From Candidatus Gastranaerophilales bacterium (lineage in GTDB: Bacteria; Cyanobacteriota; Vampirovibrionia; Gastranaerophilales; Gastranaerophilaceae), in NCBI GenBank assembly GCA_947584965.1, contig CANPWQ010000006.1, positions 1 through 58,048 of the forward strand: DNA of 58,048 nt. Reading direction: 5' to 3'. The position numbers were made by a program, and so were the translations under genes. Positions 1 to 58,048 of the stretch are shown here, piece by piece (position 1 is the stretch's first letter; each line of letters begins with the position of its first letter). The notes under the pieces are model-generated. The model was given only the letters and a program-made list of their open reading frames with translations. It searched no databases and had not been told where the DNA came from.

Positions 1-1056
1 AGAGGCGCTGCTTATAAAATATCAAACCTCTCCGAAGCCGAAAAAGCAAAAGGAGTTATTGCCTGCTCGGCAGGAAATCACGCACAAGGCGTCGCGCTTG
101 CTTCTGCCCGCAATAATATCAAATCAACAATTTTTATCCCTGCAACAGCGCCTATTTCTAAGGTTGAGGCAACGAGGAAGCTCGGAGCGGAAATAAAACT
201 TATTGACGGCGTTTATGATGACGCTTATAACGCTTGCGTTGAATACCAAAAACAAACGGGTTCAACTTTTGTTCACCCTTTTGATGATGAGGACGTTATC
301 GCGGGGCAAGGTACTATCGGGCTGGAAATACTTGAACAACTGCCCGATGTTGACGCGGTTATTGTTCCTATCGGCGGCGGCGGTTTAATTGCAGGCACTG
401 CTTTCGCTATTAAACAGGTTAAACCATCCTGCAAAGTATACGGAGTTCAAGCTCAAGGCGCGGGCAGCATGTATCAGTCTTTTGTCAATAAAAAAATTCT
501 CGAACTACCCGTTGTTCACACTTTCGCCGACGGCACAGCAGTTAAAAAACCCGGGGCGCTCACTTTTGATTTGTGCTCTAAATACGTTGACGACATTATT
601 ACCGTTACGGATGATGAAATAGCCTCCGCTATCTTAGCTTTAATGGAAAAACAAAAACTCGTTGCAGAGGGCGCAGGCGCTTTGAGCGTCGCTGCCGCTA
701 TGTTTAACAAACTCCCGATTGAAAACCTTAAAACAGTCTGCCTAATTTCAGGCGGAAATATTGATGTTAATATTCTCTCACGCGTTATTAACAGAGGGTT
801 GTTAAAATCGGGCAGGTTATCACATTTAACCATTGAATTGTTAGATAAACCCGGACAGTTAAAAGAGGTTTCCGCTATTATTGCCGACCTCGGCGCTAAT
901 GTTATCAGAGTCAGACACAATCAGGGCGGAGAAAATACCGATATTAACGATTGTTTCCTTAAAATATCAATGGAAACAAAAAACGCCGAACACTTTGAAC
1001 AAATCCAAAAAGAATTGACTCGCAGAGGATATAAAATCACCTCTAATGTTCAGTAA
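1..1056 (+). CDS. ilvA: Threonine ammonia-lyase (threonine dehydratase), 5'-truncated by the window edge
   Basis: Frame 1 is open from the first base and ends at 1056. PLP-dependent deamination of threonine to 2-oxobutanoate, the first step toward isoleucine. Seen: SAGNHAQG (substrate/PLP loop, residues ~24-31 of the visible part), the phosphate-binding GGGG loop (~residue 125), a SGGN motif, and a C-terminal ACT-like domain (last ~80 residues, beginning near HLTIELLDKPGQL) that usually carries allosteric control. The visible 351 residues plus ~50 missing ones match the ~400-residue ACT-containing short form rather than the ~510-residue biosynthetic E. coli IlvA. The catalytic lysine normally lies just before the RGA that opens the window, so it is outside. 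No partner ilv genes are visible. Family is secure; biosynthetic versus catabolic role is not. Confidence 0.93.
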   Translation, partial: RGAAYKISNLSEAEKAKGVIACSAGNHAQGVALASARNNIKSTIFIPATAPISKVEATRKLGAEIKLIDGVYDDAYNACVEYQKQTGSTFVHPFDDEDVIAGQGTIGLEILEQLPDVDAVIVPIGGGGLIAGTAFAIKQVKPSCKVYGVQAQGAGSMYQSFVNKKILELPVVHTFADGTAVKKPGALTFDLCSKYVDDIITVTDDEIASAILALMEKQKLVAEGAGALSVAAAMFNKLPIENLKTVCLISGGNIDVNILSRVINRGLLKSGRLSHLTIELLDKPGQLKEVSAIIADLGANVIRVRHNQGGENTDINDCFLKISMETKNAEHFEQIQKELTRRGYKITSNVQ

Positions 1057-1080
1057 AAATCTTGCTAAAATATTTATTTA

Positions 1081-1250
1081 TCAAAAAAAAATAAAAAATA
1101 AAAAATCTGATAGCCTGTATTTCGTTTTGTTTTATTGCTTAACGACACGACATCAAGGCGGAGCGTCGCTTAGCGGAGCTTTGAGTGGAGTTTAGCAATA
1201 TTAAAAACAAATACCGAGCAGAAGATTTTTTATTTTTATTTTTATTTACT
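1081..1250. repeat. Long imperfect inverted repeat (large hairpin) with a GC-richer core
   Basis: The left arm (~1087-1142) and right arm (~1191-1245) are reverse complements over about 55 bp with several mismatches and small indels. Shared blocks include AATAAAAAATCT, GTATTTG/GTATTTC, and ATTGCT. The centre (1143-1190) is much richer in G+C than its surroundings and contains GCGGAGC twice. It lies just downstream of the ilvA stop, so it could act as a terminator, but the length and non-T-tailed core are more like a small non-autonomous repeat or a structured RNA. No ORF is seen in it. Confidence 0.65.
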
Positions 1251-1305
1251 TCTTTTTTATTTATTTTAATTAACAAATATTCATATAATGTGCTAAAATA
1301 GAATT

Positions 1306-1560
1306 ATGGATAGAGTTGAAATACAATTAAAAAGTTTAGAATTTAAAATAAACACGTTAAGCAGTTTACGTAATACTTATATTAATATTGTAACAATTAT
1401 TTGCGGTGGTATTTGCGGTTTATTTCTTTTACCGTTTAGCTATGTTCAATTATTGTTAATAATTTTAGGTATTTTTACAGCTTTATTTTTTATCACTTTA
1501 ACTTTAAAGTGTATTAAAGAAATACAATTTATGTTATTAAAAATTAAGGAGTTTGAATAA
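1306..1560 (+). CDS. Small two-helix membrane protein, unknown function
   Basis: 84 residues. The N-terminal ~25 residues are amphipathic and charged (MDRVEIQLKSLEFKI), then two strongly hydrophobic stretches at ~27-47 and ~49-68, then a basic tail. It overlaps the next tiny ORF by one base (TAATG), which suggests coupled translation. No family recognised. The pattern of a ~80-residue two-helix protein followed by a ~30-residue single-helix peptide is one I associate with small membrane accessory or toxin-like peptides, but nothing in the sequence proves this. No strong Shine-Dalgarno is visible upstream, so the start is uncertain. Confidence 0.55.
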   Translation: MDRVEIQLKSLEFKINTLSSLRNTYINIVTIICGGICGLFLLPFSYVQLLLIILGIFTALFFITLTLKCIKEIQFMLLKIKEFE

Positions 1561-1646
1561 TGAATATAATATTAGGGGTTTTGTTTATTTGCGTATTAAT
1601 TGCATTCGGTTATACTGCTTTTAAAAGCGTTCAAGTAAATAAATAA
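1560..1646 (+). CDS. 28-residue single-helix membrane peptide
   Basis: ATG overlaps the previous stop (TAATG at 1558-1562). It encodes 28 residues, MNIILGVLFICVLIAFGYTA followed by FKSVQVNK: one membrane helix of about 18 residues with a short basic tail. AAGGAG lies at 1546-1551 within the upstream gene, 8 bases before the ATG, and is a good ribosome-binding site. The site and the coupling make it likely to be translated. Function unknown; probably acts with the upstream two-helix protein. Confidence 0.5.
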   Translation: MNIILGVLFICVLIAFGYTAFKSVQVNK

Positions 1647-1659
1647 TATTTATTCCTAT

Positions 1660-3618
1660 TTACTCAATTACCCAGTGTTCAAGAACATCCTGACCGATAT
1701 TGTCCAAAAATCTTGACGGCTTTGATAATACCATGCCCGTTGAATAATCATACATATCTATGGGATAAGTTATTGCAAGATGAGTTTTTGCTCGCGTTAT
1801 AGCCACGTACATTAATCTTAACTCTTCTTCAAGCTCCTCTTGAGTATTAAATGAATATACCGACGGGAACCTGCCGTCTACCGCGCCTATTATAAATACA
1901 GCTTTCCACTCCAGCCCTTTTGCGCTGTGGATAGTCGATAAAGTTAAATACTCATCCTTTTTTGCACCCTCATCAACATCTCCGACAGAACTTTCGGGAG
2001 GCTCTAACGCTAAATCGCTTAAAAATTCCTCTAAACTTTCGTAGCCCTCGCTTAGTGCCGTAAAATGCTCTAAGTCCTTTTCACGCTTTGTATAATCATC
2101 ATATTTATCCGCTAAAATCGGTTCATAATACTTTATTACGGATTTCACTATCTTTGAGGGCGAAAATATATCCTTTTGTGATTTATTGATTAAATCAATC
2201 AGCTTACCCACCTTTTCGGGATTTTTTACGGGGAGTTTTGCATTCCCCGTCGGATTTTGCAATACGGGCAAAAGTCTGTTTGCACTCTGCGCGCCGATAC
2301 CGTCTATTAACATTAATATTCGCATATAGCTTATTACATCAGCGGGGTTTAAAATTACCCTTAAATGAGCGATAATATCTTTTATATGCGCGGTTTCCAT
2401 AAACTTCATCCCGCCAAATTTACGATATGGTATGTTTCTTTTTGCAAGTTCAATTTCTAAATTATATGTCATTCTTGCGCTGCGAGCCAATACGCATATA
2501 TCATTTAACGATATATTCTCTTCTTCGCTCAGCTCTAACGCCCTTTGAGCTATAAATTGAGCCTCTGTCGACATATCATTCGCACTTATTAATGCAGGTT
2601 TTATTCCGCTTTCAATTGTTGAATACAGATTTTTTGAATACTTTTCTTTTGCCTTTTTTAACACTTCGTTCGCCAATGAAAGTATGTTCTGCGTACTGCG
2701 GTAATTGCGCTCTAACTTTATTATTTTTGTGTTTTTAAACCGCTCCGGAAATTCAAGTATATTTTTGAAATTCGCCCCGCGGAAAGAATATATGCTTTGC
2801 GAGTCATCACCTACCGCCATTATATTATTATGCTCACTCGCTAACAGCTCTATTATCTGAGATTGCAAAGTGTTTGTATCTTGATATTCATCTACCATTA
2901 TATATTTGTATTGGTTTGATATCTTCTTTCTTACTTCGGGATTGCATTCTAATAGTGTTCTCAAGTATAAAAGCAAGTCATCATAATCTAATATAGAGTT
3001 TTTTCGTTTGTATGCGTTATATTCTCTTATAATTTCATTTATTTTTTCGGTCGATTGCAAAAATTGAGGGTATTCGACGGATATTATATCTTCAGAGGGC
3101 GTGTCTTTATTTACCGATTTTGAATAAATATCCAATATCGTTCCTTTTTTCGGAAAACGCTTTTCGTGCTTTTCCGTTACGTTTGCCCGAATATGATTAA
3201 TTATATCCTCGCTGTCTGTCCTGTCCGTTATCGTAAAGTTATTTTGAAGCTCCAACAGGGCAGAATATTTCCTTAATATCATATTCGCAAAAGAATGAAA
3301 AGTACCGCCCGCAACTTGTTCACAGCGCTCATCAAGGACTATCGAAGCGCGCGACAACATTTCCTGCGCCGCTTTTTTCGTAAATGTTAACAATAATATA
3401 TTATTCGGGCTTACTCCGTCTTCTATCAAACGTGCTACCCTGTATGTAAGAGTTCTTGTTTTACCAGAACCCGCTCCCGCAATTACAAGTAATGCGCCCG
3501 TCTGCTGTTTTACAGCCTCCAGCTGTTCGGGGTTTAATTCCTTTTCATAGTCAATCTTATATACACGCTCTGTATTTACTCTTTTTAACGTGTATTTTTT
3601 TACTTCAATATTGTCCAT
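1660..3618 (-). CDS. UvrD/PcrA-family superfamily 1A DNA helicase
   Basis: 652 residues. ATP-dependent 3'-5' DNA translocase/helicase of repair and recombination. Seen in order: the Q-motif-like NPEQLEAV (~29-36), Walker A GAGSGKT (48-54), motif Ia FTKKAAQEM, Walker B VDEYQDTN, motif III GDDSQSIYSFRGA, motif IV YRSTQNI, motif V STIHSAKGLEW, motif VI YVAITRAK near residue ~605. It is somewhat shorter than PcrA/UvrD (~720), mainly at the C-terminus, and lacks a TUDOR-like tail. It follows the histidine kinase gene by 21 bp on the same strand, so it is probably the last gene of that transcription unit. The start fits just before the conserved N-terminal motifs. Confidence 0.93.
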   Translation of the reverse strand: MDNIEVKKYTLKRVNTERVYKIDYEKELNPEQLEAVKQQTGALLVIAGAGSGKTRTLTYRVARLIEDGVSPNNILLLTFTKKAAQEMLSRASIVLDERCEQVAGGTFHSFANMILRKYSALLELQNNFTITDRTDSEDIINHIRANVTEKHEKRFPKKGTILDIYSKSVNKDTPSEDIISVEYPQFLQSTEKINEIIREYNAYKRKNSILDYDDLLLYLRTLLECNPEVRKKISNQYKYIMVDEYQDTNTLQSQIIELLASEHNNIMAVGDDSQSIYSFRGANFKNILEFPERFKNTKIIKLERNYRSTQNILSLANEVLKKAKEKYSKNLYSTIESGIKPALISANDMSTEAQFIAQRALELSEEENISLNDICVLARSARMTYNLEIELAKRNIPYRKFGGMKFMETAHIKDIIAHLRVILNPADVISYMRILMLIDGIGAQSANRLLPVLQNPTGNAKLPVKNPEKVGKLIDLINKSQKDIFSPSKIVKSVIKYYEPILADKYDDYTKREKDLEHFTALSEGYESLEEFLSDLALEPPESSVGDVDEGAKKDEYLTLSTIHSAKGLEWKAVFIIGAVDGRFPSVYSFNTQEELEEELRLMYVAITRAKTHLAITYPIDMYDYSTGMVLSKPSRFLDNIGQDVLEHWVIE

Positions 3619-3639
3619 GTTTTATATTATAATATATAT

Positions 3640-4893
3640 TTACTTTATTGTTATAACAAATAATGTTTCGCGCTTTGTTGAATGAATAAGCTCTATATCA
3701 GACCCCGTCCGTCTCAATTTGCTTCTACAAATATAAAGCCCCGCTCCGCTTCCCGTTTCTTTTGTCGTAAAGTCCAAATTAAAAATCTTTTCAATAACAT
3801 TATCGGGGATTTTTTCTCCGTTGTTTGAAATGTATATCTTTGCTCCGCCCTCATTTGCTCGAGCGCTTATGTTTACTTCACACCCCTTTTTGCACGCTTC
3901 TATTGCATTGAATATTATATTTGTTACCGCGCATTCTATGTGAGTTTTATCAGCATTTACATTTATTTGCGGAATTTCACCCTCTTTTATAATAATACCC
4001 GCATTTTCAGCCTTTTCTTTGCACATCCCGATTGAATGCTCTATAACCTGCTTTAAGTCTGTTTCAATTAAATTCGGAGCCGACATACATCTTAAATCAT
4101 TTATTAATTGCGACATATTCTCTGACGCTTTTTTCACATTGCCGATTGCAGTATTTACGGAATTTTCTGTTTCTTCGTCAAATTTAATCCTCTCAAGACG
4201 CTTTTCGATTATTCTTGTGTATAAATTTACTATGGATAAATTATTTTTTATTTCGTGAGCGGTAAACTTTGCCTTTTCTTCAACAATCTTAGCAGTTTTT
4301 ATTGTTTCATCTCCGAGCCCCTCTAAATTAAATTTTTCTGCTTCGGTTTTCATTTGCTCATCATTTAATTCGTCCAAAATCTGCGCAATTGCTCCTATTG
4401 AAGAATTTAACAGTTTATTTTCACGTCTGTCTATTGAATAATTAACGGTTTTTTCTTTTAAATTATCATTTGTATTATCAATTATTATCTTCAGCGCTTC
4501 ATTTATTCTGCTTGAATTGTATAAAAGGCAAACTTCGCTGTAACCTTTTCTATCACCCGTATCATAATCCCAAAGCAATAATGCGGAATACCTTTGCGAT
4601 AATACAACCGCAAATTCAGTATTTCCCCATATTTCTTCCTTCGATTTGTTTTCAATGCCCTCAATTACATTACTGTATGAATATATATCAGTACCCGAAA
4701 ACATTAACCGCTTTATTACAGAGTCTTTACCTTTTAAATCTTTTAACCTTAACAAAATTAAACTCTGCATTTGTTGATTTTGTATTACGGGAGTCATTAT
4801 TGCACGAAAAAGACCCGTTACGGTCTTTTCGTGATACTGCTTTTCGCTGTTTTCATATATAAATTGCTTTAATAAATTATAATCTTTTTTCAT
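3640..4893 (-). CDS. Soluble sensor histidine kinase
   Basis: 417 residues without membrane segments, so a cytosolic kinase. The N-terminal ~200 residues are not a recognised sensor domain. The dimerisation/phosphoacceptor helix has AHEIKNN with the phospho-accepting His at residue 213. The ATPase domain has an N box (NIIFNAIEAC), a G1-like NNGEKIP in which the usual first Asp of DNG is Asn, an F-box-like FNLDFTTKETGSGAGLY (G2), ending in VITIK. Three bases separate it from the upstream response regulator stop at 4897, so they form a tight two-component pair. The signal is unknown. The Asn-for-Asp change in G1 occurs in active kinases too, so I still expect activity. Confidence 0.9.
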   Translation of the reverse strand: MKKDYNLLKQFIYENSEKQYHEKTVTGLFRAIMTPVIQNQQMQSLILLRLKDLKGKDSVIKRLMFSGTDIYSYSNVIEGIENKSKEEIWGNTEFAVVLSQRYSALLLWDYDTGDRKGYSEVCLLYNSSRINEALKIIIDNTNDNLKEKTVNYSIDRRENKLLNSSIGAIAQILDELNDEQMKTEAEKFNLEGLGDETIKTAKIVEEKAKFTAHEIKNNLSIVNLYTRIIEKRLERIKFDEETENSVNTAIGNVKKASENMSQLINDLRCMSAPNLIETDLKQVIEHSIGMCKEKAENAGIIIKEGEIPQINVNADKTHIECAVTNIIFNAIEACKKGCEVNISARANEGGAKIYISNNGEKIPDNVIEKIFNLDFTTKETGSGAGLYICRSKLRRTGSDIELIHSTKRETLFVITIK

Positions 4894-4896
4894 ATA

Positions 4897-5679
4897 TTAT
4901 ATTGCAATCTTTAGCTTCTTTCTGTTCATAAACCCGTTGTTTATTGCATATAAAACAGCTTGTGTTCTATCCGATACTTGCAGTTTTTGGAAAATATTAT
5001 TTACGTGAGTCTTTACCGTTGTATCGCTTATAAAGAGTTTGTTTGCGACTTCTTTATAGTTAAAGCCCAATGTTAAAAGCTCTAATACTTCTTCTTCTCT
5101 TTGTGTTAAGTATTGAAGCAATGTTTCATTTAATGAAGCTGCTTTGTTTTCTTCCTTGAATGTTTTTTGGAAGTATTCGAAAAATCTTGACGATAAACCG
5201 CTCGGCAAATAAATCTTACCTTGCATTACTTCTTCTATGGCATATATTAGCTGAGCTGACGCCATAGTTTTTAATATATATCCTTTTGCTCCTATTTTCA
5301 TTGCTCTAAATATTAAATCAGAATCATCATATCCCGTTAATGCTATTATTTTAGCGCCCGTTTCCAATCTTTCAATCTCATTTATTGCGGTTAAACCGTC
5401 TTTTTCCGGCATATTAATATCCATTAATACTATATCCGGTTGATATCTCTTGATTAAATTAATAGCCAAATTTACATTAGTTGCAGTAGCTATTACATCA
5501 AAATTGGTCTCCAAGTTGATTAACTCTCTTATTCCCATTAAATGGTCATAATTGTCATCAACAAGTATTACTTTTACTTTTTTTGTAAATTCCGTTTCTC
5601 TTCTCATATACACACTTGCGCTCCCTGTAATTCCATGCCCTACATTATTTATATTACATGCGCAATTTTTCTGACTCAT
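4897..5679 (-). CDS. NarL/FixJ-family response regulator
   Basis: REC domain with the acidic pair DD at 41-42 and phospho-accepting Asp 87 (VLMDINMPEKDG), the TGYDD/K switch region (IALTGYDDSD, ILKTMA), then a LuxR-type helix-turn-helix (LTQREEEVLELL ... SDTTVKTHVNNIFQKL). Numbering uses the long start. The first ~24 residues are unlike a REC domain, so the true start may be the Met at 5605-5607 (MRRETEF), which has AGGGAG 13 bases upstream; the long start at 5679 has no clear ribosome-binding site. It is paired with the adjacent kinase and probably co-transcribed with the CpaE-like genes upstream. Confidence 0.92.
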   Translation of the reverse strand: MSQKNCACNINNVGHGITGSASVYMRRETEFTKKVKVILVDDNYDHLMGIRELINLETNFDVIATATNVNLAINLIKRYQPDIVLMDINMPEKDGLTAINEIERLETGAKIIALTGYDDSDLIFRAMKIGAKGYILKTMASAQLIYAIEEVMQGKIYLPSGLSSRFFEYFQKTFKEENKAASLNETLLQYLTQREEEVLELLTLGFNYKEVANKLFISDTTVKTHVNNIFQKLQVSDRTQAVLYAINNGFMNRKKLKIAI

Positions 5680-5753
5680 CCATACGAAGATGAATAAATC
5701 TAAATAAAAAGGTTAATGTTTTATATTAATCCAAAGATTAATAACATAAAAAT

Positions 5754-6521
5754 TTATGCCTTGATTTCCTTTTTCTTCTTGGCTTTTAGCTTTAACAAGT
5801 TTATTTTATTTAATTTCTTTTCGGACTCTTCTTTTTTATTCTCGGGTGCTAAATTCTCTTCATCTCTTTGCACTATTTTTGTATTTTCGGTTTCAGCTTT
5901 TTGTTCGATATGAGGAGAAATTTCTTCGTGCTTTTCATATATTACTTTTGCCTCGACCTTATCCCCGTTATATTCTATTTCTTCTATCTTGCCAATTTCA
6001 AACAGTCCGTCTTCATTTCTCGTTATTTCTATTATCGCAATATCAGATACACCAATTATATGCTCAGCAACATTTTCCGTAATATTGCTTTTGTTCATCA
6101 TTATAAGCGCTTTTAAACTTTCCGTAATTTTTTCACCGCTTCTTAAATTTATGGGAAATATATACGACTTATAATCAGTCATCATTTTTTCAAATAATCT
6201 GATAATATCTTTTTCCGTCGGCTCTGTTATTATTAACCGATTGGCTTTGGAATAATTTATATCCTGAGTTAATTCCCTTAATACATCCACAACTTCATAA
6301 GACATATATTTTCGAATGTAATTACACGTAATTTCCCGCTCAACACTATTTTTGCATTGAATAAGTATGTTTTTTTCGTCTTGTATAATTTTTTTAATTA
6401 TACTCTCTACCGATTTATTAATATTGAATATTTCAACTTCATCTCCAACCGCAATTTCATCATTTTTTTGGTAGGATACATCCGCCGCTTGCCCTTGTCC
6501 AAGCCTGTCTTTTAAATTCAT
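5754..6521 (-). CDS. Probable degenerate CpaF/TadA-like secretion ATPase (no P-loop)
   Basis: 255 residues, not a clear member of any family at first sight. Read against CpaF/TadA from general knowledge, the order of elements matches: KNILIQCKNSVER sits where the P-loop strand (NILISGGTGSGKTT type) should be but lacks GxxxxGKT; RLIITEPTEKDIIRLFEKM parallels the Walker B/'GEVRGxEAxDMLQAM' strand-helix; PINLRSGEKITESLKALIMM parallels the 'IHANSPxxALxRLExLVLM' segment; VSDIAIIEITRNEDGLFEIGKIEEI parallels the C-terminal 'AIDLIVQxxRxxDGxRxVxxIxEI'. The last ~60 residues are a Lys/Glu-rich tail. It overlaps the CpaE-like gene by 4 bp (ATGA), so the two are translationally coupled. The catalytic residues are missing, so it is at most a binding protein. 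Function is inferred only. Confidence 0.55.
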   Translation of the reverse strand: MNLKDRLGQGQAADVSYQKNDEIAVGDEVEIFNINKSVESIIKKIIQDEKNILIQCKNSVEREITCNYIRKYMSYEVVDVLRELTQDINYSKANRLIITEPTEKDIIRLFEKMMTDYKSYIFPINLRSGEKITESLKALIMMNKSNITENVAEHIIGVSDIAIIEITRNEDGLFEIGKIEEIEYNGDKVEAKVIYEKHEEISPHIEQKAETENTKIVQRDEENLAPENKKEESEKKLNKINLLKLKAKKKKEIKA

Positions 6522-7645
6522 TTCCCATCCTGCTCTATCATTATCTTAGCCAATGTTTTATAATCTTTTACGGTTTCTAATTCCGGATTGACATCCGATA
6601 ACGCTAATCCTTTATCTAAAGCCGATGAAGCAGCTAAAAAGTTTTTCGTTATCTTCATAAATATTGGTCTGCCTAATATATGCTCAATTTCCTCCAGAAT
6701 TTTTTCATCTTTCTTGGCATTATATTTGTTTAATATAACTCTTGTATATTTACTTTCCAATCTTAAATCCAAATGCTGTAAATGAACCTTTTCCGCCATT
6801 GATTTTGAGGCATCCATTACTATATATATATAATCGGATTTTAATTTTATTATTTTGTCAAGATCGTGCATCGAAGCATCATTGTCTATTATGATATATC
6901 TAAAATATTTTTTTATTATTGAAATAAAATTTTCCAATGATTTTGCATCTATATCATTTTCTGAATTTGATACTATACCTGTTCCTAATATATACAAAGA
7001 ACTGTCATTGTAATGAACCAGCTTGCCCAGAGCCTTTGAAGCATTTTCTTCAGTTAACAAATTTATATACTGCATTGTTGAATACTTTACATTAATATTT
7101 AAAATCTGAAATACATCAGTCAATGAATTATTAAAGTCTAAAAGTAAGACTCTCTCTTTTGACAGTTTCGCCAGTTCATATGCCAAATTTACGGCAAAAA
7201 ATGTTTTGCCTACGCCATGTTCTGCAGAAACTACCGAATATATTTTTGATGCCATCTTTTTATCCTTGTTCTTATTTGCTTCTTTTTTTATTCTTTGTAC
7301 AGCGTTTATAAATTCACTTTTTACAATCGGCTTGTATAAAAATTCATCTGCACCCGCTCTTATTGCCTTTACTTGTATATCCGCCGATTTATCATACGAT
7401 ATCGTTATTAGTTTATTATTTCTATTATGAGCAATTTTTGATAAATTTTCAAGGTTTTTAGCAATTGTTTTATTAATGTTAACAATTATTATCTTTTCAT
7501 TGTCATCATTGGGAATTAAGCCTTCTTCATATTGAGGGAACTTTAAAATTTTACACTTTATATCACATTCTTGTAAATAACTTTCAATGAGAGTCTTTGT
7601 CAATTCCTCTTCATCAAATATTATAAGTTGTATTTCATTTTCCAT
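6518..7645 (-). CDS. CpaE-like MinD/ParA-family ATPase with an N-terminal pseudo-receiver
   Basis: 375 residues. Residues 1-122 have a receiver fold pattern with the C-terminal Lys (LYKPI, K105) kept, but the phospho-accepting position reads VNINK (N56), so it should not be phosphorylated. Residues ~133-375 are a deviant Walker ATPase: AEHGVGKTFFAVNLA (Walker A, 141-148 core) in place of KGGVGKT, then LLLDFN and IIIDNDAS. This architecture is typical of CpaE/TadZ, which places Tad-pilus machinery at the pole. No pilin, prepilin peptidase, secretin or TadBC gene is adjacent, so it may have been recruited to another localisation role together with the CpaF-like partner and the two-component pair. 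Confidence 0.82.
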   Translation of the reverse strand: MENEIQLIIFDEEELTKTLIESYLQECDIKCKILKFPQYEEGLIPNDDNEKIIIVNINKTIAKNLENLSKIAHNRNNKLITISYDKSADIQVKAIRAGADEFLYKPIVKSEFINAVQRIKKEANKNKDKKMASKIYSVVSAEHGVGKTFFAVNLAYELAKLSKERVLLLDFNNSLTDVFQILNINVKYSTMQYINLLTEENASKALGKLVHYNDSSLYILGTGIVSNSENDIDAKSLENFISIIKKYFRYIIIDNDASMHDLDKIIKLKSDYIYIVMDASKSMAEKVHLQHLDLRLESKYTRVILNKYNAKKDEKILEEIEHILGRPIFMKITKNFLAASSALDKGLALSDVNPELETVKDYKTLAKIMIEQDGK

Positions 7646-7706
7646 GAAATTTATTTTACTACAAGTAATTTACAATAGTCTACTTTTTTATGTGATAATA
7701 AAATAT

Positions 7707-9020
7707 ATGAAAGTTAAAATAATCGGAGCAGGGTTGGCAGGCGCGGAAGCGGCACTTCAACTCGCAAAAAGAAATATAAATGTTGATTTATTTGAAATGA
7801 GACCTGTTGCTCAAACAGGAGCTCATAAAACGGATTTGTTTGCGGAATTTGTCTGCTCTAACAGCTTAGGCTCTTTTGATATTACCAATGCTTCGGGATT
7901 ACTTAAACACGAAATGCAAATATTAGGTTCAGAACTCTTGCCCGTAATTTTTGATTGTGCTATCCCCGCAGGCGCTGCTCTCGCTATTGACAGAACCCTT
8001 TTCTCTCAGCGAGTTACGGATAAAATTTTAAATAACCCGTATATTAATGTATTTAGAGAAGAAATTACCGATTTTTCCCCTGAAGAACCCGTTATTATTG
8101 CGTCAGGGCCATTGACCTCTGATAAACTTGCTGACTCAATTAAAAGTTTTCTCGGTGAAAATTATTTGTTTTTCTTTGACGCTATCGCGCCAATTATTGA
8201 AAAAGATTCCGTTAACTTTGATAAGGCTTTTTACTTAAACAGATATAACAAAGGAAGCGCCGATTATATTAACTGCCCGATGAATAAAGAGGAATATTTG
8301 AATTTTTATAATATTCTTACAAATGCACCAAGAATTGAACTTAAGTCTTTTGAAAAAAATGCTAAATTTTTTGAGAGCTGTCTGCCCATTGAAGTTCTGG
8401 CTTCTCGCGGGTTAGATACTTTAAGATTTGGACCGCTTAAGCCTGTCGGACTTGTTGATGAACGCACGGGGATTGAAAATTATGCGGTTGTTCAGCTTCG
8501 GCAGGATAATAAATCAGCAACATTATATAATTTGGTCGGATTTCAAACAAATTTAAAATGGGCAAGCCAAGCAGAGCTTATTCACTCCATTCCGGGGCTT
8601 GAAAATGCTAATATCGTCAGATACGGCGTTATGCACAGAAATACTTTTATTAACAGTCCTAAAGTCCTTTCATCCTCACTGCAATCTAAAATCAGCCCTA
8701 ACGTATTTTTTGCGGGGCAGATTACAGGTACGGAGGGATATACGGAATCAATTGCTTCGGGGCTTTTGGCAGGAATTAATATGTCAAGATTTATTAATGA
8801 TAAGCCACTTATTGAACTATCCTCCGATACTATGCTCGGAGCTTTAACTCACTATATTTCTTTCCCCGCTCATACTAACTTTCAGCCGATTAATTCCAAT
8901 TGGGGGATTTTATCTCCTATTGATTTGGATAAAAAAATCAAAAAAAATAAAAAACTTAAAAATGAATTGCTTGCAAACAGAGCCTTAAATTCCATTAAGG
9001 ATTATTTAAGTAACTTGTAA
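7707..9020 (+). CDS. trmFO: Methylenetetrahydrofolate-tRNA-(uracil-5-)-methyltransferase TrmFO
   Basis: 437 residues from the ATG at 7707. FAD- and methylene-THF-dependent formation of m5U54 in the tRNA T-loop. Seen: dinucleotide-binding KIIGAGLAGAEAALQLA at the very N-terminus, FEMRP, the signature FAEFVCSNSLGS, and the C-terminal FAGQITGTEGYTESIASGLLAG that closes the FAD site. An in-frame start exists at 7587, but its extra 40 residues are hydrophobic and unlike TrmFO and would overlap the divergent CpaE-like gene. The length matches the family (~435-450). It runs into the 3' end of the opposing Cys-cluster gene by 26 bp. Confidence 0.96.
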   Translation: MKVKIIGAGLAGAEAALQLAKRNINVDLFEMRPVAQTGAHKTDLFAEFVCSNSLGSFDITNASGLLKHEMQILGSELLPVIFDCAIPAGAALAIDRTLFSQRVTDKILNNPYINVFREEITDFSPEEPVIIASGPLTSDKLADSIKSFLGENYLFFFDAIAPIIEKDSVNFDKAFYLNRYNKGSADYINCPMNKEEYLNFYNILTNAPRIELKSFEKNAKFFESCLPIEVLASRGLDTLRFGPLKPVGLVDERTGIENYAVVQLRQDNKSATLYNLVGFQTNLKWASQAELIHSIPGLENANIVRYGVMHRNTFINSPKVLSSSLQSKISPNVFFAGQITGTEGYTESIASGLLAGINMSRFINDKPLIELSSDTMLGALTHYISFPAHTNFQPINSNWGILSPIDLDKKIKKNKKLKNELLANRALNSIKDYLSNL

Positions 9021-9396
9021 AGGGTTTATCTGCTTCAAAATAATATCCGCAGCCATCTAAGGGTTTGCCTCCGTTTATTAAAAATTTACTGTTTACTTTA
9101 GGATAATTTCGACACCCTAAACCCCTAAAATGATAAACTTTGCATAAATTATCTTCGCTTATTTCATTACAGGTAAATAATAATGCACCCGTTTCGTTTT
9201 TCCCCGATATATAAAAATTGTTATAATGCTTCTCCCATTCTTTTACCCGTTCAAACTGCTCTTTTGTTCTTATAGGCTCATCTTCAATATATAAAAGGAT
9301 GTTTCTGCAGCATTTTCCACACCTTTTACAGCTTCCTTTTCTTATATATTTCGATGATAACAGCTTTTGAATATAATATTTAATATATTTTTTCAT
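8995..9396 (-). CDS. YkgJ-type Cys-cluster protein (putative Fe-S or Zn binding)
   Basis: 133 residues. Seen: CKRCGKCCRNI at ~23-33, then CNEISEDNLCKVYHFRGLGCRNYP, the Cys pattern of the YkgJ/UPF0153 family that binds a Zn or Fe-S centre. The biochemical role of the family is not established. The gene converges on trmFO with a 26-bp overlap and begins directly at the end of the next gene upstream (9396), so it is the last member of a minus-strand set. The basic N-terminus (MKKYIKYYIQKLL) is not a signal peptide. Confidence 0.8.
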   Translation of the reverse strand: MKKYIKYYIQKLLSSKYIRKGSCKRCGKCCRNILLYIEDEPIRTKEQFERVKEWEKHYNNFYISGKNETGALLFTCNEISEDNLCKVYHFRGLGCRNYPKVNSKFLINGGKPLDGCGYYFEADKPFTSYLNNP

Positions 9397-9809
9397 TAAA
9401 TTACTGTAAACTCCTTATGAATAAACGGATAGTTTTTTTTGTTTAAGTAGAAAAATTGTATTATATACCGCCCCGGCCGCTGAATTACAATATAATTTTT
9501 ATAAAAATTAGCTGATTTATCAATATATAAATCCTGCGTTTGATTAATTTTAAATCCCCAGTTTGTTGTCTTTTCGTCTTGCGACGATATCTGCATTCTA
9601 ACACCTGCATACTTTAATCCGTCAGGAGCTATAATTGCATAATTTATTCGCTCTCCCGCATTAAATGTACGCTCTATTCTTGAAATATTTTCACGAGTTA
9701 TTGCTCCCGTTGTCATTACCAATACGGGTTTTTCTTTACGCTTAAATCCGCTTAAACATATCAATGGTATTATAAGCAGTATTATTACAACTTTTTTTAT
9801 CAAATTCAT
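9396..9809 (-). CDS. Exported hypothetical protein
   Basis: 137 residues with a signal peptide (MNLIKKVVIILLIIPLICLSG); the Cys at ~18 is not in a canonical lipobox. The rest is a compact beta-rich sequence with segments such as YAIIAPDGLKYAGVRMQIS and RPGRYIIQFFYLNK, which look like an Ig-like or C2-like sandwich. Not a family I recognise. It overlaps both neighbours by a single base and is therefore likely co-translated with the TPR protein upstream, perhaps working in the same envelope compartment. Confidence 0.7.
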   Translation of the reverse strand: MNLIKKVVIILLIIPLICLSGFKRKEKPVLVMTTGAITRENISRIERTFNAGERINYAIIAPDGLKYAGVRMQISSQDEKTTNWGFKINQTQDLYIDKSANFYKNYIVIQRPGRYIIQFFYLNKKNYPFIHKEFTVI

Positions 9810-11803
9810 TACTGCTGTTTCACTTCTTCTGCGGGAAGTTTCTTCCTTAAATTATTTATCTTATTTTGCACATTGTTTTTTATGGTTTTATCTTGCGCAT
9901 AAATAACAAATTTTTCATAGTTATCGACAGCACCCGCAATATTATTTTCTTTTTCATAAGCTAAACCCATAGCGTAATAAGCATAGGCATAATCACTTTT
10001 TAATTCGATAACTTCATTAAAGCTCTCTTTTGCAGAATATAAATCATTCTGTTCCGCTTGGCACAATCCTTTGTTAAAATACGAATCGGGATTTTTAGGA
10101 TTTATTTTTATTGATTTATTATATGCAGCTATCGCTTCATCTAACTGTGACATACCTTTATATGTGTTGCCGATTTTTATATATATGTATTCATCATTCG
10201 GATTTATTGCGGCTGCTTTTTGGTACTCATTTAACGCTTCGGTATAATTCTTATTTTTATAATAACCGTCAGCTATTTCAACCGTATATTTAAATTTTTC
10301 GGTATTATCGGAATTTTGTGCGGACATTGCTTTTTCATACAATATTTTTGCTTCATCGGCTTTATTGTAATTTGTTAACGCTTTTGCATAAGATGATAAT
10401 ACTTCACTGTTATCGGGAGATATTTCCATTGCACGTTCATAATATTCCGTTACTTTTGTTTTGGAACCCAACTTTTCATACATATTTGCAGCAGCTATAT
10501 ATAATAACGGATTTTCATTATCCATAGCTATTGCATTATCATACATAGCGGCAGCTTTTCTGTAATTACCGCTATCTGCCAGCGATTGTGCATAAGATGT
10601 ATATGCCTTATTCAAATATTCTTTTGCTGTTTTATTATCAACATCTTTTGCAAGTACATCTTTATATATTAATATTGCTTCTTCATACCTTTTTTGAGCG
10701 TGTAATGCTATTCCTTTATTTAATATATAATCTTGATTTGCAGGATCTTGTGCTATTAATGAATCATATACTGCAACCGCTTCTTCATATCGCTTATCCA
10801 AATGATACGCTTTTGCAAGTTCTTTTTGTATTTCTATATTCTTTGGCGCTATTATTCTACCTTGATTTAATACCTTTATGGCATTATCATAATCGCCTTT
10901 TTTAGAATATATTATTCCCGCGTTTATATATGCAACTTCATTATCTTTTACATCTTCCAAATATTTATTATACTGCACTAAGGCTTCATCATATTTTTCT
11001 TTATCCGCAAGTAAATTTGCATAATCAAACCTTATTGAATTAATATCGGGGTCTATTTCCAAAGCCTGTTTAAATTCCTCTTCCGCCAAATCGTCTTTTG
11101 ACTGCGCAAGATAAACATAAGCTAAATTTGCCCGCGCCACATAGTCATTTTTATCTTTTAGTATTGCTTTTTTTAAGATATTTTCGGCATTATCATAATC
11201 GGATATTCGATATAAGGCAAGTCCGTAATTTGAGTAATCATCAAACTCATTTGGATTTTTTAAATATAAATCATTATATATTTTAACCGCATCATCGGGC
11301 TTATTCATCCTTAAATATATTGACGCCATATTTTCTCTTGCATCAACAGCGTCGGGATAATAATTTAAAAACATTTGATAATACTTAATGGCTTCTTCAT
11401 CTTCTTTTAAATGAGTTTTTACGCTTGCCAAATTTAAGTAATTATACTTGTACTCGGGGAATATTTTCATTGCCTCAGAGTATGCTTCACTTGCATTTTT
11501 ATAATCTTGCATTTGTTCATAAATATTACCAAGGCTGATATAAATAAAAGCGTCATCAGGTCTTAGTTTAAGCGCCTTTTTATATGCCTCCGTTGCATTT
11601 CCCCATTGGCTGAGTTCCGAATACATCCCGCCAAGTTTTGTATATAAAAGCGCGTCATCGGGGGATAATTTTATTGCATTATTTAAACTTTCAACGGCTT
11701 CCAAGTATTTTTCACTGTCAGCATAAGCACATGCCTGTTTATAATACTGGTTTGCTTCAGGAGTCATTGCAAATACAATTGCACTCATATTTATACTTAT
11801 CAA
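9809..11803 (-). CDS. Large exported TPR-repeat protein
   Basis: 664 residues. After an N-terminal hydrophobic segment (ISINMSAIVFAMTPEA, probably a signal peptide), the protein is almost wholly tetratricopeptide repeats from ~17 to ~650; I count about 18 units with the usual W/Y-A-G-Y-A-P pattern (for example AYKKALKLRPDDAFIYISLGNIY). TPR arrays are protein-protein scaffolds; this one is presumably periplasmic. An alternative start could lie slightly upstream, but no better Met is visible. It is followed directly by two small genes in the same operon. No enzyme domain is fused to it. Confidence 0.88.
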   Translation of the reverse strand: MISINMSAIVFAMTPEANQYYKQACAYADSEKYLEAVESLNNAIKLSPDDALLYTKLGGMYSELSQWGNATEAYKKALKLRPDDAFIYISLGNIYEQMQDYKNASEAYSEAMKIFPEYKYNYLNLASVKTHLKEDEEAIKYYQMFLNYYPDAVDARENMASIYLRMNKPDDAVKIYNDLYLKNPNEFDDYSNYGLALYRISDYDNAENILKKAILKDKNDYVARANLAYVYLAQSKDDLAEEEFKQALEIDPDINSIRFDYANLLADKEKYDEALVQYNKYLEDVKDNEVAYINAGIIYSKKGDYDNAIKVLNQGRIIAPKNIEIQKELAKAYHLDKRYEEAVAVYDSLIAQDPANQDYILNKGIALHAQKRYEEAILIYKDVLAKDVDNKTAKEYLNKAYTSYAQSLADSGNYRKAAAMYDNAIAMDNENPLLYIAAANMYEKLGSKTKVTEYYERAMEISPDNSEVLSSYAKALTNYNKADEAKILYEKAMSAQNSDNTEKFKYTVEIADGYYKNKNYTEALNEYQKAAAINPNDEYIYIKIGNTYKGMSQLDEAIAAYNKSIKINPKNPDSYFNKGLCQAEQNDLYSAKESFNEVIELKSDYAYAYYAMGLAYEKENNIAGAVDNYEKFVIYAQDKTIKNNVQNKINNLRKKLPAEEVKQQ

Positions 11804-11889
11804 TAACGATAATAATAATGCCTTTATTTTAATGATTTTACCCTCCGATACTACAAAATTATTATCTTATGTAATCGAAAAAAAATCAA

Positions 11890-12729
11890 TTAATTACTTT
11901 TCTTTGATAATCTTGCATAAACTCTTGAATTAATTTCACCGCCAATAAGAACTATTAATGAAGTGTAATACAGCCACACCATTAATATTGCAAAAGCCCC
12001 GATTGTGCCGTATACCTTATTGTATGCGTTTAAATTGCTTAAATATAAAGAAAAACACCAAGAACCAAGTATCCAAAAGAAGCTGAAAAATAAAGTTCCC
12101 GGCATTACGCTTTTAAATTTTATTTTATCGTTACCCTCAATACAAGGCAGTATAAAATAATTTCCAATCGCACAAAATGCCAAAGCAAGGTATGATACGG
12201 GCCACCTTATTATTGATATTATGTCTACGGACAATTTAGATAAAATTGTATACTGGAACATAAAATCAAGAAATACTTTACCCAAAACTATTAAATTTAC
12301 TGCAAGAAATAGCAATAATGAATTTATAAATACCATTAATATTGACAATGTTCTTGTGTATATAAAACTTCTTGTTTCTTCTATGGCATAAGCGCGATTT
12401 AAACCCTTTATAATTACTGCAATTGCATTTGAAGCCAGTGCAATTGTAATTATAAGCCCGAATATTGCAATTAATTTACCCTGCTTAAATATCATAGCTT
12501 CATTTAAAGTATTCATTATTAAGCCTGCAACATCTTTAGGCGCAATATTCGTTATAAAGTTTAAAATTGGTGTAATTAAAGTCTTTTTTCCCATCCAAGC
12601 AAAAAGCGAAGTTAAAAACAAAAGGAAAGGAAACAAGCCCAAAATAAACCAAAACGCCATTTCTGCGGCGACTCCGCAGAAATCCTGTTCTATTATTTTT
12701 TTTACAAGAGATTCAATATACTTTCTCAT
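11890..12729 (-). CDS. YihY/virulence factor BrkB family membrane protein
   Basis: 279 residues with six predicted membrane helices (~28-48, ~90-115, ~130-160, ~175-195, ~210-232, ~240-265). The YihY/BrkB signatures are present: FWFILGLFPFLLFL near the N-terminus and GTIGAFAILMVWLYYTSLIVLIGGEIN near the C-terminus. Often mis-named 'ribonuclease BN'; the true function is unknown, possibly transport. It overlaps the start of the nrnA stop region by 4 bp (ATGA), so it is translated after nrnA. Confidence 0.9.
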   Translation of the reverse strand: MRKYIESLVKKIIEQDFCGVAAEMAFWFILGLFPFLLFLTSLFAWMGKKTLITPILNFITNIAPKDVAGLIMNTLNEAMIFKQGKLIAIFGLIITIALASNAIAVIIKGLNRAYAIEETRSFIYTRTLSILMVFINSLLLFLAVNLIVLGKVFLDFMFQYTILSKLSVDIISIIRWPVSYLALAFCAIGNYFILPCIEGNDKIKFKSVMPGTLFFSFFWILGSWCFSLYLSNLNAYNKVYGTIGAFAILMVWLYYTSLIVLIGGEINSRVYARLSKKSN

Positions 12730-13697
12730 TCCAATTCGCTTTGAACACGTGCTAATAACTTATCATAAGCAATAGCAACAGGTTTTTTTATGGTACAGCC
12801 TGCTGCAAACGAGTGGCCGCCGCCTCCGAAATCCGTTGCTATCGAAGTTAAATCTTTTGTTTTACTTCTTAAACTTACTTTTGTATAACCTTCTTTTGTT
12901 TCTTTTAATATTGCCGCAATTTCAACATCTTTAGAAGTTCTTAATACTTCAACAATTCCCTCGGTATAATCATCTTCAGCATTAAATTTACTCATATCTG
13001 AACGGGTAATTTTAGAAAATGCGATTTTTCCATTGTTATAAAAAACGGTATTACTTACAACATAGGCTTGAAATTGTACCATTGATTGAGGTTTTGTTTC
13101 ATAGCAGGCTCTATATTCTTTCGTGGGTGATACACCTGTTTTTACTAATTCAGCAGCCAGCATGAATGTTTCGGGTGTCGTATTTTCATACTTAAATCCT
13201 CCCGTATCCGTCATTAAAGAGGTATATATGCATCTTGCAGCGTCAAGCGGCACTTTCAATTTCCATTCTTTAAAGATTTTATATAATATTGCGCCGACAC
13301 ATGCGGACTCTGCATCTATTATATTTAAATCTCCATATCCGATATTGGTCTTATGATGATCAATATTCACCCTATACACTGCATTATCAAAAATTTCGGT
13401 TCCAAAAACCAGACGGTCTTTTGCTGCTACATCAACGGCAATAGCCAAATCATATTTTTTTGATTTATCAATTTCAGCAACATCAATAAATTTTTCATAA
13501 TTTGGCAGATACGAGTACATATTGGGCAATTTTCCAACAAATACGGAATCTGCCTTTTTATTAAAATATTTGTCCAATATTATATTTAATGCAAGATTTG
13601 AGCCTAATGTATCCCCGTCGGGACTTACATGAGAAAAGATTATTATACTTTCCGCGCCCTCTATCTTGCTTTTTAACTCTTGTAATTTATTTTCCAT
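12726..13697 (-). CDS. nrnA: DHH/DHHA1 phosphoesterase, NrnA-type nanoRNase/pAp phosphatase
   Basis: 323 residues. Degrades 2-5-nt RNAs and pAp in bacteria lacking Orn. DHH motifs: SHVSPDGDTLGSNLAL (19-38 region), AVDVAA, the DHH signature NIDHHKTN, then the DHHA1 C-terminal GGGGHSFAAGC. The length agrees with NrnA (~315-325). It is coupled to yihY downstream by an ATGA overlap, while 40 bp separate it from the zinc dehydrogenase upstream. Confidence 0.92.
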   Translation of the reverse strand: MENKLQELKSKIEGAESIIIFSHVSPDGDTLGSNLALNIILDKYFNKKADSVFVGKLPNMYSYLPNYEKFIDVAEIDKSKKYDLAIAVDVAAKDRLVFGTEIFDNAVYRVNIDHHKTNIGYGDLNIIDAESACVGAILYKIFKEWKLKVPLDAARCIYTSLMTDTGGFKYENTTPETFMLAAELVKTGVSPTKEYRACYETKPQSMVQFQAYVVSNTVFYNNGKIAFSKITRSDMSKFNAEDDYTEGIVEVLRTSKDVEIAAILKETKEGYTKVSLRSKTKDLTSIATDFGGGGHSFAAGCTIKKPVAIAYDKLLARVQSELE

Positions 13698-13737
13698 ACT
13701 CTGACTCTTTAGTTCATGATTTTATTATACTATAAAC

Positions 13738-14775
13738 TTACGGTCTTATTAAAACTTTCAGTGCTTTTCCGTTCATGTGCTTTATTAGGGCTTCTTCCGT
13801 TCTTTCTAAGGGTACCATATCGGTAATTAATTTTTCAACAGGCACTTCACCCGACGATATCAACCTTAATGCTTCTCTGAAATACAAAGGAGTATGGTGA
13901 AATATACTTATAACTTTTATTTCATCATAGTGCAGCCTTCGTGTATCTATTGACACAGATGTTCCGGATTTACATCCGCCAAATAAATGCACAATTCCGC
14001 CCCTGCGGACAAATGTAAACATTCTCTCCCATATTTCGGGTAACCCTACACACTCAACCGCCACATCAAGCCCCTTTTTTCCGTCCGAAAAATCTATAAA
14101 TATTTTTTCGGGATTTTGGTATTTTGTAAGGTCAATTATTTCATCAGCCCCGCCAAATTCTTTTGCCATTTTAAGTTTCAGCGGATTTCTGCCTGCGGCT
14201 ATAACTCGCGCACCCTTTAGTTTCGCCAGTTTTACAAACATAAGCCCGATTGGTCCAAGCCCAACCACACCTACTGTCTGCCCCTCTTTTATTCCCGTTC
14301 TTTCAATTCCGTGAACAACATTTGCAAGCGGCTCCGAAAATGCCGCTTTTTCATAGCTTAAATCATCGGGTAATACTATTAAATTTCTTTTTACTATTGA
14401 TTTGGGTATATTTATGTATTCTGCATAAGCACCGTTTAAAAATTCCAAGTTTTCGCATAAATTATACTCGCCCCGTTTACAGAAAAAACATTCTCCGCAA
14501 GGTGCAGAATTCGCCGCAACGACTCTATCCCCGACTTTAAATCCTGCAACATTCTTTCCTGTTTTAACTATTTCGCCTGCAAATTCATGCCCGAAACCTG
14601 ATGGTATTTTTTTTATCAAAACAGGATGACCGCGCCTGTATGTTTTTACATCGGTCCCGCAGGTAAGCGCAGCTTTTATTTTAACCTGCACTTCTCCCTC
14701 TTTCGGGTCTTTTATGTCAACTTCCTCATATTTTATGTTTAACGGCGCATAAAACTGTATTGATTTCATTTTCAT
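13738..14775 (-). CDS. Zinc-dependent medium-chain dehydrogenase (COG1063 type), copy 1
   Basis: 345 residues. NAD(P)-dependent oxidation of an alcohol or polyol. Catalytic Zn ligands are seen in LTCGTD and GHEFAGE; the structural-Zn Cys set is CGECFFCKRGEYNLCE; the Rossmann motif is VGVVGLGPIGLM. The sequence is in the sorbitol/threonine/galactitol-phosphate dehydrogenase group, but the substrate cannot be read from it. It overlaps the second dehydrogenase by 4 bp, so the two are made together and may catalyse related steps or form a heteromer. Confidence 0.88.
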   Translation of the reverse strand: MKMKSIQFYAPLNIKYEEVDIKDPKEGEVQVKIKAALTCGTDVKTYRRGHPVLIKKIPSGFGHEFAGEIVKTGKNVAGFKVGDRVVAANSAPCGECFFCKRGEYNLCENLEFLNGAYAEYINIPKSIVKRNLIVLPDDLSYEKAAFSEPLANVVHGIERTGIKEGQTVGVVGLGPIGLMFVKLAKLKGARVIAAGRNPLKLKMAKEFGGADEIIDLTKYQNPEKIFIDFSDGKKGLDVAVECVGLPEIWERMFTFVRRGGIVHLFGGCKSGTSVSIDTRRLHYDEIKVISIFHHTPLYFREALRLISSGEVPVEKLITDMVPLERTEEALIKHMNGKALKVLIRP

Positions 14776-15806
14776 AATTTTATATATGCTTTCATTATTT
14801 TATTTGACAGTGTATCATTAACCGCATCGTTTAATCCCTCAAGCGGATATTGAGTTAATAATCCTTCCGTTTTAACTTTTCCTTCTTCAAGCAGAGCCAT
14901 TGAATCTTCTAAATCCATGGGAGATGGCGAGTAACTACCGATAATATTTAATTCGCGGTAATAAATTTCATTATTGCAAAAACCTTTCATGTCGTCTTTT
15001 ACGCTTGAGAATACAACAATCGTAGCTCCGTCACGTGCGGCTTTTACTGCAAAATCCAATGAAGATGAAGCCCCTGCGGTTAAAAATACATTATCAAAAC
15101 CGTAGGGTGCAGTTTTTTTCATTTCAGTTAATGTACTTTGTACATCTTTCAATACAAATGATTTATCAAATCCGTATTTTTCGGATAAACAAACTCTGTC
15201 ATATATCAAGTCACAGCCGTATACGGAATTTCCAAATACTTTTACAGCTTCTCCCATTAATATTCCGACTGTTCCGAGCCCTATTATAAGATTTTTAGAA
15301 TTATCTTTTACTTTTGCACGTTTTACGGCTCTTATACAGCACGCTAACGGTTCCATAAAAGATGCTTCCATATCACTCAAACTTAAATTTACATGAAATA
15401 CCGTATTTTTAAGATGTTCTTCACTGACATATATAAATTGCGTAAACCCTCCGGGGATTATATTTGTTTCTTTAAAATGACGGCACATGGAAAAATTTCC
15501 GTTCCAGCAGTATGTACAATTAAAACAAGGGACATGATGTCCCATTGCAACCTTATCCCCGATTTCAAAATCGGTTTTAGAATTTATTTCTACTATTTCG
15601 CCTACAACTTCATGCCCTAATACATCACCGTTTTTGGCTTTCCCCGTTCTGATTTTTACAATATCCGAACCGCATAATCCGCACCCGATAACTTTAATTA
15701 TTGCCCCCTCACCATACTCTTCCAGCTTTGGAGAGGCAATATTTTGTATTAAAAATTTTTTATCCTGTAAAACTGCTGCCTTCATTTTTTTATAATCCTT
15801 TTTCAA
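14772..15806 (-). CDS. Zinc-dependent medium-chain dehydrogenase (COG1063 type), copy 2
   Basis: 344 residues, clearly diverged from its downstream neighbour. Zn ligands: CGLCGSDIVKI, GHEVVGE; structural-Zn set CFNCTYCWNGNFSMC, which has the four-Cys spacing. Its nucleotide-binding glycine motif reads LIIGLGTVGILMG. Four bp separate its start from the trmD stop, and it overlaps copy 1 by 4 bp, so it sits in the zinc-ribbon protein-rimM-trmD transcription unit. The substrate is unknown; an alcohol, polyol or sugar phosphate is likely. Confidence 0.87.
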   Translation of the reverse strand: MKKDYKKMKAAVLQDKKFLIQNIASPKLEEYGEGAIIKVIGCGLCGSDIVKIRTGKAKNGDVLGHEVVGEIVEINSKTDFEIGDKVAMGHHVPCFNCTYCWNGNFSMCRHFKETNIIPGGFTQFIYVSEEHLKNTVFHVNLSLSDMEASFMEPLACCIRAVKRAKVKDNSKNLIIGLGTVGILMGEAVKVFGNSVYGCDLIYDRVCLSEKYGFDKSFVLKDVQSTLTEMKKTAPYGFDNVFLTAGASSSLDFAVKAARDGATIVVFSSVKDDMKGFCNNEIYYRELNIIGSYSPSPMDLEDSMALLEEGKVKTEGLLTQYPLEGLNDAVNDTLSNKIMKAYIKL

Positions 15807-15810
15807 TATT

Positions 15811-16545
15811 TTAAATCAAATTATTTTTTTTCAATATCTTTTTATCATATTCATCTATTTTTCCGTTTAAAAATTTTTCAAATAAATCGGGGCGTTTTTC
15901 TTTTGTTATTATAAATTGCTGCAATCTTCTCCATTCTTTTATTTTTTCATGATTACCCGATAAGAGAATTTCGGGGACACTTAGCCCCATGTATTCTCTC
16001 GGCTTGGTATAGTGAGGATACTCTAACAATCCGTCCGAATGGGAGTCATATTCCGCAGATTCATCATCCCCAAGCACGCCTTTTATTAATCTTGTTATAC
16101 TGTCAATTATACACAAAGCAGGATATTCACCGCCTGTCATGACAAAATCACCGATAGAAATCTCCTCGCCCTGCGTTATTTCTATTATTCTCTCATCAAA
16201 GCCCTCATAATGTCCGCATATAATGATTAATTGATTTAATTCGGATAATTTTAAAGCCATATTTTGGTCATATTTTTTCCCTTTTGGCGACATTATAATT
16301 GTTTTGGTATTCGAATTTTTTGATATGCTGTTATAAGCGTCAATATACGGCTGGCAGCTTAAGAGCATGCCCGCCCCGCCTCCATAGGGAGTATCATCTG
16401 TTTTTCTGTGTTTATCAAGGGTATAATCTCTGGGGTTTATTGCATTTATGCTAATTATTCCCTGCGAAGCCGCGCGTTTTATAATACTGAAATTACAACC
16501 GCTTTCTATAACCTCGGGGAATAAAGATAAGACGTCGAATTTCAA
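15811..16545 (-). CDS. trmD: tRNA (guanine-N1)-methyltransferase TrmD
   Basis: 244 residues. SAM-dependent m1G37 methylation. The trefoil-knot SPOUT signatures are visible: MKFDVLSLFPEV at the N-terminus, GGGAGMLL, CGHYEGFDERI, and SIGDFVMTGGEYPA. The C-terminal domain has LSGNHEKIKEWR. The length is standard. It overlaps rimM by 4 bp. Unlike many bacteria there is no rpsP or rplS next to it; instead a zinc-ribbon protein leads the operon. Confidence 0.97.
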   Translation of the reverse strand: MKFDVLSLFPEVIESGCNFSIIKRAASQGIISINAINPRDYTLDKHRKTDDTPYGGGAGMLLSCQPYIDAYNSISKNSNTKTIIMSPKGKKYDQNMALKLSELNQLIIICGHYEGFDERIIEITQGEEISIGDFVMTGGEYPALCIIDSITRLIKGVLGDDESAEYDSHSDGLLEYPHYTKPREYMGLSVPEILLSGNHEKIKEWRRLQQFIITKEKRPDLFEKFLNGKIDEYDKKILKKNNLI

Positions 16546-17057
16546 TTTATAAGCCCCTCAATATTATTAACAACAATTTTTCTGTTTTCAAGGTCAACTA
16601 CCGGCACAAGGGCTTTTACGAACGGAACTAAATGGTCTTTTCCGTTACCGTCTTTAATTGAGAGCAAATCACCCGCAAGGTTTTCACCAACCGCACTGAC
16701 TGTTCCAATATTTCCGCCGTCCTCATCATACACATCCATACCGATTAAATCACTGATTAAGTATTCATTATTATCTAGGGTATTTTCAACTTCGGATTTG
16801 GGAATGTAAATTTCACAGCCTTTAAATTCTTCTACATCGTTAACAGTGTGCATTTCTTTTAATTTTATAATTGCAAAATGCTTATGAAAGCGCACCGATG
16901 AAACATTCATTTCGGTATAGTCATTATCTTTTTTTATATAAACTTTTTTTAAAGACTCAATTTGCTTTTCTCTGCCCTTAGAAAAGCCGGCTTTTATTTC
17001 CCCTTTAATTCCATGGAAATTTAAAATCTTAGCTACGGAAATTAAATTTTCAAACAT
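16542..17057 (-). CDS. rimM: Ribosome maturation factor RimM
   Basis: 171 residues. 30S assembly factor that binds S19 during 16S 3'-domain maturation. N-terminal RimM barrel (VAKILNFHGIKGEIKA; LKEMHTVNDVEEFKGCEIYI) and C-terminal PRC-barrel (LIGMDVYDEDGGNIGTV ... HLVPFVKALVPVVDLE). It overlaps trmD by 4 bp, the standard rimM-trmD arrangement, and follows the zinc-ribbon gene with a 2-bp gap. Confidence 0.95.
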   Translation of the reverse strand: MFENLISVAKILNFHGIKGEIKAGFSKGREKQIESLKKVYIKKDNDYTEMNVSSVRFHKHFAIIKLKEMHTVNDVEEFKGCEIYIPKSEVENTLDNNEYLISDLIGMDVYDEDGGNIGTVSAVGENLAGDLLSIKDGNGKDHLVPFVKALVPVVDLENRKIVVNNIEGLIN

Positions 17058-17059
17058 AA

Positions 17060-17887
17060 TTAATTATTCTTTTTTTGTTCGGGTGGAACATCATCACGAT
17101 CTTGGTTCCAACGATCAAGCCCCATTTGTTTTCTGATAAGCCCGATACCGACATGAACTCTCCATTCATCCATTCTGAGCTGAGCCGCTATAATTTTATG
17201 ACAACCGATAGGGGGTAAAGGCAATAAAGGTTCATATAGATTTTTTATTGCAAATAATTGATCGGGCGATACCGCAAGTTTTCTCTTCGGGAACGGAAGT
17301 TTTGGCAGCATTAATTTTTGACGCACCAAATTAATTCCGAAAAATACTTTTCTTGGTTCTAAATCAATAGCCTGCCCGATTATTTCATGGATATCGGGAT
17401 TAGGAAGCGGAAGAGCCTTTTTATAAAGAATTTCTATTTGCTCAATTTGTTCTTTGCTGACAAGCAATTGCTTTTGTTTTTGAGGTTTTCCCTTTCCTGC
17501 GGGACGTTTATTGAAACCGCCTCTGTTATTATATCCGCCTCTGCGCTGACCGTTATCATTTCTTTGTTTATTATAAGGTCTTTGAAATCCGCCTTGATTT
17601 CTATTGGGTCTGTCGTATTTGTTATTTTGATTTCTGTTATAATTACCGTTATGTTCCTGCCTGTTTGGGCGGTCATAAGCGCGCACTCTTTGTTCTCTGC
17701 CCTCATCAGAGCCGAACGAATATGAATTTGCAGGCTTTGCTTCCGATTGAGCGTTTACATTAGCCGCTTCCTGCGATAATCCTTCCGTATATTTTTTATC
17801 CGAATACAAACAATTCGGGCAAATAACTCTTTTCGGATTTTTTGTTTCAAACTCGGCGCCGCACTTAATACACTTATTTACGTACAT
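17060..17887 (-). CDS. Zinc-ribbon protein with Arg/Asn/Gly-rich linker and two C-terminal tandem repeats
   Basis: 275 residues. N-terminal zinc ribbon CIKC...CPNC (Cys 6, 9, 23, 26). Residues ~60-140 are low complexity, rich in R, N, G, Y and Q (RGG-box-like), as in RNA-binding proteins. The C-terminal ~130 residues hold two diverged copies of a ~55-60-residue unit: the first has LYKKALPLPNPDIHEIIGQAI ending in NLVRQKL, the second LYEPLLPLPPIGCHKIIAAQL ending in GLIRKQM. Each looks helical with a helix-turn-helix flavour. It leads the rimM-trmD operon, so an RNA- or ribosome-related role is reasonable. I do not recognise a named family. Confidence 0.7.
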   Translation of the reverse strand: MYVNKCIKCGAEFETKNPKRVICPNCLYSDKKYTEGLSQEAANVNAQSEAKPANSYSFGSDEGREQRVRAYDRPNRQEHNGNYNRNQNNKYDRPNRNQGGFQRPYNKQRNDNGQRRGGYNNRGGFNKRPAGKGKPQKQKQLLVSKEQIEQIEILYKKALPLPNPDIHEIIGQAIDLEPRKVFFGINLVRQKLMLPKLPFPKRKLAVSPDQLFAIKNLYEPLLPLPPIGCHKIIAAQLRMDEWRVHVGIGLIRKQMGLDRWNQDRDDVPPEQKKNN

Positions 17888-17984
17888 TTAATGTCCCTTT
17901 TTCTTACGCAAGAACTTAATCTCTCTCCTGTCAGGATGTCCTTTTAAAATTCAATGTTGATTAGATTTAATTCTACCGATTACA

Positions 17985-18013
17985 ATTATAAATGATTTAA
18001 ATATTTTTGTCAC
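17985..18013 (-). promoter_or_regulatory. Promoter of the zinc-ribbon protein-rimM-trmD operon
   Basis: On the minus strand, -35 GTGACA (18008-18013) is followed by a 17-bp spacer and a consensus -10 TATAAT (17985-17990). The predicted start is near 17978, giving an untranslated leader of ~90 bases before the ATG at 17887. The leader contains AGGACATCCT and TCCTGACAGGA, two overlapping short self-complementary elements that could form alternative hairpins. Confidence 0.6.
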
Positions 18014-18080
18014 TAAAATATTTATATGAATTTACAGTATTATTTTAATCATAAAATAAAAACATGACAAGTATTTTTTA

Positions 18081-19109
18081 TTATGATTTCATTTTTGCAC
18101 TTAATTGACCGCAGGCGGCGTCAATATCCGCGCCCCTTTCAAGCCTTATCGTTACTTTTTTTCCCGACGCTTCAAGCAGGTATTTAAATTTTAATATATT
18201 TTCTTTGACAGGTTTTTTATACGGACTCTTTTCATTTTCATTATAAACAATCAGATTAACATTGCTTTTTAATTTAGCGGTTGAAATTGCAAGTTCTTTT
18301 GCATCCTCGGCAGAATCATTTATACCTTTCATTAATACGTATTCAATAGTTACCCGCCTGCCTGTTTTTTCGGTATAGGATTTTAATGTTTTAATTAAAT
18401 CATCATATTTGTATTTATTGGCAACAGGCATTATTGCTTTTCTTTTTTCCTGATTTGGAGCATGAAGTGATATTGCCAGTGTTGATTGAAAATCCAACTC
18501 CGCCAGTTTATTTATTTCGGGAATTAATCCGCAGGTGGACACGGTTATTCTTCTTGCACCAACGACAAAGTTCTCGCGGAATATTTTAATTGACTCCGTT
18601 AAATTATTAAAATTTAACAAAGGTTCACCCTGCCCCATATATACAATATTCGTTACTTTAAGCCCCGTATCTGCCTGTATTAAATATATTTGAGATATTA
18701 TCTCCTCAACCGTTAAATTACGTTTAAACCCTAATTTTGCGGTAGCACAAAAGCTGCACCCCATAGGGCAGCCTACCTGTGTGGATATGCAAGCCGTAAG
18801 ATTTGCTCTGTTATCAAAGCGCATTAATACAGCCTCTGCAAAATTTCCGTCTGAAAGTTCAAACAAAAATTTCATAGTGGAATCTTTGCTTATCTGCTTT
18901 TCTTTTATAACAACCGATGTAATTTCAGCTTTCTCCTTTAGAAATTCACGCGCGCTTTGCGGTAAATCTGTCATATTGTCAAAGCAATCCGCCGATTTTA
19001 AATATATCCAATTAAAAACCTGCCTTGCCCGAAACTTTGATTGACCGTTCTCAATCATAAAATTTTCAAGCTCCGCTATTGTTTTTCCTATTAATTTGAA
19101 CTTTTCCAT
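18081..19109 (-). CDS. rlmN: Dual-specificity 23S rRNA/tRNA adenine-C2 methyltransferase RlmN
   Basis: 342 residues. Radical SAM methylation of A2503 (23S rRNA) and A37 of some tRNAs. Seen: CxxxCxxC in CISTQVGCPMGCSFCATAKLG, GQGEPLLNF, SLHAPN, and the C-terminal region with the methyl-accepting Cys (ADIDAACGQL). Complete at the normal length (~345). Divergent from rpsF with 95 bp between. Confidence 0.96.
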   Translation of the reverse strand: MEKFKLIGKTIAELENFMIENGQSKFRARQVFNWIYLKSADCFDNMTDLPQSAREFLKEKAEITSVVIKEKQISKDSTMKFLFELSDGNFAEAVLMRFDNRANLTACISTQVGCPMGCSFCATAKLGFKRNLTVEEIISQIYLIQADTGLKVTNIVYMGQGEPLLNFNNLTESIKIFRENFVVGARRITVSTCGLIPEINKLAELDFQSTLAISLHAPNQEKRKAIMPVANKYKYDDLIKTLKSYTEKTGRRVTIEYVLMKGINDSAEDAKELAISTAKLKSNVNLIVYNENEKSPYKKPVKENILKFKYLLEASGKKVTIRLERGADIDAACGQLSAKMKS

Positions 19110-19204
19110 ATTTTAATAATATCACAAAAAGTAACATTGTATTTGTAATTAAAAATGTTCGTGGTAACATATTTATTGATATATAAAAGTCAAGGAGAAA
19201 TAAA

Positions 19205-19501
19205 TTGAGAACTTACGAATTATTATCAATAATCAAACCGAATATTGATTCAGAAGAATTTGATAAAGTTTGCGCTAAAATTGAAGAAACAATTACTTCT
19301 TTAGGCGGAAAAGTTTTATCAACAGACAAAATGGGCAGAAAAAAATTATCTTATGACATCAAAGATTACCGTGACGGATACTTTGTTGTTCATAACTATG
19401 AATTAGAACCCAATCAAGCTGATAAATTCAACAGACAATTAAGATTAAACGAAAATATCTTAAGAATAATGTTAGTTGAAACATCGGAAGTAAAAGCATA
19501 A
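19205..19501 (+). CDS. rpsF: 30S ribosomal protein S6
   Basis: 98 residues beginning at a TTG (19205) with AAGGAG 7 bases upstream. Typical bS6: YELLSIIKPN, GKVLSTDKMGRKKLSYDIK, NENILRIMLV. First gene of the common rpsF-ssb-rpsR operon; S6 and S18 bind 16S rRNA together. The TTG start is well supported by spacing and by family N-termini. Confidence 0.96.
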   Translation: MRTYELLSIIKPNIDSEEFDKVCAKIEETITSLGGKVLSTDKMGRKKLSYDIKDYRDGYFVVHNYELEPNQADKFNRQLRLNENILRIMLVETSEVKA

Positions 19502-19514
19502 CTCGGAGAAAAAT

Positions 19515-19922
19515 ATGTCAATAGCTAAAGCAGTATTATCAGGTATAGTTTATAGAACACCCGAAAAAAGATTTACGGGGAATAATATACCCGTTACATC
19601 ATTTACTTTAAATATTGACGAAAAAGAAATATCACTAATAAGAGTTATAGCACGCGGCAATCTGGCAGAAACGCTGGAACAAGCCGTTTCTAAAGGTGAT
19701 AAGATTGTTGTTGACGGCAGACTTCAAATTTCTTCCGTTCAAACAGAAGAAGGAACGGAAAAGAAAGTTATGGAACTTGATTTATCAAGTTTTGAAGTTG
19801 TTTCATCATCAAACTCTGTATCGCCATCAGCTTCTTCCAATAAAACATCAGACGAAGTAGTTAAGTTCTCTGAAGTAGAGATGAATGATGTTTTAATCGG
19901 TGAAGAAGAGATACCGTTTTAG
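19515..19922 (+). CDS. ssb: Single-stranded DNA-binding protein
   Basis: 135 residues. OB-fold ssDNA-binding protein: N-terminal ~100 residues with KAVLSGIVYRTPEKRFT and IVVDGRLQISS, then a short Ser-rich linker and an acidic tip ending EEEIPF, the site bound by partner repair enzymes. The tip ends in IPF where DIPF is the consensus. It is 13 bp after rpsF and 18 bp before rpsR. Confidence 0.94.
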   Translation: MSIAKAVLSGIVYRTPEKRFTGNNIPVTSFTLNIDEKEISLIRVIARGNLAETLEQAVSKGDKIVVDGRLQISSVQTEEGTEKKVMELDLSSFEVVSSSNSVSPSASSNKTSDEVVKFSEVEMNDVLIGEEEIPF

Positions 19923-19940
19923 AAAGAAAAGGAAAAAATT

Positions 19941-20174
19941 ATGGCAAAAGAACAATCAGACAAGAAAAAACGTAAAAATTGCAGTTTCTGTGCGGACAAA
20001 ATAGAAACTATTGATTACAAAGATGCTCAAAAGTTAAGAAAGTACTTAACCGAAGCAGGCAAAATTCTCCCGAGAAGAATAACAGGCACCTGCGCGGAAC
20101 ATCAAAGAATGCTTGCAAAAGCTGTTAAAAAAGCAAGAGAAGCATCTTTATTATGCTATGTTTATGAATCATAA
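19941..20174 (+). CDS. rpsR: 30S ribosomal protein S18
   Basis: 77 residues. Has the N-terminal CSFCADK CxxC motif of the zinc-binding (C+) bS18 type, then [40 protein letters not shown] lies directly upstream as ribosome-binding site. Last gene of the operon and followed by a strong terminator. Confidence 0.96.
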
Positions 20175-20200
20175 ACACTAATGAATATTTTAATAAGCAA

Positions 20201-20230
20201 AAGAGAACTTTATAAAAAGTTCTCTTTTTT
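20201..20230 (+). terminator. Rho-independent terminator after rpsR
   Basis: A 10-bp perfect stem, AAGAGAACTT paired with AAGTTCTCTT, a 6-base loop, and a run of six Ts (20225-20230). Confidence 0.9.
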
Positions 20231-20241
20231 ATTGTATAAAA

Positions 20242-20931
20242 TCAGTCCTTAATTATATGCACACCGGACCTGGTTAACACATTTGTATAAGTATTTGTCG
20301 GTATAGGGCTTCTATAATACCCGTAAGGATTAGCATAGGAATTAAAATTTGAATAATTATGATTATGCCCGAGTCGCGGAGACCTGAAATTATGTCTGTG
20401 ACTTACAGAATTAGGATATTTATTTTTTCCGTACAGAAAGTCGTTGCGATTATTAAAAAATCCGTTATTATGATAAGTATTATGAAAAGGGCAATATCCG
20501 CCCGAAGTGTTCGTATAATTCATAAACCCGTTTCCGTAAAAATCATTAACGTATCCTGTTGAAGTTAAGGGAGGAGTAAACCCTGTTAAGGCACCGTTTG
20601 AAAAATCATCAGACAGGTTATTTAAAAATCTGTTAATTATACCTTTTTTTTCTTTCGGATAATAAGTATTATCGGGTTGATAAACAGGAGGCAGGGCAGA
20701 TGAACCTATCATTTGAGATATCATATCAAGTCTTGAGTCAATATCACCCGATTGCGTCATTCCGAACAAATCCGTTTCAAGTCTCATTAACCTTGAAGCA
20801 AGACTGTCATTTTCAAAACTTTGCCCGTATTTTACCATTTCCAGATTAGAAAGGTGTTCGGGCGAATAACTGTAAACCGCTGCTTGCAGTGATAAAAATA
20901 TCATAAAAGAAATTATTATTTTTCTTAGCAT
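20242..20931 (-). CDS. Exported Asn/Tyr/His-rich hypothetical protein
   Basis: 229 residues from the ATG at 20929-20931, which has GGAGAG 8 bases upstream; a longer in-frame start 57 bp upstream lacks such a site. Signal peptide MLRKIIISFMIFLSLQAAVYS. It then has LSNLEMVKYGQSFENDSLASRLMRLETDLFG, in which 'LE..KYG......L..RL..LE..LFG' looks like a short motif I associate with exported proteins of this kind of bacterium. The C-terminal half is low complexity, rich in N, Y, H, G and F. Unknown function. Confidence 0.7.
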   Translation of the reverse strand: MLRKIIISFMIFLSLQAAVYSYSPEHLSNLEMVKYGQSFENDSLASRLMRLETDLFGMTQSGDIDSRLDMISQMIGSSALPPVYQPDNTYYPKEKKGIINRFLNNLSDDFSNGALTGFTPPLTSTGYVNDFYGNGFMNYTNTSGGYCPFHNTYHNNGFFNNRNDFLYGKNKYPNSVSHRHNFRSPRLGHNHNYSNFNSYANPYGYYRSPIPTNTYTNVLTRSGVHIIKD

Positions 20932-21005
20932 TTTCTTCTCTCCTATTGCAATATAGAGGGAAGTTAAAATGTAGGAAACAGACAACAAGCTAATATTTAG
21001 AATAA

Positions 21006-21617
21006 TTATTCCAAATTCTTTAAAATAAAGATAGTTTCGTTAACATTATTTAAAAGCGCTTCCATTTTAGCTTCTATATTTTCTTTAGTATAAATATTTT
21101 CGTTTGAAGTGTAGGGAATATAACTTTGGAATTTTTGAGCATTCATTCTGAAATTAGCAACCTCACGAGCTTGAGCCGATAAAGTATTTAATCTGTTGTA
21201 AGATAAATAATTGCTTTCCGGCTTTCCTTTGTATTCGTTTGTTATATATGCAACATTGTCAATCAAATTACTGACGATAGCATTAAATTTTTGTATATTT
21301 CTGTCTGTATTTAGACATTTTCTTAATTTTTCAAGAATAAGGATGACAGCATTAACATCTTTAAGATAATCCGTTGTTCCGTCTTTTTTAATAATAATAT
21401 CAACATAATTTTCATTTTCACGCGGAACGGGTTTTAACTTTTCCTCATTTTGTTTATCAAGATCCTCAACAGAATATGGAGCCTGCGCATTTTCACTGCT
21501 TTCTTTTCTCAAATAATCAAATTCCGCTTCAATATCAGGCAGAGTTCCTACATACCCCGCACCTGTTGTAAGAACTACTGTAATTATTAAAAATAAAAAA
21601 GGCATTATCTTTTTCAT
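21006..21617 (-). CDS. Exported helical hypothetical protein
   Basis: 203 residues with a signal peptide (MKKIMPFLFLIITVVLTTGAGYV). The mature part is mostly helical and polar (VDIIIKKDGTTDYLKDVNAVILIL; NVNETIFILKNLE). No family recognised. Its upstream promoter region contains the left copy of the 26-bp direct repeat (21633-21658); on the minus strand -10 TATAAT lies at ~21624-21629. Confidence 0.7.
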   Translation of the reverse strand: MKKIMPFLFLIITVVLTTGAGYVGTLPDIEAEFDYLRKESSENAQAPYSVEDLDKQNEEKLKPVPRENENYVDIIIKKDGTTDYLKDVNAVILILEKLRKCLNTDRNIQKFNAIVSNLIDNVAYITNEYKGKPESNYLSYNRLNTLSAQAREVANFRMNAQKFQSYIPYTSNENIYTKENIEAKMEALLNNVNETIFILKNLE

Positions 21618-21632
21618 ACTTTTATTATACTG

Positions 21633-21658
21633 ATATTTTTTTGAAAGTGAATAATTAT
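21633..21658. repeat. Left direct repeat flanking the ATP-grasp/RiPP cassette
   Basis: 26 bp: ATA, seven Ts, then GAAAGTGAATAATTAT. The right copy at 25873-25899 is the same except for eight Ts. The two lie 4.2 kb apart and bracket only the ATP-grasp, precursor and maturase genes. Outside them lie a leftward gene and a rightward gene whose promoter elements overlap the repeats. Confidence 0.75.
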
Positions 21659-21676
21659 ATGAAAAATAAAAATCCG

Positions 21677-21705
21677 TTGCAAAAATTAATTTTCCGATTT
21701 ATAAT
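21677..21705 (+). promoter_or_regulatory. Promoter P1 of the RiPP cassette, giving a leaderless start
   Basis: -35 TTGCAA (21677-21682), 17-bp spacer, consensus -10 TATAAT (21700-21705). Transcription would start at about 21711-21713, exactly at the ATG of the ATP-grasp gene (21712), so its mRNA should be leaderless. A near copy occurs at 24342-24370. Confidence 0.75.
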
Positions 21706-21711
21706 AGAGCT

Positions 21712-22772
21712 ATGAGCAAGTTTTTACACATTTTTTCAGATTTTTTTAAGTCCCTCAAACTCACGGGGGGGGGGATTACACCCTTAATTTTAAGTGTAAT
21801 TCGTTAATTCATGGATTTTTTAGTCGTTTTAACTCTTATTTTAACATAAACAATAATTATACTCCCGTTTTAAAAACTGATGGTCGTGCGGTTTTTGATT
21901 ATGATTTCTTAATGAGCCTTAACGAAAATGATTATCCTTTTTATCTTTCTCAGGCTTATTTTGTCAAAACAAGTCAAAAACTTAATTTAAAACACCCTAA
22001 AACTTTAAACGAAAAAATACAATGGTTAAAATTATTTGACAATAAGCAGCAAAAAAGCGAACTGACTGATAAGGTTTTGGTTCGCAATTGGGTTAGGGAA
22101 AAAATTGGTGATGAGTACTTAAAACCTGTCCTTTGGATTGGTGATAAGTTTGACGATATCCCTTTTGACTCCCTGCCCATTTCTTTTATTGTTAAATGTA
22201 ATCACGGCTGCAAGTGGCATTTTGTGATTAAAGATAAATTTAGATTTTTAAACGAAAAAAGGCTGTTTAATACAATAAAAATGTACACGGATAACTGGCT
22301 ACAACAATCTTTTTTCGGCTGGAGCGACTTTGAAACCCAATACTTAAATATTAATCCTAAAATTATTATTGAAGCTCTGATGTTTGATGATAACATCAAT
22401 TATAATAATGAAATTGAAGTATGGTGTTTTAACGGTAAACCTAAGATTATTCAAAATGTTCATTATAATATTGATAAATGTTGTTATTATTATACATTCG
22501 ATGAGAATTTTAACAGTATTAACTTTAAGATTGCCGGACAAAACGAATTCTGTGAACCTAAAATTGATGACAATTTTAAAAAAGCTGTTGAATTAAGCAA
22601 AATTTTAGCTGCTGATTTTAAATTTGTCCGCGTTGATTGGTTAATTTATAACAATAATTTGTATTTTGGTGAAATGACATTTACGCCTTATTCCGGATAC
22701 ATTTTCTTTAATGAAAATCACTATGAATTACAGCATAAATTTGGCAGATTATTAAATTTGAAAGGAGATTAG
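21712..22772 (+). CDS. TupA-like ATP-grasp protein, out of frame at a G10 tract (phase OFF)
   Basis: The ATG at 21712 begins MSKFLHIFSDFFKSLKLTGGG, reaches the G tract at 21765-21774 and, with ten Gs, stops at 21805-21807 after 31 residues. The downstream frame is open from the tract to 22772 and, from the internal ATG at 21912, encodes 286 residues. One more G (or two fewer) joins them into ~353 residues. The downstream part matches TupA-like ATP-grasp proteins of surface-polysaccharide loci: LKHPKTLNEKIQWLKL, DKVLVRNWVREKIGDEYL, FIVKCNHGCKWHFVIKDK, NPKIIIEALM, GEMTFTPYSGY. It leads the operon with the precursor 1 bp behind. Whether it acts on a glycan or on the peptide is unknown. Confidence 0.8.
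21765..21774 (+). repeat. G10 homopolymer tract (putative phase-variation switch)
   Basis: Ten consecutive Gs after CTCAC, within codon 18 onward of the ATP-grasp gene. At ten Gs the gene is out of frame; at 8 or 11 it would be in frame. Two other tracts of nine Gs occur at 44793-44801 and 58010-58018. Confidence 0.9.
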
Positions 22773-22773
22773 T

Positions 22774-22965
22774 ATGTCTGATAATAATAATGACAATTCT
22801 ACAGATAATTTATCTGTTAATGAAATTAACGAATTTTTTGAGGATATTATCGAAATATCTGATGATGCCGGTAAATTTATCGCAATAGGGAAAAGTACGC
22901 GTTGTTTGAAAAGTGGTCCTTTAACTATGTCAGATGGTGGTAATTTGGGTAACACGACATGTTAA
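22774..22965 (+). CDS. Putative RiPP precursor peptide
   Basis: 63 residues, AAAGGAG 7 bases upstream of the ATG. The leader part (~1-38) is acidic and Asn/Asp-rich (MSDNNNDNSTDNLSVNEINE then FFEDIIEISDDAGKF); the C-terminal 20 or so residues change to a basic, Gly/Ser/Thr-rich segment with Cys 44 and the terminal Cys 63 (KSTRCLKSG ... GGNLGNTTC). Its last 7 bases overlap the start of the radical SAM maturase, which also has a PqqD-like leader-binding region, so it is very probably the substrate. No known precursor family recognised. The two Cys fit a thioether or other Cys-based modification, but that is inference. Confidence 0.72.
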   Translation: MSDNNNDNSTDNLSVNEINEFFEDIIEISDDAGKFIAIGKSTRCLKSGPLTMSDGGNLGNTTC

Positions 22966-24326
22966 TAATTCCTAATTATATATGTACAAAAGTATATAAT
23001 ATTGATTCTCCCCCATATTCTCTCAGTTTTATTACTGATGTAAAAAACAACAAAGAATATATACTTAAGGGGGGAATTTCTAATTTATGGGAATTTATTG
23101 TTAATTCTAAAGATTATGACTTAATCTGCAAGTTTGCCATTAATAATAAACTCGACAACATTCTTGATGATTTTTTGTTTCAGTTAAAACAAAAAAAATT
23201 AATTTGTACTGACTTAAATTTTCTCTCAGAAAATTCTGTTAATTTACTTCCCGCTATTTATTTTAACAGTGAAAATTACTCTTATTATATTAATTATAAA
23301 AATAATTTTTTACTCAAATATAAATTTATTGAAAATTTGTACCTTGTTTTAAACTATAGATGTAACCTTAATTGCAGACATTGTTGTAATCCTAAAAATA
23401 TGGATCAATTTTTTATTTCCTTTGAACAGGCTAAAAAAATTATTGATGAGGCAGTTGAACTTGGAGTAAGCGAAATTTTAGTTACCGGCGGAGAATGTAC
23501 TTTAAATAAGGATTTTTTAAATATTGTTAAGTACATTAAAAGTAAATATTTAAGATTAGTCATTTTTTCTAACGGGCAAAATTTTTATGATAATGAAGAT
23601 TTATTTAACTCTATTGTTGATATTTATCCCTCTCTTATTCAATTTTCATTATACAGCACAAATCCGCAAGTTCACGATAATATGACAAGGGTTTCAGGCT
23701 CTCATCATAAAACTTTATCGGTTTTAAAAAAGTTTAAACAAGCAGGTATAAATGTCGGTATAATAAATTTTCAATCCACATACAATAAAAACAGTTATGC
23801 AGAACTTAAAAAGTTTGCTGATTCATTAAAAATAAACTGCGACACCGGCTGTTCTTTTATTTACAATAAAGACAACAATAATCTTGATGCGGCACTTTCT
23901 GAAGAGGATATGGTTAAGTATTATACCCGGCGTTACCCAACTTTATTGGATTTAGAACAAAAATACAAAAAATTCAAAAAATCAGATAAAAAAATCTGCC
24001 AAGCAGGGTATAATTTAATCAGCGTGGAACCTGATTTAAGCGTTACCCCTTGCTCGTACGCTAAATATTCCCTTGGCAACTTGAAAAACACAACACTTAA
24101 ACATATTAAAGAAAATGCTCTTCCTCAATTTCTAAAATTATATACTACAGAAAATTTAAAAGAATGTTTTAACCATGACTACTGCCAATATTGTTATTAT
24201 TGCTTAATGAATACTACTTTAAATAAAGGTTTTCTAAAAAAAGATGAAATGCTTTGCCGTGACGCAAGAGCTATTCAAAAAACTTTTTTATTACATCAGC
24301 AAAATAAGTCCTGTACTCTACATTAA
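22959..24326 (+). CDS. Radical SAM/SPASM peptide maturase 1 with PqqD-like N-terminus
   Basis: 455 residues. Residues ~1-85 have the PqqD/RRE pattern (ILKGGISNLWEFI ... LDDFLFQLKQKKLI), which binds precursor leaders. Radical SAM core: CNLNCRHC (C135, C139, C142) with an extra C143, then VTGGECTL. C-terminal SPASM-type Cys: ICQAG, TPCSYAK, ECFNHDYCQYCYYC and MLCRDAR, for auxiliary Fe-S clusters. The start overlaps the precursor by 7 bp and so is translationally coupled. The segment 23088-23762 is identical to part of the second maturase. Enzymes of this type make thioether, C-C or similar crosslinks; the reaction here is unknown. Confidence 0.88.
   Translation: MLIIPNYICTKVYNIDSPPYSLSFITDVKNNKEYILKGGISNLWEFIVNSKDYDLICKFAINNKLDNILDDFLFQLKQKKLICTDLNFLSENSVNLLPAIYFNSENYSYYINYKNNFLLKYKFIENLYLVLNYRCNLNCRHCCNPKNMDQFFISFEQAKKIIDEAVELGVSEILVTGGECTLNKDFLNIVKYIKSKYLRLVIFSNGQNFYDNEDLFNSIVDIYPSLIQFSLYSTNPQVHDNMTRVSGSHHKTLSVLKKFKQAGINVGIINFQSTYNKNSYAELKKFADSLKINCDTGCSFIYNKDNNNLDAALSEEDMVKYYTRRYPTLLDLEQKYKKFKKSDKKICQAGYNLISVEPDLSVTPCSYAKYSLGNLKNTTLKHIKENALPQFLKLYTTENLKECFNHDYCQYCYYCLMNTTLNKGFLKKDEMLCRDARAIQKTFLLHQQNKSCTLH
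23088..23762 (+). repeat. 675-bp block identical to 24543-25217 (copy 1)
   Basis: Reading the two maturase genes side by side at a constant offset of 1455 bp, the sequences agree from 23088 to 23762, including synonymous positions. It covers the end of the PqqD-like region and the radical SAM core. Flanks are diverged on both sides, then short identical patches recur. Confidence 0.9.
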
Positions 24327-24341
24327 TTTTATATAATTCCT

Positions 24342-24397
24342 TTGCAAAATAAATTTTTTCTATTTATAATAGAGTAATGAGTATGTTTTTAAGGTAA
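24342..24397 (+). promoter_or_regulatory. Promoter P2 and remnant leaderless mini-ORF before maturase 2
   Basis: -35 TTGCAA (24342-24347), 17-bp spacer, -10 TATAAT (24365-24370): a close copy of P1. At the expected start, 24377-24397 reads ATG...TAA for MSMFLR, corresponding to MSKFLH of the ATP-grasp gene. So the promoter and the first codons were duplicated and the ATP-grasp remnant was cut short before the maturase start. Confidence 0.7.
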
Positions 24398-24401
24398 ATG
24401 T

Positions 24402-25781
24402 TTGAACATGCCGGATATAAAATTACCCAAATATATTATTTCTAAAACTTATCATATTACCGACAATAATTTGTCATACAGTTTTATAGCAGATGAAAAA
24501 AATAGCATTGAATATCCGCTTAAAGGCAAATTATCCGATCTTTGGGAATTTATTGTTAATTCTAAAGATTATGACTTAATCTGCAAGTTTGCCATTAATA
24601 ATAAACTCGACAACATTCTTGATGATTTTTTGTTTCAGTTAAAACAAAAAAAATTAATTTGTACTGACTTAAATTTTCTCTCAGAAAATTCTGTTAATTT
24701 ACTTCCCGCTATTTATTTTAACAGTGAAAATTACTCTTATTATATTAATTATAAAAATAATTTTTTACTCAAATATAAATTTATTGAAAATTTGTACCTT
24801 GTTTTAAACTATAGATGTAACCTTAATTGCAGACATTGTTGTAATCCTAAAAATATGGATCAATTTTTTATTTCCTTTGAACAGGCTAAAAAAATTATTG
24901 ATGAGGCAGTTGAACTTGGAGTAAGCGAAATTTTAGTTACCGGCGGAGAATGTACTTTAAATAAGGATTTTTTAAATATTGTTAAGTACATTAAAAGTAA
25001 ATATTTAAGATTAGTCATTTTTTCTAACGGGCAAAATTTTTATGATAATGAAGATTTATTTAACTCTATTGTTGATATTTATCCCTCTCTTATTCAATTT
25101 TCATTATACAGCACAAATCCGCAAGTTCACGATAATATGACAAGGGTTTCAGGCTCTCATCATAAAACTTTATCGGTTTTAAAAAAGTTTAAACAAGCAG
25201 GTATAAATGTCGGTATACTAAGTTTTCAATCCACATACAATAAAAACAGTTATCAAGATTTAAATACATTGGCAGAGTCCTTAGATGTAGGTTATATTGA
25301 TGTCTGTTGCTTCATTTACAATAAAAACAACAATAATCTTGATGCGGCACTTTCTGAAGAGGATATGGTTAAGTATTATACCCGACGCTATCCAACTTCA
25401 TTGGATTTAGAACATAAATACAAAAAATTCAAAAAATCAGATAAAAAAATCTGCAAAGCAGGGTATAATTTAATCAGCGTGGAACCTGATTTAAGTATTA
25501 CACCATGTATGTACTCTAAATATTCTTTTGGGAACTTGAAAAATATAACTCTAAAATATGTTAAAGAAAATATTCTACCTGAATTTCAAAAATTATATAC
25601 TACAGAAAATTTAAAAGAGTGCTTTAAATATGATTATTGTAAATATTGTTCTTACTGTTTAGTAAATGTTATGTTAAACAGTGAGTTTTTAAAAAAATCA
25701 GAAATGCTATGCCGTAATGCAAGAGCCGTTCAAAAAACTTTTTTATTACATCAACAAAATAAACCCTGTATTCCTCAATAA
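24402..25781 (+). CDS. Radical SAM/SPASM peptide maturase 2 with PqqD-like N-terminus
   Basis: 459 residues from a TTG (24402) with AAGG 7 bases upstream, or 457 from the ATG at 24408. The first ~47 residues differ from maturase 1 (PDIKLPKYIISKTYH versus IIPNYICTKVYN), so leader recognition may differ. The core CNLNCRHC and SPASM Cys (ICKAG, TPCMYSK, ECFKYDYCKYCSYC, MLCRNAR) are kept. A short segment around 25250-25310 (YQDLNTLAESLDVGYIDVCC) also differs from copy 1. It has its own promoter P2 but no precursor of its own nearby, so it may act on the same peptide or on one encoded elsewhere. Confidence 0.87.
   Translation: MNMPDIKLPKYIISKTYHITDNNLSYSFIADEKNSIEYPLKGKLSDLWEFIVNSKDYDLICKFAINNKLDNILDDFLFQLKQKKLICTDLNFLSENSVNLLPAIYFNSENYSYYINYKNNFLLKYKFIENLYLVLNYRCNLNCRHCCNPKNMDQFFISFEQAKKIIDEAVELGVSEILVTGGECTLNKDFLNIVKYIKSKYLRLVIFSNGQNFYDNEDLFNSIVDIYPSLIQFSLYSTNPQVHDNMTRVSGSHHKTLSVLKKFKQAGINVGILSFQSTYNKNSYQDLNTLAESLDVGYIDVCCFIYNKNNNNLDAALSEEDMVKYYTRRYPTSLDLEHKYKKFKKSDKKICKAGYNLISVEPDLSITPCMYSKYSFGNLKNITLKYVKENILPEFQKLYTTENLKECFKYDYCKYCSYCLVNVMLNSEFLKKSEMLCRNARAVQKTFLLHQQNKPCIPQ
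24543..25217 (+). repeat. 675-bp block identical to 23088-23762 (copy 2)
   Basis: Second copy of the duplicated maturase core. Lack of even silent differences implies very recent duplication or gene conversion, while the diverged ends show the two genes are older paralogues. Confidence 0.9.
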
Positions 25782-25872
25782 AATTGATATTTTACTTCAA
25801 ACACATTTTAAATGTTGTATTCAAAAGAATAGAATTCTGCTGCATAGTTTCAACATTCCCTAAACTTGTACA

Positions 25873-25899
25873 ATATTTTTTTTGAAAGTGAATAATTAT
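25873..25899. repeat. Right direct repeat flanking the ATP-grasp/RiPP cassette
   Basis: 27 bp: ATA, eight Ts, then GAAAGTGAATAATTAT, matching 21633-21658 apart from one T. It also supplies a TTGAAA -35-like element to the rightward solute-binding gene (TATGAT 18 bp later). Confidence 0.75.
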
Positions 25900-25938
25900 T
25901 CAAAATATGATATTGTTGTGAATAACAAGGGAAAAATA

Positions 25939-26721
25939 ATGAAAAAAATTATAACATTATTAATGCTCGCGGTGATATTATTCACAGGCTGCAGCAAAAA
26001 AGAGACAATAAGCAGATACGATGAAATAATAAAAAGAGACGTATTAATTGTAGGAGTTAAGACTGATTCAAAACCGTTTGGATACATCAGCTCTGTTACA
26101 AACAGCCCCGAGGGATTTGATATTGATGTTGCCAGATATATAGCTCAAGACATTTTAGGTAGTGAGCGTAAAATAAAGTTTGTAAGCGTAACTCCCAACA
26201 CAAAAATTGAAGCATTAACCTCGGGAGAAGTTGATTTAATAATAGCTACAATGTCAATAACCCCACAAAGAGCGCTGCTTATTGACTTTTCACTGCCATA
26301 TTATATTGCGGGGCAAAGCGCTTTGGTAAAAGAAGACAGTAATATACATACTTTTTCAGACTTAAAAGATAAAACAACAATAGTAGTTCTGGGTTCAACC
26401 GCAGAAAGGAATATAAGAAGAATTATTCCCATGGCAAAAATCATCGGATACAAAAATTATGAAGAAGCATTTAACGCTTTTTTAAACGGCGAAGCCGACG
26501 CAATAAGCACTGATGATACAATACTTTCGGGGTTTCTTCTTGACCATAAAGGGTATAGAATGTTAAAAAATAAAATTACAAAAGAAGCCTATGCCGTTGG
26601 CATTCGCAAAAGCGATGATGATAATGATGATAAATTAAAAAGAAATGTTAATGTAATTATAACCAGAATGCAAAAAGACGGAACTTTAAAAGACCTCAAA
26701 AATAAATGGCATCTTAAATAA
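25939..26721 (+). CDS. Amino-acid-type ABC transporter substrate-binding lipoprotein
   Basis: 260 residues from the ATG at 25939, with AAGGG upstream; an in-frame start 57 bp earlier would bury the signal peptide. Lipoprotein signal MKKIITLLMLAVILFTGC with Cys 18 as lipidation site. SBP family 3 features: LIVGVKTDSKPFGY, EGFDIDVARYIAQDIL, EVDLIIATMSITPQRA, IDFSLPYY, GEADAISTD. Binds a polar amino acid or similar solute in the periplasm. No permease or ATPase gene is adjacent, so it must share a transporter encoded elsewhere. Its stop abuts the stop of the convergent gene. Confidence 0.9.
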   Translation: MKKIITLLMLAVILFTGCSKKETISRYDEIIKRDVLIVGVKTDSKPFGYISSVTNSPEGFDIDVARYIAQDILGSERKIKFVSVTPNTKIEALTSGEVDLIIATMSITPQRALLIDFSLPYYIAGQSALVKEDSNIHTFSDLKDKTTIVVLGSTAERNIRRIIPMAKIIGYKNYEEAFNAFLNGEADAISTDDTILSGFLLDHKGYRMLKNKITKEAYAVGIRKSDDDNDDKLKRNVNVIITRMQKDGTLKDLKNKWHLK

Positions 26722-27624
26722 CTAAAAATCAATCCCGCACTCGGCGATAACGTCGATGAACTCTGATGAAAGCACTTTAGCAAATACTTTCGGATCAATC
26801 TGCGTTGCAATAAGTGCAAGCACATCTTGTTGTAAATCTTCAAACATGGGCATTAATTCTTTTGTTTCAAGCTCAGATAATGCTTTTAAAATCTCACCTT
26901 TTTCCATTTTTGAAAACGGAAACACTAAAGCCTCGGGATTAAACTCTTGCATTAAATCGGGTCTTTTATTCAATATTCCGTATATTATTTGTTCTTTTCC
27001 CTCACGCTCAAAGCTCAATATAGATTCCATAAACTTTCTATCCCCCATTGAGGCAAGATTTTTCATTATGGACTTTTTATCATCATAACAAGGTTGACCT
27101 GTCATATTCTCCATCATTTTTTGCATTTGAGCTTCATCAACTTCTTCAAGCGATTTCATTATTAAATCTCTATCAATTTTATCGGAGGTTAAAAACTCGT
27201 CTAAGAAGTCTTCGGGTATAATTTGCAGGAACTTTTCAGTGTCCATATTTTTCATAACGAGCTTAGACAGAGTCTCCGTTGGAAGCTCCAGCATTAATTT
27301 TAAAAGCCCCTCTTGGGTAAATATACTAAGCCCCAAAACAAGCTGCTCGGGTTCAAGCATTCCGATAAACTTTGTTAAATCGTCTTTATTCATATTTATA
27401 AGAATTAGATATCTGTTTTTCGGATTAATCAGCTGAAAAGCCTTAACAAGTTTTGTCGGATCACTTGTAATTTGAGTAAGAAAATCAGCCGCCGCTCTGT
27501 TCCCGCTCTCGGCTTCAATTTCCATGATTTCGGTGATACTTTTATTGCGGTACTGCTGAAGTTTATCAACACCGATATTAAAGTATCTGTTTAAATACAA
27601 TAAGTCTAAATCTAAACTAATCAT
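26722..27624 (-). CDS. Helical-repeat hypothetical protein (MgtE-N/FliG-like solenoid?)
   Basis: 300 residues, no signal peptide or membrane segment. Repeated helical units of ~25-30 residues of the form 'L..L....L...L..M/L' (LTKFIGMLEPEQLVLGLSI, LLKLMLELPTETLSKLVM, EILKALSELETKELMPMF) resemble the armadillo-like superhelix of the MgtE N-terminal or FliG domains, but no catalytic motif is seen. Cytosolic scaffold or regulator is a guess. The stop codons of this gene and the convergent solute-binding gene touch at 26721/26722. Confidence 0.65.
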   Translation of the reverse strand: MISLDLDLLYLNRYFNIGVDKLQQYRNKSITEIMEIEAESGNRAAADFLTQITSDPTKLVKAFQLINPKNRYLILINMNKDDLTKFIGMLEPEQLVLGLSIFTQEGLLKLMLELPTETLSKLVMKNMDTEKFLQIIPEDFLDEFLTSDKIDRDLIMKSLEEVDEAQMQKMMENMTGQPCYDDKKSIMKNLASMGDRKFMESILSFEREGKEQIIYGILNKRPDLMQEFNPEALVFPFSKMEKGEILKALSELETKELMPMFEDLQQDVLALIATQIDPKVFAKVLSSEFIDVIAECGIDF

Positions 27625-27749
27625 ATCTGCCTATATCTTCGTTATATTTATATAAAGTTTTTTTTACCAAATAAATTGTATAAAATCATTCAATTGTTAT
27701 AAAATTTTACATTATTTTTTAATTATTTTATAATATTATCGGGTAGATT

Positions 27750-28340
27750 ATGAAAAAAATATTTTTAATTTTAACTTTATTTTTGTTCTTTGTTCAATGC
27801 AATTCCTGCTTTGGCGAGCAAAGTTTTGAAGAAAAGAAAAAAGAAATCATTGCACTATACAACTCTAATAACCTTGAAGAAGCGTATAAAATGAGCTCTG
27901 CCATTACCGAGGACAAAAGAGATTATGAAATTTGGTATCTGCTGGGTAATATGTCACAGGATTTCGGCAATGAAGAAAATGCTATTTTTTTCTTTCAAAA
28001 ATCCATATTGTTAAAACCCGAATTTGATAAGGCTCATTATAATTTAGCCAATATTTATTTAAAAGAAAAAAAATATAACAGCGCCATTAACGAATACAAA
28101 CTTGCAATTAAACACAAAAAAGATTTTGCCTATTATTATTATAATTTAGGCTGTGCGTATCTGGGGTTAAAAGATTATAAATCAGCAAAAAACGAGTTTG
28201 AAAAAGCAATAAAATTAAAATCTAATGAAGCAAATTTTTATTATAATTTAGCTTTCGCTCTAAAACAGTTAAAAAAAGATAAAGAAGCTAAAACGGCACT
28301 TGAAACATATAACAAATTGAAAGAAACAGACGGGATATAA
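27750..28340 (+). CDS. Exported TPR protein
   Basis: 196 residues. Signal peptide MKKIFLILTLFLFFVQCNSCFG, then about four TPR units (~45-180; for example ENAIFFFQKSILLKPEFDKAHYNLANIYL). A Cys at ~17 or ~20 lies in a weak lipobox context, so it may be a lipoprotein. One base separates its stop from the ruvA start, so they are co-transcribed, though no functional tie is obvious. Confidence 0.8.
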   Translation: MKKIFLILTLFLFFVQCNSCFGEQSFEEKKKEIIALYNSNNLEEAYKMSSAITEDKRDYEIWYLLGNMSQDFGNEENAIFFFQKSILLKPEFDKAHYNLANIYLKEKKYNSAINEYKLAIKHKKDFAYYYYNLGCAYLGLKDYKSAKNEFEKAIKLKSNEANFYYNLAFALKQLKKDKEAKTALETYNKLKETDGI

Positions 28341-28341
28341 A

Positions 28342-28971
28342 ATGTACGATTATTTAAAAGGGACATTAGCGTCAAAACAAATAAACTCATACCGCGGAGC
28401 TTATGTGGTGATAGAAGTTAATAATATAGGCTATCTGGTGCATACTGGGAGAAGAACGGTTGAAAAGATACCTGACGGCGAAGTTAAAGTTTATGTATCC
28501 CTAAGCCATAAAGAAGACTCCATGAGTTTAACAGGGTTTTTAACAAAAGAAGAAAGAGATATATTTAACATACTGCAAAGCGTTTCGGGGATAGGAGTAA
28601 AACTTGCGTTATTAATTTTAGATGAATTTTCAATATCAGAGCTTATAGATATAATGATACGCGAGGATTTTAAAGAATTATCAAGAGCAAAAGGAGTCGG
28701 AGCTAAGGTTGCGCAAAAAATTATTCTTGAGCTGAAAGATAAATTAATTAATTGGGCAAATGTAACCCCTGTTGATGTTGCTGATATAGAAACTTCAAAA
28801 GAAATTAATTCCGATTCAATAGTTGAAGTTCAAAGCGTTTTAATCTCGCTGGGGTATAGCGTAAATGAAGCAAAAAATGCTATAAAAGAAGTATTAAATT
28901 ACAAAAAAGATTGTACAAAGACTGAAGATATCTTAAAATATTCGCTTGAATATTTATCAAAGTTAGCGTAA
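28342..28971 (+). CDS. ruvA: Holliday junction branch migration protein RuvA
   Basis: 209 residues. N-terminal OB fold (MYDYLKGTLASKQ ... VVIEVNNIGYLVH), tandem helix-hairpin-helix motifs (SVSGIGVKLALLIL; RAKGVGAKVAQKIILELKDKL) that hold the junction, and a C-terminal RuvB-binding domain (VEVQSVLISLGYSVNEAKNAI). Complete. No ruvB or ruvC adjacent. Confidence 0.95.
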   Translation: MYDYLKGTLASKQINSYRGAYVVIEVNNIGYLVHTGRRTVEKIPDGEVKVYVSLSHKEDSMSLTGFLTKEERDIFNILQSVSGIGVKLALLILDEFSISELIDIMIREDFKELSRAKGVGAKVAQKIILELKDKLINWANVTPVDVADIETSKEINSDSIVEVQSVLISLGYSVNEAKNAIKEVLNYKKDCTKTEDILKYSLEYLSKLA

Positions 28972-28983
28972 AAGAGGCAGATT

Positions 28984-30432
28984 ATGAAAATATTATATGC
29001 GGCATTTGAATTAGCACCGTTTACCAAAGTCGGAGGACTTGCCGATGTTATGGGTTCTCTGCCGAAGCATATCGAGGATAAAGATACTCAAATTGCAATA
29101 TTTACTCCGCTAATCGGAAGTATAGATAAAGAAAAATACGGTATAAAAGAGCTTGAAAATTCAAGATTACAATTGCGCTTTGGTTATGCGGAATATGTTT
29201 TTACTCTTTCAATGTGCAAGCTCCCTCATACCGATATTAACGTATTTTTTATAGATAATCCCAAGTTTTATTCCTGCTTTAACTGCGTATACCCGCAAGG
29301 CATAGACAGCTGGTATGAGCAGGAAAGATTTATTTGTTTTTCTAAAGCCGTCTTAGAATATGCAAGAGCTCTAAATTTTAAACCCGATATAATTCATTGC
29401 AACGACTGGCACACGGCAATGATACCCGTTTGGTTAAAAACCTCATATAAAAATGATGATTTTTATAAAAATACAAAAACAGTATTTTCCATTCACAATT
29501 TGGCATATCAGGGCAGGTATTTCCCTGAAATTCTTGACTTTGCAGGTATCAGCAGAGATGAAGTATATCATCAGAACGGGCTTGAGGATTGGGGAAATCT
29601 TGATTGGATGAAAGGCGCAATTAATTATTCCGATAAAATAATTGCGGTATCACCCAAATATTCACAGGAAATCTTAACTTACGACTACGGCGAGGGTATG
29701 GATTGGACATTAAGAAACAATCAATACAAGTTAGCGGGAATTTTAAACGGTATAGATTACGACGAATTTAACCCGAAAACAGACAAATTAATTAATTATA
29801 ATTATGATATTAAAAATTTAAAAAACAAAGAAAAATGCAAACAGGATATTTTAAAAGAATATTGGCTCGAATATAAAAAAGACCGCCCCTTAATTGCAAT
29901 AATATCAAGGCTTGTTGAACAAAAAGGATTTGATTTATTAAAAGCCGTTGAAAATGAATTAAGAGAGCTTGAAGCGGATATAATTGTTTTAGGCACGGGT
30001 GAAAAGCGCTACGAGGACTTTTTCGTTTGGTTAAGCTACAATTCAAAAAACATCCGCGCAAAAATAGAATACCGCGCAGACCTCTGCAATAAAATATATG
30101 CGGGAGCAGATATGTTTTTAATGCCGTCAAAGTTTGAACCTTGCGGATTATCTCAATTAATAGCAATGGAATACGGAACAATTCCGATAGTAAGAGCAAC
30201 AGGCGGGCTTGATGATACGGTACAAGCATACCCTAATGAAAATGCTGACGGATTTAAATTCTATAATTACAATGCTCATGAAATGCTCGGCACAATAGGC
30301 TATGCAATAAACACTTATAAAAACAAAAAAGAGTGGCAAAATCTTATTAAAAATGCGATGAGTGCTGATTTTTCATGGAATAAAAGCGCGAAGAAATATA
30401 AAGAAGTTTATAAATCACTGATAAACAATTAG
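28984..30432 (+). CDS. glgA: Glycogen synthase (ADP-glucose type, GT5)
   Basis: 482 residues. Transfers glucose from ADP-glucose to alpha-1,4-glucan. N-terminal FELAPFTKVGGLADVMGSLPK with the K-x-G-G-L nucleotide-sugar loop; HCNDWHTAMIPVWLK; C-terminal GT-B half with ISRLVEQKGFDLL and PSKFEPCGLSQLIAMEYGTIPIVRATGGLDDTV. Length is typical (~480). AGAGGCAG lies 12 bp before the ATG. Twelve bp follow ruvA. Its end overlaps the convergent UDG gene by 4 bp. No glgB/C/P in the window. Confidence 0.95.
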   Translation: MKILYAAFELAPFTKVGGLADVMGSLPKHIEDKDTQIAIFTPLIGSIDKEKYGIKELENSRLQLRFGYAEYVFTLSMCKLPHTDINVFFIDNPKFYSCFNCVYPQGIDSWYEQERFICFSKAVLEYARALNFKPDIIHCNDWHTAMIPVWLKTSYKNDDFYKNTKTVFSIHNLAYQGRYFPEILDFAGISRDEVYHQNGLEDWGNLDWMKGAINYSDKIIAVSPKYSQEILTYDYGEGMDWTLRNNQYKLAGILNGIDYDEFNPKTDKLINYNYDIKNLKNKEKCKQDILKEYWLEYKKDRPLIAIISRLVEQKGFDLLKAVENELRELEADIIVLGTGEKRYEDFFVWLSYNSKNIRAKIEYRADLCNKIYAGADMFLMPSKFEPCGLSQLIAMEYGTIPIVRATGGLDDTVQAYPNENADGFKFYNYNAHEMLGTIGYAINTYKNKKEWQNLIKNAMSADFSWNKSAKKYKEVYKSLINN

Positions 30433-31007
30433 TTTAATTCATCATAAGCTCTTTTAATTTCTTTAATATCCTGCCACATAAGCCACTTAGGACTACCCTT
30501 TTCACGTGAAGCATTTCTTAACAGGTACGACGGATGAAAAATAGGCATCATTTTTGAGCCGTAAGGGCCGTCAAACCACTGACCGCGAACTTTTGTTATT
30601 CCGCCTTTATCAGGCAAAAAAGTATTTAAAGCAACTCTTCCGCAAATTAATATAATTTTAGGCTTTAAAATATCAAGCTGTGCGTCCAGATACTCTTTGC
30701 AGGCAGATTTTTCTTCCGGCAAAGGGTCGCGGTTTTCGGGCGGTCTGCATTTTATTGTATTACATATATAAACATCTTTTTCTCTCGAAAGTCCTACACA
30801 ATCAAAAATTTTATCCAACAGCTGACCGGCTTTACCAACAAACGGCTCACCTTTTTGATCTTCCCAATACCCGGGAGCTTCACCCACTAATACCAGCTTG
30901 CTGTTTGGATTACCCGATGAAAAAACAATGTTCGTTCTTGTCTTACACAGCGAACATTTTTCACAAGTTAAACATTTTTGTTTTATTAATTCCAATTCTT
31001 CCTGCAT
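30429..31007 (-). CDS. Family 4 uracil-DNA glycosylase (4Fe-4S)
   Basis: 192 residues from the ATG at 31005-31007 (MQEELELIKQ); a start at 31031 would add MFLCYYNF, which is atypical. Removes uracil from DNA. Cys ligands in CLTCEKCSLC and later CNTIKC and LICG; catalytic region VGEAPGYWEDQKGEPFVGKAGQLLD; FHPSYLLRN near the C-terminus. A TATAAT sits only 5 bp before the short start, so transcription may begin at or inside the start codon region; no ribosome-binding site is visible. Confidence 0.92.
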   Translation of the reverse strand: MQEELELIKQKCLTCEKCSLCKTRTNIVFSSGNPNSKLVLVGEAPGYWEDQKGEPFVGKAGQLLDKIFDCVGLSREKDVYICNTIKCRPPENRDPLPEEKSACKEYLDAQLDILKPKIILICGRVALNTFLPDKGGITKVRGQWFDGPYGSKMMPIFHPSYLLRNASREKGSPKWLMWQDIKEIKRAYDELN

Positions 31008-31096
31008 AAAATTATAATAACACAGGAACAAATATATTGTATTTTAATCTTATTTTTTGCAGTATAATTTAGAGGAAAGAATAAGGGTAGATTATT

Positions 31097-31912
31097 ATGT
31101 GGAATTATTCAGAAACAGTTATGGATCATTACAGAAACCCAAGGAATGCGGGTTCAATAGAAAATGCCGATGCAATAGGCGAAGCAGGTTCGCTCTCTTG
31201 CGGAGATATGCTTAAACTATATTTAAAAGTTGATAAGAACGGAATTATAACGGATGCAAAATTTCAAACATTCGGATGCGGAAGCGCTGTCGCAAGCTCC
31301 AGTATAATGACCGAAATGATTATAGGGAAACACATTGATGAGGCACGTAAACTCACTAATAAGCAAATAGCGGAAGCTCTTGGCGGACTGCCGCCCGAAA
31401 AAATGCACTGCTCCGTTATGGGGCATGAAGCTCTTGAAGCAGCTATTGCTAACTATTATCACGAAGATGTTAAGGCAAATAGCGATGAAGAAATCGTTTG
31501 TCAGTGTTTCGACATTTCAAAATCATTCTTGGAAAATGAAATAAAAGCAAATAACTTAAAAACGGTTGACGAAGTTACCAACTATACTAAAGCAGGAGGT
31601 GCTTGCGGTAAATGCAGAGGAAAAATTCAAGAAATACTTAATGCCGTTAACAATAATCCTCAAGAAGCCCCGAAATTAACAAAAACTCAAATGATTATTA
31701 AAATTAATAATATCATTGAAAAATATATTTCGCCCGAATTAAGGAAAGACGGCGGGGATATTGAATTAATTGATGTTGATGAAAATGAAATAAAAGTTAA
31801 ATTAACAGGCAGATGCCAATCTTGCAGCAGCGCAAATTTAACTCTTACTCATTTCGTTGAGGCAATGCTAAAAGAACATATTAATGAGAATATTAAAATT
31901 ATTCAGGTGTAA
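31097..31912 (+). CDS. nifU: Fe-S cluster scaffold NifU (three-domain form)
   Basis: 271 residues. IscU-like domain (Cys in SLSCGDML, FGCGSAVASSS and MHCSVMG), central [2Fe-2S] domain (CQCFDISKSFLENEIK ... AGGACGKCRG) and C-terminal Nfu domain (RKDGGDIELIDV, CQSCSS). Builds Fe-S clusters with NifS 3 bp downstream. No nitrogenase genes are visible, so this is probably the general-purpose NIF-type assembly system, as in Epsilonproteobacteria. Confidence 0.94.
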   Translation: MWNYSETVMDHYRNPRNAGSIENADAIGEAGSLSCGDMLKLYLKVDKNGIITDAKFQTFGCGSAVASSSIMTEMIIGKHIDEARKLTNKQIAEALGGLPPEKMHCSVMGHEALEAAIANYYHEDVKANSDEEIVCQCFDISKSFLENEIKANNLKTVDEVTNYTKAGGACGKCRGKIQEILNAVNNNPQEAPKLTKTQMIIKINNIIEKYISPELRKDGGDIELIDVDENEIKVKLTGRCQSCSSANLTLTHFVEAMLKEHINENIKIIQV

Positions 31913-31915
31913 AAG

Positions 31916-33124
31916 ATGACAGATAAAAAACTTATATATTTAGATAATAACGCAACAACAAAAGTCGATGAAAAAGTATTGGAAGTTATGCTTCCGTATT
32001 TTTCACGGTATTACGGAAATCCGTCCAGCATATATGAGTTCGGCGGTAAAAATCAACGCGCAATTAAAGAAGCTCGCGAAACAATAAAAGACTTCTTTGG
32101 CGCTCGCAGCTCTAAAGAAATATTTTTTACCGCTTCGGGCAGTGAAAGCGCCAATATGGCTATAAGAGGTATCCTCAATGCAGATAAATCCAAAAATCAT
32201 TTAATTACAACAAAAGTTGAGCATGCCTGTGTATTAAACCTTTACAAACAACTGGAGAAAGAGGGATATAATGTAACATATATCGGCGTAAATTCAGTCG
32301 GAGAATTAAATACCGAAGAACTTTATGCGGCAGTTAATGAAAAAACGGCACTGGTATCGTGCATGTATGCGAATAACGAAACAGGAATAATTTTCCCTGT
32401 TGAAGAAATTGCCCAAAAAGTAAAATCAATTAATAAAGATACAAAAGTATATGTAGACGCCGTTCAAGCCGCTGGGAAAATAAAACTTAATGTACAAAAT
32501 ACAGATATCGATATGATGGGAATTTCGGGGCATAAATTCCATGCTCCAAAGGGAATTGGTTCATTATACGTAAAATCTTCCGTACTGTTATCGCCTTTAG
32601 TTATAGGGGGACATCAGGAAAACGGAAAAAGAGCCGGAACTGAAAACGTACCATACATAATAGGGCTGGCAAAAGCTGCAGAATTAGCACAGGACGCTCT
32701 GCCTTACGAAGCTACAAAAGTAAAAGAATTAAGAGATAAACTTGAAAAGGGAATTTTATCTAAAATATATAACGCAAGATTAAATTCATCCGCATATAAC
32801 AGAGTTCCAAACACAACAAATATAGGTTTTGAGTACATAGAGGGAGAATTAATCCTGTTAAATTTAGATGATATAGGTATTTGCGCAAGTTCTGGAAGCG
32901 CCTGCACTTCGGGAAGTTTAGACCCGAGCCACGTATTAAAAGCAATGGGAGTACCTTTTACCGCACTGCATGGTTCAATCAGATTCAGTCTCAGCCGTTA
33001 TACGACTGAAGAAGAAATAAATTATACAATTGAAAAAATGCCTGAAGTTGTTAACAAATTAACCGCACTTTCACCGTTCCAAAAGGAATTGAAAGAACTT
33101 AAAGAACGTAAGGGCATTGTTTAA
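31916..33124 (+). CDS. nifS: Cysteine desulfurase NifS/IscS
   Basis: 402 residues. PLP enzyme that supplies sulfur from cysteine. Seen: YLDNNATTKVDEKVLE, YGNPSS, SGSESANMAIRG, DAVQAAGK, the PLP lysine in GISGHKFHAPKG, and the sulfur-carrying Cys loop SSGSACTSGS. Partner of the upstream NifU. Confidence 0.95.
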   Translation: MTDKKLIYLDNNATTKVDEKVLEVMLPYFSRYYGNPSSIYEFGGKNQRAIKEARETIKDFFGARSSKEIFFTASGSESANMAIRGILNADKSKNHLITTKVEHACVLNLYKQLEKEGYNVTYIGVNSVGELNTEELYAAVNEKTALVSCMYANNETGIIFPVEEIAQKVKSINKDTKVYVDAVQAAGKIKLNVQNTDIDMMGISGHKFHAPKGIGSLYVKSSVLLSPLVIGGHQENGKRAGTENVPYIIGLAKAAELAQDALPYEATKVKELRDKLEKGILSKIYNARLNSSAYNRVPNTTNIGFEYIEGELILLNLDDIGICASSGSACTSGSLDPSHVLKAMGVPFTALHGSIRFSLSRYTTEEEINYTIEKMPEVVNKLTALSPFQKELKELKERKGIV

Positions 33125-33126
33125 AT

Positions 33127-33717
33127 TTACTCATCAAAGTATAAGTACCCTACAAGATTAAGGTCAATACTGCCATACATAAGCCTTATTCTTCCGTTAT
33201 CTATAATTTCAGCATTACAAAAGGAAATACTTTCCTGCTTCAAATCCTCTTGTGTCTGCTCGGCTTTTACCGTTAAAATTCGCGTTGTACCTTGAGATAA
33301 TTCCAACACATATTCATTATTTGCAATTTTATGGCACGATAATTTGTAATACCCTGGATTTATATAAATTCCATCATCAGAGTATGCCCTCATCGGTATC
33401 ATTACCGTTAAAGTCTGGCTTAATTCGTTATCAGGGTCCTGAGATTGAACAAAATCTTTTAAATGTTCCTCATCATATCCGTGAGTTATAGGTGTAATCT
33501 GACTCTTAAATTTTTTCTCTTTTTTTGTCTTATTACGCTCTTTTAACATTTCAATTGTTTTTTGCAATTTTGAATCAGAAACGGGCTTTTGGTTTTCAAA
33601 TCCTTTATTAAATACCTCGGTATTCTCACCCCAGTAACTCGATGATGATTTTTCTTCCGCACAATAAGTTGTGGGCGAAATTAGTAATATTAAAATTATA
33701 ATAATAACTAACCGCAT
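33127..33717 (-). CDS. Exported hypothetical protein
   Basis: 196 residues with a signal peptide (MRLVIIIILILLISPTTYCAEE). After a Lys/Ser-rich stretch the C-terminal ~100 residues look beta-rich (YINPGYYKLSCHKIANNEYVLELSQG). Not a family I recognise. It converges on nifS with a 2-bp gap. An envelope role is inferred from the signal peptide. Confidence 0.68.
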   Translation of the reverse strand: MRLVIIIILILLISPTTYCAEEKSSSSYWGENTEVFNKGFENQKPVSDSKLQKTIEMLKERNKTKKEKKFKSQITPITHGYDEEHLKDFVQSQDPDNELSQTLTVMIPMRAYSDDGIYINPGYYKLSCHKIANNEYVLELSQGTTRILTVKAEQTQEDLKQESISFCNAEIIDNGRIRLMYGSIDLNLVGYLYFDE

Positions 33718-33818
33718 ATTTATATATTACTAATTTCATCTTAAATGTAAAGAAATTTATGTTAATTTTTAAAATATATGTTATTATAGAATAGTCGATA
33801 AAAAGAGAGGTAATATAT

Positions 33819-34409
33819 ATGTCAAATTATAGAAATGCAGCGCTGGTTATTATAGCTATTCTTTTATTAGTTTATGCTTCACTTATAAGCATAGTACCCG
33901 CAATAAAGACAAGTTCTTTTAACATAAGGGATTTTGAGCAAAAATGCTATAATGCTACAAGCCTTATCACCACTATAGATTCGGTACAATATAAAGTCAA
34001 ACCAAACTTGACAACAATAATTACGGTAAAAGATTTAGATTTACAATATATTGATTATCAACCGTTATTTTCAGCAAAAACAATAGAAATAGAAACAACA
34101 CTTGCAGCATTATTCGGAAATACGTTTAACGTTAAATCTATGCACTTAAAAAACCTAAAATATGATGACCAAATTTTATCTAACGGTGAAAATAAATTAG
34201 CATTTCTACCCGGAGCATTTAACTCTGAAATTTTCGGTAAAAAATCCATAACAATAGTCCCCGGAGATGTAACAGTTAAGAAATTCGACATAAAATATAT
34301 CGGACCTACAACTTATAAAGAAAAATTCATCAGAGAAAAAACATATTCAAAAGACGAAGTAAAAGAATTTTTATCACAATATTATTTTTCACACGTAAAA
34401 ATAAAATAA
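33819..34409 (+). CDS. Short AsmA-like membrane-anchored protein
   Basis: 196 residues. One N-terminal membrane anchor (~8-28), then VKPNLTTIITVKDLDLQYI and AKTIEIETTLAALFGNTFNVKSMHLKNLKYD, which resemble the repeating beta segments of AsmA/TamB-type proteins, but the protein is far shorter than that family. AGAGAGG is 8 bp before the start. 19 bp precede the next exported protein, so they may be co-transcribed. Confidence 0.6.
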   Translation: MSNYRNAALVIIAILLLVYASLISIVPAIKTSSFNIRDFEQKCYNATSLITTIDSVQYKVKPNLTTIITVKDLDLQYIDYQPLFSAKTIEIETTLAALFGNTFNVKSMHLKNLKYDDQILSNGENKLAFLPGAFNSEIFGKKSITIVPGDVTVKKFDIKYIGPTTYKEKFIREKTYSKDEVKEFLSQYYFSHVKIK

Positions 34410-34428
34410 GTTAAAAAGGAGAATAAAA

Positions 34429-34875
34429 ATGAAAAAAACATTATTAACAATAGCATTAGCAGCAATAGTCGGTTTGGCATATACTAATATAGCAAACGCA
34501 GCAACAGTAACAGTTACAAAACCAACAGTTAAAATAAACTCTTCTTCGGAAGAATCTGCAATATCAAAGAAAATGAAAGAACTTGAACAAAAACAAAAAG
34601 ATTTAGAAGCTAAACATGAACAAAACCAAAAAGCAGCGGCAGAGAAAAAAGCTCAAAGAGAAAAAGAAATGAAAGCTAAACAAGATGCCGTAAAAAGTGA
34701 TATTGAAAAAACAAAACAAAATATTAAAAATCAAAATGAAGCAGTTAAAAACGATTTAAAAAAGACACAAGACGATATAAAAGCACAACACGAAAAACAA
34801 AAAGCAGAATCGGCTGCGAAAAAGAAACAAAGACAAGATGCAATAGACAGTTTTAAAAATTCATTTAAAAACTAA
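34429..34875 (+). CDS. Exported coiled-coil protein
   Basis: 148 residues. Signal peptide MKKTLLTIALAAIVGLAYTN followed by IANA; the mature chain from ~40 to 140 is one long highly charged Lys/Glu/Gln coiled coil (KKMKELEQKQKDLEAKHEQN). AAAGGAG stands 8 bp before the ATG. Followed by a clear terminator. Function unknown; a periplasmic or surface rod-like protein. Confidence 0.75.
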   Translation: MKKTLLTIALAAIVGLAYTNIANAATVTVTKPTVKINSSSEESAISKKMKELEQKQKDLEAKHEQNQKAAAEKKAQREKEMKAKQDAVKSDIEKTKQNIKNQNEAVKNDLKKTQDDIKAQHEKQKAESAAKKKQRQDAIDSFKNSFKN

Positions 34876-34892
34876 AATATAAAAAACAAAGG

Positions 34893-34924
34893 AAAAAGCC
34901 TCTTAATTTAAGAGGCTTTTTTTT
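34893..34924 (+). terminator. Rho-independent terminator
   Basis: GCCTCTT paired with AAGAGGC (34898-34904 / 34910-34916), then eight Ts; A-run before the stem, so it may work both ways. Confidence 0.88.
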
Positions 34925-34933
34925 ATTGACATG

Positions 34934-34960
34934 ATTATACTTTACACGCTAAAGTATAAT
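34934..34960. promoter_or_regulatory. Perfect 11-bp dyad upstream of an exported protein
   Basis: ATTATACTTTA and TAAAGTATAAT are exact reverse complements separated by CACGC. The right arm contains a TATAAT that may be the -10, and TTGACA lies at 34926-34931 but 23 bp away, too far for a normal promoter. Likely an operator or a 5' hairpin; the regulator is unknown. Confidence 0.55.
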
Positions 34961-34974
34961 TAAAGGAGGCATTA

Positions 34975-35517
34975 ATGAAAAAAATATTATTTTTAATCGC
35001 AGTAACCGCATTATGTATTAATTTAATCGGCAATCAAGTATATTGCGCAGAAACAACAAAATCATCAAAAGCGGCAGAAGCAGTAAAAGATGCGACTGAT
35101 AAAACAGTCAGTGCTACAAAAAAAATAACGAAAAAGACAGTTAAAGCAACTAAAAAAGGATATAAAAAGACCGTCAGCACGACAAAAGACTTAACCGATA
35201 AAACCGTTGAGGGTACAAAGAATATGTTTGATAACCTTAATCCAAATAAACCCGTAACATTATCGGAATTAGAAACTCAAGCACAAATTAGAACTCTTAA
35301 AAATGAAAAAAAAGGTATTAAATCAGCATATAATTCAAGAATTAAAGATATAAATGCAAGAATTAAAGCTGCTGAAGTTTCAACTACATTAAATGAAACT
35401 CAAAGACAAAATAAAATATACAATTTAACAAAAGAAAAAGACGAATTAATCAGCCAAAGAGATGCAGCAATTTTTAAATATGACAGTCAAATAAAAGAAC
35501 TTAAATCAAAGAAATAA
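34975..35517 (+). CDS. Exported Lys/Thr-rich protein with four 11-residue repeats
   Basis: 180 residues. Signal peptide MKKILFLIAVTALCINLIGN. Residues ~41-84 are four consecutive 11-residue units of the form (T/Y)xKTVxxTKxx, for instance TDKTVSATKKI and YKKTVSTTKDL, as in LEA-like or histone-H1-like amphipathic helices. The C-terminal ~80 residues are a coiled coil. TAAAGGAGG precedes the start. Lies between two terminators, so it is a single-gene unit. Function unknown; a stabilising or binding rod in the periplasm is possible. Confidence 0.72.
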   Translation: MKKILFLIAVTALCINLIGNQVYCAETTKSSKAAEAVKDATDKTVSATKKITKKTVKATKKGYKKTVSTTKDLTDKTVEGTKNMFDNLNPNKPVTLSELETQAQIRTLKNEKKGIKSAYNSRIKDINARIKAAEVSTTLNETQRQNKIYNLTKEKDELISQRDAAIFKYDSQIKELKSKK

Positions 35518-35545
35518 AAAAGAGGGCAAAAGCCCTCTTTTATTT
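35516..35545. terminator. Bidirectional terminator
   Basis: AAAGAGGGC (35519-35527) pairs with GCCCTCTTT (35532-35540) with an AAAA loop and A/T runs on both sides; it serves both converging genes. Confidence 0.87.
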
Positions 35546-36693
35546 TAAAGTTCATTGTCATTATACAATTTATAACCATCTTCAAATGCCTTTACTACCA
35601 ATTTTGAAAACCGCTTTGAAGTTGCCCAGTAAGAAGTATGAGCACCTAAAAATGTTCGTCTGCTCTTTTCATCAGCTTTACTGAATACAAATCCTTTACG
35701 CGAGCGAATATTTAATATATCTTTATCTTTTAAATCATAATATGCCATATTATCCGAGGCAGGATACCCCATAGGGTCATCCGAATAATTAACAGTAAGC
35801 CAGAACATATTATTTTCAAGCAGATATTTATATAAAAGTTTATTATAGTAAGTCATAGGATTATCAGGGCTGTTTAAATCGGAATAAAACAGCAAAAGCG
35901 GACTCGCAAAATTTATTATTCCTTTAACGGCGCCATTGGGCGTACAATATTTTTTTGTATAATCATCTAACTTTAAATATTGTTCAAAAAAGATATCGTT
36001 TTGCACCGCAGGAATAAGCCTGCCATCCGCACCATATATGGCAAGCTGTGATTCAGTCAGCGCATCTATACAGGTATTATTGCATTTTTGCTTTTTTATA
36101 AACTTAATTAAATCATCTGATTTATATAAGGAAATAAAATAATCTTCCATATTAATATAAGGGAGTTTTGTAAAAAGATACTCATAAGAAATAAATGCCC
36201 CCGCGCTGTACCCCAGCAAAATAACGGATTTTCCCTGTTTATGATTTTTTAAAACCTGTTTATGCAAATCCTCCACAATCGGGTGCATATTTCGATAATG
36301 AGATACCCAAATTGCGTCATGAACATAATAAGCCAATAAGGCTCTTACTTTTTGAGCAATCTTTGGAGAAAATACCTTTGTTATTTTTAAATCTGCATCA
36401 ACCGCCCTTATTTGAGCATTACTTTTATCTCCCCAGAAAAATGCCTCCGGAAAGTATGATATTTGATATTTTCCTTTTTCCAAAAGAACGCTGTGAATAA
36501 AATTTGAATTGTTAAAGGCATTGAGCATATTTTTATGCATTTTATTCATGCCGTCATAAAACCATTTTTTCATTTTTTTATCATTATTATTAGAACCGTT
36601 TATATAAATAAATTGGATTTCTGAATTTTTATCCGCACCAAATGCTGATAAGACCGTCAAAAACAAAAAAATTAACGCAAGATATTTTTTCAT
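35545..36693 (-). CDS. Exported putative serine hydrolase (alpha/beta fold)
   Basis: 382 residues. Signal peptide MKKYLALIFLFLTVLSAFGADK. QFIYINGSNNN near the N-terminus and ILLGYSAGAFISYEYL (~155-170) give the nucleophile elbow GxSxG (GYSAG) of lipases and esterases. The acid and His of the triad are not certain; a candidate His is in FLGAHTSYW near the C-terminus. No known subfamily. A secreted lipase or esterase is the best reading. Confidence 0.68.
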   Translation of the reverse strand: MKKYLALIFLFLTVLSAFGADKNSEIQFIYINGSNNNDKKMKKWFYDGMNKMHKNMLNAFNNSNFIHSVLLEKGKYQISYFPEAFFWGDKSNAQIRAVDADLKITKVFSPKIAQKVRALLAYYVHDAIWVSHYRNMHPIVEDLHKQVLKNHKQGKSVILLGYSAGAFISYEYLFTKLPYINMEDYFISLYKSDDLIKFIKKQKCNNTCIDALTESQLAIYGADGRLIPAVQNDIFFEQYLKLDDYTKKYCTPNGAVKGIINFASPLLLFYSDLNSPDNPMTYYNKLLYKYLLENNMFWLTVNYSDDPMGYPASDNMAYYDLKDKDILNIRSRKGFVFSKADEKSRRTFLGAHTSYWATSKRFSKLVVKAFEDGYKLYNDNEL

Positions 36694-36803
36694 ATCGTAA
36701 TTTTACAATGTAATGTTAATTTTTTATATTGAATAACGGGTTAACATTTTATAGAAATTCAAATTTATAGTATGATTAAAATACTAAATGTAAGGATTTT
36801 TAT

Positions 36804-38081
36804 ATGAATATTTTATTTGGAATACTTGGAATTATAGCAATGTTATTAATTGCTTATTTAATGTCATACAATAAAAAGGCAATAAACTATAAAACAATAA
36901 TAGTAGGATTAATATTGCAATTCCTGCTTGCGGTATTCATATTAAAATTTGAACCGGGGAAATTAATGTTTGAATATATAGGCAGATTTGTTGAGAAAAT
37001 ACTTGAATTTGCCAACGAGGGCGCAGATTTTGTTTTTGGCCCGTTATCCAACAGCCCCGAAATATTAAGAGAAATATTCGGGGATAAAGCATTTATGTTC
37101 GCAATGAAGTTAATTCCCGCCCTTATATTTATGATGATACTTGTAAATATATTGTATTATTACGGAATAATGCAGAGAGTAGTAGCATTTTTCGGAAGAA
37201 TAGTAAATAAATTAATGGATGTATCAGGGGCTGAAGCACTGTCTAATGTAGCAAGCTCATTTGTAGGGCAGGTTGTTGCACAAATAATGATAAAACCGTA
37301 TCTGCCGAATTTAACAAGAAGTGAAATCTTAGCGTCAATGACAGGTTCAATGGCATGCTTATCGGGCGGGTTAATTGCAGTATATGCGGGGATAGGAATA
37401 CCACCGCAATATATGCTAGCGGCGTGCATAATGGCAGCCCCGGGAGCGCTTGTTGTATCAAAAATAATTTACCCCGAAACACTTGAACCTCAAACAAAAA
37501 ATGATTTTAAAATACGAAAAAGAAGAACTGACGTAAATGTCTTAGATGCAATATCAAAAGGCGCATCTGACGGAATGAAAGTCGGATTAAACGTAATAGC
37601 CATGCTTATTGCACTTATTGCCTTAATTGCCCTGCTAGACTTCTTTCTTGGTAAATTCGGAGCTTTTGCTTATAACACACTGCATATAAATTTATCGTTT
37701 ATGGGAATGGATATTGAACATCTTTCAATAAAAATGATATTCGGCAAAATATTCTCTGTTTTTGCAATATTAATAGGAATTCCTTTACATGAAGCCTCAA
37801 CCGTAGGCGCATTACTTGGAACAAAATTTGTATTAAATGAAGCAATTGCATTTACGGATTTAACGGTTGTAAGACATTTAATATCGGAAAAAAGTTTTAT
37901 AATAACAACATTTGCACTCTCGGGATTTGCAAATTTTACCTCAGTTGCAATACAAATATCAGGTATAGGCGAAATTGCACCAAATCAAAGAAAAAATCTT
38001 GCCAGAATGGGAATTAGAGCATTAATAGGAGGAACTCTAACTTCTTACATTTCTGCTTGTATGGCAGCAATTCTAATATAA
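36804..38081 (+). CDS. nupC: Concentrative nucleoside transporter (NupC/CNT family)
   Basis: 425 residues with multiple membrane helices. CNT signatures are seen: N-terminal GLILQFLLAVFILK, FVFG, GMxxV-like regions (PALIFMMILVNILYYYG), EALSNVASSFVGQ, and the C-terminal GFANFTSVAIQISGIG and AISKGASDGMKVGLNVIAMLIA. Ion-coupled nucleoside uptake across the inner membrane. Length fits (~400-420). Single gene; a short TAGTAT-N7-ATACTA palindrome sits in front at 36768-36786. Confidence 0.93.
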   Translation: MNILFGILGIIAMLLIAYLMSYNKKAINYKTIIVGLILQFLLAVFILKFEPGKLMFEYIGRFVEKILEFANEGADFVFGPLSNSPEILREIFGDKAFMFAMKLIPALIFMMILVNILYYYGIMQRVVAFFGRIVNKLMDVSGAEALSNVASSFVGQVVAQIMIKPYLPNLTRSEILASMTGSMACLSGGLIAVYAGIGIPPQYMLAACIMAAPGALVVSKIIYPETLEPQTKNDFKIRKRRTDVNVLDAISKGASDGMKVGLNVIAMLIALIALIALLDFFLGKFGAFAYNTLHINLSFMGMDIEHLSIKMIFGKIFSVFAILIGIPLHEASTVGALLGTKFVLNEAIAFTDLTVVRHLISEKSFIITTFALSGFANFTSVAIQISGIGEIAPNQRKNLARMGIRALIGGTLTSYISACMAAILI

Positions 38082-38082
38082 A

Positions 38083-38502
38083 CTAAGCATTTACTTTAAA
38101 TTTTTTTGCGATTTCTTCATTAACTGCAGATTGTTGAACACCAAAGTCCGGATTAGTATATTTACCCAGCACAATTCTATGAATATTTTTAGCCCTTTGT
38201 GATAATTTTTTCAGCTGTGTATAATTTTCATAACTTTTAGTGTCAATCGGCAATTTTGAACAAAGTTTGCATTCTTTAATATAATAGCAGTATTGATTAT
38301 TTTTTTCTTCAATATTTGCAGAAGAATGTGATTGTACCACTTGCGCTATCTGTTCTGCCGTTTCATCAGAAAACGGATGATAATAATATGTTTCTTCCAT
38401 TTTTTTAATTTGCATTACAGTATCAAAATCTGTTTTTTGTGTACTTTTTCTCCAAAGTCCCTGAAAATTTATTGATGTATTATTTATTGCAGATACTTGC
38501 AT
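38083..38502 (-). CDS. Small hypothetical protein with N-terminal INFQG-type motif
   Basis: 139 residues from the ATG at 38500-38502, which has AGGT 6 bases upstream; a start 24 bp earlier is possible. The N-terminus reads MQVSAINNTSINFQGLW, close to MKISSINS...VVSFSA of the HExxH protein at 52882. Several Cys (YCYYIKECKLCSKL) could bind metal. Function unknown; possibly an exported or anchored protein with an N-terminal tag. Confidence 0.6.
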   Translation of the reverse strand: MQVSAINNTSINFQGLWRKSTQKTDFDTVMQIKKMEETYYYHPFSDETAEQIAQVVQSHSSANIEEKNNQYCYYIKECKLCSKLPIDTKSYENYTQLKKLSQRAKNIHRIVLGKYTNPDFGVQQSAVNEEIAKKFKVNA

Positions 38503-38560
38503 AATTACCTGATTAGTTATTAACATTCACTCATTTTAAACAATGTAAAAAATAAATTTG

Positions 38561-39427
38561 CTATTTGTTTATGGAAAAATAAATATCTTTTAATCTTTTT
38601 TTACTAATATGAGTATATAACTGAGTTGTAGATACATCGCTATGACCTAAAAGTTCTTGCACAACTCTCAAATCAGCCCCGTTTTCAAGTAAATGCGTAG
38701 CAAAAGAATGTCTGATTGTATGCGGAGATATATCTTTTTCTATTTTTTTCCCAAGAGAGTTTATAAAAACATAAACATCCTGACGTGTTAATTTTTTACC
38801 GTTGTCTTTAATGAAACAATATTTAGTTTTAAGATTATATTTTTTAATTAAATAGTTCCTGTCATCATAGTAACTTTTTAAAGCGATACAAGCCTTTTTT
38901 CCTATTGGAACAATTCTTTCTTTTGACCCCTTACCCAATACACGTATATATTTTGTATTTAAATCAATATTATTCAATTGAATATCCGAAAGCTCCGATA
39001 CTCTTAACCCTGCCGCATACAAAAGTTCTAAAACCGCTTTTTGAAGTTTATTTAATGAACTATCCAATAATTCGTTTATTTCTTTCATTGAAAGAACTTT
39101 TGGTAATTTTTTGGGAAGTTTCGGTTGTTCTATAGCTAAAGCCGGATTATGAGCGATTATTTCATTAATACTTAACCACTTAAAAAAACCTTTTATTGAA
39201 GCTATTTCACGAGTTATACTCATCGGAGTATATTTTTTATCATACAGATTTTTTATATACATATTAAGGTGAAGCCTTGAAATTTCAGCAATATTCTTTA
39301 ACCCGATTTGTACAAAAAACTCAGATAATGAATATAAGTCCGAACGATACGCAAGAATAGTATTTTTTGCTAATCCGCGTTCAATTTCAAGGTATTCAAG
39401 ATAACCCGCTATATAATGAATTAACAT
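38561..39427 (-). CDS. xerD: Tyrosine recombinase XerD/XerC family
   Basis: 288 residues. Chromosome dimer resolution type. N-terminal SAM-like core-binding domain, then catalytic Arg in LYAAGLRVSEL, Lys in VLGKGSKERIVP, HTIRHSFATHLLENGADL (His-x-x-Arg), GHSDVSTTQLYTH (His and Tyr nucleophile). The length and continuity match Xer proteins rather than phage integrases, and there is no flanking att-like repeat here. No dif site seen. Confidence 0.9.
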   Translation of the reverse strand: MLIHYIAGYLEYLEIERGLAKNTILAYRSDLYSLSEFFVQIGLKNIAEISRLHLNMYIKNLYDKKYTPMSITREIASIKGFFKWLSINEIIAHNPALAIEQPKLPKKLPKVLSMKEINELLDSSLNKLQKAVLELLYAAGLRVSELSDIQLNNIDLNTKYIRVLGKGSKERIVPIGKKACIALKSYYDDRNYLIKKYNLKTKYCFIKDNGKKLTRQDVYVFINSLGKKIEKDISPHTIRHSFATHLLENGADLRVVQELLGHSDVSTTQLYTHISKKRLKDIYFSINK

Positions 39428-39466
39428 AAAAGGATTTTAACATTTTTTGCTATATAAAGCCATAGC

Positions 39467-41266
39467 TTAAGAATTAAGAACTTTTGACGCACGACTCATT
39501 AGTTTATCTGCTCTTTTAATCATTTCCATTGCTCTGGCATCGTCAGCTGATGTATCCGACGGGGCAAAGTTAACTTCAATAGATGGAATATAATGTTCTT
39601 CTTCGGATTTATTTTTATTAAATAAATTCAAAGCAGGAATTTCTGTTCCCTCTGCAGAAGATGACAAATCAGACTGTGCTGCGCTAACAGGAACAGATAC
39701 TTTAGGCTGTTGACTTATTGCTTGATTTTGACTATAAATTTTTATTAAATTTGTTTCTTGCTGATTTACTGTTTGTACATTTTGCTGCTCATTCATAGCC
39801 ACAGGATTATTATCGGGCGCAGATTTTTGTTCATTCTTCTTTTGTTTCTCCAAATATGTTTTAGGTTCTCCAAATATTTTGTGGAATAATTTTGTAACAG
39901 GTTTTTGTAATAACGGCTGCAAGACCATCATTATTATCATTAAACGTGCAAATCCGCCCAAAAATCCGCCAAGTGTTACTTTAGGAAGTTTAATTTTTAA
40001 ATTTCCTATATTTACAAATTTGGTAATTTTCATTTTATCTAAACCTGTATCTAAAATTCTTCCCATGAATTTTAACGGACGTTCCCAAAGTTTTAATTTT
40101 GCGCCCTCATGCTTCAATGATTTAGCTATTGTTTGGGCTTCCTTTAAACCTTTACCTGCAAGTTCTGCTACCTTATCTTTATCAACACCTTTAATAAGCA
40201 GATTTCTTTGCATTTTTGCAATTTTAAGCCCCTCTTTTGTTAACGCAGTATTTGCATTAGTATTTTTTACCAATTCTTTTAAGGCTTCTCTGGCTGCAGG
40301 AGTCATTCCTCTATATTTGTTACCGCCTATTTTATATAATAAACTTGTACAAGGCTGTAATAATAACAAACCAATATACTGCTCGGATAATACGTGCATA
40401 AATGTACTTAGTTTTTCACCTTTCGGTGCGTCCTTTGAAGCCTTATGTGCTTGCGAAAATGCGCTTGCAGCGAAATAAAGCCCCAACAAATCACCACCAT
40501 AGGTTATTAAATCTTTAGTTTTTAGTGTACTTTTAGCAAAAAATTGCCCGAGTGCGGTTTTACCGGTTCTCATATTTGCGGCATTTAGCTTATTTTTTAT
40601 TCCTAATAATCTTCCGTCTGTTATTATATCTTTATTTTCTTCAACCAGTTTACTTATACCCCTGGCCAAGTCATCAGCCATATCACGACTAAATGCAGTT
40701 TTAACCCCATCCTGAGCTTCAGCTAAACCAAAATGCGACAATGTCTTACTATTAAAATACTTACTTAGTTCCGGGATTACTTCCTGTAATTTTTTTAATT
40801 CGTTAACAGCACTATCCGCATATTTTTCCACCAGAGTTTGAGTTCTTGCAAAATTGCTTTTAGGTACTGCTTTATATGCTTCGGTAAAATATTTTGTCAA
40901 TCTGTTATTATTAACAAAATTCGTGAATTTACCGCTATTTTGAGAATTGAATAAGTTATCCAATTTAAATATTTGGGAAATTTTATCACCAAACGCAGAC
41001 ACTATATTAAAAAGCCCTTTTGGTCCTTGGCTTTCCATTGCAGCATCAATAAATTTATTTGAAAAATATACAGCGGGCAGCAGCATAATCGTATCTCGCA
41101 TGTTTTCTGTCTTTGAAGCACCGCTTACAACTTGACTGACAGAATTATTTTCTACACGATCAGTTACAACTTGTTTTGATTTTTCCAGCCCCTCTTGAAC
41201 CGATGATTTATCAAAACCTGTATTAGCTGCCATATAGCGCTGAAAATTATTATTTATTCCGTTAGC
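39467..41266 (-). CDS. Large hypothetical protein with two hydrophobic segments
   Basis: 599 residues from the ATG at 41264-41266, which has AAAAGGTG 5 bases upstream; a GTG 18 bp earlier would place that site inside the gene. N-terminus MANGINNNFQRYMAANTGF. Membrane-like stretches occur at ~255-275 (YGGDLLGLYFAASAF), ~300-320 (YIGLLLLQPCTSLLY) and ~450-470 (GGFARLMIIMMVLQPLL). Gln/Asn-rich linker before the C-terminus. Long helical polar regions with Lys-rich repeats. Not a family I recognise. Confidence 0.68.
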   Translation of the reverse strand, partial: ANGINNNFQRYMAANTGFDKSSVQEGLEKSKQVVTDRVENNSVSQVVSGASKTENMRDTIMLLPAVYFSNKFIDAAMESQGPKGLFNIVSAFGDKISQIFKLDNLFNSQNSGKFTNFVNNNRLTKYFTEAYKAVPKSNFARTQTLVEKYADSAVNELKKLQEVIPELSKYFNSKTLSHFGLAEAQDGVKTAFSRDMADDLARGISKLVEENKDIITDGRLLGIKNKLNAANMRTGKTALGQFFAKSTLKTKDLITYGGDLLGLYFAASAFSQAHKASKDAPKGEKLSTFMHVLSEQYIGLLLLQPCTSLLYKIGGNKYRGMTPAAREALKELVKNTNANTALTKEGLKIAKMQRNLLIKGVDKDKVAELAGKGLKEAQTIAKSLKHEGAKLKLWERPLKFMGRILDTGLDKMKITKFVNIGNLKIKLPKVTLGGFLGGFARLMIIMMVLQPLLQKPVTKLFHKIFGEPKTYLEKQKKNEQKSAPDNNPVAMNEQQNVQTVNQQETNLIKIYSQNQAISQQPKVSVPVSAAQSDLSSSAEGTEIPALNLFNKNKSEEEHYIPSIEVNFAPSDTSADDARAMEMIKRADKLMSRASKVLNS

Positions 41267-41296
41267 CATTAAACACCTTTTCACATTACACTAGCA

Positions 41297-41333
41297 TAAA
41301 AAAAGCAAATAAAAAATTTATTTGCCTTTTTTT
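41297..41333. terminator. Terminator between two minus-strand genes
   Basis: GCAAATAAA (41305-41313) pairs with TTTATTTGC (41317-41325) around AAA, with an A-run on one side and a T-run on the other; for the minus strand it ends the gene that finishes at 41367. Confidence 0.78.
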
Positions 41334-41366
41334 CCAATTTATATGAATTTTTTTTAACAATTATTT

Positions 41367-42101
41367 TTAACCGTCAGAAAAGATAGTAAATGTTCTGTCA
41401 ATATTATTATCAATAAGTTTATCTACAGACTCTTGTTCTTTTAATAAAGCATTATGCTGTGTTTCAAGTTGATCCATATCAAGGTCTAATTTGCTTTGTT
41501 TCCTTGAAAGACTGGCAGTTTGATACTCGTATTTACTTTGAGCTTCCGCATCATCCGTTGTATCCAGAACCTTTTCCATATCAGTATCCGACATAATTGA
41601 ATCTACGGAAAGCGGACCTTTTTCTCCTTTGGTATTAATTACGTTCATCTGCCCATTCATAATCAAGTTTTGTATAACTTTTGAATTATTCAAATATTTA
41701 GTTCCGTCAATGACTTCATATTCTACATCATTTATAGTTGCTTTACCGTCTTCATTAACCGATATTATATCATTGCCATCCAAATCTTTTGGAATAATCC
41801 AATTTCCATCATCATCTTTCTTTAAGTATATTTGATTATCGGAATTCATCGGTAAATACCCCATTGAAGTCATATTTTCATAGGTTAAATCTTCAGATCT
41901 GTAACCTTTTGCATAGTTTTCATCCGTAATTTTAACCTGCAATTTATAATTACTCATTGCATCATTATATTCCTGAGCAGCCTGTTCAGAATCCATAGCC
42001 AGCTGCTGTTGACGTTGTGATATCATTACCATTTGATATTCAATATCACTTATTCTTGCTGTCAACATTAATAATCTGCCCTGTGCGGATGACAATCCCA
42101 T
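41367..42101 (-). CDS. Coiled-coil hypothetical protein
   Basis: 244 residues. MGLSSAQGRLLMLTARISDIEYQMVMISQRQQQLA begins a helical N-terminal region, a central acidic beta-rich insert (~75-165, with DDDGNWIIPKDLDGNDI), and a final helical coil (~185-235). Its N- and C-terminal helices could pack together as in hook- or needle-type proteins, but no flagellar gene is present. No signal peptide. Function unknown. Confidence 0.65.
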   Translation of the reverse strand: MGLSSAQGRLLMLTARISDIEYQMVMISQRQQQLAMDSEQAAQEYNDAMSNYKLQVKITDENYAKGYRSEDLTYENMTSMGYLPMNSDNQIYLKKDDDGNWIIPKDLDGNDIISVNEDGKATINDVEYEVIDGTKYLNNSKVIQNLIMNGQMNVINTKGEKGPLSVDSIMSDTDMEKVLDTTDDAEAQSKYEYQTASLSRKQSKLDLDMDQLETQHNALLKEQESVDKLIDNNIDRTFTIFSDG

Positions 42102-42199
42102 TATTGTTTCTCCAAATTTTTCATTCTACAATAATTAGTATCGGCATTTTTATTAAATTCTTGAGTTTTTTATAAAAGTTTCTTAATAAAAATTTACAA

Positions 42200-43765
42200 T
42201 TATCTGTTTTTAATATAATCGGATATATCTATTACTTTACTAACTTCTTCCGGAATAAAATTTTCACAAGTTCCCCACAATACGGTTTCAGGCACTTCAA
42301 GGCAATTTTCATCATCGACTGCTTTTTTATTGCAATACCCTTTTATCATATTATTTGTTCCGTCTATCTTAGGTGAAAAATATGCGCAAGATTGGCAAAT
42401 TTTCATTCTAAATCCGTGCTGCATAAGAATATCGGATATATTTTTTACTGCATCACACATTCTGACATAACTTTGCTGAGTTGCTTGTTTTTTATTTTTG
42501 TATCTGAATACTGCTTTTTTAAACCCGTCTTCGGATATTAATTCCAATCGGCATGGAAAAACACTTCTTCCGTTTGTTACATTTACGGGAACCGTTATTT
42601 TTTCTATTTCACGATTTTGTCTTTTTTTTACATTTGACATAACAGACTTAATAAATTTATTTTCGTTTAATAAAGCCGAAAGTGTATAGAACGGACATAA
42701 AGCTAAATACATTATAGGTTTTATATAAAGTTGAGATTTATATATTGATAAACCGAAAGACACAGCTAAAACCACCGCTAAAAATACATTCCACGGGAAA
42801 TCAAACAGGAAATAATAATGAAATGAATAAGTCAATAATACAACCAGCATAGCTATTAATACTATCGGGTTTGGTTTAAACAACGATAATAAAAATTCCA
42901 TAAATTTAAAGTTTGAAAATGATTTAAAGTTAAAGCAATGAGCAAATAAAGACATTTTAAACGGAAAAGAAGGTCTTCTAAGTTCATAATCTTTAGAGGA
43001 AACATAAGTTTTAACCTCGGGTACAAATATAGGAACATAGTTTACTTTTACAAGTAAAAATGAATATTTTAGTTCGGAATTAGCATCTTTAAAATCTATA
43101 CATTTTAACTTTTCAAGCACTTCTTGACTCATAGCCATACAATCGGAATCAATAGGAACCGCCAAGCCAAGTTTAGCTCTTCCCGATTTCATTATATTTG
43201 TATTATATTCATTAACATTTAACCAGACTTTATCGCTTAATTTCACGTCTTCAGGGAATATTTCAGTTGCACCGACTATTACTTTATTTTTCTGTAAAGC
43301 CTTATTTACATTTGAGAGAAAATCACTTTTTACAACTCTGTTTGCATTTAAAAAGACATAGCCGTCTACTTTTTTAAAAGATAATATATTTTCTAAAAGC
43401 CATGATATTGCCTTATCCCTGCCCAAAGGAGTATCATCCGTTAAACGCCAGAGTTTAGCCCCGCCGACAAATTCCAACTTATTTGAAGAATCATCCGTAC
43501 AGGTATCCAATATAATATGTATTTGATAATTACCACGAGGATAATCCTGTTTATTTAATTGTTCCAGCAAATTTACAATTGTTTTTTCATTATTATGCGC
43601 ATATATAATTACTATTATATTTTTATGAGTTTCATTTAGCTCGTCATTATTTTTCTTTTTCAGATTAACAAAACTGCCGGCAACAATAACAGCAAAATAT
43701 ATCGTAAAAATTGCCGTATACAGAAAAAATAATGCCAGAATAAAAATTATTAAACCGTTAATCAT
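42200..43765 (-). CDS. Membrane GT2-type glycosyltransferase with a C-terminal Cys cluster
   Basis: 521 residues from the ATG at 43763-43765; GGAGGAAGGTGAG lies just in front, while a start 18 bp earlier would place it inside the gene. N-terminal membrane helix (~3-27), GT-A fold with IIVIIYAHNNEKTIVNLLEQL, ILDTCTDDSS, LNANRVV in place of the usual DxD, and PIDSDCMAMS. Two or three membrane helices follow (~300-375). The last ~70 residues contain CQSCAYFSP, GYCNKK, CLEV and GTCENF, a Cys-rich metal- or cluster-binding module rarely seen on such enzymes. Substrate unknown; the missing DxD leaves activity uncertain. Confidence 0.75.
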   Translation of the reverse strand: MINGLIIFILALFFLYTAIFTIYFAVIVAGSFVNLKKKNNDELNETHKNIIVIIYAHNNEKTIVNLLEQLNKQDYPRGNYQIHIILDTCTDDSSNKLEFVGGAKLWRLTDDTPLGRDKAISWLLENILSFKKVDGYVFLNANRVVKSDFLSNVNKALQKNKVIVGATEIFPEDVKLSDKVWLNVNEYNTNIMKSGRAKLGLAVPIDSDCMAMSQEVLEKLKCIDFKDANSELKYSFLLVKVNYVPIFVPEVKTYVSSKDYELRRPSFPFKMSLFAHCFNFKSFSNFKFMEFLLSLFKPNPIVLIAMLVVLLTYSFHYYFLFDFPWNVFLAVVLAVSFGLSIYKSQLYIKPIMYLALCPFYTLSALLNENKFIKSVMSNVKKRQNREIEKITVPVNVTNGRSVFPCRLELISEDGFKKAVFRYKNKKQATQQSYVRMCDAVKNISDILMQHGFRMKICQSCAYFSPKIDGTNNMIKGYCNKKAVDDENCLEVPETVLWGTCENFIPEEVSKVIDISDYIKNR

Positions 43766-43914
43766 GTTCTCACCTTCCTCCATGATTTTAAAGAAAACAA
43801 ATCAAATTTTCCAGTTTGTGAACTAAAAATAAAATCAATATATTGTAAATTTTTATTAATTTTTCAATAAAAATTGTAAACATTTAAGACAAATTGAATT
43901 ATTATAATTGTAAC

Positions 43915-43973
43915 AAATCCCCAAATCTCCTCCCAAGATTATTAAGTATTAGCTGCAAAGCAGCTTTTTTTTT
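43915..43973 (+). ncRNA. Candidate small RNA with CCUCCCA loop
   Basis: A TATAAT at 43903-43908 could start a ~59-base transcript that ends in a clear terminator at 43951-43973. Upstream of the terminator, AATCT (43924-43928) and AGATT (43936-43940) form a hairpin with loop CCTCCCA, and CTCCTCCC is complementary to Shine-Dalgarno sequences. No coding gene on the plus strand leads into the terminator, so it belongs to its own transcript. The -35 is weak. Confidence 0.5.
43951..43973 (+). terminator. Rho-independent terminator of the candidate small RNA
   Basis: AGCTGC-AAA-GCAGCT perfect 6-bp stem followed by nine Ts. Confidence 0.85.
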
Positions 43974-43993
43974 GCGCTGATTTTTTATACTTC

Positions 43994-44021
43994 TTGATAA
44001 TATAAAATTATGTAGTAATAT
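43994..44021 (+). promoter_or_regulatory. Probable promoter for the tRNA-Arg region
   Basis: TTGATA (43994-43999), 16-bp spacer, TAATAT (44016-44021); start expected near 44028, just before the tRNA fragment at 44033 and 115 bp before the intact tRNA. Confidence 0.45.
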
Positions 44022-44032
44022 AAAAGTAGTAT

Positions 44033-44112
44033 GCGCCCATAGCCCGGCTGCCGTTGAGTCTTTTACGGAGTAAAAGCTCAACAATATAGAGATTAAAAAC
44101 GCTCTATCCAAG
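44033..44112 (+). other. tRNA-Arg 5' fragment, hairpin and inverted D-arm segment
   Basis: 44033-44050 repeats the first 18 bases of the tRNA at 44143 with one change. It is followed by a strong hairpin at 44053-44082 (GTTGAG, bulged T, CTTTTAC, loop GGA, GTAAAAG, CTCAAC). Then 44097-44109, AAACGCTCTATCC, is the reverse complement of the tRNA D-arm/anticodon-stem segment at 44160-44172. A tRNA remnant or a leader that can pair with the tRNA. Confidence 0.6.
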
Positions 44113-44142
44113 CGGTTAGGTTAGGGACAAAATATACTAAAT

Positions 44143-44216
<74 letters not shown>

Positions 44217-44240
44217 CTTTTTATTCAATTAACTCGGTTT

Positions 44241-45926
44241 ATGGAATTAATGAACAAAAATACAAACACTTTAAATATTGCGTTTGCTTTTATTTTAGGA
44301 ATATTTACAACTTATTTTCTTTCTTTTATCGGGTTTATTTTTCATTTATCAATTACATCGATATTTTTGATTATTGGTCTTATCAGCGCTTATTTTTCTT
44401 TATTTTTACAGAGAAAAAATTATTTTTCTTTAATTAAAACAATTATTATTTTTACAGCTATATTAATTATTACTTATTATATAGCAAGTCATACGATTGA
44501 TTACTCTTGGGACGGCAGAACATATCATCAATTAGGTATTATATTGTTAAATGAGGGCTGGAATCCCATTTTTGATAATTTAACGAATTTTGTTAATATA
44601 CATAATTATCCGCCTGTTGAGCATCTTATTTGGGTGGAAAATTATACTAAATTTGCGGAAATAATTGGAGCCAATGTATATGCATTAACAAATAACCTTG
44701 AAGCAGGAAAAATTATAAATTGGCTATCTGCTTTTACTGTTTTTTTCTATGCCAATTACACCTTTGATAACATATCATCGCTAAAACCTAATGGGGGGGG
44801 GTATAAAACTAAAATCATAAATATTATATTTTCTCTGCTATTATCGGCATGCCCTATTGTTATCAGCCAAATTTATACTTTTTATGTTGACGGGAATTTA
44901 TATTGTTATTTTATTCTTATTTTACTTGCTCTAATTAATACGGAAATCGCAAAAGACAATATTAAAAAGAATTTATTTATTTTTGTTTTTTCAACAGTAA
45001 TACTTATAAACATTAAATTGGTTGGAATTTTATATATTTTTATTATTCTTTTAGTTTATTTTGCTTATAAAAAAATGAAGCCGTCAAAATCTTTTCTGGT
45101 TTCAACATTAATAATACTGCTATTAGGGCTATTATCAGGGATTAATCCGTATTTTACAAATATAGCTCAAGGCAGAAACCCGATTTATCCGCTTGCAGGG
45201 AAAGGAAAAATAGATATCTTAACCCATAACATGCCTAAAGAGTTCAAAAATAAATTAATGCCCTACAAACTTATTATTTCTACTTTTTCAATTGTGCAAA
45301 ATCCTTCTTATGAAACAAAAAGCAAAATAAAATTAAAATGCCCTCTAACTTTTAGACAAAGTGAATTATACAACTTAAAATTTACGGATGTGAGATTATG
45401 CGGGTTTGGTATTTTTTGGAGCGGAATACTAATACTCGCGTTAATACAACTATTATTAATTAAAAATCAAAATAATGAAGAAAAAAAGATAATGTGGTTA
45501 ATAACCGCTATAATATGCCTTTCCGTATTATCAAACCCCGAATGCTGGTGGGCGCGCTATGCTCCTCAATTTTGGGCATTACCTGTTTTCATAGTTTACT
45601 TTAAAATAATTAATTCAGATAAAATAATGTTTATTTCAATATTTACAATAATTTTTATGTTCTTAAACATATTAATATATTTGCTTGCTGCAAGTGTTGT
45701 CCATAAAGAATTTATTTATCAATTAAATACAATTAATAATTACAATAAAGTAGTAAGAATATACTCGCCTAAAAAATTTTTTGAGTATTCTTTTTTTCAA
45801 AAACTTGATAATAAAAACATCAAATATAAAATCATTAATCAAGATGAATATATCAAGGATAAAGACAAATTTTATAATCCGAGTATTACAGTTGATAAGG
45901 ATTTCCTATGGGATTTAAAGATGTAA
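44241..45926 (+). CDS. GT-C-like polytopic membrane glycosyltransferase with an in-frame G9 tract
   Basis: 561 residues (or 558 from the ATG at 44250) with about ten membrane helices. The first loop has SHTIDYSWDGRTYHQLG, an acidic motif in the position expected for lipid-phospho-sugar glycosyltransferases, and CWWARYAPQFWALP is another conserved-looking loop. At 44793-44801 nine Gs encode GGG in LKPNGGGYK, in frame here; loss or gain of one G would truncate it after ~190 residues. The start has no clear ribosome-binding site and is 24 bases after the tRNA. It overlaps the UbiA-family gene by 19 bp, so the enzyme may use that gene's polyprenyl-phosphate sugar. Confidence 0.72.
   Translation: MELMNKNTNTLNIAFAFILGIFTTYFLSFIGFIFHLSITSIFLIIGLISAYFSLFLQRKNYFSLIKTIIIFTAILIITYYIASHTIDYSWDGRTYHQLGIILLNEGWNPIFDNLTNFVNIHNYPPVEHLIWVENYTKFAEIIGANVYALTNNLEAGKIINWLSAFTVFFYANYTFDNISSLKPNGGGYKTKIINIIFSLLLSACPIVISQIYTFYVDGNLYCYFILILLALINTEIAKDNIKKNLFIFVFSTVILINIKLVGILYIFIILLVYFAYKKMKPSKSFLVSTLIILLLGLLSGINPYFTNIAQGRNPIYPLAGKGKIDILTHNMPKEFKNKLMPYKLIISTFSIVQNPSYETKSKIKLKCPLTFRQSELYNLKFTDVRLCGFGIFWSGILILALIQLLLIKNQNNEEKKIMWLITAIICLSVLSNPECWWARYAPQFWALPVFIVYFKIINSDKIMFISIFTIIFMFLNILIYLLAASVVHKEFIYQLNTINNYNKVVRIYSPKKFFEYSFFQKLDNKNIKYKIINQDEYIKDKDKFYNPSITVDKDFLWDLKM
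44793..44801 (+). repeat. G9 homopolymer tract in the GT-C-like gene
   Basis: Nine Gs reading Gly-Gly-Gly between AAT and TAT codons; in frame in this sequence (ON). Confidence 0.9.
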
Positions 45927-46798
45927 TACAATTAATCAGAATAAAACATTGGATTAAAAATATCATTATTTTTATACCCATGATATTTTCACTTAATATA
46001 TTTGAAAAAAATTATCTTATTTTAAATTTAATATGTTTTCTTTCATTTTGTTTTATTTCATCTGCGGTATACATAATAAATGACCTACACGATATCAAAA
46101 AGGATAAAAATCATTCCCAAAAAAAGAAAAGACCGATAGCTTCAGGAAAAATTACAAAAAAGACAGCTTATATTTATTTAATCATTCTGTTTATTTTAAG
46201 CCTTATTTCAGCATTATTTATTAATTACTATGTTTTATTAATAATACTTTTATACTTTATTAATAATATAATTTATACATTTTTCGGTAAAAACTTTGCC
46301 ATTGCGGATGTTATCTTAATAAGTATAGGTTTTATATTAAGAATTCTGGCAGGTTGCGCGGCAACTGATATTTTTCCCTCTATATATCTTATTTTAATAA
46401 CAATATTTATTTCTTTTTTTCTTACTTTTGCCAAAAGATATACGGAACTAAATACAGAATTATTAAGTATAAGAGAAAATTTGCACTTATATAATGAAAA
46501 AATACTAAACCGACTGATAAAAATATGCGCCTTTATTGCTATAATTCTATATACTTCTTTTGCTGTGGGGATAGAAGTACAAAAGAATATAATCACACTG
46601 CAAAAAACACAATTTTTTTATTTTACGGCAATCCCGTTCGCGTTAATTATACTAAGACTTTTAAATTTAATAAATAGGAATATAGAAAGCGACCCGTGCG
46701 ATTATTTCTACAACGATAAATTATTAAAAATTTTAACAGCAATGTACTTAATTATATTAATACTTGTAATAACATTAAATTTAAAGAGTTTCATTTGA
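45908..46798 (+). CDS. UbiA-family prenyltransferase, decaprenyl-phosphate phosphoribosyltransferase-like
   Basis: 296 residues, 8-9 membrane helices. The prenyl/diphosphate signature NDLHDIKKDKNHSQKKKRPI with ASG matches the NDxxDxxxDxxHxxKxxRPIASG pattern of DPPR synthases (UbiA/Rv3806c type), which join PRPP to polyprenyl phosphate and feed decaprenyl-phosphoarabinose or ribose. A second region, ADVILISIGFILRILAG, fits the family. It overlaps the membrane glycosyltransferase by 19 bp. Its end overlaps the convergent TolC-like gene by 18 bp. No epimerase (DprE1/2) seen nearby. Confidence 0.85.
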   Translation: MGFKDVIQLIRIKHWIKNIIIFIPMIFSLNIFEKNYLILNLICFLSFCFISSAVYIINDLHDIKKDKNHSQKKKRPIASGKITKKTAYIYLIILFILSLISALFINYYVLLIILLYFINNIIYTFFGKNFAIADVILISIGFILRILAGCAATDIFPSIYLILITIFISFFLTFAKRYTELNTELLSIRENLHLYNEKILNRLIKICAFIAIILYTSFAVGIEVQKNIITLQKTQFFYFTAIPFALIILRLLNLINRNIESDPCDYFYNDKLLKILTAMYLIILILVITLNLKSFI

Positions 46799-48154
46799 TA
46801 TGGAATATAAATCAGCTCCGCCCGCTGCTTTATATAGTCCGATTGTTGTAATTAATAAATTTATTTTGTTTGATACTTCTTCTTTTTGAGTCAACAAATA
46901 TGCTTCTTTTGCATATAAAGCGTCAATATCGGCAGATGCACCTATTTCATTTTTTTCTTTTGCAAGGGTATATATTTTAGTTTGAGTCTTTAACCTTTTT
47001 ACACTTTCCCTATAATTATCATTTGCACTATTGTATTCAATAAGCCCCGAATTCATTTCTTTTATTCCCTCTAAAATTGTTTTTTGATAATCATTCAAAG
47101 CCTCTTCATACTGATATTTCTTGAGTTTCAAAAAAGCGGTCTTTCTTCCGCCCGAAAATAAATCCATATATGGCAAAACACCTAAGTTTAAGAACTGAGA
47201 AGCGCCGTCAAACAATGTATTTAAGGTATAAGCATTAAGCCCGATTTGCCCCACTAATGTAAATTTAGGCAAGAACTCTCTTTTTGCGGCTTTTACGTCA
47301 AATCCTATTTTCTTAATATTTGCTTCGCTTTGTTTATAATCGGGACGGTTTTCAACAACGGAGGAAGAATACTCCTTTGGTATATCCTTTAAAAGAACAA
47401 CATTTTCATAATTATTGCGTTTCACCTCATCATTATTTGCAAGGTAAACTTTTAAAGTTTCATTCAGTAATTTTTTTGTTAAATCATGATTATTTTTTTC
47501 TTCTTTTAATGAAGTAAGATATTTTTCTTCCGCAAGCACTTCATTAACGCTGCAAAGCCCCGTTTCATACTTATCTTTGGTCATTGTAAGTATTTTTTCC
47601 TGAGTCTTTATTAATTCATTTTGAATTTGCAATAATTTATCAGCTTTAATTAAATTAAAATAATCAACGGCGAAATCAGATGTAAGCGCAATATACGTTG
47701 CTCTTTGAGCTTGTCTTTCCCACTCAAGCTGCTGTTCAAGACTTTTTCTTTTATACCTGTTTAAGCCCCAAATATCTATTTCATAACCTGCCGTTAAGGG
47801 TAAATTATAGTTATATTGTGAGTATTTAGGTATTTCCATTTCACCAAACCTTTGGCGCGGAGCTTGTAAATCCCTGTTTAAATCGCCCGAAAAACTTAAA
47901 AACGGCAATTCATTAGCGAACTGCATTTTAACCATTTTTTCGTTTTCTTTGATTTTTAATGCAGTATTTTTTAAATCATAGTTATTTTTATATACCGTCA
48001 ATAAATTATCTTTTAAAAAATCGTCATGGTATTTTTCCCACCAGTTTATGTTTAAATACTCCAAAGTTTTTTCGGGTGCGGAAGTTTCTTTTTTTGCATA
48101 GGCTGAAATGCCCGTTAATATAATTATAAGTACTACTATAAAAGTTTTTTTCAT
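46781..48154 (-). CDS. TolC-type outer-membrane efflux protein
   Basis: 457 residues from the ATG at 48152-48154 (MKKTFIVVLIIILTGISAYA, a good signal peptide), with GGGA 9 bases upstream; other in-frame starts lie 6 and 42 bp earlier. Two OEP repeats of long helices and short strands are present (RQRFGEMEIP ... YNLPLTAGYEIDIWGLNRYKRKS and SGGRKTAFLKLKKYQYEEALNDYQKTI). NodT/OprM-like. It forms the outer-membrane channel for the divergent emrAB-like pump 66 bp away. Confidence 0.88.
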   Translation of the reverse strand: MKKTFIVVLIIILTGISAYAKKETSAPEKTLEYLNINWWEKYHDDFLKDNLLTVYKNNYDLKNTALKIKENEKMVKMQFANELPFLSFSGDLNRDLQAPRQRFGEMEIPKYSQYNYNLPLTAGYEIDIWGLNRYKRKSLEQQLEWERQAQRATYIALTSDFAVDYFNLIKADKLLQIQNELIKTQEKILTMTKDKYETGLCSVNEVLAEEKYLTSLKEEKNNHDLTKKLLNETLKVYLANNDEVKRNNYENVVLLKDIPKEYSSSVVENRPDYKQSEANIKKIGFDVKAAKREFLPKFTLVGQIGLNAYTLNTLFDGASQFLNLGVLPYMDLFSGGRKTAFLKLKKYQYEEALNDYQKTILEGIKEMNSGLIEYNSANDNYRESVKRLKTQTKIYTLAKEKNEIGASADIDALYAKEAYLLTQKEEVSNKINLLITTIGLYKAAGGADLYSISNETL

Positions 48155-48176
48155 TGTCATATTCCCAAAATTTTCC

Positions 48177-48198
48177 TTGTGATATAATTTAATCACAA
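48177..48198. promoter_or_regulatory. Palindromic putative operator over the efflux promoter
   Basis: TTGTGAT-N8-ATCACAA is a perfect 7-bp inverted repeat. A plus-strand TATAAT (48183-48188) lies inside it, with the adaptor gene ATG at 48220. A repressor bound here would block the pump operon and probably also the divergent TolC gene. No regulator gene is adjacent. Confidence 0.6.
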
Positions 48199-48219
48199 GA
48201 TTATTTTATATTAAAAAAA

Positions 48220-49200
48220 ATGGAACACAAAATAACCGAAACATTAGTCACCGACGAGGACAAAAGACATATATACGAGAAAAAACGTGTAATTGTTCCT
48301 GCAATAACAGCATTAGTTATCTTGGTTTTGGGTGTTATTATTTCAATAAACTCAATATTTTATAAATCAACAGACGATGCATTTGTAGAGGGACATATCA
48401 TTAGTGTTGCGCCAAGAATAGCAGGACCTGTTATCAAATTATACGTTGAAGATAATCAGCAGGTTAAAACAGGTGATTTATTGATTGAAATAGACCCGAA
48501 AGATTACGAAGCCAAATTAAAGCAGTCAAAAGCAAAACTTGAAGAAACTCAAGCAAGTTTAATCAGCGCCGATAATGAGGTAATAAAAACATCTTCGGAA
48601 CTTGATTTTGCTCAAAATGAATTTGACAGATATTCAAAAATGCACTCAAAAGGCATAGCTTCCACTCAAGATTACGAGGCAAGCAAAAATAAGCTGACTG
48701 CGGCACAATCAAACAGCAGAAGTGCTAAAGCTAAGTATGATGAAATAACGGCAGCGGTTAAGGAATTAGAGGCTCAAGTCGAGCAAGATGAGTTAAATCT
48801 TTCTTACACTAAAATTTATGCTGTACAGGACGGAAAAATTACACATAGAAGCGTTGAAGAAGGTAATTATGTTCAAACAGCTCAGCCTTTATTTGCAATC
48901 GCTAAAGATGATGTTTGGATTGTTGCTAATTTTAAAGAAACTCAAGTTGCCGATATGAAAAAAGGGCAAAAGGTAAAAATCAAAATTGACGCTTACGGAA
49001 ATAAAAAATTTAACGGAGAAGTAGACAGCCTGCAAATGGCTTCGGGCGCTAAAGCAAGTTTGTTCCCGCCCGAAAATGCAGTCGGAAGCTACGTTAAAAT
49101 TGTTCAAAGAATTCCCGTTAAAATAAAATTTACCGATGATATTTCGGATTATAACATAATCCCCGGCATGAGCGCAGTTCCGACCGTTAAGGTGAAATAA
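48220..49200 (+). CDS. emrA: HlyD/EmrA-family periplasmic adaptor (membrane fusion protein)
   Basis: 326 residues. N-terminal cytosolic stub, one membrane helix (~26-46), then the barrel-sandwich hybrid: DDAFVEGHIISVAPRIAGPVIKLYVEDNQQVKTGDLL, a coiled coil (~85-190), and the second half with DGKITHRSVEEGNYVQTAQPLF and PGMSAVPTVKVK. Links the inner-membrane EmrB-like pump to a TolC channel. One base separates it from emrB, an operon. Confidence 0.92.
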   Translation: MEHKITETLVTDEDKRHIYEKKRVIVPAITALVILVLGVIISINSIFYKSTDDAFVEGHIISVAPRIAGPVIKLYVEDNQQVKTGDLLIEIDPKDYEAKLKQSKAKLEETQASLISADNEVIKTSSELDFAQNEFDRYSKMHSKGIASTQDYEASKNKLTAAQSNSRSAKAKYDEITAAVKELEAQVEQDELNLSYTKIYAVQDGKITHRSVEEGNYVQTAQPLFAIAKDDVWIVANFKETQVADMKKGQKVKIKIDAYGNKKFNGEVDSLQMASGAKASLFPPENAVGSYVKIVQRIPVKIKFTDDISDYNIIPGMSAVPTVKVK

Positions 49201-49201
49201 A

Positions 49202-50734
49202 ATGGAAGAACGGGCAATAAAAAATCAAGTTCCGCTGTGGCTTATTGCAATATCAATATTAATGCCGACATCATTTTCAGCGTTAGCTACCACTGCTACG
49301 AATGTTGCTATCCCTCATATATCGGGATATTTTGCGGCAACTGCCGATGAAGCAAAATGGATTGTAACCTCTTATATGGTCGCGAATGCCTGCATGATAA
49401 TGCTGACAGGCTGGTTAGAGCACATCCTCGGGCGCAAACAGCTGATTAAAATATGTATTATTATATTTACTTTAGGCGCTTTTATTTGTACCGTTTCTCC
49501 GTCTTTAAACATAATGGTTTTAGGCAGATTAATTCAAGGTATAGGCGGAGGCCCGATGACGCCTATTGCGCAAACAGTTTTACTTTCGGCATTCCCCGCG
49601 GACAAAAAAGGTGTTGCCATGTCGCTGTTCGGTTTAGCCGTAATGGTTTGTGCTATTTTAGGCCCGTCCTTCGGCGGATTTCTGGTTGATAATCTTAATT
49701 GGCACTACATTTATTCGGTTAACATCCCCGTCGGGATTGTATCTTATATGCTTATCAGCAAAAATATTGAAAATACACAGCCGTCTAAAGAAAAAAAGCA
49801 TATAGATTATATCGGGATGAGTGCGTTAATCATCTGGCTTTTATCTATGCAGATTGTATTGGATAAAGGTCAGCAGTATAACTGGTTTGATTGTGCTTGG
49901 ATATGCTGGCTTTCTATTTTTTCACTTTTTGTTTTAGTTTTTTTAATTATTTGGGAAATTGAAAATAAAAATTCTTTTATAAAATTAAAATTATTTAAGG
50001 ACAGAAACTTTTTAATAGGCACAATAATTTCAACCGCTGTAAGCATGGTAGTATTTACGACAATGTATTTAGCGCCTCAATTTTTACAGAATGTTATAGG
50101 TTATACGGCACTTTTAAGCGGATATACAATGGCACCGAGAGTTATTTCATGTTTAATTATGCTTGCGGTTATTCCTAAGTTAATGAAAATTTATGACAGC
50201 AGAATACTAATCGCAATAGGGTTTTTCTTTTTAGGGCTTGCCACTTTCGTATATACAAATGTAAATTTAAGCGTTTCTTTTTTATATGTATCAATTCCAA
50301 ACTTTCTTTTGGGGATTGGCGTAATTTTAACATTTATCCCGATATCGGCACTGGCATTAGGTACTCTGCCGAAAGAATATCTGGCAGACGGAGCTAGCTT
50401 GCATAATTTTTGCAAAACAGTAGGTGTTGCAGTTATTGTTTCTATGTCATCAACTCTTGTTGCAAGGCATTCTCAAATACATCAGGGATATTTAGTCGAT
50501 AATCTTTCAAATTACAGTCTGATATTTCAAAATAAAATGGCAGCGTGGACAAATACATTTATTCAAGGAGCTTCAAGTTCTTTCGCTATACACAAGGCTA
50601 ATGCGTACGCATATAAACAAATGATAACTCAATCAACTTTATTTGCTTATGTGGATACATTTGCAATAGTAGCCCTGCTGGCATTCATCTTAATCCCTGC
50701 TTCTTTATTTATGAAAATTAAAAATGATAATTAA
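49202..50734 (+). CDS. emrB: DHA2-family MFS drug transporter, EmrB-like
   Basis: 510 residues, 14 membrane helices as in EmrB/QacA. Seen: TATNVAIPHISGYF, WIVTSYMVANACMIMLTGWLE, the motif A-like LGRKQLI, and motif C-like GLAVMVCAILGPSFGGFLVDNLNW. Proton-coupled export of hydrophobic toxins with the adaptor and TolC partner beside it. Confidence 0.93.
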   Translation: MEERAIKNQVPLWLIAISILMPTSFSALATTATNVAIPHISGYFAATADEAKWIVTSYMVANACMIMLTGWLEHILGRKQLIKICIIIFTLGAFICTVSPSLNIMVLGRLIQGIGGGPMTPIAQTVLLSAFPADKKGVAMSLFGLAVMVCAILGPSFGGFLVDNLNWHYIYSVNIPVGIVSYMLISKNIENTQPSKEKKHIDYIGMSALIIWLLSMQIVLDKGQQYNWFDCAWICWLSIFSLFVLVFLIIWEIENKNSFIKLKLFKDRNFLIGTIISTAVSMVVFTTMYLAPQFLQNVIGYTALLSGYTMAPRVISCLIMLAVIPKLMKIYDSRILIAIGFFFLGLATFVYTNVNLSVSFLYVSIPNFLLGIGVILTFIPISALALGTLPKEYLADGASLHNFCKTVGVAVIVSMSSTLVARHSQIHQGYLVDNLSNYSLIFQNKMAAWTNTFIQGASSSFAIHKANAYAYKQMITQSTLFAYVDTFAIVALLAFILIPASLFMKIKNDN

Positions 50735-50820
50735 TTTCAAAATACATTTAATATAGACATTAAAAATTTTTTTAATATAATTGCATTTGAGGTAATTATA
50801 CATTATAAAAAAGGCAGAAA

Positions 50821-52185
50821 ATGAATACAAAACAACTGATTGAAGATGATTTAAAATATATTTGGCGTCCTTTTACGCAAATGAAATCACTTGAAAATCC
50901 CGATAATAAGCCGATTGTTATTCAAAAGGGAAGAGGAATTTATTTAATAGATTCTGACGGTAATAAATATATAGATGCCGTAGCTTCTTGGTGGGTGAAC
51001 ACATTGGGGCATTCAAACAAGCGTCTTAACAGAGTCATCTACAAGCAGGCAAAAAAGATAGAACACGTTATTTTTGCAGGTTTCACTCATGAAAATGCGG
51101 TTAAATTTTCAAAAAAACTTGTTAAAATGCTAAACAATAATTTAAAGCATGTATTCTTTTCAGACAACGGCTCGACAGCTGTTGAAGTTGCATTAAAAAT
51201 GGCATATCAATATCAGGTTTTAAAAGGACACAGCGAAAAACGAAAATTTATTGCGCTTAAAAATTCATACCACGGAGATACTTTAGGCGCAGTTTCCGTC
51301 GGCGGAGTTGATATGTATCATAAACTCTATAAACCCTTATTGTTTGAGATAAGACAAGCTGTGAGCCCTTATTGCTACCGCTGTCCTATGGACTGCAATA
51401 AAGAAACCTGCCTGTGCGAATGCCTTGAAAGTATTGAAAATATTTTAAAAGAAGAAGCTCAAAACATTGCGGGGGTTATTATAGAACCGTTAGTTCAAGC
51501 GGCAGGCGGGATGATTATGTATCCGCCTAAATATATAACCAAGCTAAAACATCTATGCGAAAAGTACAATATTCTTTTAATTGACGATGAAGTTGCAATG
51601 GGATTTTACAGAACAGGCAAACTCTTTGCTTATGAACATGCCGGTGTTGTCCCTGATATTATCTGCGCCGCAAAAGGTATAACGGCAGGTTATATGCCTT
51701 TATCAGTCACAGTAACAACGGATGAAATATATAACGCCTTTTATGATGACGACATTGACGGTTATAAAACATTCTACCACGGGCACAGCTACACTGCATA
51801 TCCTTTAGCGCTTGCCGTTGCTTATGAAAACCTTAAAATTCTTGAAGAAATGAATATTGAGGAGTATTTAAAACCTAAAATCGCTAAATTTTCTAAAGAA
51901 CTTGAAAAATTTAAAACTCATAAAAACGTGGGTGACGTACGGCAAACAGGCATGATTTGCGCAATTGAGCTTGTAAAAGATAAAAAAACAAAAGAGCCGT
52001 TCAGCTACGAAGACGGTATAGGCAAGAAAATTTACCAAGAGGGATTAAAATTAGGGGCAATACTTCGTCCTATGTGGAATTGCATATATTTTATCACTCC
52101 TTACATAATAACGGAAAAAGAAATTGAAAAATTGACAGACATTGCCTACAAGGCGCTAAATAAAGTCCTGCCAAACGAGGAATAA
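50821..52185 (+). CDS. bioA: Adenosylmethionine-8-amino-7-oxononanoate aminotransferase BioA
   Basis: 454 residues. PLP aminotransferase of biotin synthesis; makes DAPA from KAPA. Seen: IWRPFTQMK, ASWWVNTLGHSN, SDNGSTAVEVALKMAYQY, NSYHGDTLGAVSVGG, LLIDDEVAMGFYRTGKLFA, and the PLP lysine in CAAKGITAGYMPLSVT. It contains a Cys-rich insert (SPYCYRCPMDCNKETCLCEC) found in some BioA groups. Two bp precede bioD. bioB/F/C/H not seen here. Confidence 0.95.
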   Translation: MNTKQLIEDDLKYIWRPFTQMKSLENPDNKPIVIQKGRGIYLIDSDGNKYIDAVASWWVNTLGHSNKRLNRVIYKQAKKIEHVIFAGFTHENAVKFSKKLVKMLNNNLKHVFFSDNGSTAVEVALKMAYQYQVLKGHSEKRKFIALKNSYHGDTLGAVSVGGVDMYHKLYKPLLFEIRQAVSPYCYRCPMDCNKETCLCECLESIENILKEEAQNIAGVIIEPLVQAAGGMIMYPPKYITKLKHLCEKYNILLIDDEVAMGFYRTGKLFAYEHAGVVPDIICAAKGITAGYMPLSVTVTTDEIYNAFYDDDIDGYKTFYHGHSYTAYPLALAVAYENLKILEEMNIEEYLKPKIAKFSKELEKFKTHKNVGDVRQTGMICAIELVKDKKTKEPFSYEDGIGKKIYQEGLKLGAILRPMWNCIYFITPYIITEKEIEKLTDIAYKALNKVLPNEE

Positions 52186-52187
52186 AA

Positions 52188-52868
52188 ATGGAATATTTTA
52201 TAACGGGAATTGATACTGATATTGGTAAAACCTTTGTAACTAAAGGATTAGCTTTAGCGCAGGAAGCAAAAGGCAAAAAAGTCGGAGTATACAAGCCCTT
52301 GCAATCAGGTGCAATAAAACGGGGGAATGAATTTTTAGCCCCCGATTTAGAAGCTGTAAAATCATTATCAGAAAAAATAAATACAAAATGCTCGTACCTG
52401 CTGGAGGGTGAAGTTTCTCCCGCACTTGCGGCAAGACTTGCAGGGATTAAAATTGATATTAATAAAATAAAATCCGATTTTAAAGACTTTTCAGCTTTAA
52501 ATGATATTACTTTTGTAGAGGGTGCGGGCGGAATTTTAGCACCTGCAACGGATGAAATGCTTTGTGCGGATTTAATTAAGGCGTTAAATATCCCGATAAT
52601 TATTGTAACTGTTCCATTTTTAGGCAGATTAAATCACACTCTGTTAACAATACATTATGCAAAGTCTAACGGAATTGACATAAAAGGAATTATCATTAAC
52701 AAAATCCCCGAAAATTCAACCGATTTAGCTACAAACAATTTTATTAAAGAACTTAAAATGTATACCGATGTTAAAATCCTTGGAATGGTTGAAAATATTG
52801 AAAATGCAGACAAAGAAGTAATTATAAAAAAATTTTTACCGATAAATAACAAATTTAAATTTGTTTGA
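52188..52868 (+). CDS. bioD: Dethiobiotin synthetase BioD
   Basis: 226 residues. ATP-dependent carboxylation of DAPA to dethiobiotin. P-loop-like ITGIDTDIGKTFVTKGLA, YKPLQSGAI, and VEGAGGILAP. Follows bioA by 2 bp. It lacks the KR-finger variation only in detail; complete at a usual length. Confidence 0.94.
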   Translation: MEYFITGIDTDIGKTFVTKGLALAQEAKGKKVGVYKPLQSGAIKRGNEFLAPDLEAVKSLSEKINTKCSYLLEGEVSPALAARLAGIKIDINKIKSDFKDFSALNDITFVEGAGGILAPATDEMLCADLIKALNIPIIIVTVPFLGRLNHTLLTIHYAKSNGIDIKGIIINKIPENSTDLATNNFIKELKMYTDVKILGMVENIENADKEVIIKKFLPINNKFKFV

Positions 52869-52881
52869 ATTTTATACGGGT

Positions 52882-53859
52882 ATGAAAATAAGTTCTATTA
52901 ACTCTATTAACTGTAATTATACTTTTAACAATAATATTAAAAAAAAACCTTTTAATATTATTAATTCTGTGGCAAGCGATGTTTTTGTTAAGTCGCCAGC
53001 TGTTGTTAGTTTTAGTGCAAATAATAAATTTTCTCAAAAATTTTATCCTTATAAAAAAGAAATTACAGATTATGTTTTAAATTCCCCGCAAGTAACTTTA
53101 CAAGGAATTGAAGACATTTTAACAAAATATTCACCGAAAACAAAAGTTGTTGAAAGAAATTCAAGTAATCCGCTTATAGCAAAAAACTGTATTTCTTTTG
53201 CCGAACGGCCCATAGCTCTCGGAATTGAAGGAAATAATTTTATTGCCCAAGAAGGACCTAAAAAAATTCATATTTCACTTCCCAAAGAAAATACAAGAGA
53301 AGCAAGACTATGTTTATTAGGCAGTTTAATTCATGAATCTACGCATATATTTCAAGAAGAAAGCGAAGACAGAACCTCAACACTTGACAAATATAATAAA
53401 ATCTTTAGAAATTCTAAAAAATTTTATATAACTTATAATACAGTGGTAAGCCAATTATATTCAAGCGGATTTCACGAGTTGGAAAGTATGCTGTTATACA
53501 CACTTACACTAGCTGTTAATGATTTAATGGAAAAACCTCGTTTAATTAATACAACCCCGGAAGAACTTATAAAAGAACAAATTAAAAATTCAACAGGTCT
53601 AGATATTAATAATTATATAAAAAAGACAATAAACAGCATTATTAACAATGCAGAAAAACGATTTAAAGCTATAGACAGGAAATCAGTATTGGAAATGTTT
53701 GCGTTCAGAGCTTCAATTGAAAAAGAAGCCTATCAAAATCAAGCAAATTCAGTAAAAGAAGCTATGGGCATAACAGGTTATACCTCTATGGATGTAAAAG
53801 CTGCATTATATGATTTTATAAGTCAAACTGCAATTTCAATGAATAAAGAAATTAAATAA
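52882..53859 (+). CDS. HExxH-containing putative metalloprotease-like protein
   Basis: 325 residues from the ATG at 52882 (MKISSINSINCN); an upstream TTG is possible. The zinc-binding HExxH motif is in GSLIHESTHIFQEESED (~residue 157). Downstream FHELESMLLYT might supply the third ligand. The N-terminal ~60 residues are Asn/Ser-rich with VVSFSANN, similar to the N-terminus of the 38.1-38.5 kb gene. No clear signal peptide. It is 13 bp after bioD, so may be co-transcribed. Activity is inferred only from HExxH. Confidence 0.62.
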   Translation: MKISSINSINCNYTFNNNIKKKPFNIINSVASDVFVKSPAVVSFSANNKFSQKFYPYKKEITDYVLNSPQVTLQGIEDILTKYSPKTKVVERNSSNPLIAKNCISFAERPIALGIEGNNFIAQEGPKKIHISLPKENTREARLCLLGSLIHESTHIFQEESEDRTSTLDKYNKIFRNSKKFYITYNTVVSQLYSSGFHELESMLLYTLTLAVNDLMEKPRLINTTPEELIKEQIKNSTGLDINNYIKKTINSIINNAEKRFKAIDRKSVLEMFAFRASIEKEAYQNQANSVKEAMGITGYTSMDVKAALYDFISQTAISMNKEIK

Positions 53860-54555
53860 TTATAAAGGATTTTTTTTAATTATTCCGTTTTTACGCGGAT
53901 AAATACTATCTGTGGCTTTAAGTTTCTTAAATACAAGCAGAACTCTTTTCGGATTTTCTTCAATGGGAAGATTATATTCTATCTTATCAATAAGTTCTGT
54001 ATTCAACAATTTGAGCGCATTTTGAGCCTTATTTAACTCATCCTGAGCCTTTATTGATTTATATGCGATAAAATACCCGCCCGTCTTAATGAACGGAATT
54101 GCATATTCAAGTATAATTCTAAGCTCTGCCATAGCTCTTGAAGTAACAATATCAAACGAATTTTTCATTTTATCGGGCAAATCCTCTATCCGCGAAGAAT
54201 ATGCCAATATATTTTGTAGATTTAATTCCTTTGTAATACCGTCAATACACTTTATTTTCTTTTTTATTGAATCCACTGCTTCTACTTTTATATCAGGAAA
54301 ACAAACAGCAACAGGTACAGCAGGGAAGCCGCCGCCCGTTCCTATATCAAGAAGAGACTTAATATTTTTATCTTTTATAAATAAATTTATTGCCAAAGAA
54401 TCATATATATGTTTTTCAAAAAGATTATTTACATCGTTCTTGCTGACAAGATTAATTTTTTCATTATATTTATTAAAAATATGTATGTATTTTTCTAATG
54501 TCTTTGAGTCTTTTTCGGAAAGTTTTATATTAAGTCTTTCAAGTTCTTTATACAT
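53860..54555 (-). CDS. rsmG: 16S rRNA (guanine-N7)-methyltransferase RsmG
   Basis: 231 residues. SAM-dependent m7G527 methylation. Seen: KYIHIFNKYNEKINLVSKND, SLLDIGTGGGFPAVPVAV, VEAVDSIKKKI, SRAMAELR, and the C-terminal region RVLLVFKKL. Starts on the stop of the upstream STAND ATPase with a 1-bp overlap. Confidence 0.94.
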   Translation of the reverse strand: MYKELERLNIKLSEKDSKTLEKYIHIFNKYNEKINLVSKNDVNNLFEKHIYDSLAINLFIKDKNIKSLLDIGTGGGFPAVPVAVCFPDIKVEAVDSIKKKIKCIDGITKELNLQNILAYSSRIEDLPDKMKNSFDIVTSRAMAELRIILEYAIPFIKTGGYFIAYKSIKAQDELNKAQNALKLLNTELIDKIEYNLPIEENPKRVLLVFKKLKATDSIYPRKNGIIKKNPL

Positions 54556-57083
54556 TAATTTTTCTTCTTTATTTCATCTATTAAATTTTTGAAAGTTAAT
54601 TCTCCGACAGTTGACTTAATTTTACTTATTTTTTTATTCAACTGCGGCTTTAAATCGTCATCCAAATATTTAGGCACCAGCGTCATTGCCATAATATAAG
54701 ATTTCAGCGCTTGCTTATAATTTCCAATATCAAAGTGATAATCCCCGATATCACTGTATGTTGATATAGTGTATGTTATGTCATCGCATTTTTTTGCATA
54801 ATTAAGAGCATTAAGCAAATATTCGTGAGTTTTTTCGGAATTTTCCTTTTTATATATACCGGCAAGTTTTAAATAAGAATAATACATACCCTCATTATTT
54901 TCCTGCACTTTATCAGCATTTAAAGATAATTCATAATACATTTTAGCTGCGCTTAAATTATTTTTTTCATACGATATCCCCGCCAAATTTGAATAAGCTG
55001 AGGCAAGGTATATATTTTCTTTCGGATTATTTAATGTTTGAACACATCTTAAATAATATCTGACTGCAAAATCAACATTATTTGTATCATCTAATATCAA
55101 TCCGAATTTAAAATAACATTCACTTAAAAGTTTTGTATCCGATATTTTTTCCGCTTCACTTAAAGCTCTTTGACTGTACGTTAATGCTTGATGTAAATTC
55201 CCGCTGTTATTTTCAAGTTCGGCTAAATCAAGATAAACTCTGATTAATTTTTCCTTTGCTATTCCGGTTGGGGAATTTATTATTCTGTTGTATACTTCTT
55301 TAGCTTGTTCAAATTTATAAGTTTCAACATACATTTTTGCCATTTCGGTTAATACTCTATCCGCATTCTCAGATGAAATATTTACATATATTCTGTATGC
55401 ATTTTCATACATTTTTACAGCTTCATCAATTTCCTGTATTTTTTTATAGCACTGCGCTAATTTTTCATATATTTGAGGTTCTAATTCCGCATAATTGTCA
55501 TCATCACGGTATGTCAGCGCTTGCTTATAATACAATATCGCATTTGAAAAATTATATACCGCTTCATATTTTTGAGCTATTGCAATAAAATCATCCACAT
55601 TTTTAGGGATATCATCATTTATATCCGTAGGTTTAATATCATCTTTGGGTTTAGTATTTCTTTCTTCCGTAAACTGATAGATACTTTTAGTTAAAACATC
55701 TTCTTTATTGATTGAATTTATAAGCATATATTCTTCATTTGTAAGAGAACCTGCACCTTTTTTCAGATTTCCTTTACTCAAATGTCTTATAAATTTATTT
55801 TTTACGGGTTTTTCGGAATTTTCATCATACCCGCTTGATATAGAATAACTTACATAATTAAAATCACTTAAATTTGTTCTGTTTTTTTGACTTTTTTCTA
55901 ACTTATCCGTAAGTTTTTGTATTCGTTCCTGATGATAATTTATTTCCTGCCTCATCGTCTGCCTTGAAAGAAACAATCCTCTTTCAAACGGCTTTAACGG
56001 GAGTTCCATATCATATAATTTTATTATATATTCAGACGCTTTTATCTTTGATAATTCGTTAACGGTATTCAAATATTGATTTTTTATATAGTCTTTTATG
56101 TAATATTTACCGTTTTTTTCAGTAATAATGTGTTTTTGAGTTAAGAACTCCAACTCATCAATACTTGCTATATCTCGAATTATTAAATAATCTATACTTA
56201 CATTATGTCGAATTAACGCTAAAAATAATAACGTTTTTACAAACTTTCCCGAAACCGACTCAAGAATTTTATTTATAAGAAATTCGGTATAATTTTTCCC
56301 CGATTTTTTGTACTCATTTATTAAAAGTGAGGCATTTAATCCGTATAATTTCATAATAAATACTGACATTTGTAAAAGAATATAATATCCGCGCGATTGA
56401 TTATATATTTCATTTATTTCATAGCTATTTCCCTCAATATTGTCGGATTTAATATATGCTACTGCTTCATCCTCCGTTAAGGAGGTTAAAGTGTATTCTT
56501 TTACTCCCGTTGAATTTATTAATTCATAACTTTTAAAAGTCCTTGAAGAAATGATAATTTTAACTTTTTCAAAATGACTTATATAGTTGATAAAATTCAA
56601 TATATCTTTTTGTTTTTTAATGCTTTGCATATTTATCTCAAAGGAATCAAAAATAAAAAGCATTGCACAATTGCAATACTTTATGTAAGCATTTATTTTA
56701 TCAGAGAAAACATTTGTATCTGTTTTAGGCAAATTAACCTTTTTGTCATTTTGATAATTTGAAAAATCACGAAACATAGCAAGGAATACATCATCAAGAT
56801 TAACAGACTCAAGATATGAATTATTAAAAATTAAAACATTTTCATCAACCATATCTTCTATGAAATCAAGGCAGACCGTTTTGCCCGAACCCATAAATCC
56901 ATTCAAAACGAATATATTATCACTACCGTTCAAGAATGTTATAAGTTGACTAACGGCTTCGATATTATGATTTAAAATAAAAGAATTATCTTTATCGGAT
57001 ATTAAAAGCTCTAATGCTGAAATATCAATATGTACACCGTTTATAAAAGAACGTATATTATTTTTTAAAAAATTATAGTTCAT
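54555..57083 (-). CDS. STAND-type ATPase with C-terminal TPRs
   Basis: 842 residues. N-terminal NTPase: Walker A GFMGSGKT (62-69), Walker B MLFIFDSFE (Asp 147), sensor KIIISSRTF, then a winged-helix-like region (~270-370) typical of STAND/AP-ATPases. A linker with coiled coil (~370-480) precedes about eight TPRs (~490-830; for example VYNRIINSPTGIAKEKLIRV). Such proteins act as molecular switches that assemble on signal sensing. It ends on the rsmG start with TAATG overlap. The trigger and output are unknown; no effector domain is fused. Confidence 0.82.
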   Translation of the reverse strand: MNYNFLKNNIRSFINGVHIDISALELLISDKDNSFILNHNIEAVSQLITFLNGSDNIFVLNGFMGSGKTVCLDFIEDMVDENVLIFNNSYLESVNLDDVFLAMFRDFSNYQNDKKVNLPKTDTNVFSDKINAYIKYCNCAMLFIFDSFEINMQSIKKQKDILNFINYISHFEKVKIIISSRTFKSYELINSTGVKEYTLTSLTEDEAVAYIKSDNIEGNSYEINEIYNQSRGYYILLQMSVFIMKLYGLNASLLINEYKKSGKNYTEFLINKILESVSGKFVKTLLFLALIRHNVSIDYLIIRDIASIDELEFLTQKHIITEKNGKYYIKDYIKNQYLNTVNELSKIKASEYIIKLYDMELPLKPFERGLFLSRQTMRQEINYHQERIQKLTDKLEKSQKNRTNLSDFNYVSYSISSGYDENSEKPVKNKFIRHLSKGNLKKGAGSLTNEEYMLINSINKEDVLTKSIYQFTEERNTKPKDDIKPTDINDDIPKNVDDFIAIAQKYEAVYNFSNAILYYKQALTYRDDDNYAELEPQIYEKLAQCYKKIQEIDEAVKMYENAYRIYVNISSENADRVLTEMAKMYVETYKFEQAKEVYNRIINSPTGIAKEKLIRVYLDLAELENNSGNLHQALTYSQRALSEAEKISDTKLLSECYFKFGLILDDTNNVDFAVRYYLRCVQTLNNPKENIYLASAYSNLAGISYEKNNLSAAKMYYELSLNADKVQENNEGMYYSYLKLAGIYKKENSEKTHEYLLNALNYAKKCDDITYTISTYSDIGDYHFDIGNYKQALKSYIMAMTLVPKYLDDDLKPQLNKKISKIKSTVGELTFKNLIDEIKKKN

Positions 57084-57200
57084 AATTTTATAATTATACT
57101 ACAATTTTAAATACTTAAATCTTCTAAACAGTGTATTCCAAAAACACCAACCAAGTTGCCCATTTATTTTTTTATTTATAAAATGATTAAGAGGTAAAAA

Positions 57201-58048
57201 ATGATAGAACAAAATGATAAAATTTATGTAACATCTCCTTTATTGGCTGCACCGGATGATGTAAGTAGTTTGATTAAAGATATTTGGAGCTCAAAATGGC
57301 TTACAAATATGGGTAAATATCATAATTTACTTGAAAACAAATTAAAAGAAGTATTAAAAGTAAAAAACGTATCGTTATTTAACAATGGTACAATAGCACT
57401 TTTAGTTGCAATTAAAGCTCTTAATCTGCCTGAAGGAAGCGAGGTAATAACCACTCCTTTTACGTTCGCTGCAACTCCTCATTGCATAACATGGAACAAA
57501 TTAACCCCCGTTTTTTGCGATATAGAGCCTGATACAATGACTATTGATGCAAATAAAATAGAAGAATTGATAACACCAAAAACATCGGCAATATTGGGTG
57601 TACATGTATACGGTTTCCCTTGTGATGTTGAAAAAATAGATAAAATCGCAAAAAAACATAATTTAAAAGTAATTTATGACGCGGCTCACGCTTTTTCTAC
57701 GGAAATTAACGGCAGGGGAATAGGTACTTTTGGCGATATTTCAATGTTTTCTTTCCACGCTACTAAACTATTTAATACAATAGAGGGCGGGTGTCTGACA
57801 TATAATGATGATAATTTGGTAAGAAAAATTTACAACCTAAGAAATTTTGGCATACAAAGTGAAGAATTAGTTGAAGATGTCGGAATTAACGGGAAGATGA
57901 ATGAATTTCAAGCCGGCATCGGATTATTAAATTTAAATTTATTCAAAGAAGAACAAGAAAAAAGGAAAAAAGTTAAAAATCTTTATGATTACGGACTGAA
58001 AAACCTCACGGGGGGGGGATTTTTAAGGCTTCCTAAATTGCCTGAAGA
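57201..58048 (+). CDS. DegT/DnrJ/EryC1-family sugar aminotransferase, 3'-truncated by the window edge
   Basis: 282 residues visible. PLP-dependent transamination of a keto-sugar nucleotide for surface glycan. Starts MIEQNDKIYVTSPLLAAP with AAGAGGT 6 bases upstream. Seen: SKWLTNMG, NNGTIALLVAIKAL, TTPFTFAATPHCI, YDAAHAF and the PLP lysine in SFHATKLFNTIEGG (K189). The pattern is near VioA/WecE-like 4-keto-6-deoxyhexose aminotransferases. At 58010-58018 nine Gs encode part of LKNLTGGGFLRLPKLPE, in frame here; a change of one G would shift the last third. No stop before the edge. Confidence 0.9.
   Translation, partial: MIEQNDKIYVTSPLLAAPDDVSSLIKDIWSSKWLTNMGKYHNLLENKLKEVLKVKNVSLFNNGTIALLVAIKALNLPEGSEVITTPFTFAATPHCITWNKLTPVFCDIEPDTMTIDANKIEELITPKTSAILGVHVYGFPCDVEKIDKIAKKHNLKVIYDAAHAFSTEINGRGIGTFGDISMFSFHATKLFNTIEGGCLTYNDDNLVRKIYNLRNFGIQSEELVEDVGINGKMNEFQAGIGLLNLNLFKEEQEKRKKVKNLYDYGLKNLTGGGFLRLPKLPE
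58010..58018 (+). repeat. G9 homopolymer tract in the aminotransferase gene
   Basis: Nine Gs after CTCAC, the same five bases that precede the tract at 21765. In frame here; the downstream sequence reads as expected for the family (LRLPKLPE). Confidence 0.9.

Follow-up and report, generated by a model that had tools for sequence, protein, structure and literature searches.

The window analysed in this work, i.e. the whole stretch of 58,048 nucleotides from a Candidatus Gastranaerophilales genome, carries on its forward strand a promoter, a TupA-like ATP-grasp ligase gene, a 63-amino acid ORF, a radical SAM/SPASM gene and a second radical SAM/SPASM gene, in that order. The promoter (TTGCAA-N17-TATAAT, 21677-21705, + strand), whose arrangement recurs before many of the ATP-grasp starts in related cassettes, ends close to the ligase gene, the ATG of which is located only 6 nt beyond it, and a nearly leaderless ATP-grasp mRNA is inferred. 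The ligase gene (21712-22772, + strand; PF14305, E 7e-30) is frameshifted as assembled, with an in-frame part at 21750-22772 and a largest ATG-initiated ORF at 21912-22772. The 63-amino acid ORF (MSDNNNDNSTDNLSVNEINEFFEDIIEISDDAGKFIAIGKSTRCLKSGPLTMSDGGNLGNTTC; 22774-22965, + strand) starts 1 nt past the ligase stop and overlaps by 7 bp with the 455-aa radical SAM gene (22959-24326, + strand), which is followed by the second maturase gene (24402-25781, + strand). Beyond ligase, precursor and maturase, a neighbour search returned only ordinary synteny, and no transporter or protease is therefore counted as a cassette member.

This 4.2-kb cassette is bracketed by two copies of a 23-bp direct repeat (TTTTTTTGAAAGTGAATAATTAT), the left copy at 21636-21658 and the right copy at 25877-25899, neither being assigned to a strand. 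The flanking regions 20200-21658 and 25877-26721 are joined directly in two relatives (L198 and L199), with an exact 23-bp overlap, the repeat being present there as a single copy. Since the flanks join at one copy in these relatives and a copy is found on both sides in the window, the cassette is, on this comparison, an insertion for which the two relatives retain the empty site. In L198 and L199 a cassette start, degraded or not, is found instead beyond the neighbouring solute-binding-protein gene; a degraded cassette start was observed behind the neighbouring gene in G027. No terminal inverted repeats could be identified for the insertion (the best match being 9 nt), nor was a transposase found for the inserted cassette.

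Precursor peptide and its variable core

The 63-amino acid ORF can be divided into a leader (approximately residues 1-30) and a core (approximately residues 31-63), the last residue being a Cys. A sequence-only reading of this DNA had described a small ORF with an acidic leader, a Cys end and a 7-bp overlap with the radical SAM gene, and this description was confirmed. The same reading had proposed that it would be refuted if the precursor were not conserved next to homologous maturases in other genomes; in 26 cases, all within one genus of rabbit-gut Candidatus Gastranaerophilales, a homologous radical SAM gene was found to be adjoined upstream by a leader-bearing ORF of 38-69 amino acids (two of these ORFs being cut at the 5' end). 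The leader consensus (..NLSxxEINELFxDIIExPD..) is common to all 26 ORFs, the window precursor matching the leader profile with an E value of 4e-12, and the C-terminal part is hypervariable and cannot be aligned. Leaders are almost devoid of Cys, and Cys is present in 24 of the 26 cores; the two Cys-less cores (L035 and L052) each contain a homopolymer at which a one-base change would generate a Cys-containing core. Five of the 26 cores lack Asp and Glu past their first five residues.

Given this leader/core anatomy and the Cys pattern across 26 cassettes, the precursor assignment is about as strong as sequence alone permits. A gene-encoded precursor with a constant leader and a variable core, with tailoring enzymes alongside, meets the definition of a RiPP locus at the level of the genes, and it is very probable that a chemically modified peptide is the product of this small gene set, which looks mobile. 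This supports the modified-peptide reading proposed previously, with the chemistry of the product not shown and its chemical class still open. None of the named RiPP models matched the cassette proteins. Known aromatic cyclophane classes were rejected, the cores being without the aromatic motif, in agreement with the poor fit to aromatic crosslink classes noted before. The streptide class was likewise not met, as the window core has no Trp and thus no Lys-Trp pair; SCIFF, Nif11 leaders and GG leaders were also considered and rejected, and a GG cleavage motif is absent from the precursor.

Radical SAM/SPASM maturases

The first maturase matches the Radical_SAM domain (PF04055, E 6e-21) and exceeds the cut-off for SPASM (PF13186; 22.7 vs 21.5 bits), whereas the second matches Radical_SAM (E 1e-20) and remains just below the SPASM cut-off (18.0 bits). 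The CX3CX2C motif with an adjacent Cys (CNLNCRHCC) is present as had been reported, but conservation within the family does not extend to this extra Cys, which cannot serve as a family feature. The SPASM-type Cys residues noted earlier were borne out, seven of them being invariant across 23 homologues. The PqqD HMM did not match either maturase, and no curated NCBIfam peptide-maturase (equivalog) cut-off was reached. The PqqD-like N-terminus that had been read from the sequence is thus not recovered at the level of an HMM, although it is supported by the predicted fold: in the structure model, residues ~8-78 (pLDDT 80-95) form a strand-strand-strand-helix-helix-helix domain, and SuiB aligns to the model from residue 1 (Z ~14, rmsd 5.8-6.7 over 317-341 residues). 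This predicted three-strand, three-helix PqqD-like domain fulfils the description of an RRE. SkfB gave the best profile match of all sequences with a solved structure, and the fold matches of the maturase lie near SuiB, SkfB and CteB. The resemblance to SkfB in sequence, and to SuiB and SkfB in fold, speaks against a non-peptide SPASM subfamily, the second outcome that would have refuted the earlier reading, and the combination of a radical SAM/SPASM maturase with a Cys-containing core meets one criterion for sactipeptides/ranthipeptides, at the level of the genes. Homologues of the first maturase occur in 21 of 147 related genomes, nearly all of the same genus, and in an order-wide sample in 19 of 383 genomes, 17 of which belong to that genus; no relative was found on viral contigs.

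The small ORF might instead encode a maturase helper, comparable to PqqD or to the LPL proteins that graspetide loci are described as encoding beside their SPASM genes (PMC8939145), or a secreted peptide that stays unmodified, rather than a substrate. Such a role would be consistent with a small protein encoded just upstream of a SPASM gene and with the missing GG motif, and is nevertheless regarded as highly improbable: a PqqD-like domain is already predicted within the maturase, many leader ORFs have no adjoining maturase, and a constant N-terminal part followed by a hypervariable, Cys-rich C-terminal half is the reverse of what a helper would display.

The second maturase (24402-25781) lacks a precursor of its own. 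The 61-nt stretch preceding it (24331-24391, + strand) is 79% identical to 21666-21726, and corresponds to a remnant of the promoter and start codon of an ATP-grasp gene. Judged from this match, the second maturase is the leftover of a second cassette from which ligase and precursor were lost. The two maturases, which had been taken as a set, accordingly do not constitute a designed pair. They share 675 bp of exact identity (~24543-25217 in the second and ~23088-23762 in the first), with surrounding regions at 50-90%; this fits gene conversion, and an assembly error, the sequence being derived from a metagenome, cannot be excluded. Two complete cassettes in tandem are present in another genome (G019).

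TupA-like ligase, core exchange and G tracts

The ATP-grasp gene had been placed in the same operon by the sequence-only reading, but was mentioned only in passing, whereas neighbour counts indicate it to be the class-defining partner. The leader profile retrieves further precursors in the genus (E down to 1e-17); of 51 additional leader-bearing ORFs that were checked, 33 are located directly behind a TupA-like ATP-grasp gene, nine at a contig edge and nine without such a gene. When contig-edge ORFs are excluded, leaving those with readable upstream DNA, the ligase precedes the precursor in 33 of 42 loci, and a related radical SAM gene is located downstream in only three of those checked. On these counts the constant partner of the precursor is the TupA-like ATP-grasp, not the maturase. 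Two such ligase-precursor pairs (L257 and L258) are found in the same genome as the window. Other partners of leader ORFs are a different radical SAM family (MANIFLTRKCNLKCPYCFADEF..; L258, L304 and L325), a SPASM gene (L265) and a U32-peptidase-like gene (L261, L312 and L317).

Residues K, R, D and E of the ligase active-site region are invariant in 13 homologues. Only PF14305 identified the ligase: NCBIfam ATP-grasp models gave no match up to E 10, either for this protein or for two full-length relatives, and an ATP-grasp profile searched against PDB sequences recovered neither a graspetide ligase nor any solved homologue. The structure model of the ligase, based on a three-sequence alignment, was poor (pLDDT 50), no fold search was based on it, and the ligase substrate is therefore not constrained. 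Among leader-family ORFs the C-terminal residue is Lys in 20 of 64 and Cys in 10 of 64, compared with 5.5% Lys and 7.4% Cys in cassette cores, a bias that is only a hint because the loci are related.

Comparison of L257 with L258 reveals 100% identity over the 600 bp ahead of the precursor, with the ligase included in the identical part; the value is 99% for the leader and 48% for the core, the downstream DNA being unrelated like the cores. Three more pairs exhibit the same drop at the leader/core border, and these alignments show that cores have been exchanged at that border. In two genomes (G021 and G009; L259-L261, L267, L268 and L299-L337) TupA-like ATP-grasp genes are present by the dozen, and the precursors behind them have long cores of 60-130 amino acids rich in Cys, Tyr and Trp. 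Their ligase matches, fragments included, number 74 and 99, respectively, and the true number is uncertain since contigs often break inside the ligase.

Near the start of the window ligase gene a G10 tract is located (21765-21774, + strand), which is inferred to act as a phase-variation switch on account of its rarity and its conserved position in related cassettes. The ATG at 21712 opens a frame (MSKFLHIFSDFFKSLKLTGGG..) that reaches a stop after G10, and with a tract of G11 or G8 it would read into the ligase; the assembly therefore represents the ligase in the OFF state. A G/C run of 10 is expected 0.006 times in the window, and runs of at least 9 are expected 0.03 times from base composition, as opposed to three observed, with runs of 7 and 8 being absent. 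Coding-strand tracts of G8-G11 occur at the ligase start in 15 of the 22 related cassettes whose ligase start is covered by sequence. Eleven of the 15 are internal, four of these being in frame (ON) and seven OFF, and every internal tract has an upstream start whose frame continues into the ligase for one class of tract length. The tandem copies in G019, nearly the same over their first 60 nt, are G9 (ON) vs G10 (OFF). A homopolymer that sets the frame, with ON and OFF states both found, satisfies the criterion for a contingency locus, the states being distributed across different cassettes and not within one population. Tract lengths were derived from metagenome assemblies with one genome per species, so that variation within a population was not observed, and the function of the tract as a switch remains an inference.

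The G10 tract, together with the core exchange, the insertion with its 23-bp repeat, the vestige of a promoter and start codon ahead of the second maturase and the 675-bp identity between the maturases, had been missed by the previous description.

It is also conceivable, though unlikely, that RiPP cassettes genuinely exist in the genus but that the present copy is decaying, with a permanently frameshifted ligase and a second cassette reduced to its maturase. The out-of-frame G10, the loss of ligase and precursor from the second cassette and the degraded start in G027 are compatible with decay; the frameshift nonetheless falls exactly at a tract whose position is conserved, some cassettes are ON, and the precursor and first maturase are intact.

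Tracts are not restricted to ligase genes, as they also occur inside precursors. In L035 (4497-4830) the leader/core border of each of two tandem precursors contains a C tract, where slippage would alter the core itself instead of the ligase. The genome from which the window derives (G000; L083-L112) contains ~42 separate tracts of G9 or longer in 1.73 Mb, against an expectation of 0.03 per 58 kb at the base composition of the window, and has the appearance of a genome-wide poly-G contingency system. Within the genus, 21 of the 26 good genomes carry at least one tract, with counts varying strongly among species, from 0 to over 100 matches. Two further G9 tracts are present in the window (44793-44801 and 58010-58018), the former being in frame inside an ORF for a 561-aa membrane protein (44241-45926), the post-tract part of which had no Pfam match.

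Several other G-tract genes of this genome are glycan genes (GT8 and DUF4422 glycosyltransferases, an acyltransferase-like gene and a weakly matched pyruvyl transferase), and the cassette thus shares its type of switch with surface glycans. Together with the membership of the ligase in a TupA-like family, this leaves room for a reading in which the ATP-grasp modifies a surface polysaccharide, as is thought for TupA, the peptide being a group ligated onto the glycan or a bystander. This reading is considered improbable, since the ligase directly precedes the precursor in the 33 of 42 evaluable loci and glycan genes are not constant neighbours.

Proposed biosynthesis and relation to known systems

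The explanation judged to be probable is that of a phase-variable RiPP cassette composed of a promoter, a TupA-like ATP-grasp ligase, a precursor and an RRE-bearing radical SAM/SPASM maturase. Leader docking, the Cys cross-link, the ligase bond and tract slippage are the inferred parts of this explanation, for which product, mass or expression data are not available. The leader helix (EINELF.DII) would dock both on the RRE of the maturase and on the ligase; the radical SAM enzyme would form a Cys-based cross-link in the core, most likely a thioether; and the ATP-grasp would form an ATP-dependent amide or ester. The most likely order would be binding of the leader by the RRE, radical chemistry on core Cys, formation of the ligase bond, and then cleavage and export, the latter performed by genes elsewhere as the cassette contains no transporter or protease. 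Of these steps, the reaction of the ligase is the least secure. A graspetide-like general side-chain cross-link does not fit all cores, as five lack Asp/Glu, and the bond is more likely to involve the C-terminus, its vicinity or a Lys than to be a general Asp/Glu cross-link. Slippage at the G tract would toggle the ligase on and off, and may also reduce downstream translation because the precursor starts 1 nt past the ligase stop.

The nearest known systems are the Bacteroidetes grasp-with-spasm loci, i.e. graspetide branch 5 (PMC8939145), in which an ATP-grasp, a precursor and a SPASM enzyme are likewise found together, with very diverse precursors containing conserved Cys and with multiple copies. 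In contrast to these loci, the cassette ligase is TupA-like (PF14305) without an NCBIfam match, the precursor lacks a GG motif, and several cores lack Asp/Glu. Graspetide identity was rejected on the basis of the ligase, which matched no graspetide (RimK-like) ATP-grasp family, and TupA and PF14305 are both absent from the text of the graspetide survey (PMC8939145). SuiB (streptide) and SkfB/CteB (sactipeptide/ranthipeptide) also combine an RRE, a radical SAM barrel and a SPASM region in one chain, but are only 14-16% identical to the maturase, with no equivalog cut-off reached, and the cassette core lacks the Lys-Trp pair of the SuiB system. Poly-G contingency loci are well known in Campylobacter and Neisseria (PMC8355987, PMC3786947) and resemble those described here in having coding-strand G8-G11 tracts near gene 5' ends, many per genome and several in glycan genes; they differ in that the present switch is located in a RiPP ligase or precursor core, and in a gut relative of cyanobacteria rather than a pathogen. 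In the literature searched, which did not cover subscription journals and preprints, neither a G-tract-switched RiPP nor a pairing of PF14305/TupA with a RiPP precursor was found.

TupA, a teichuronopeptide ligase, functions in cell-wall polymer synthesis. The cassette ligase exceeds the cut-off for the same Pfam domain and differs from TupA in being paired with a leader/core peptide. A broader proposal, for and against which the present evidence is evenly balanced, is that a TupA-like ATP-grasp and an LSxxEINELFxDIIE leader together define a new RiPP class, in which radical SAM enzymes and other partners are optional. Such a class would comprise a large repertoire, with core swapping as a source of diversity and with G-tract switching within its radical SAM branch, in the manner of surface-antigen variation. 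If right, a ligase family of cell-wall polymers would join the RiPP toolbox, a natural library of hundreds of cores would be available behind a single leader, and there would be a RiPP with stochastically switched production and a recombination-exchanged product. Peptide natural products would then be connected with the logic that underlies phase and antigenic variation, and this in a gut-dwelling, non-photosynthetic relative of cyanobacteria that has been little studied.

The maturase has a sister clade (33-39% identity; L042-L050 and L074-L078), which is associated with other small peptides encoded upstream, for example MKKLYIKKRVK.. and MLKISLVAKHTVVQMAGCAK.., and some of its members also adjoin a TupA-like ATP-grasp gene.
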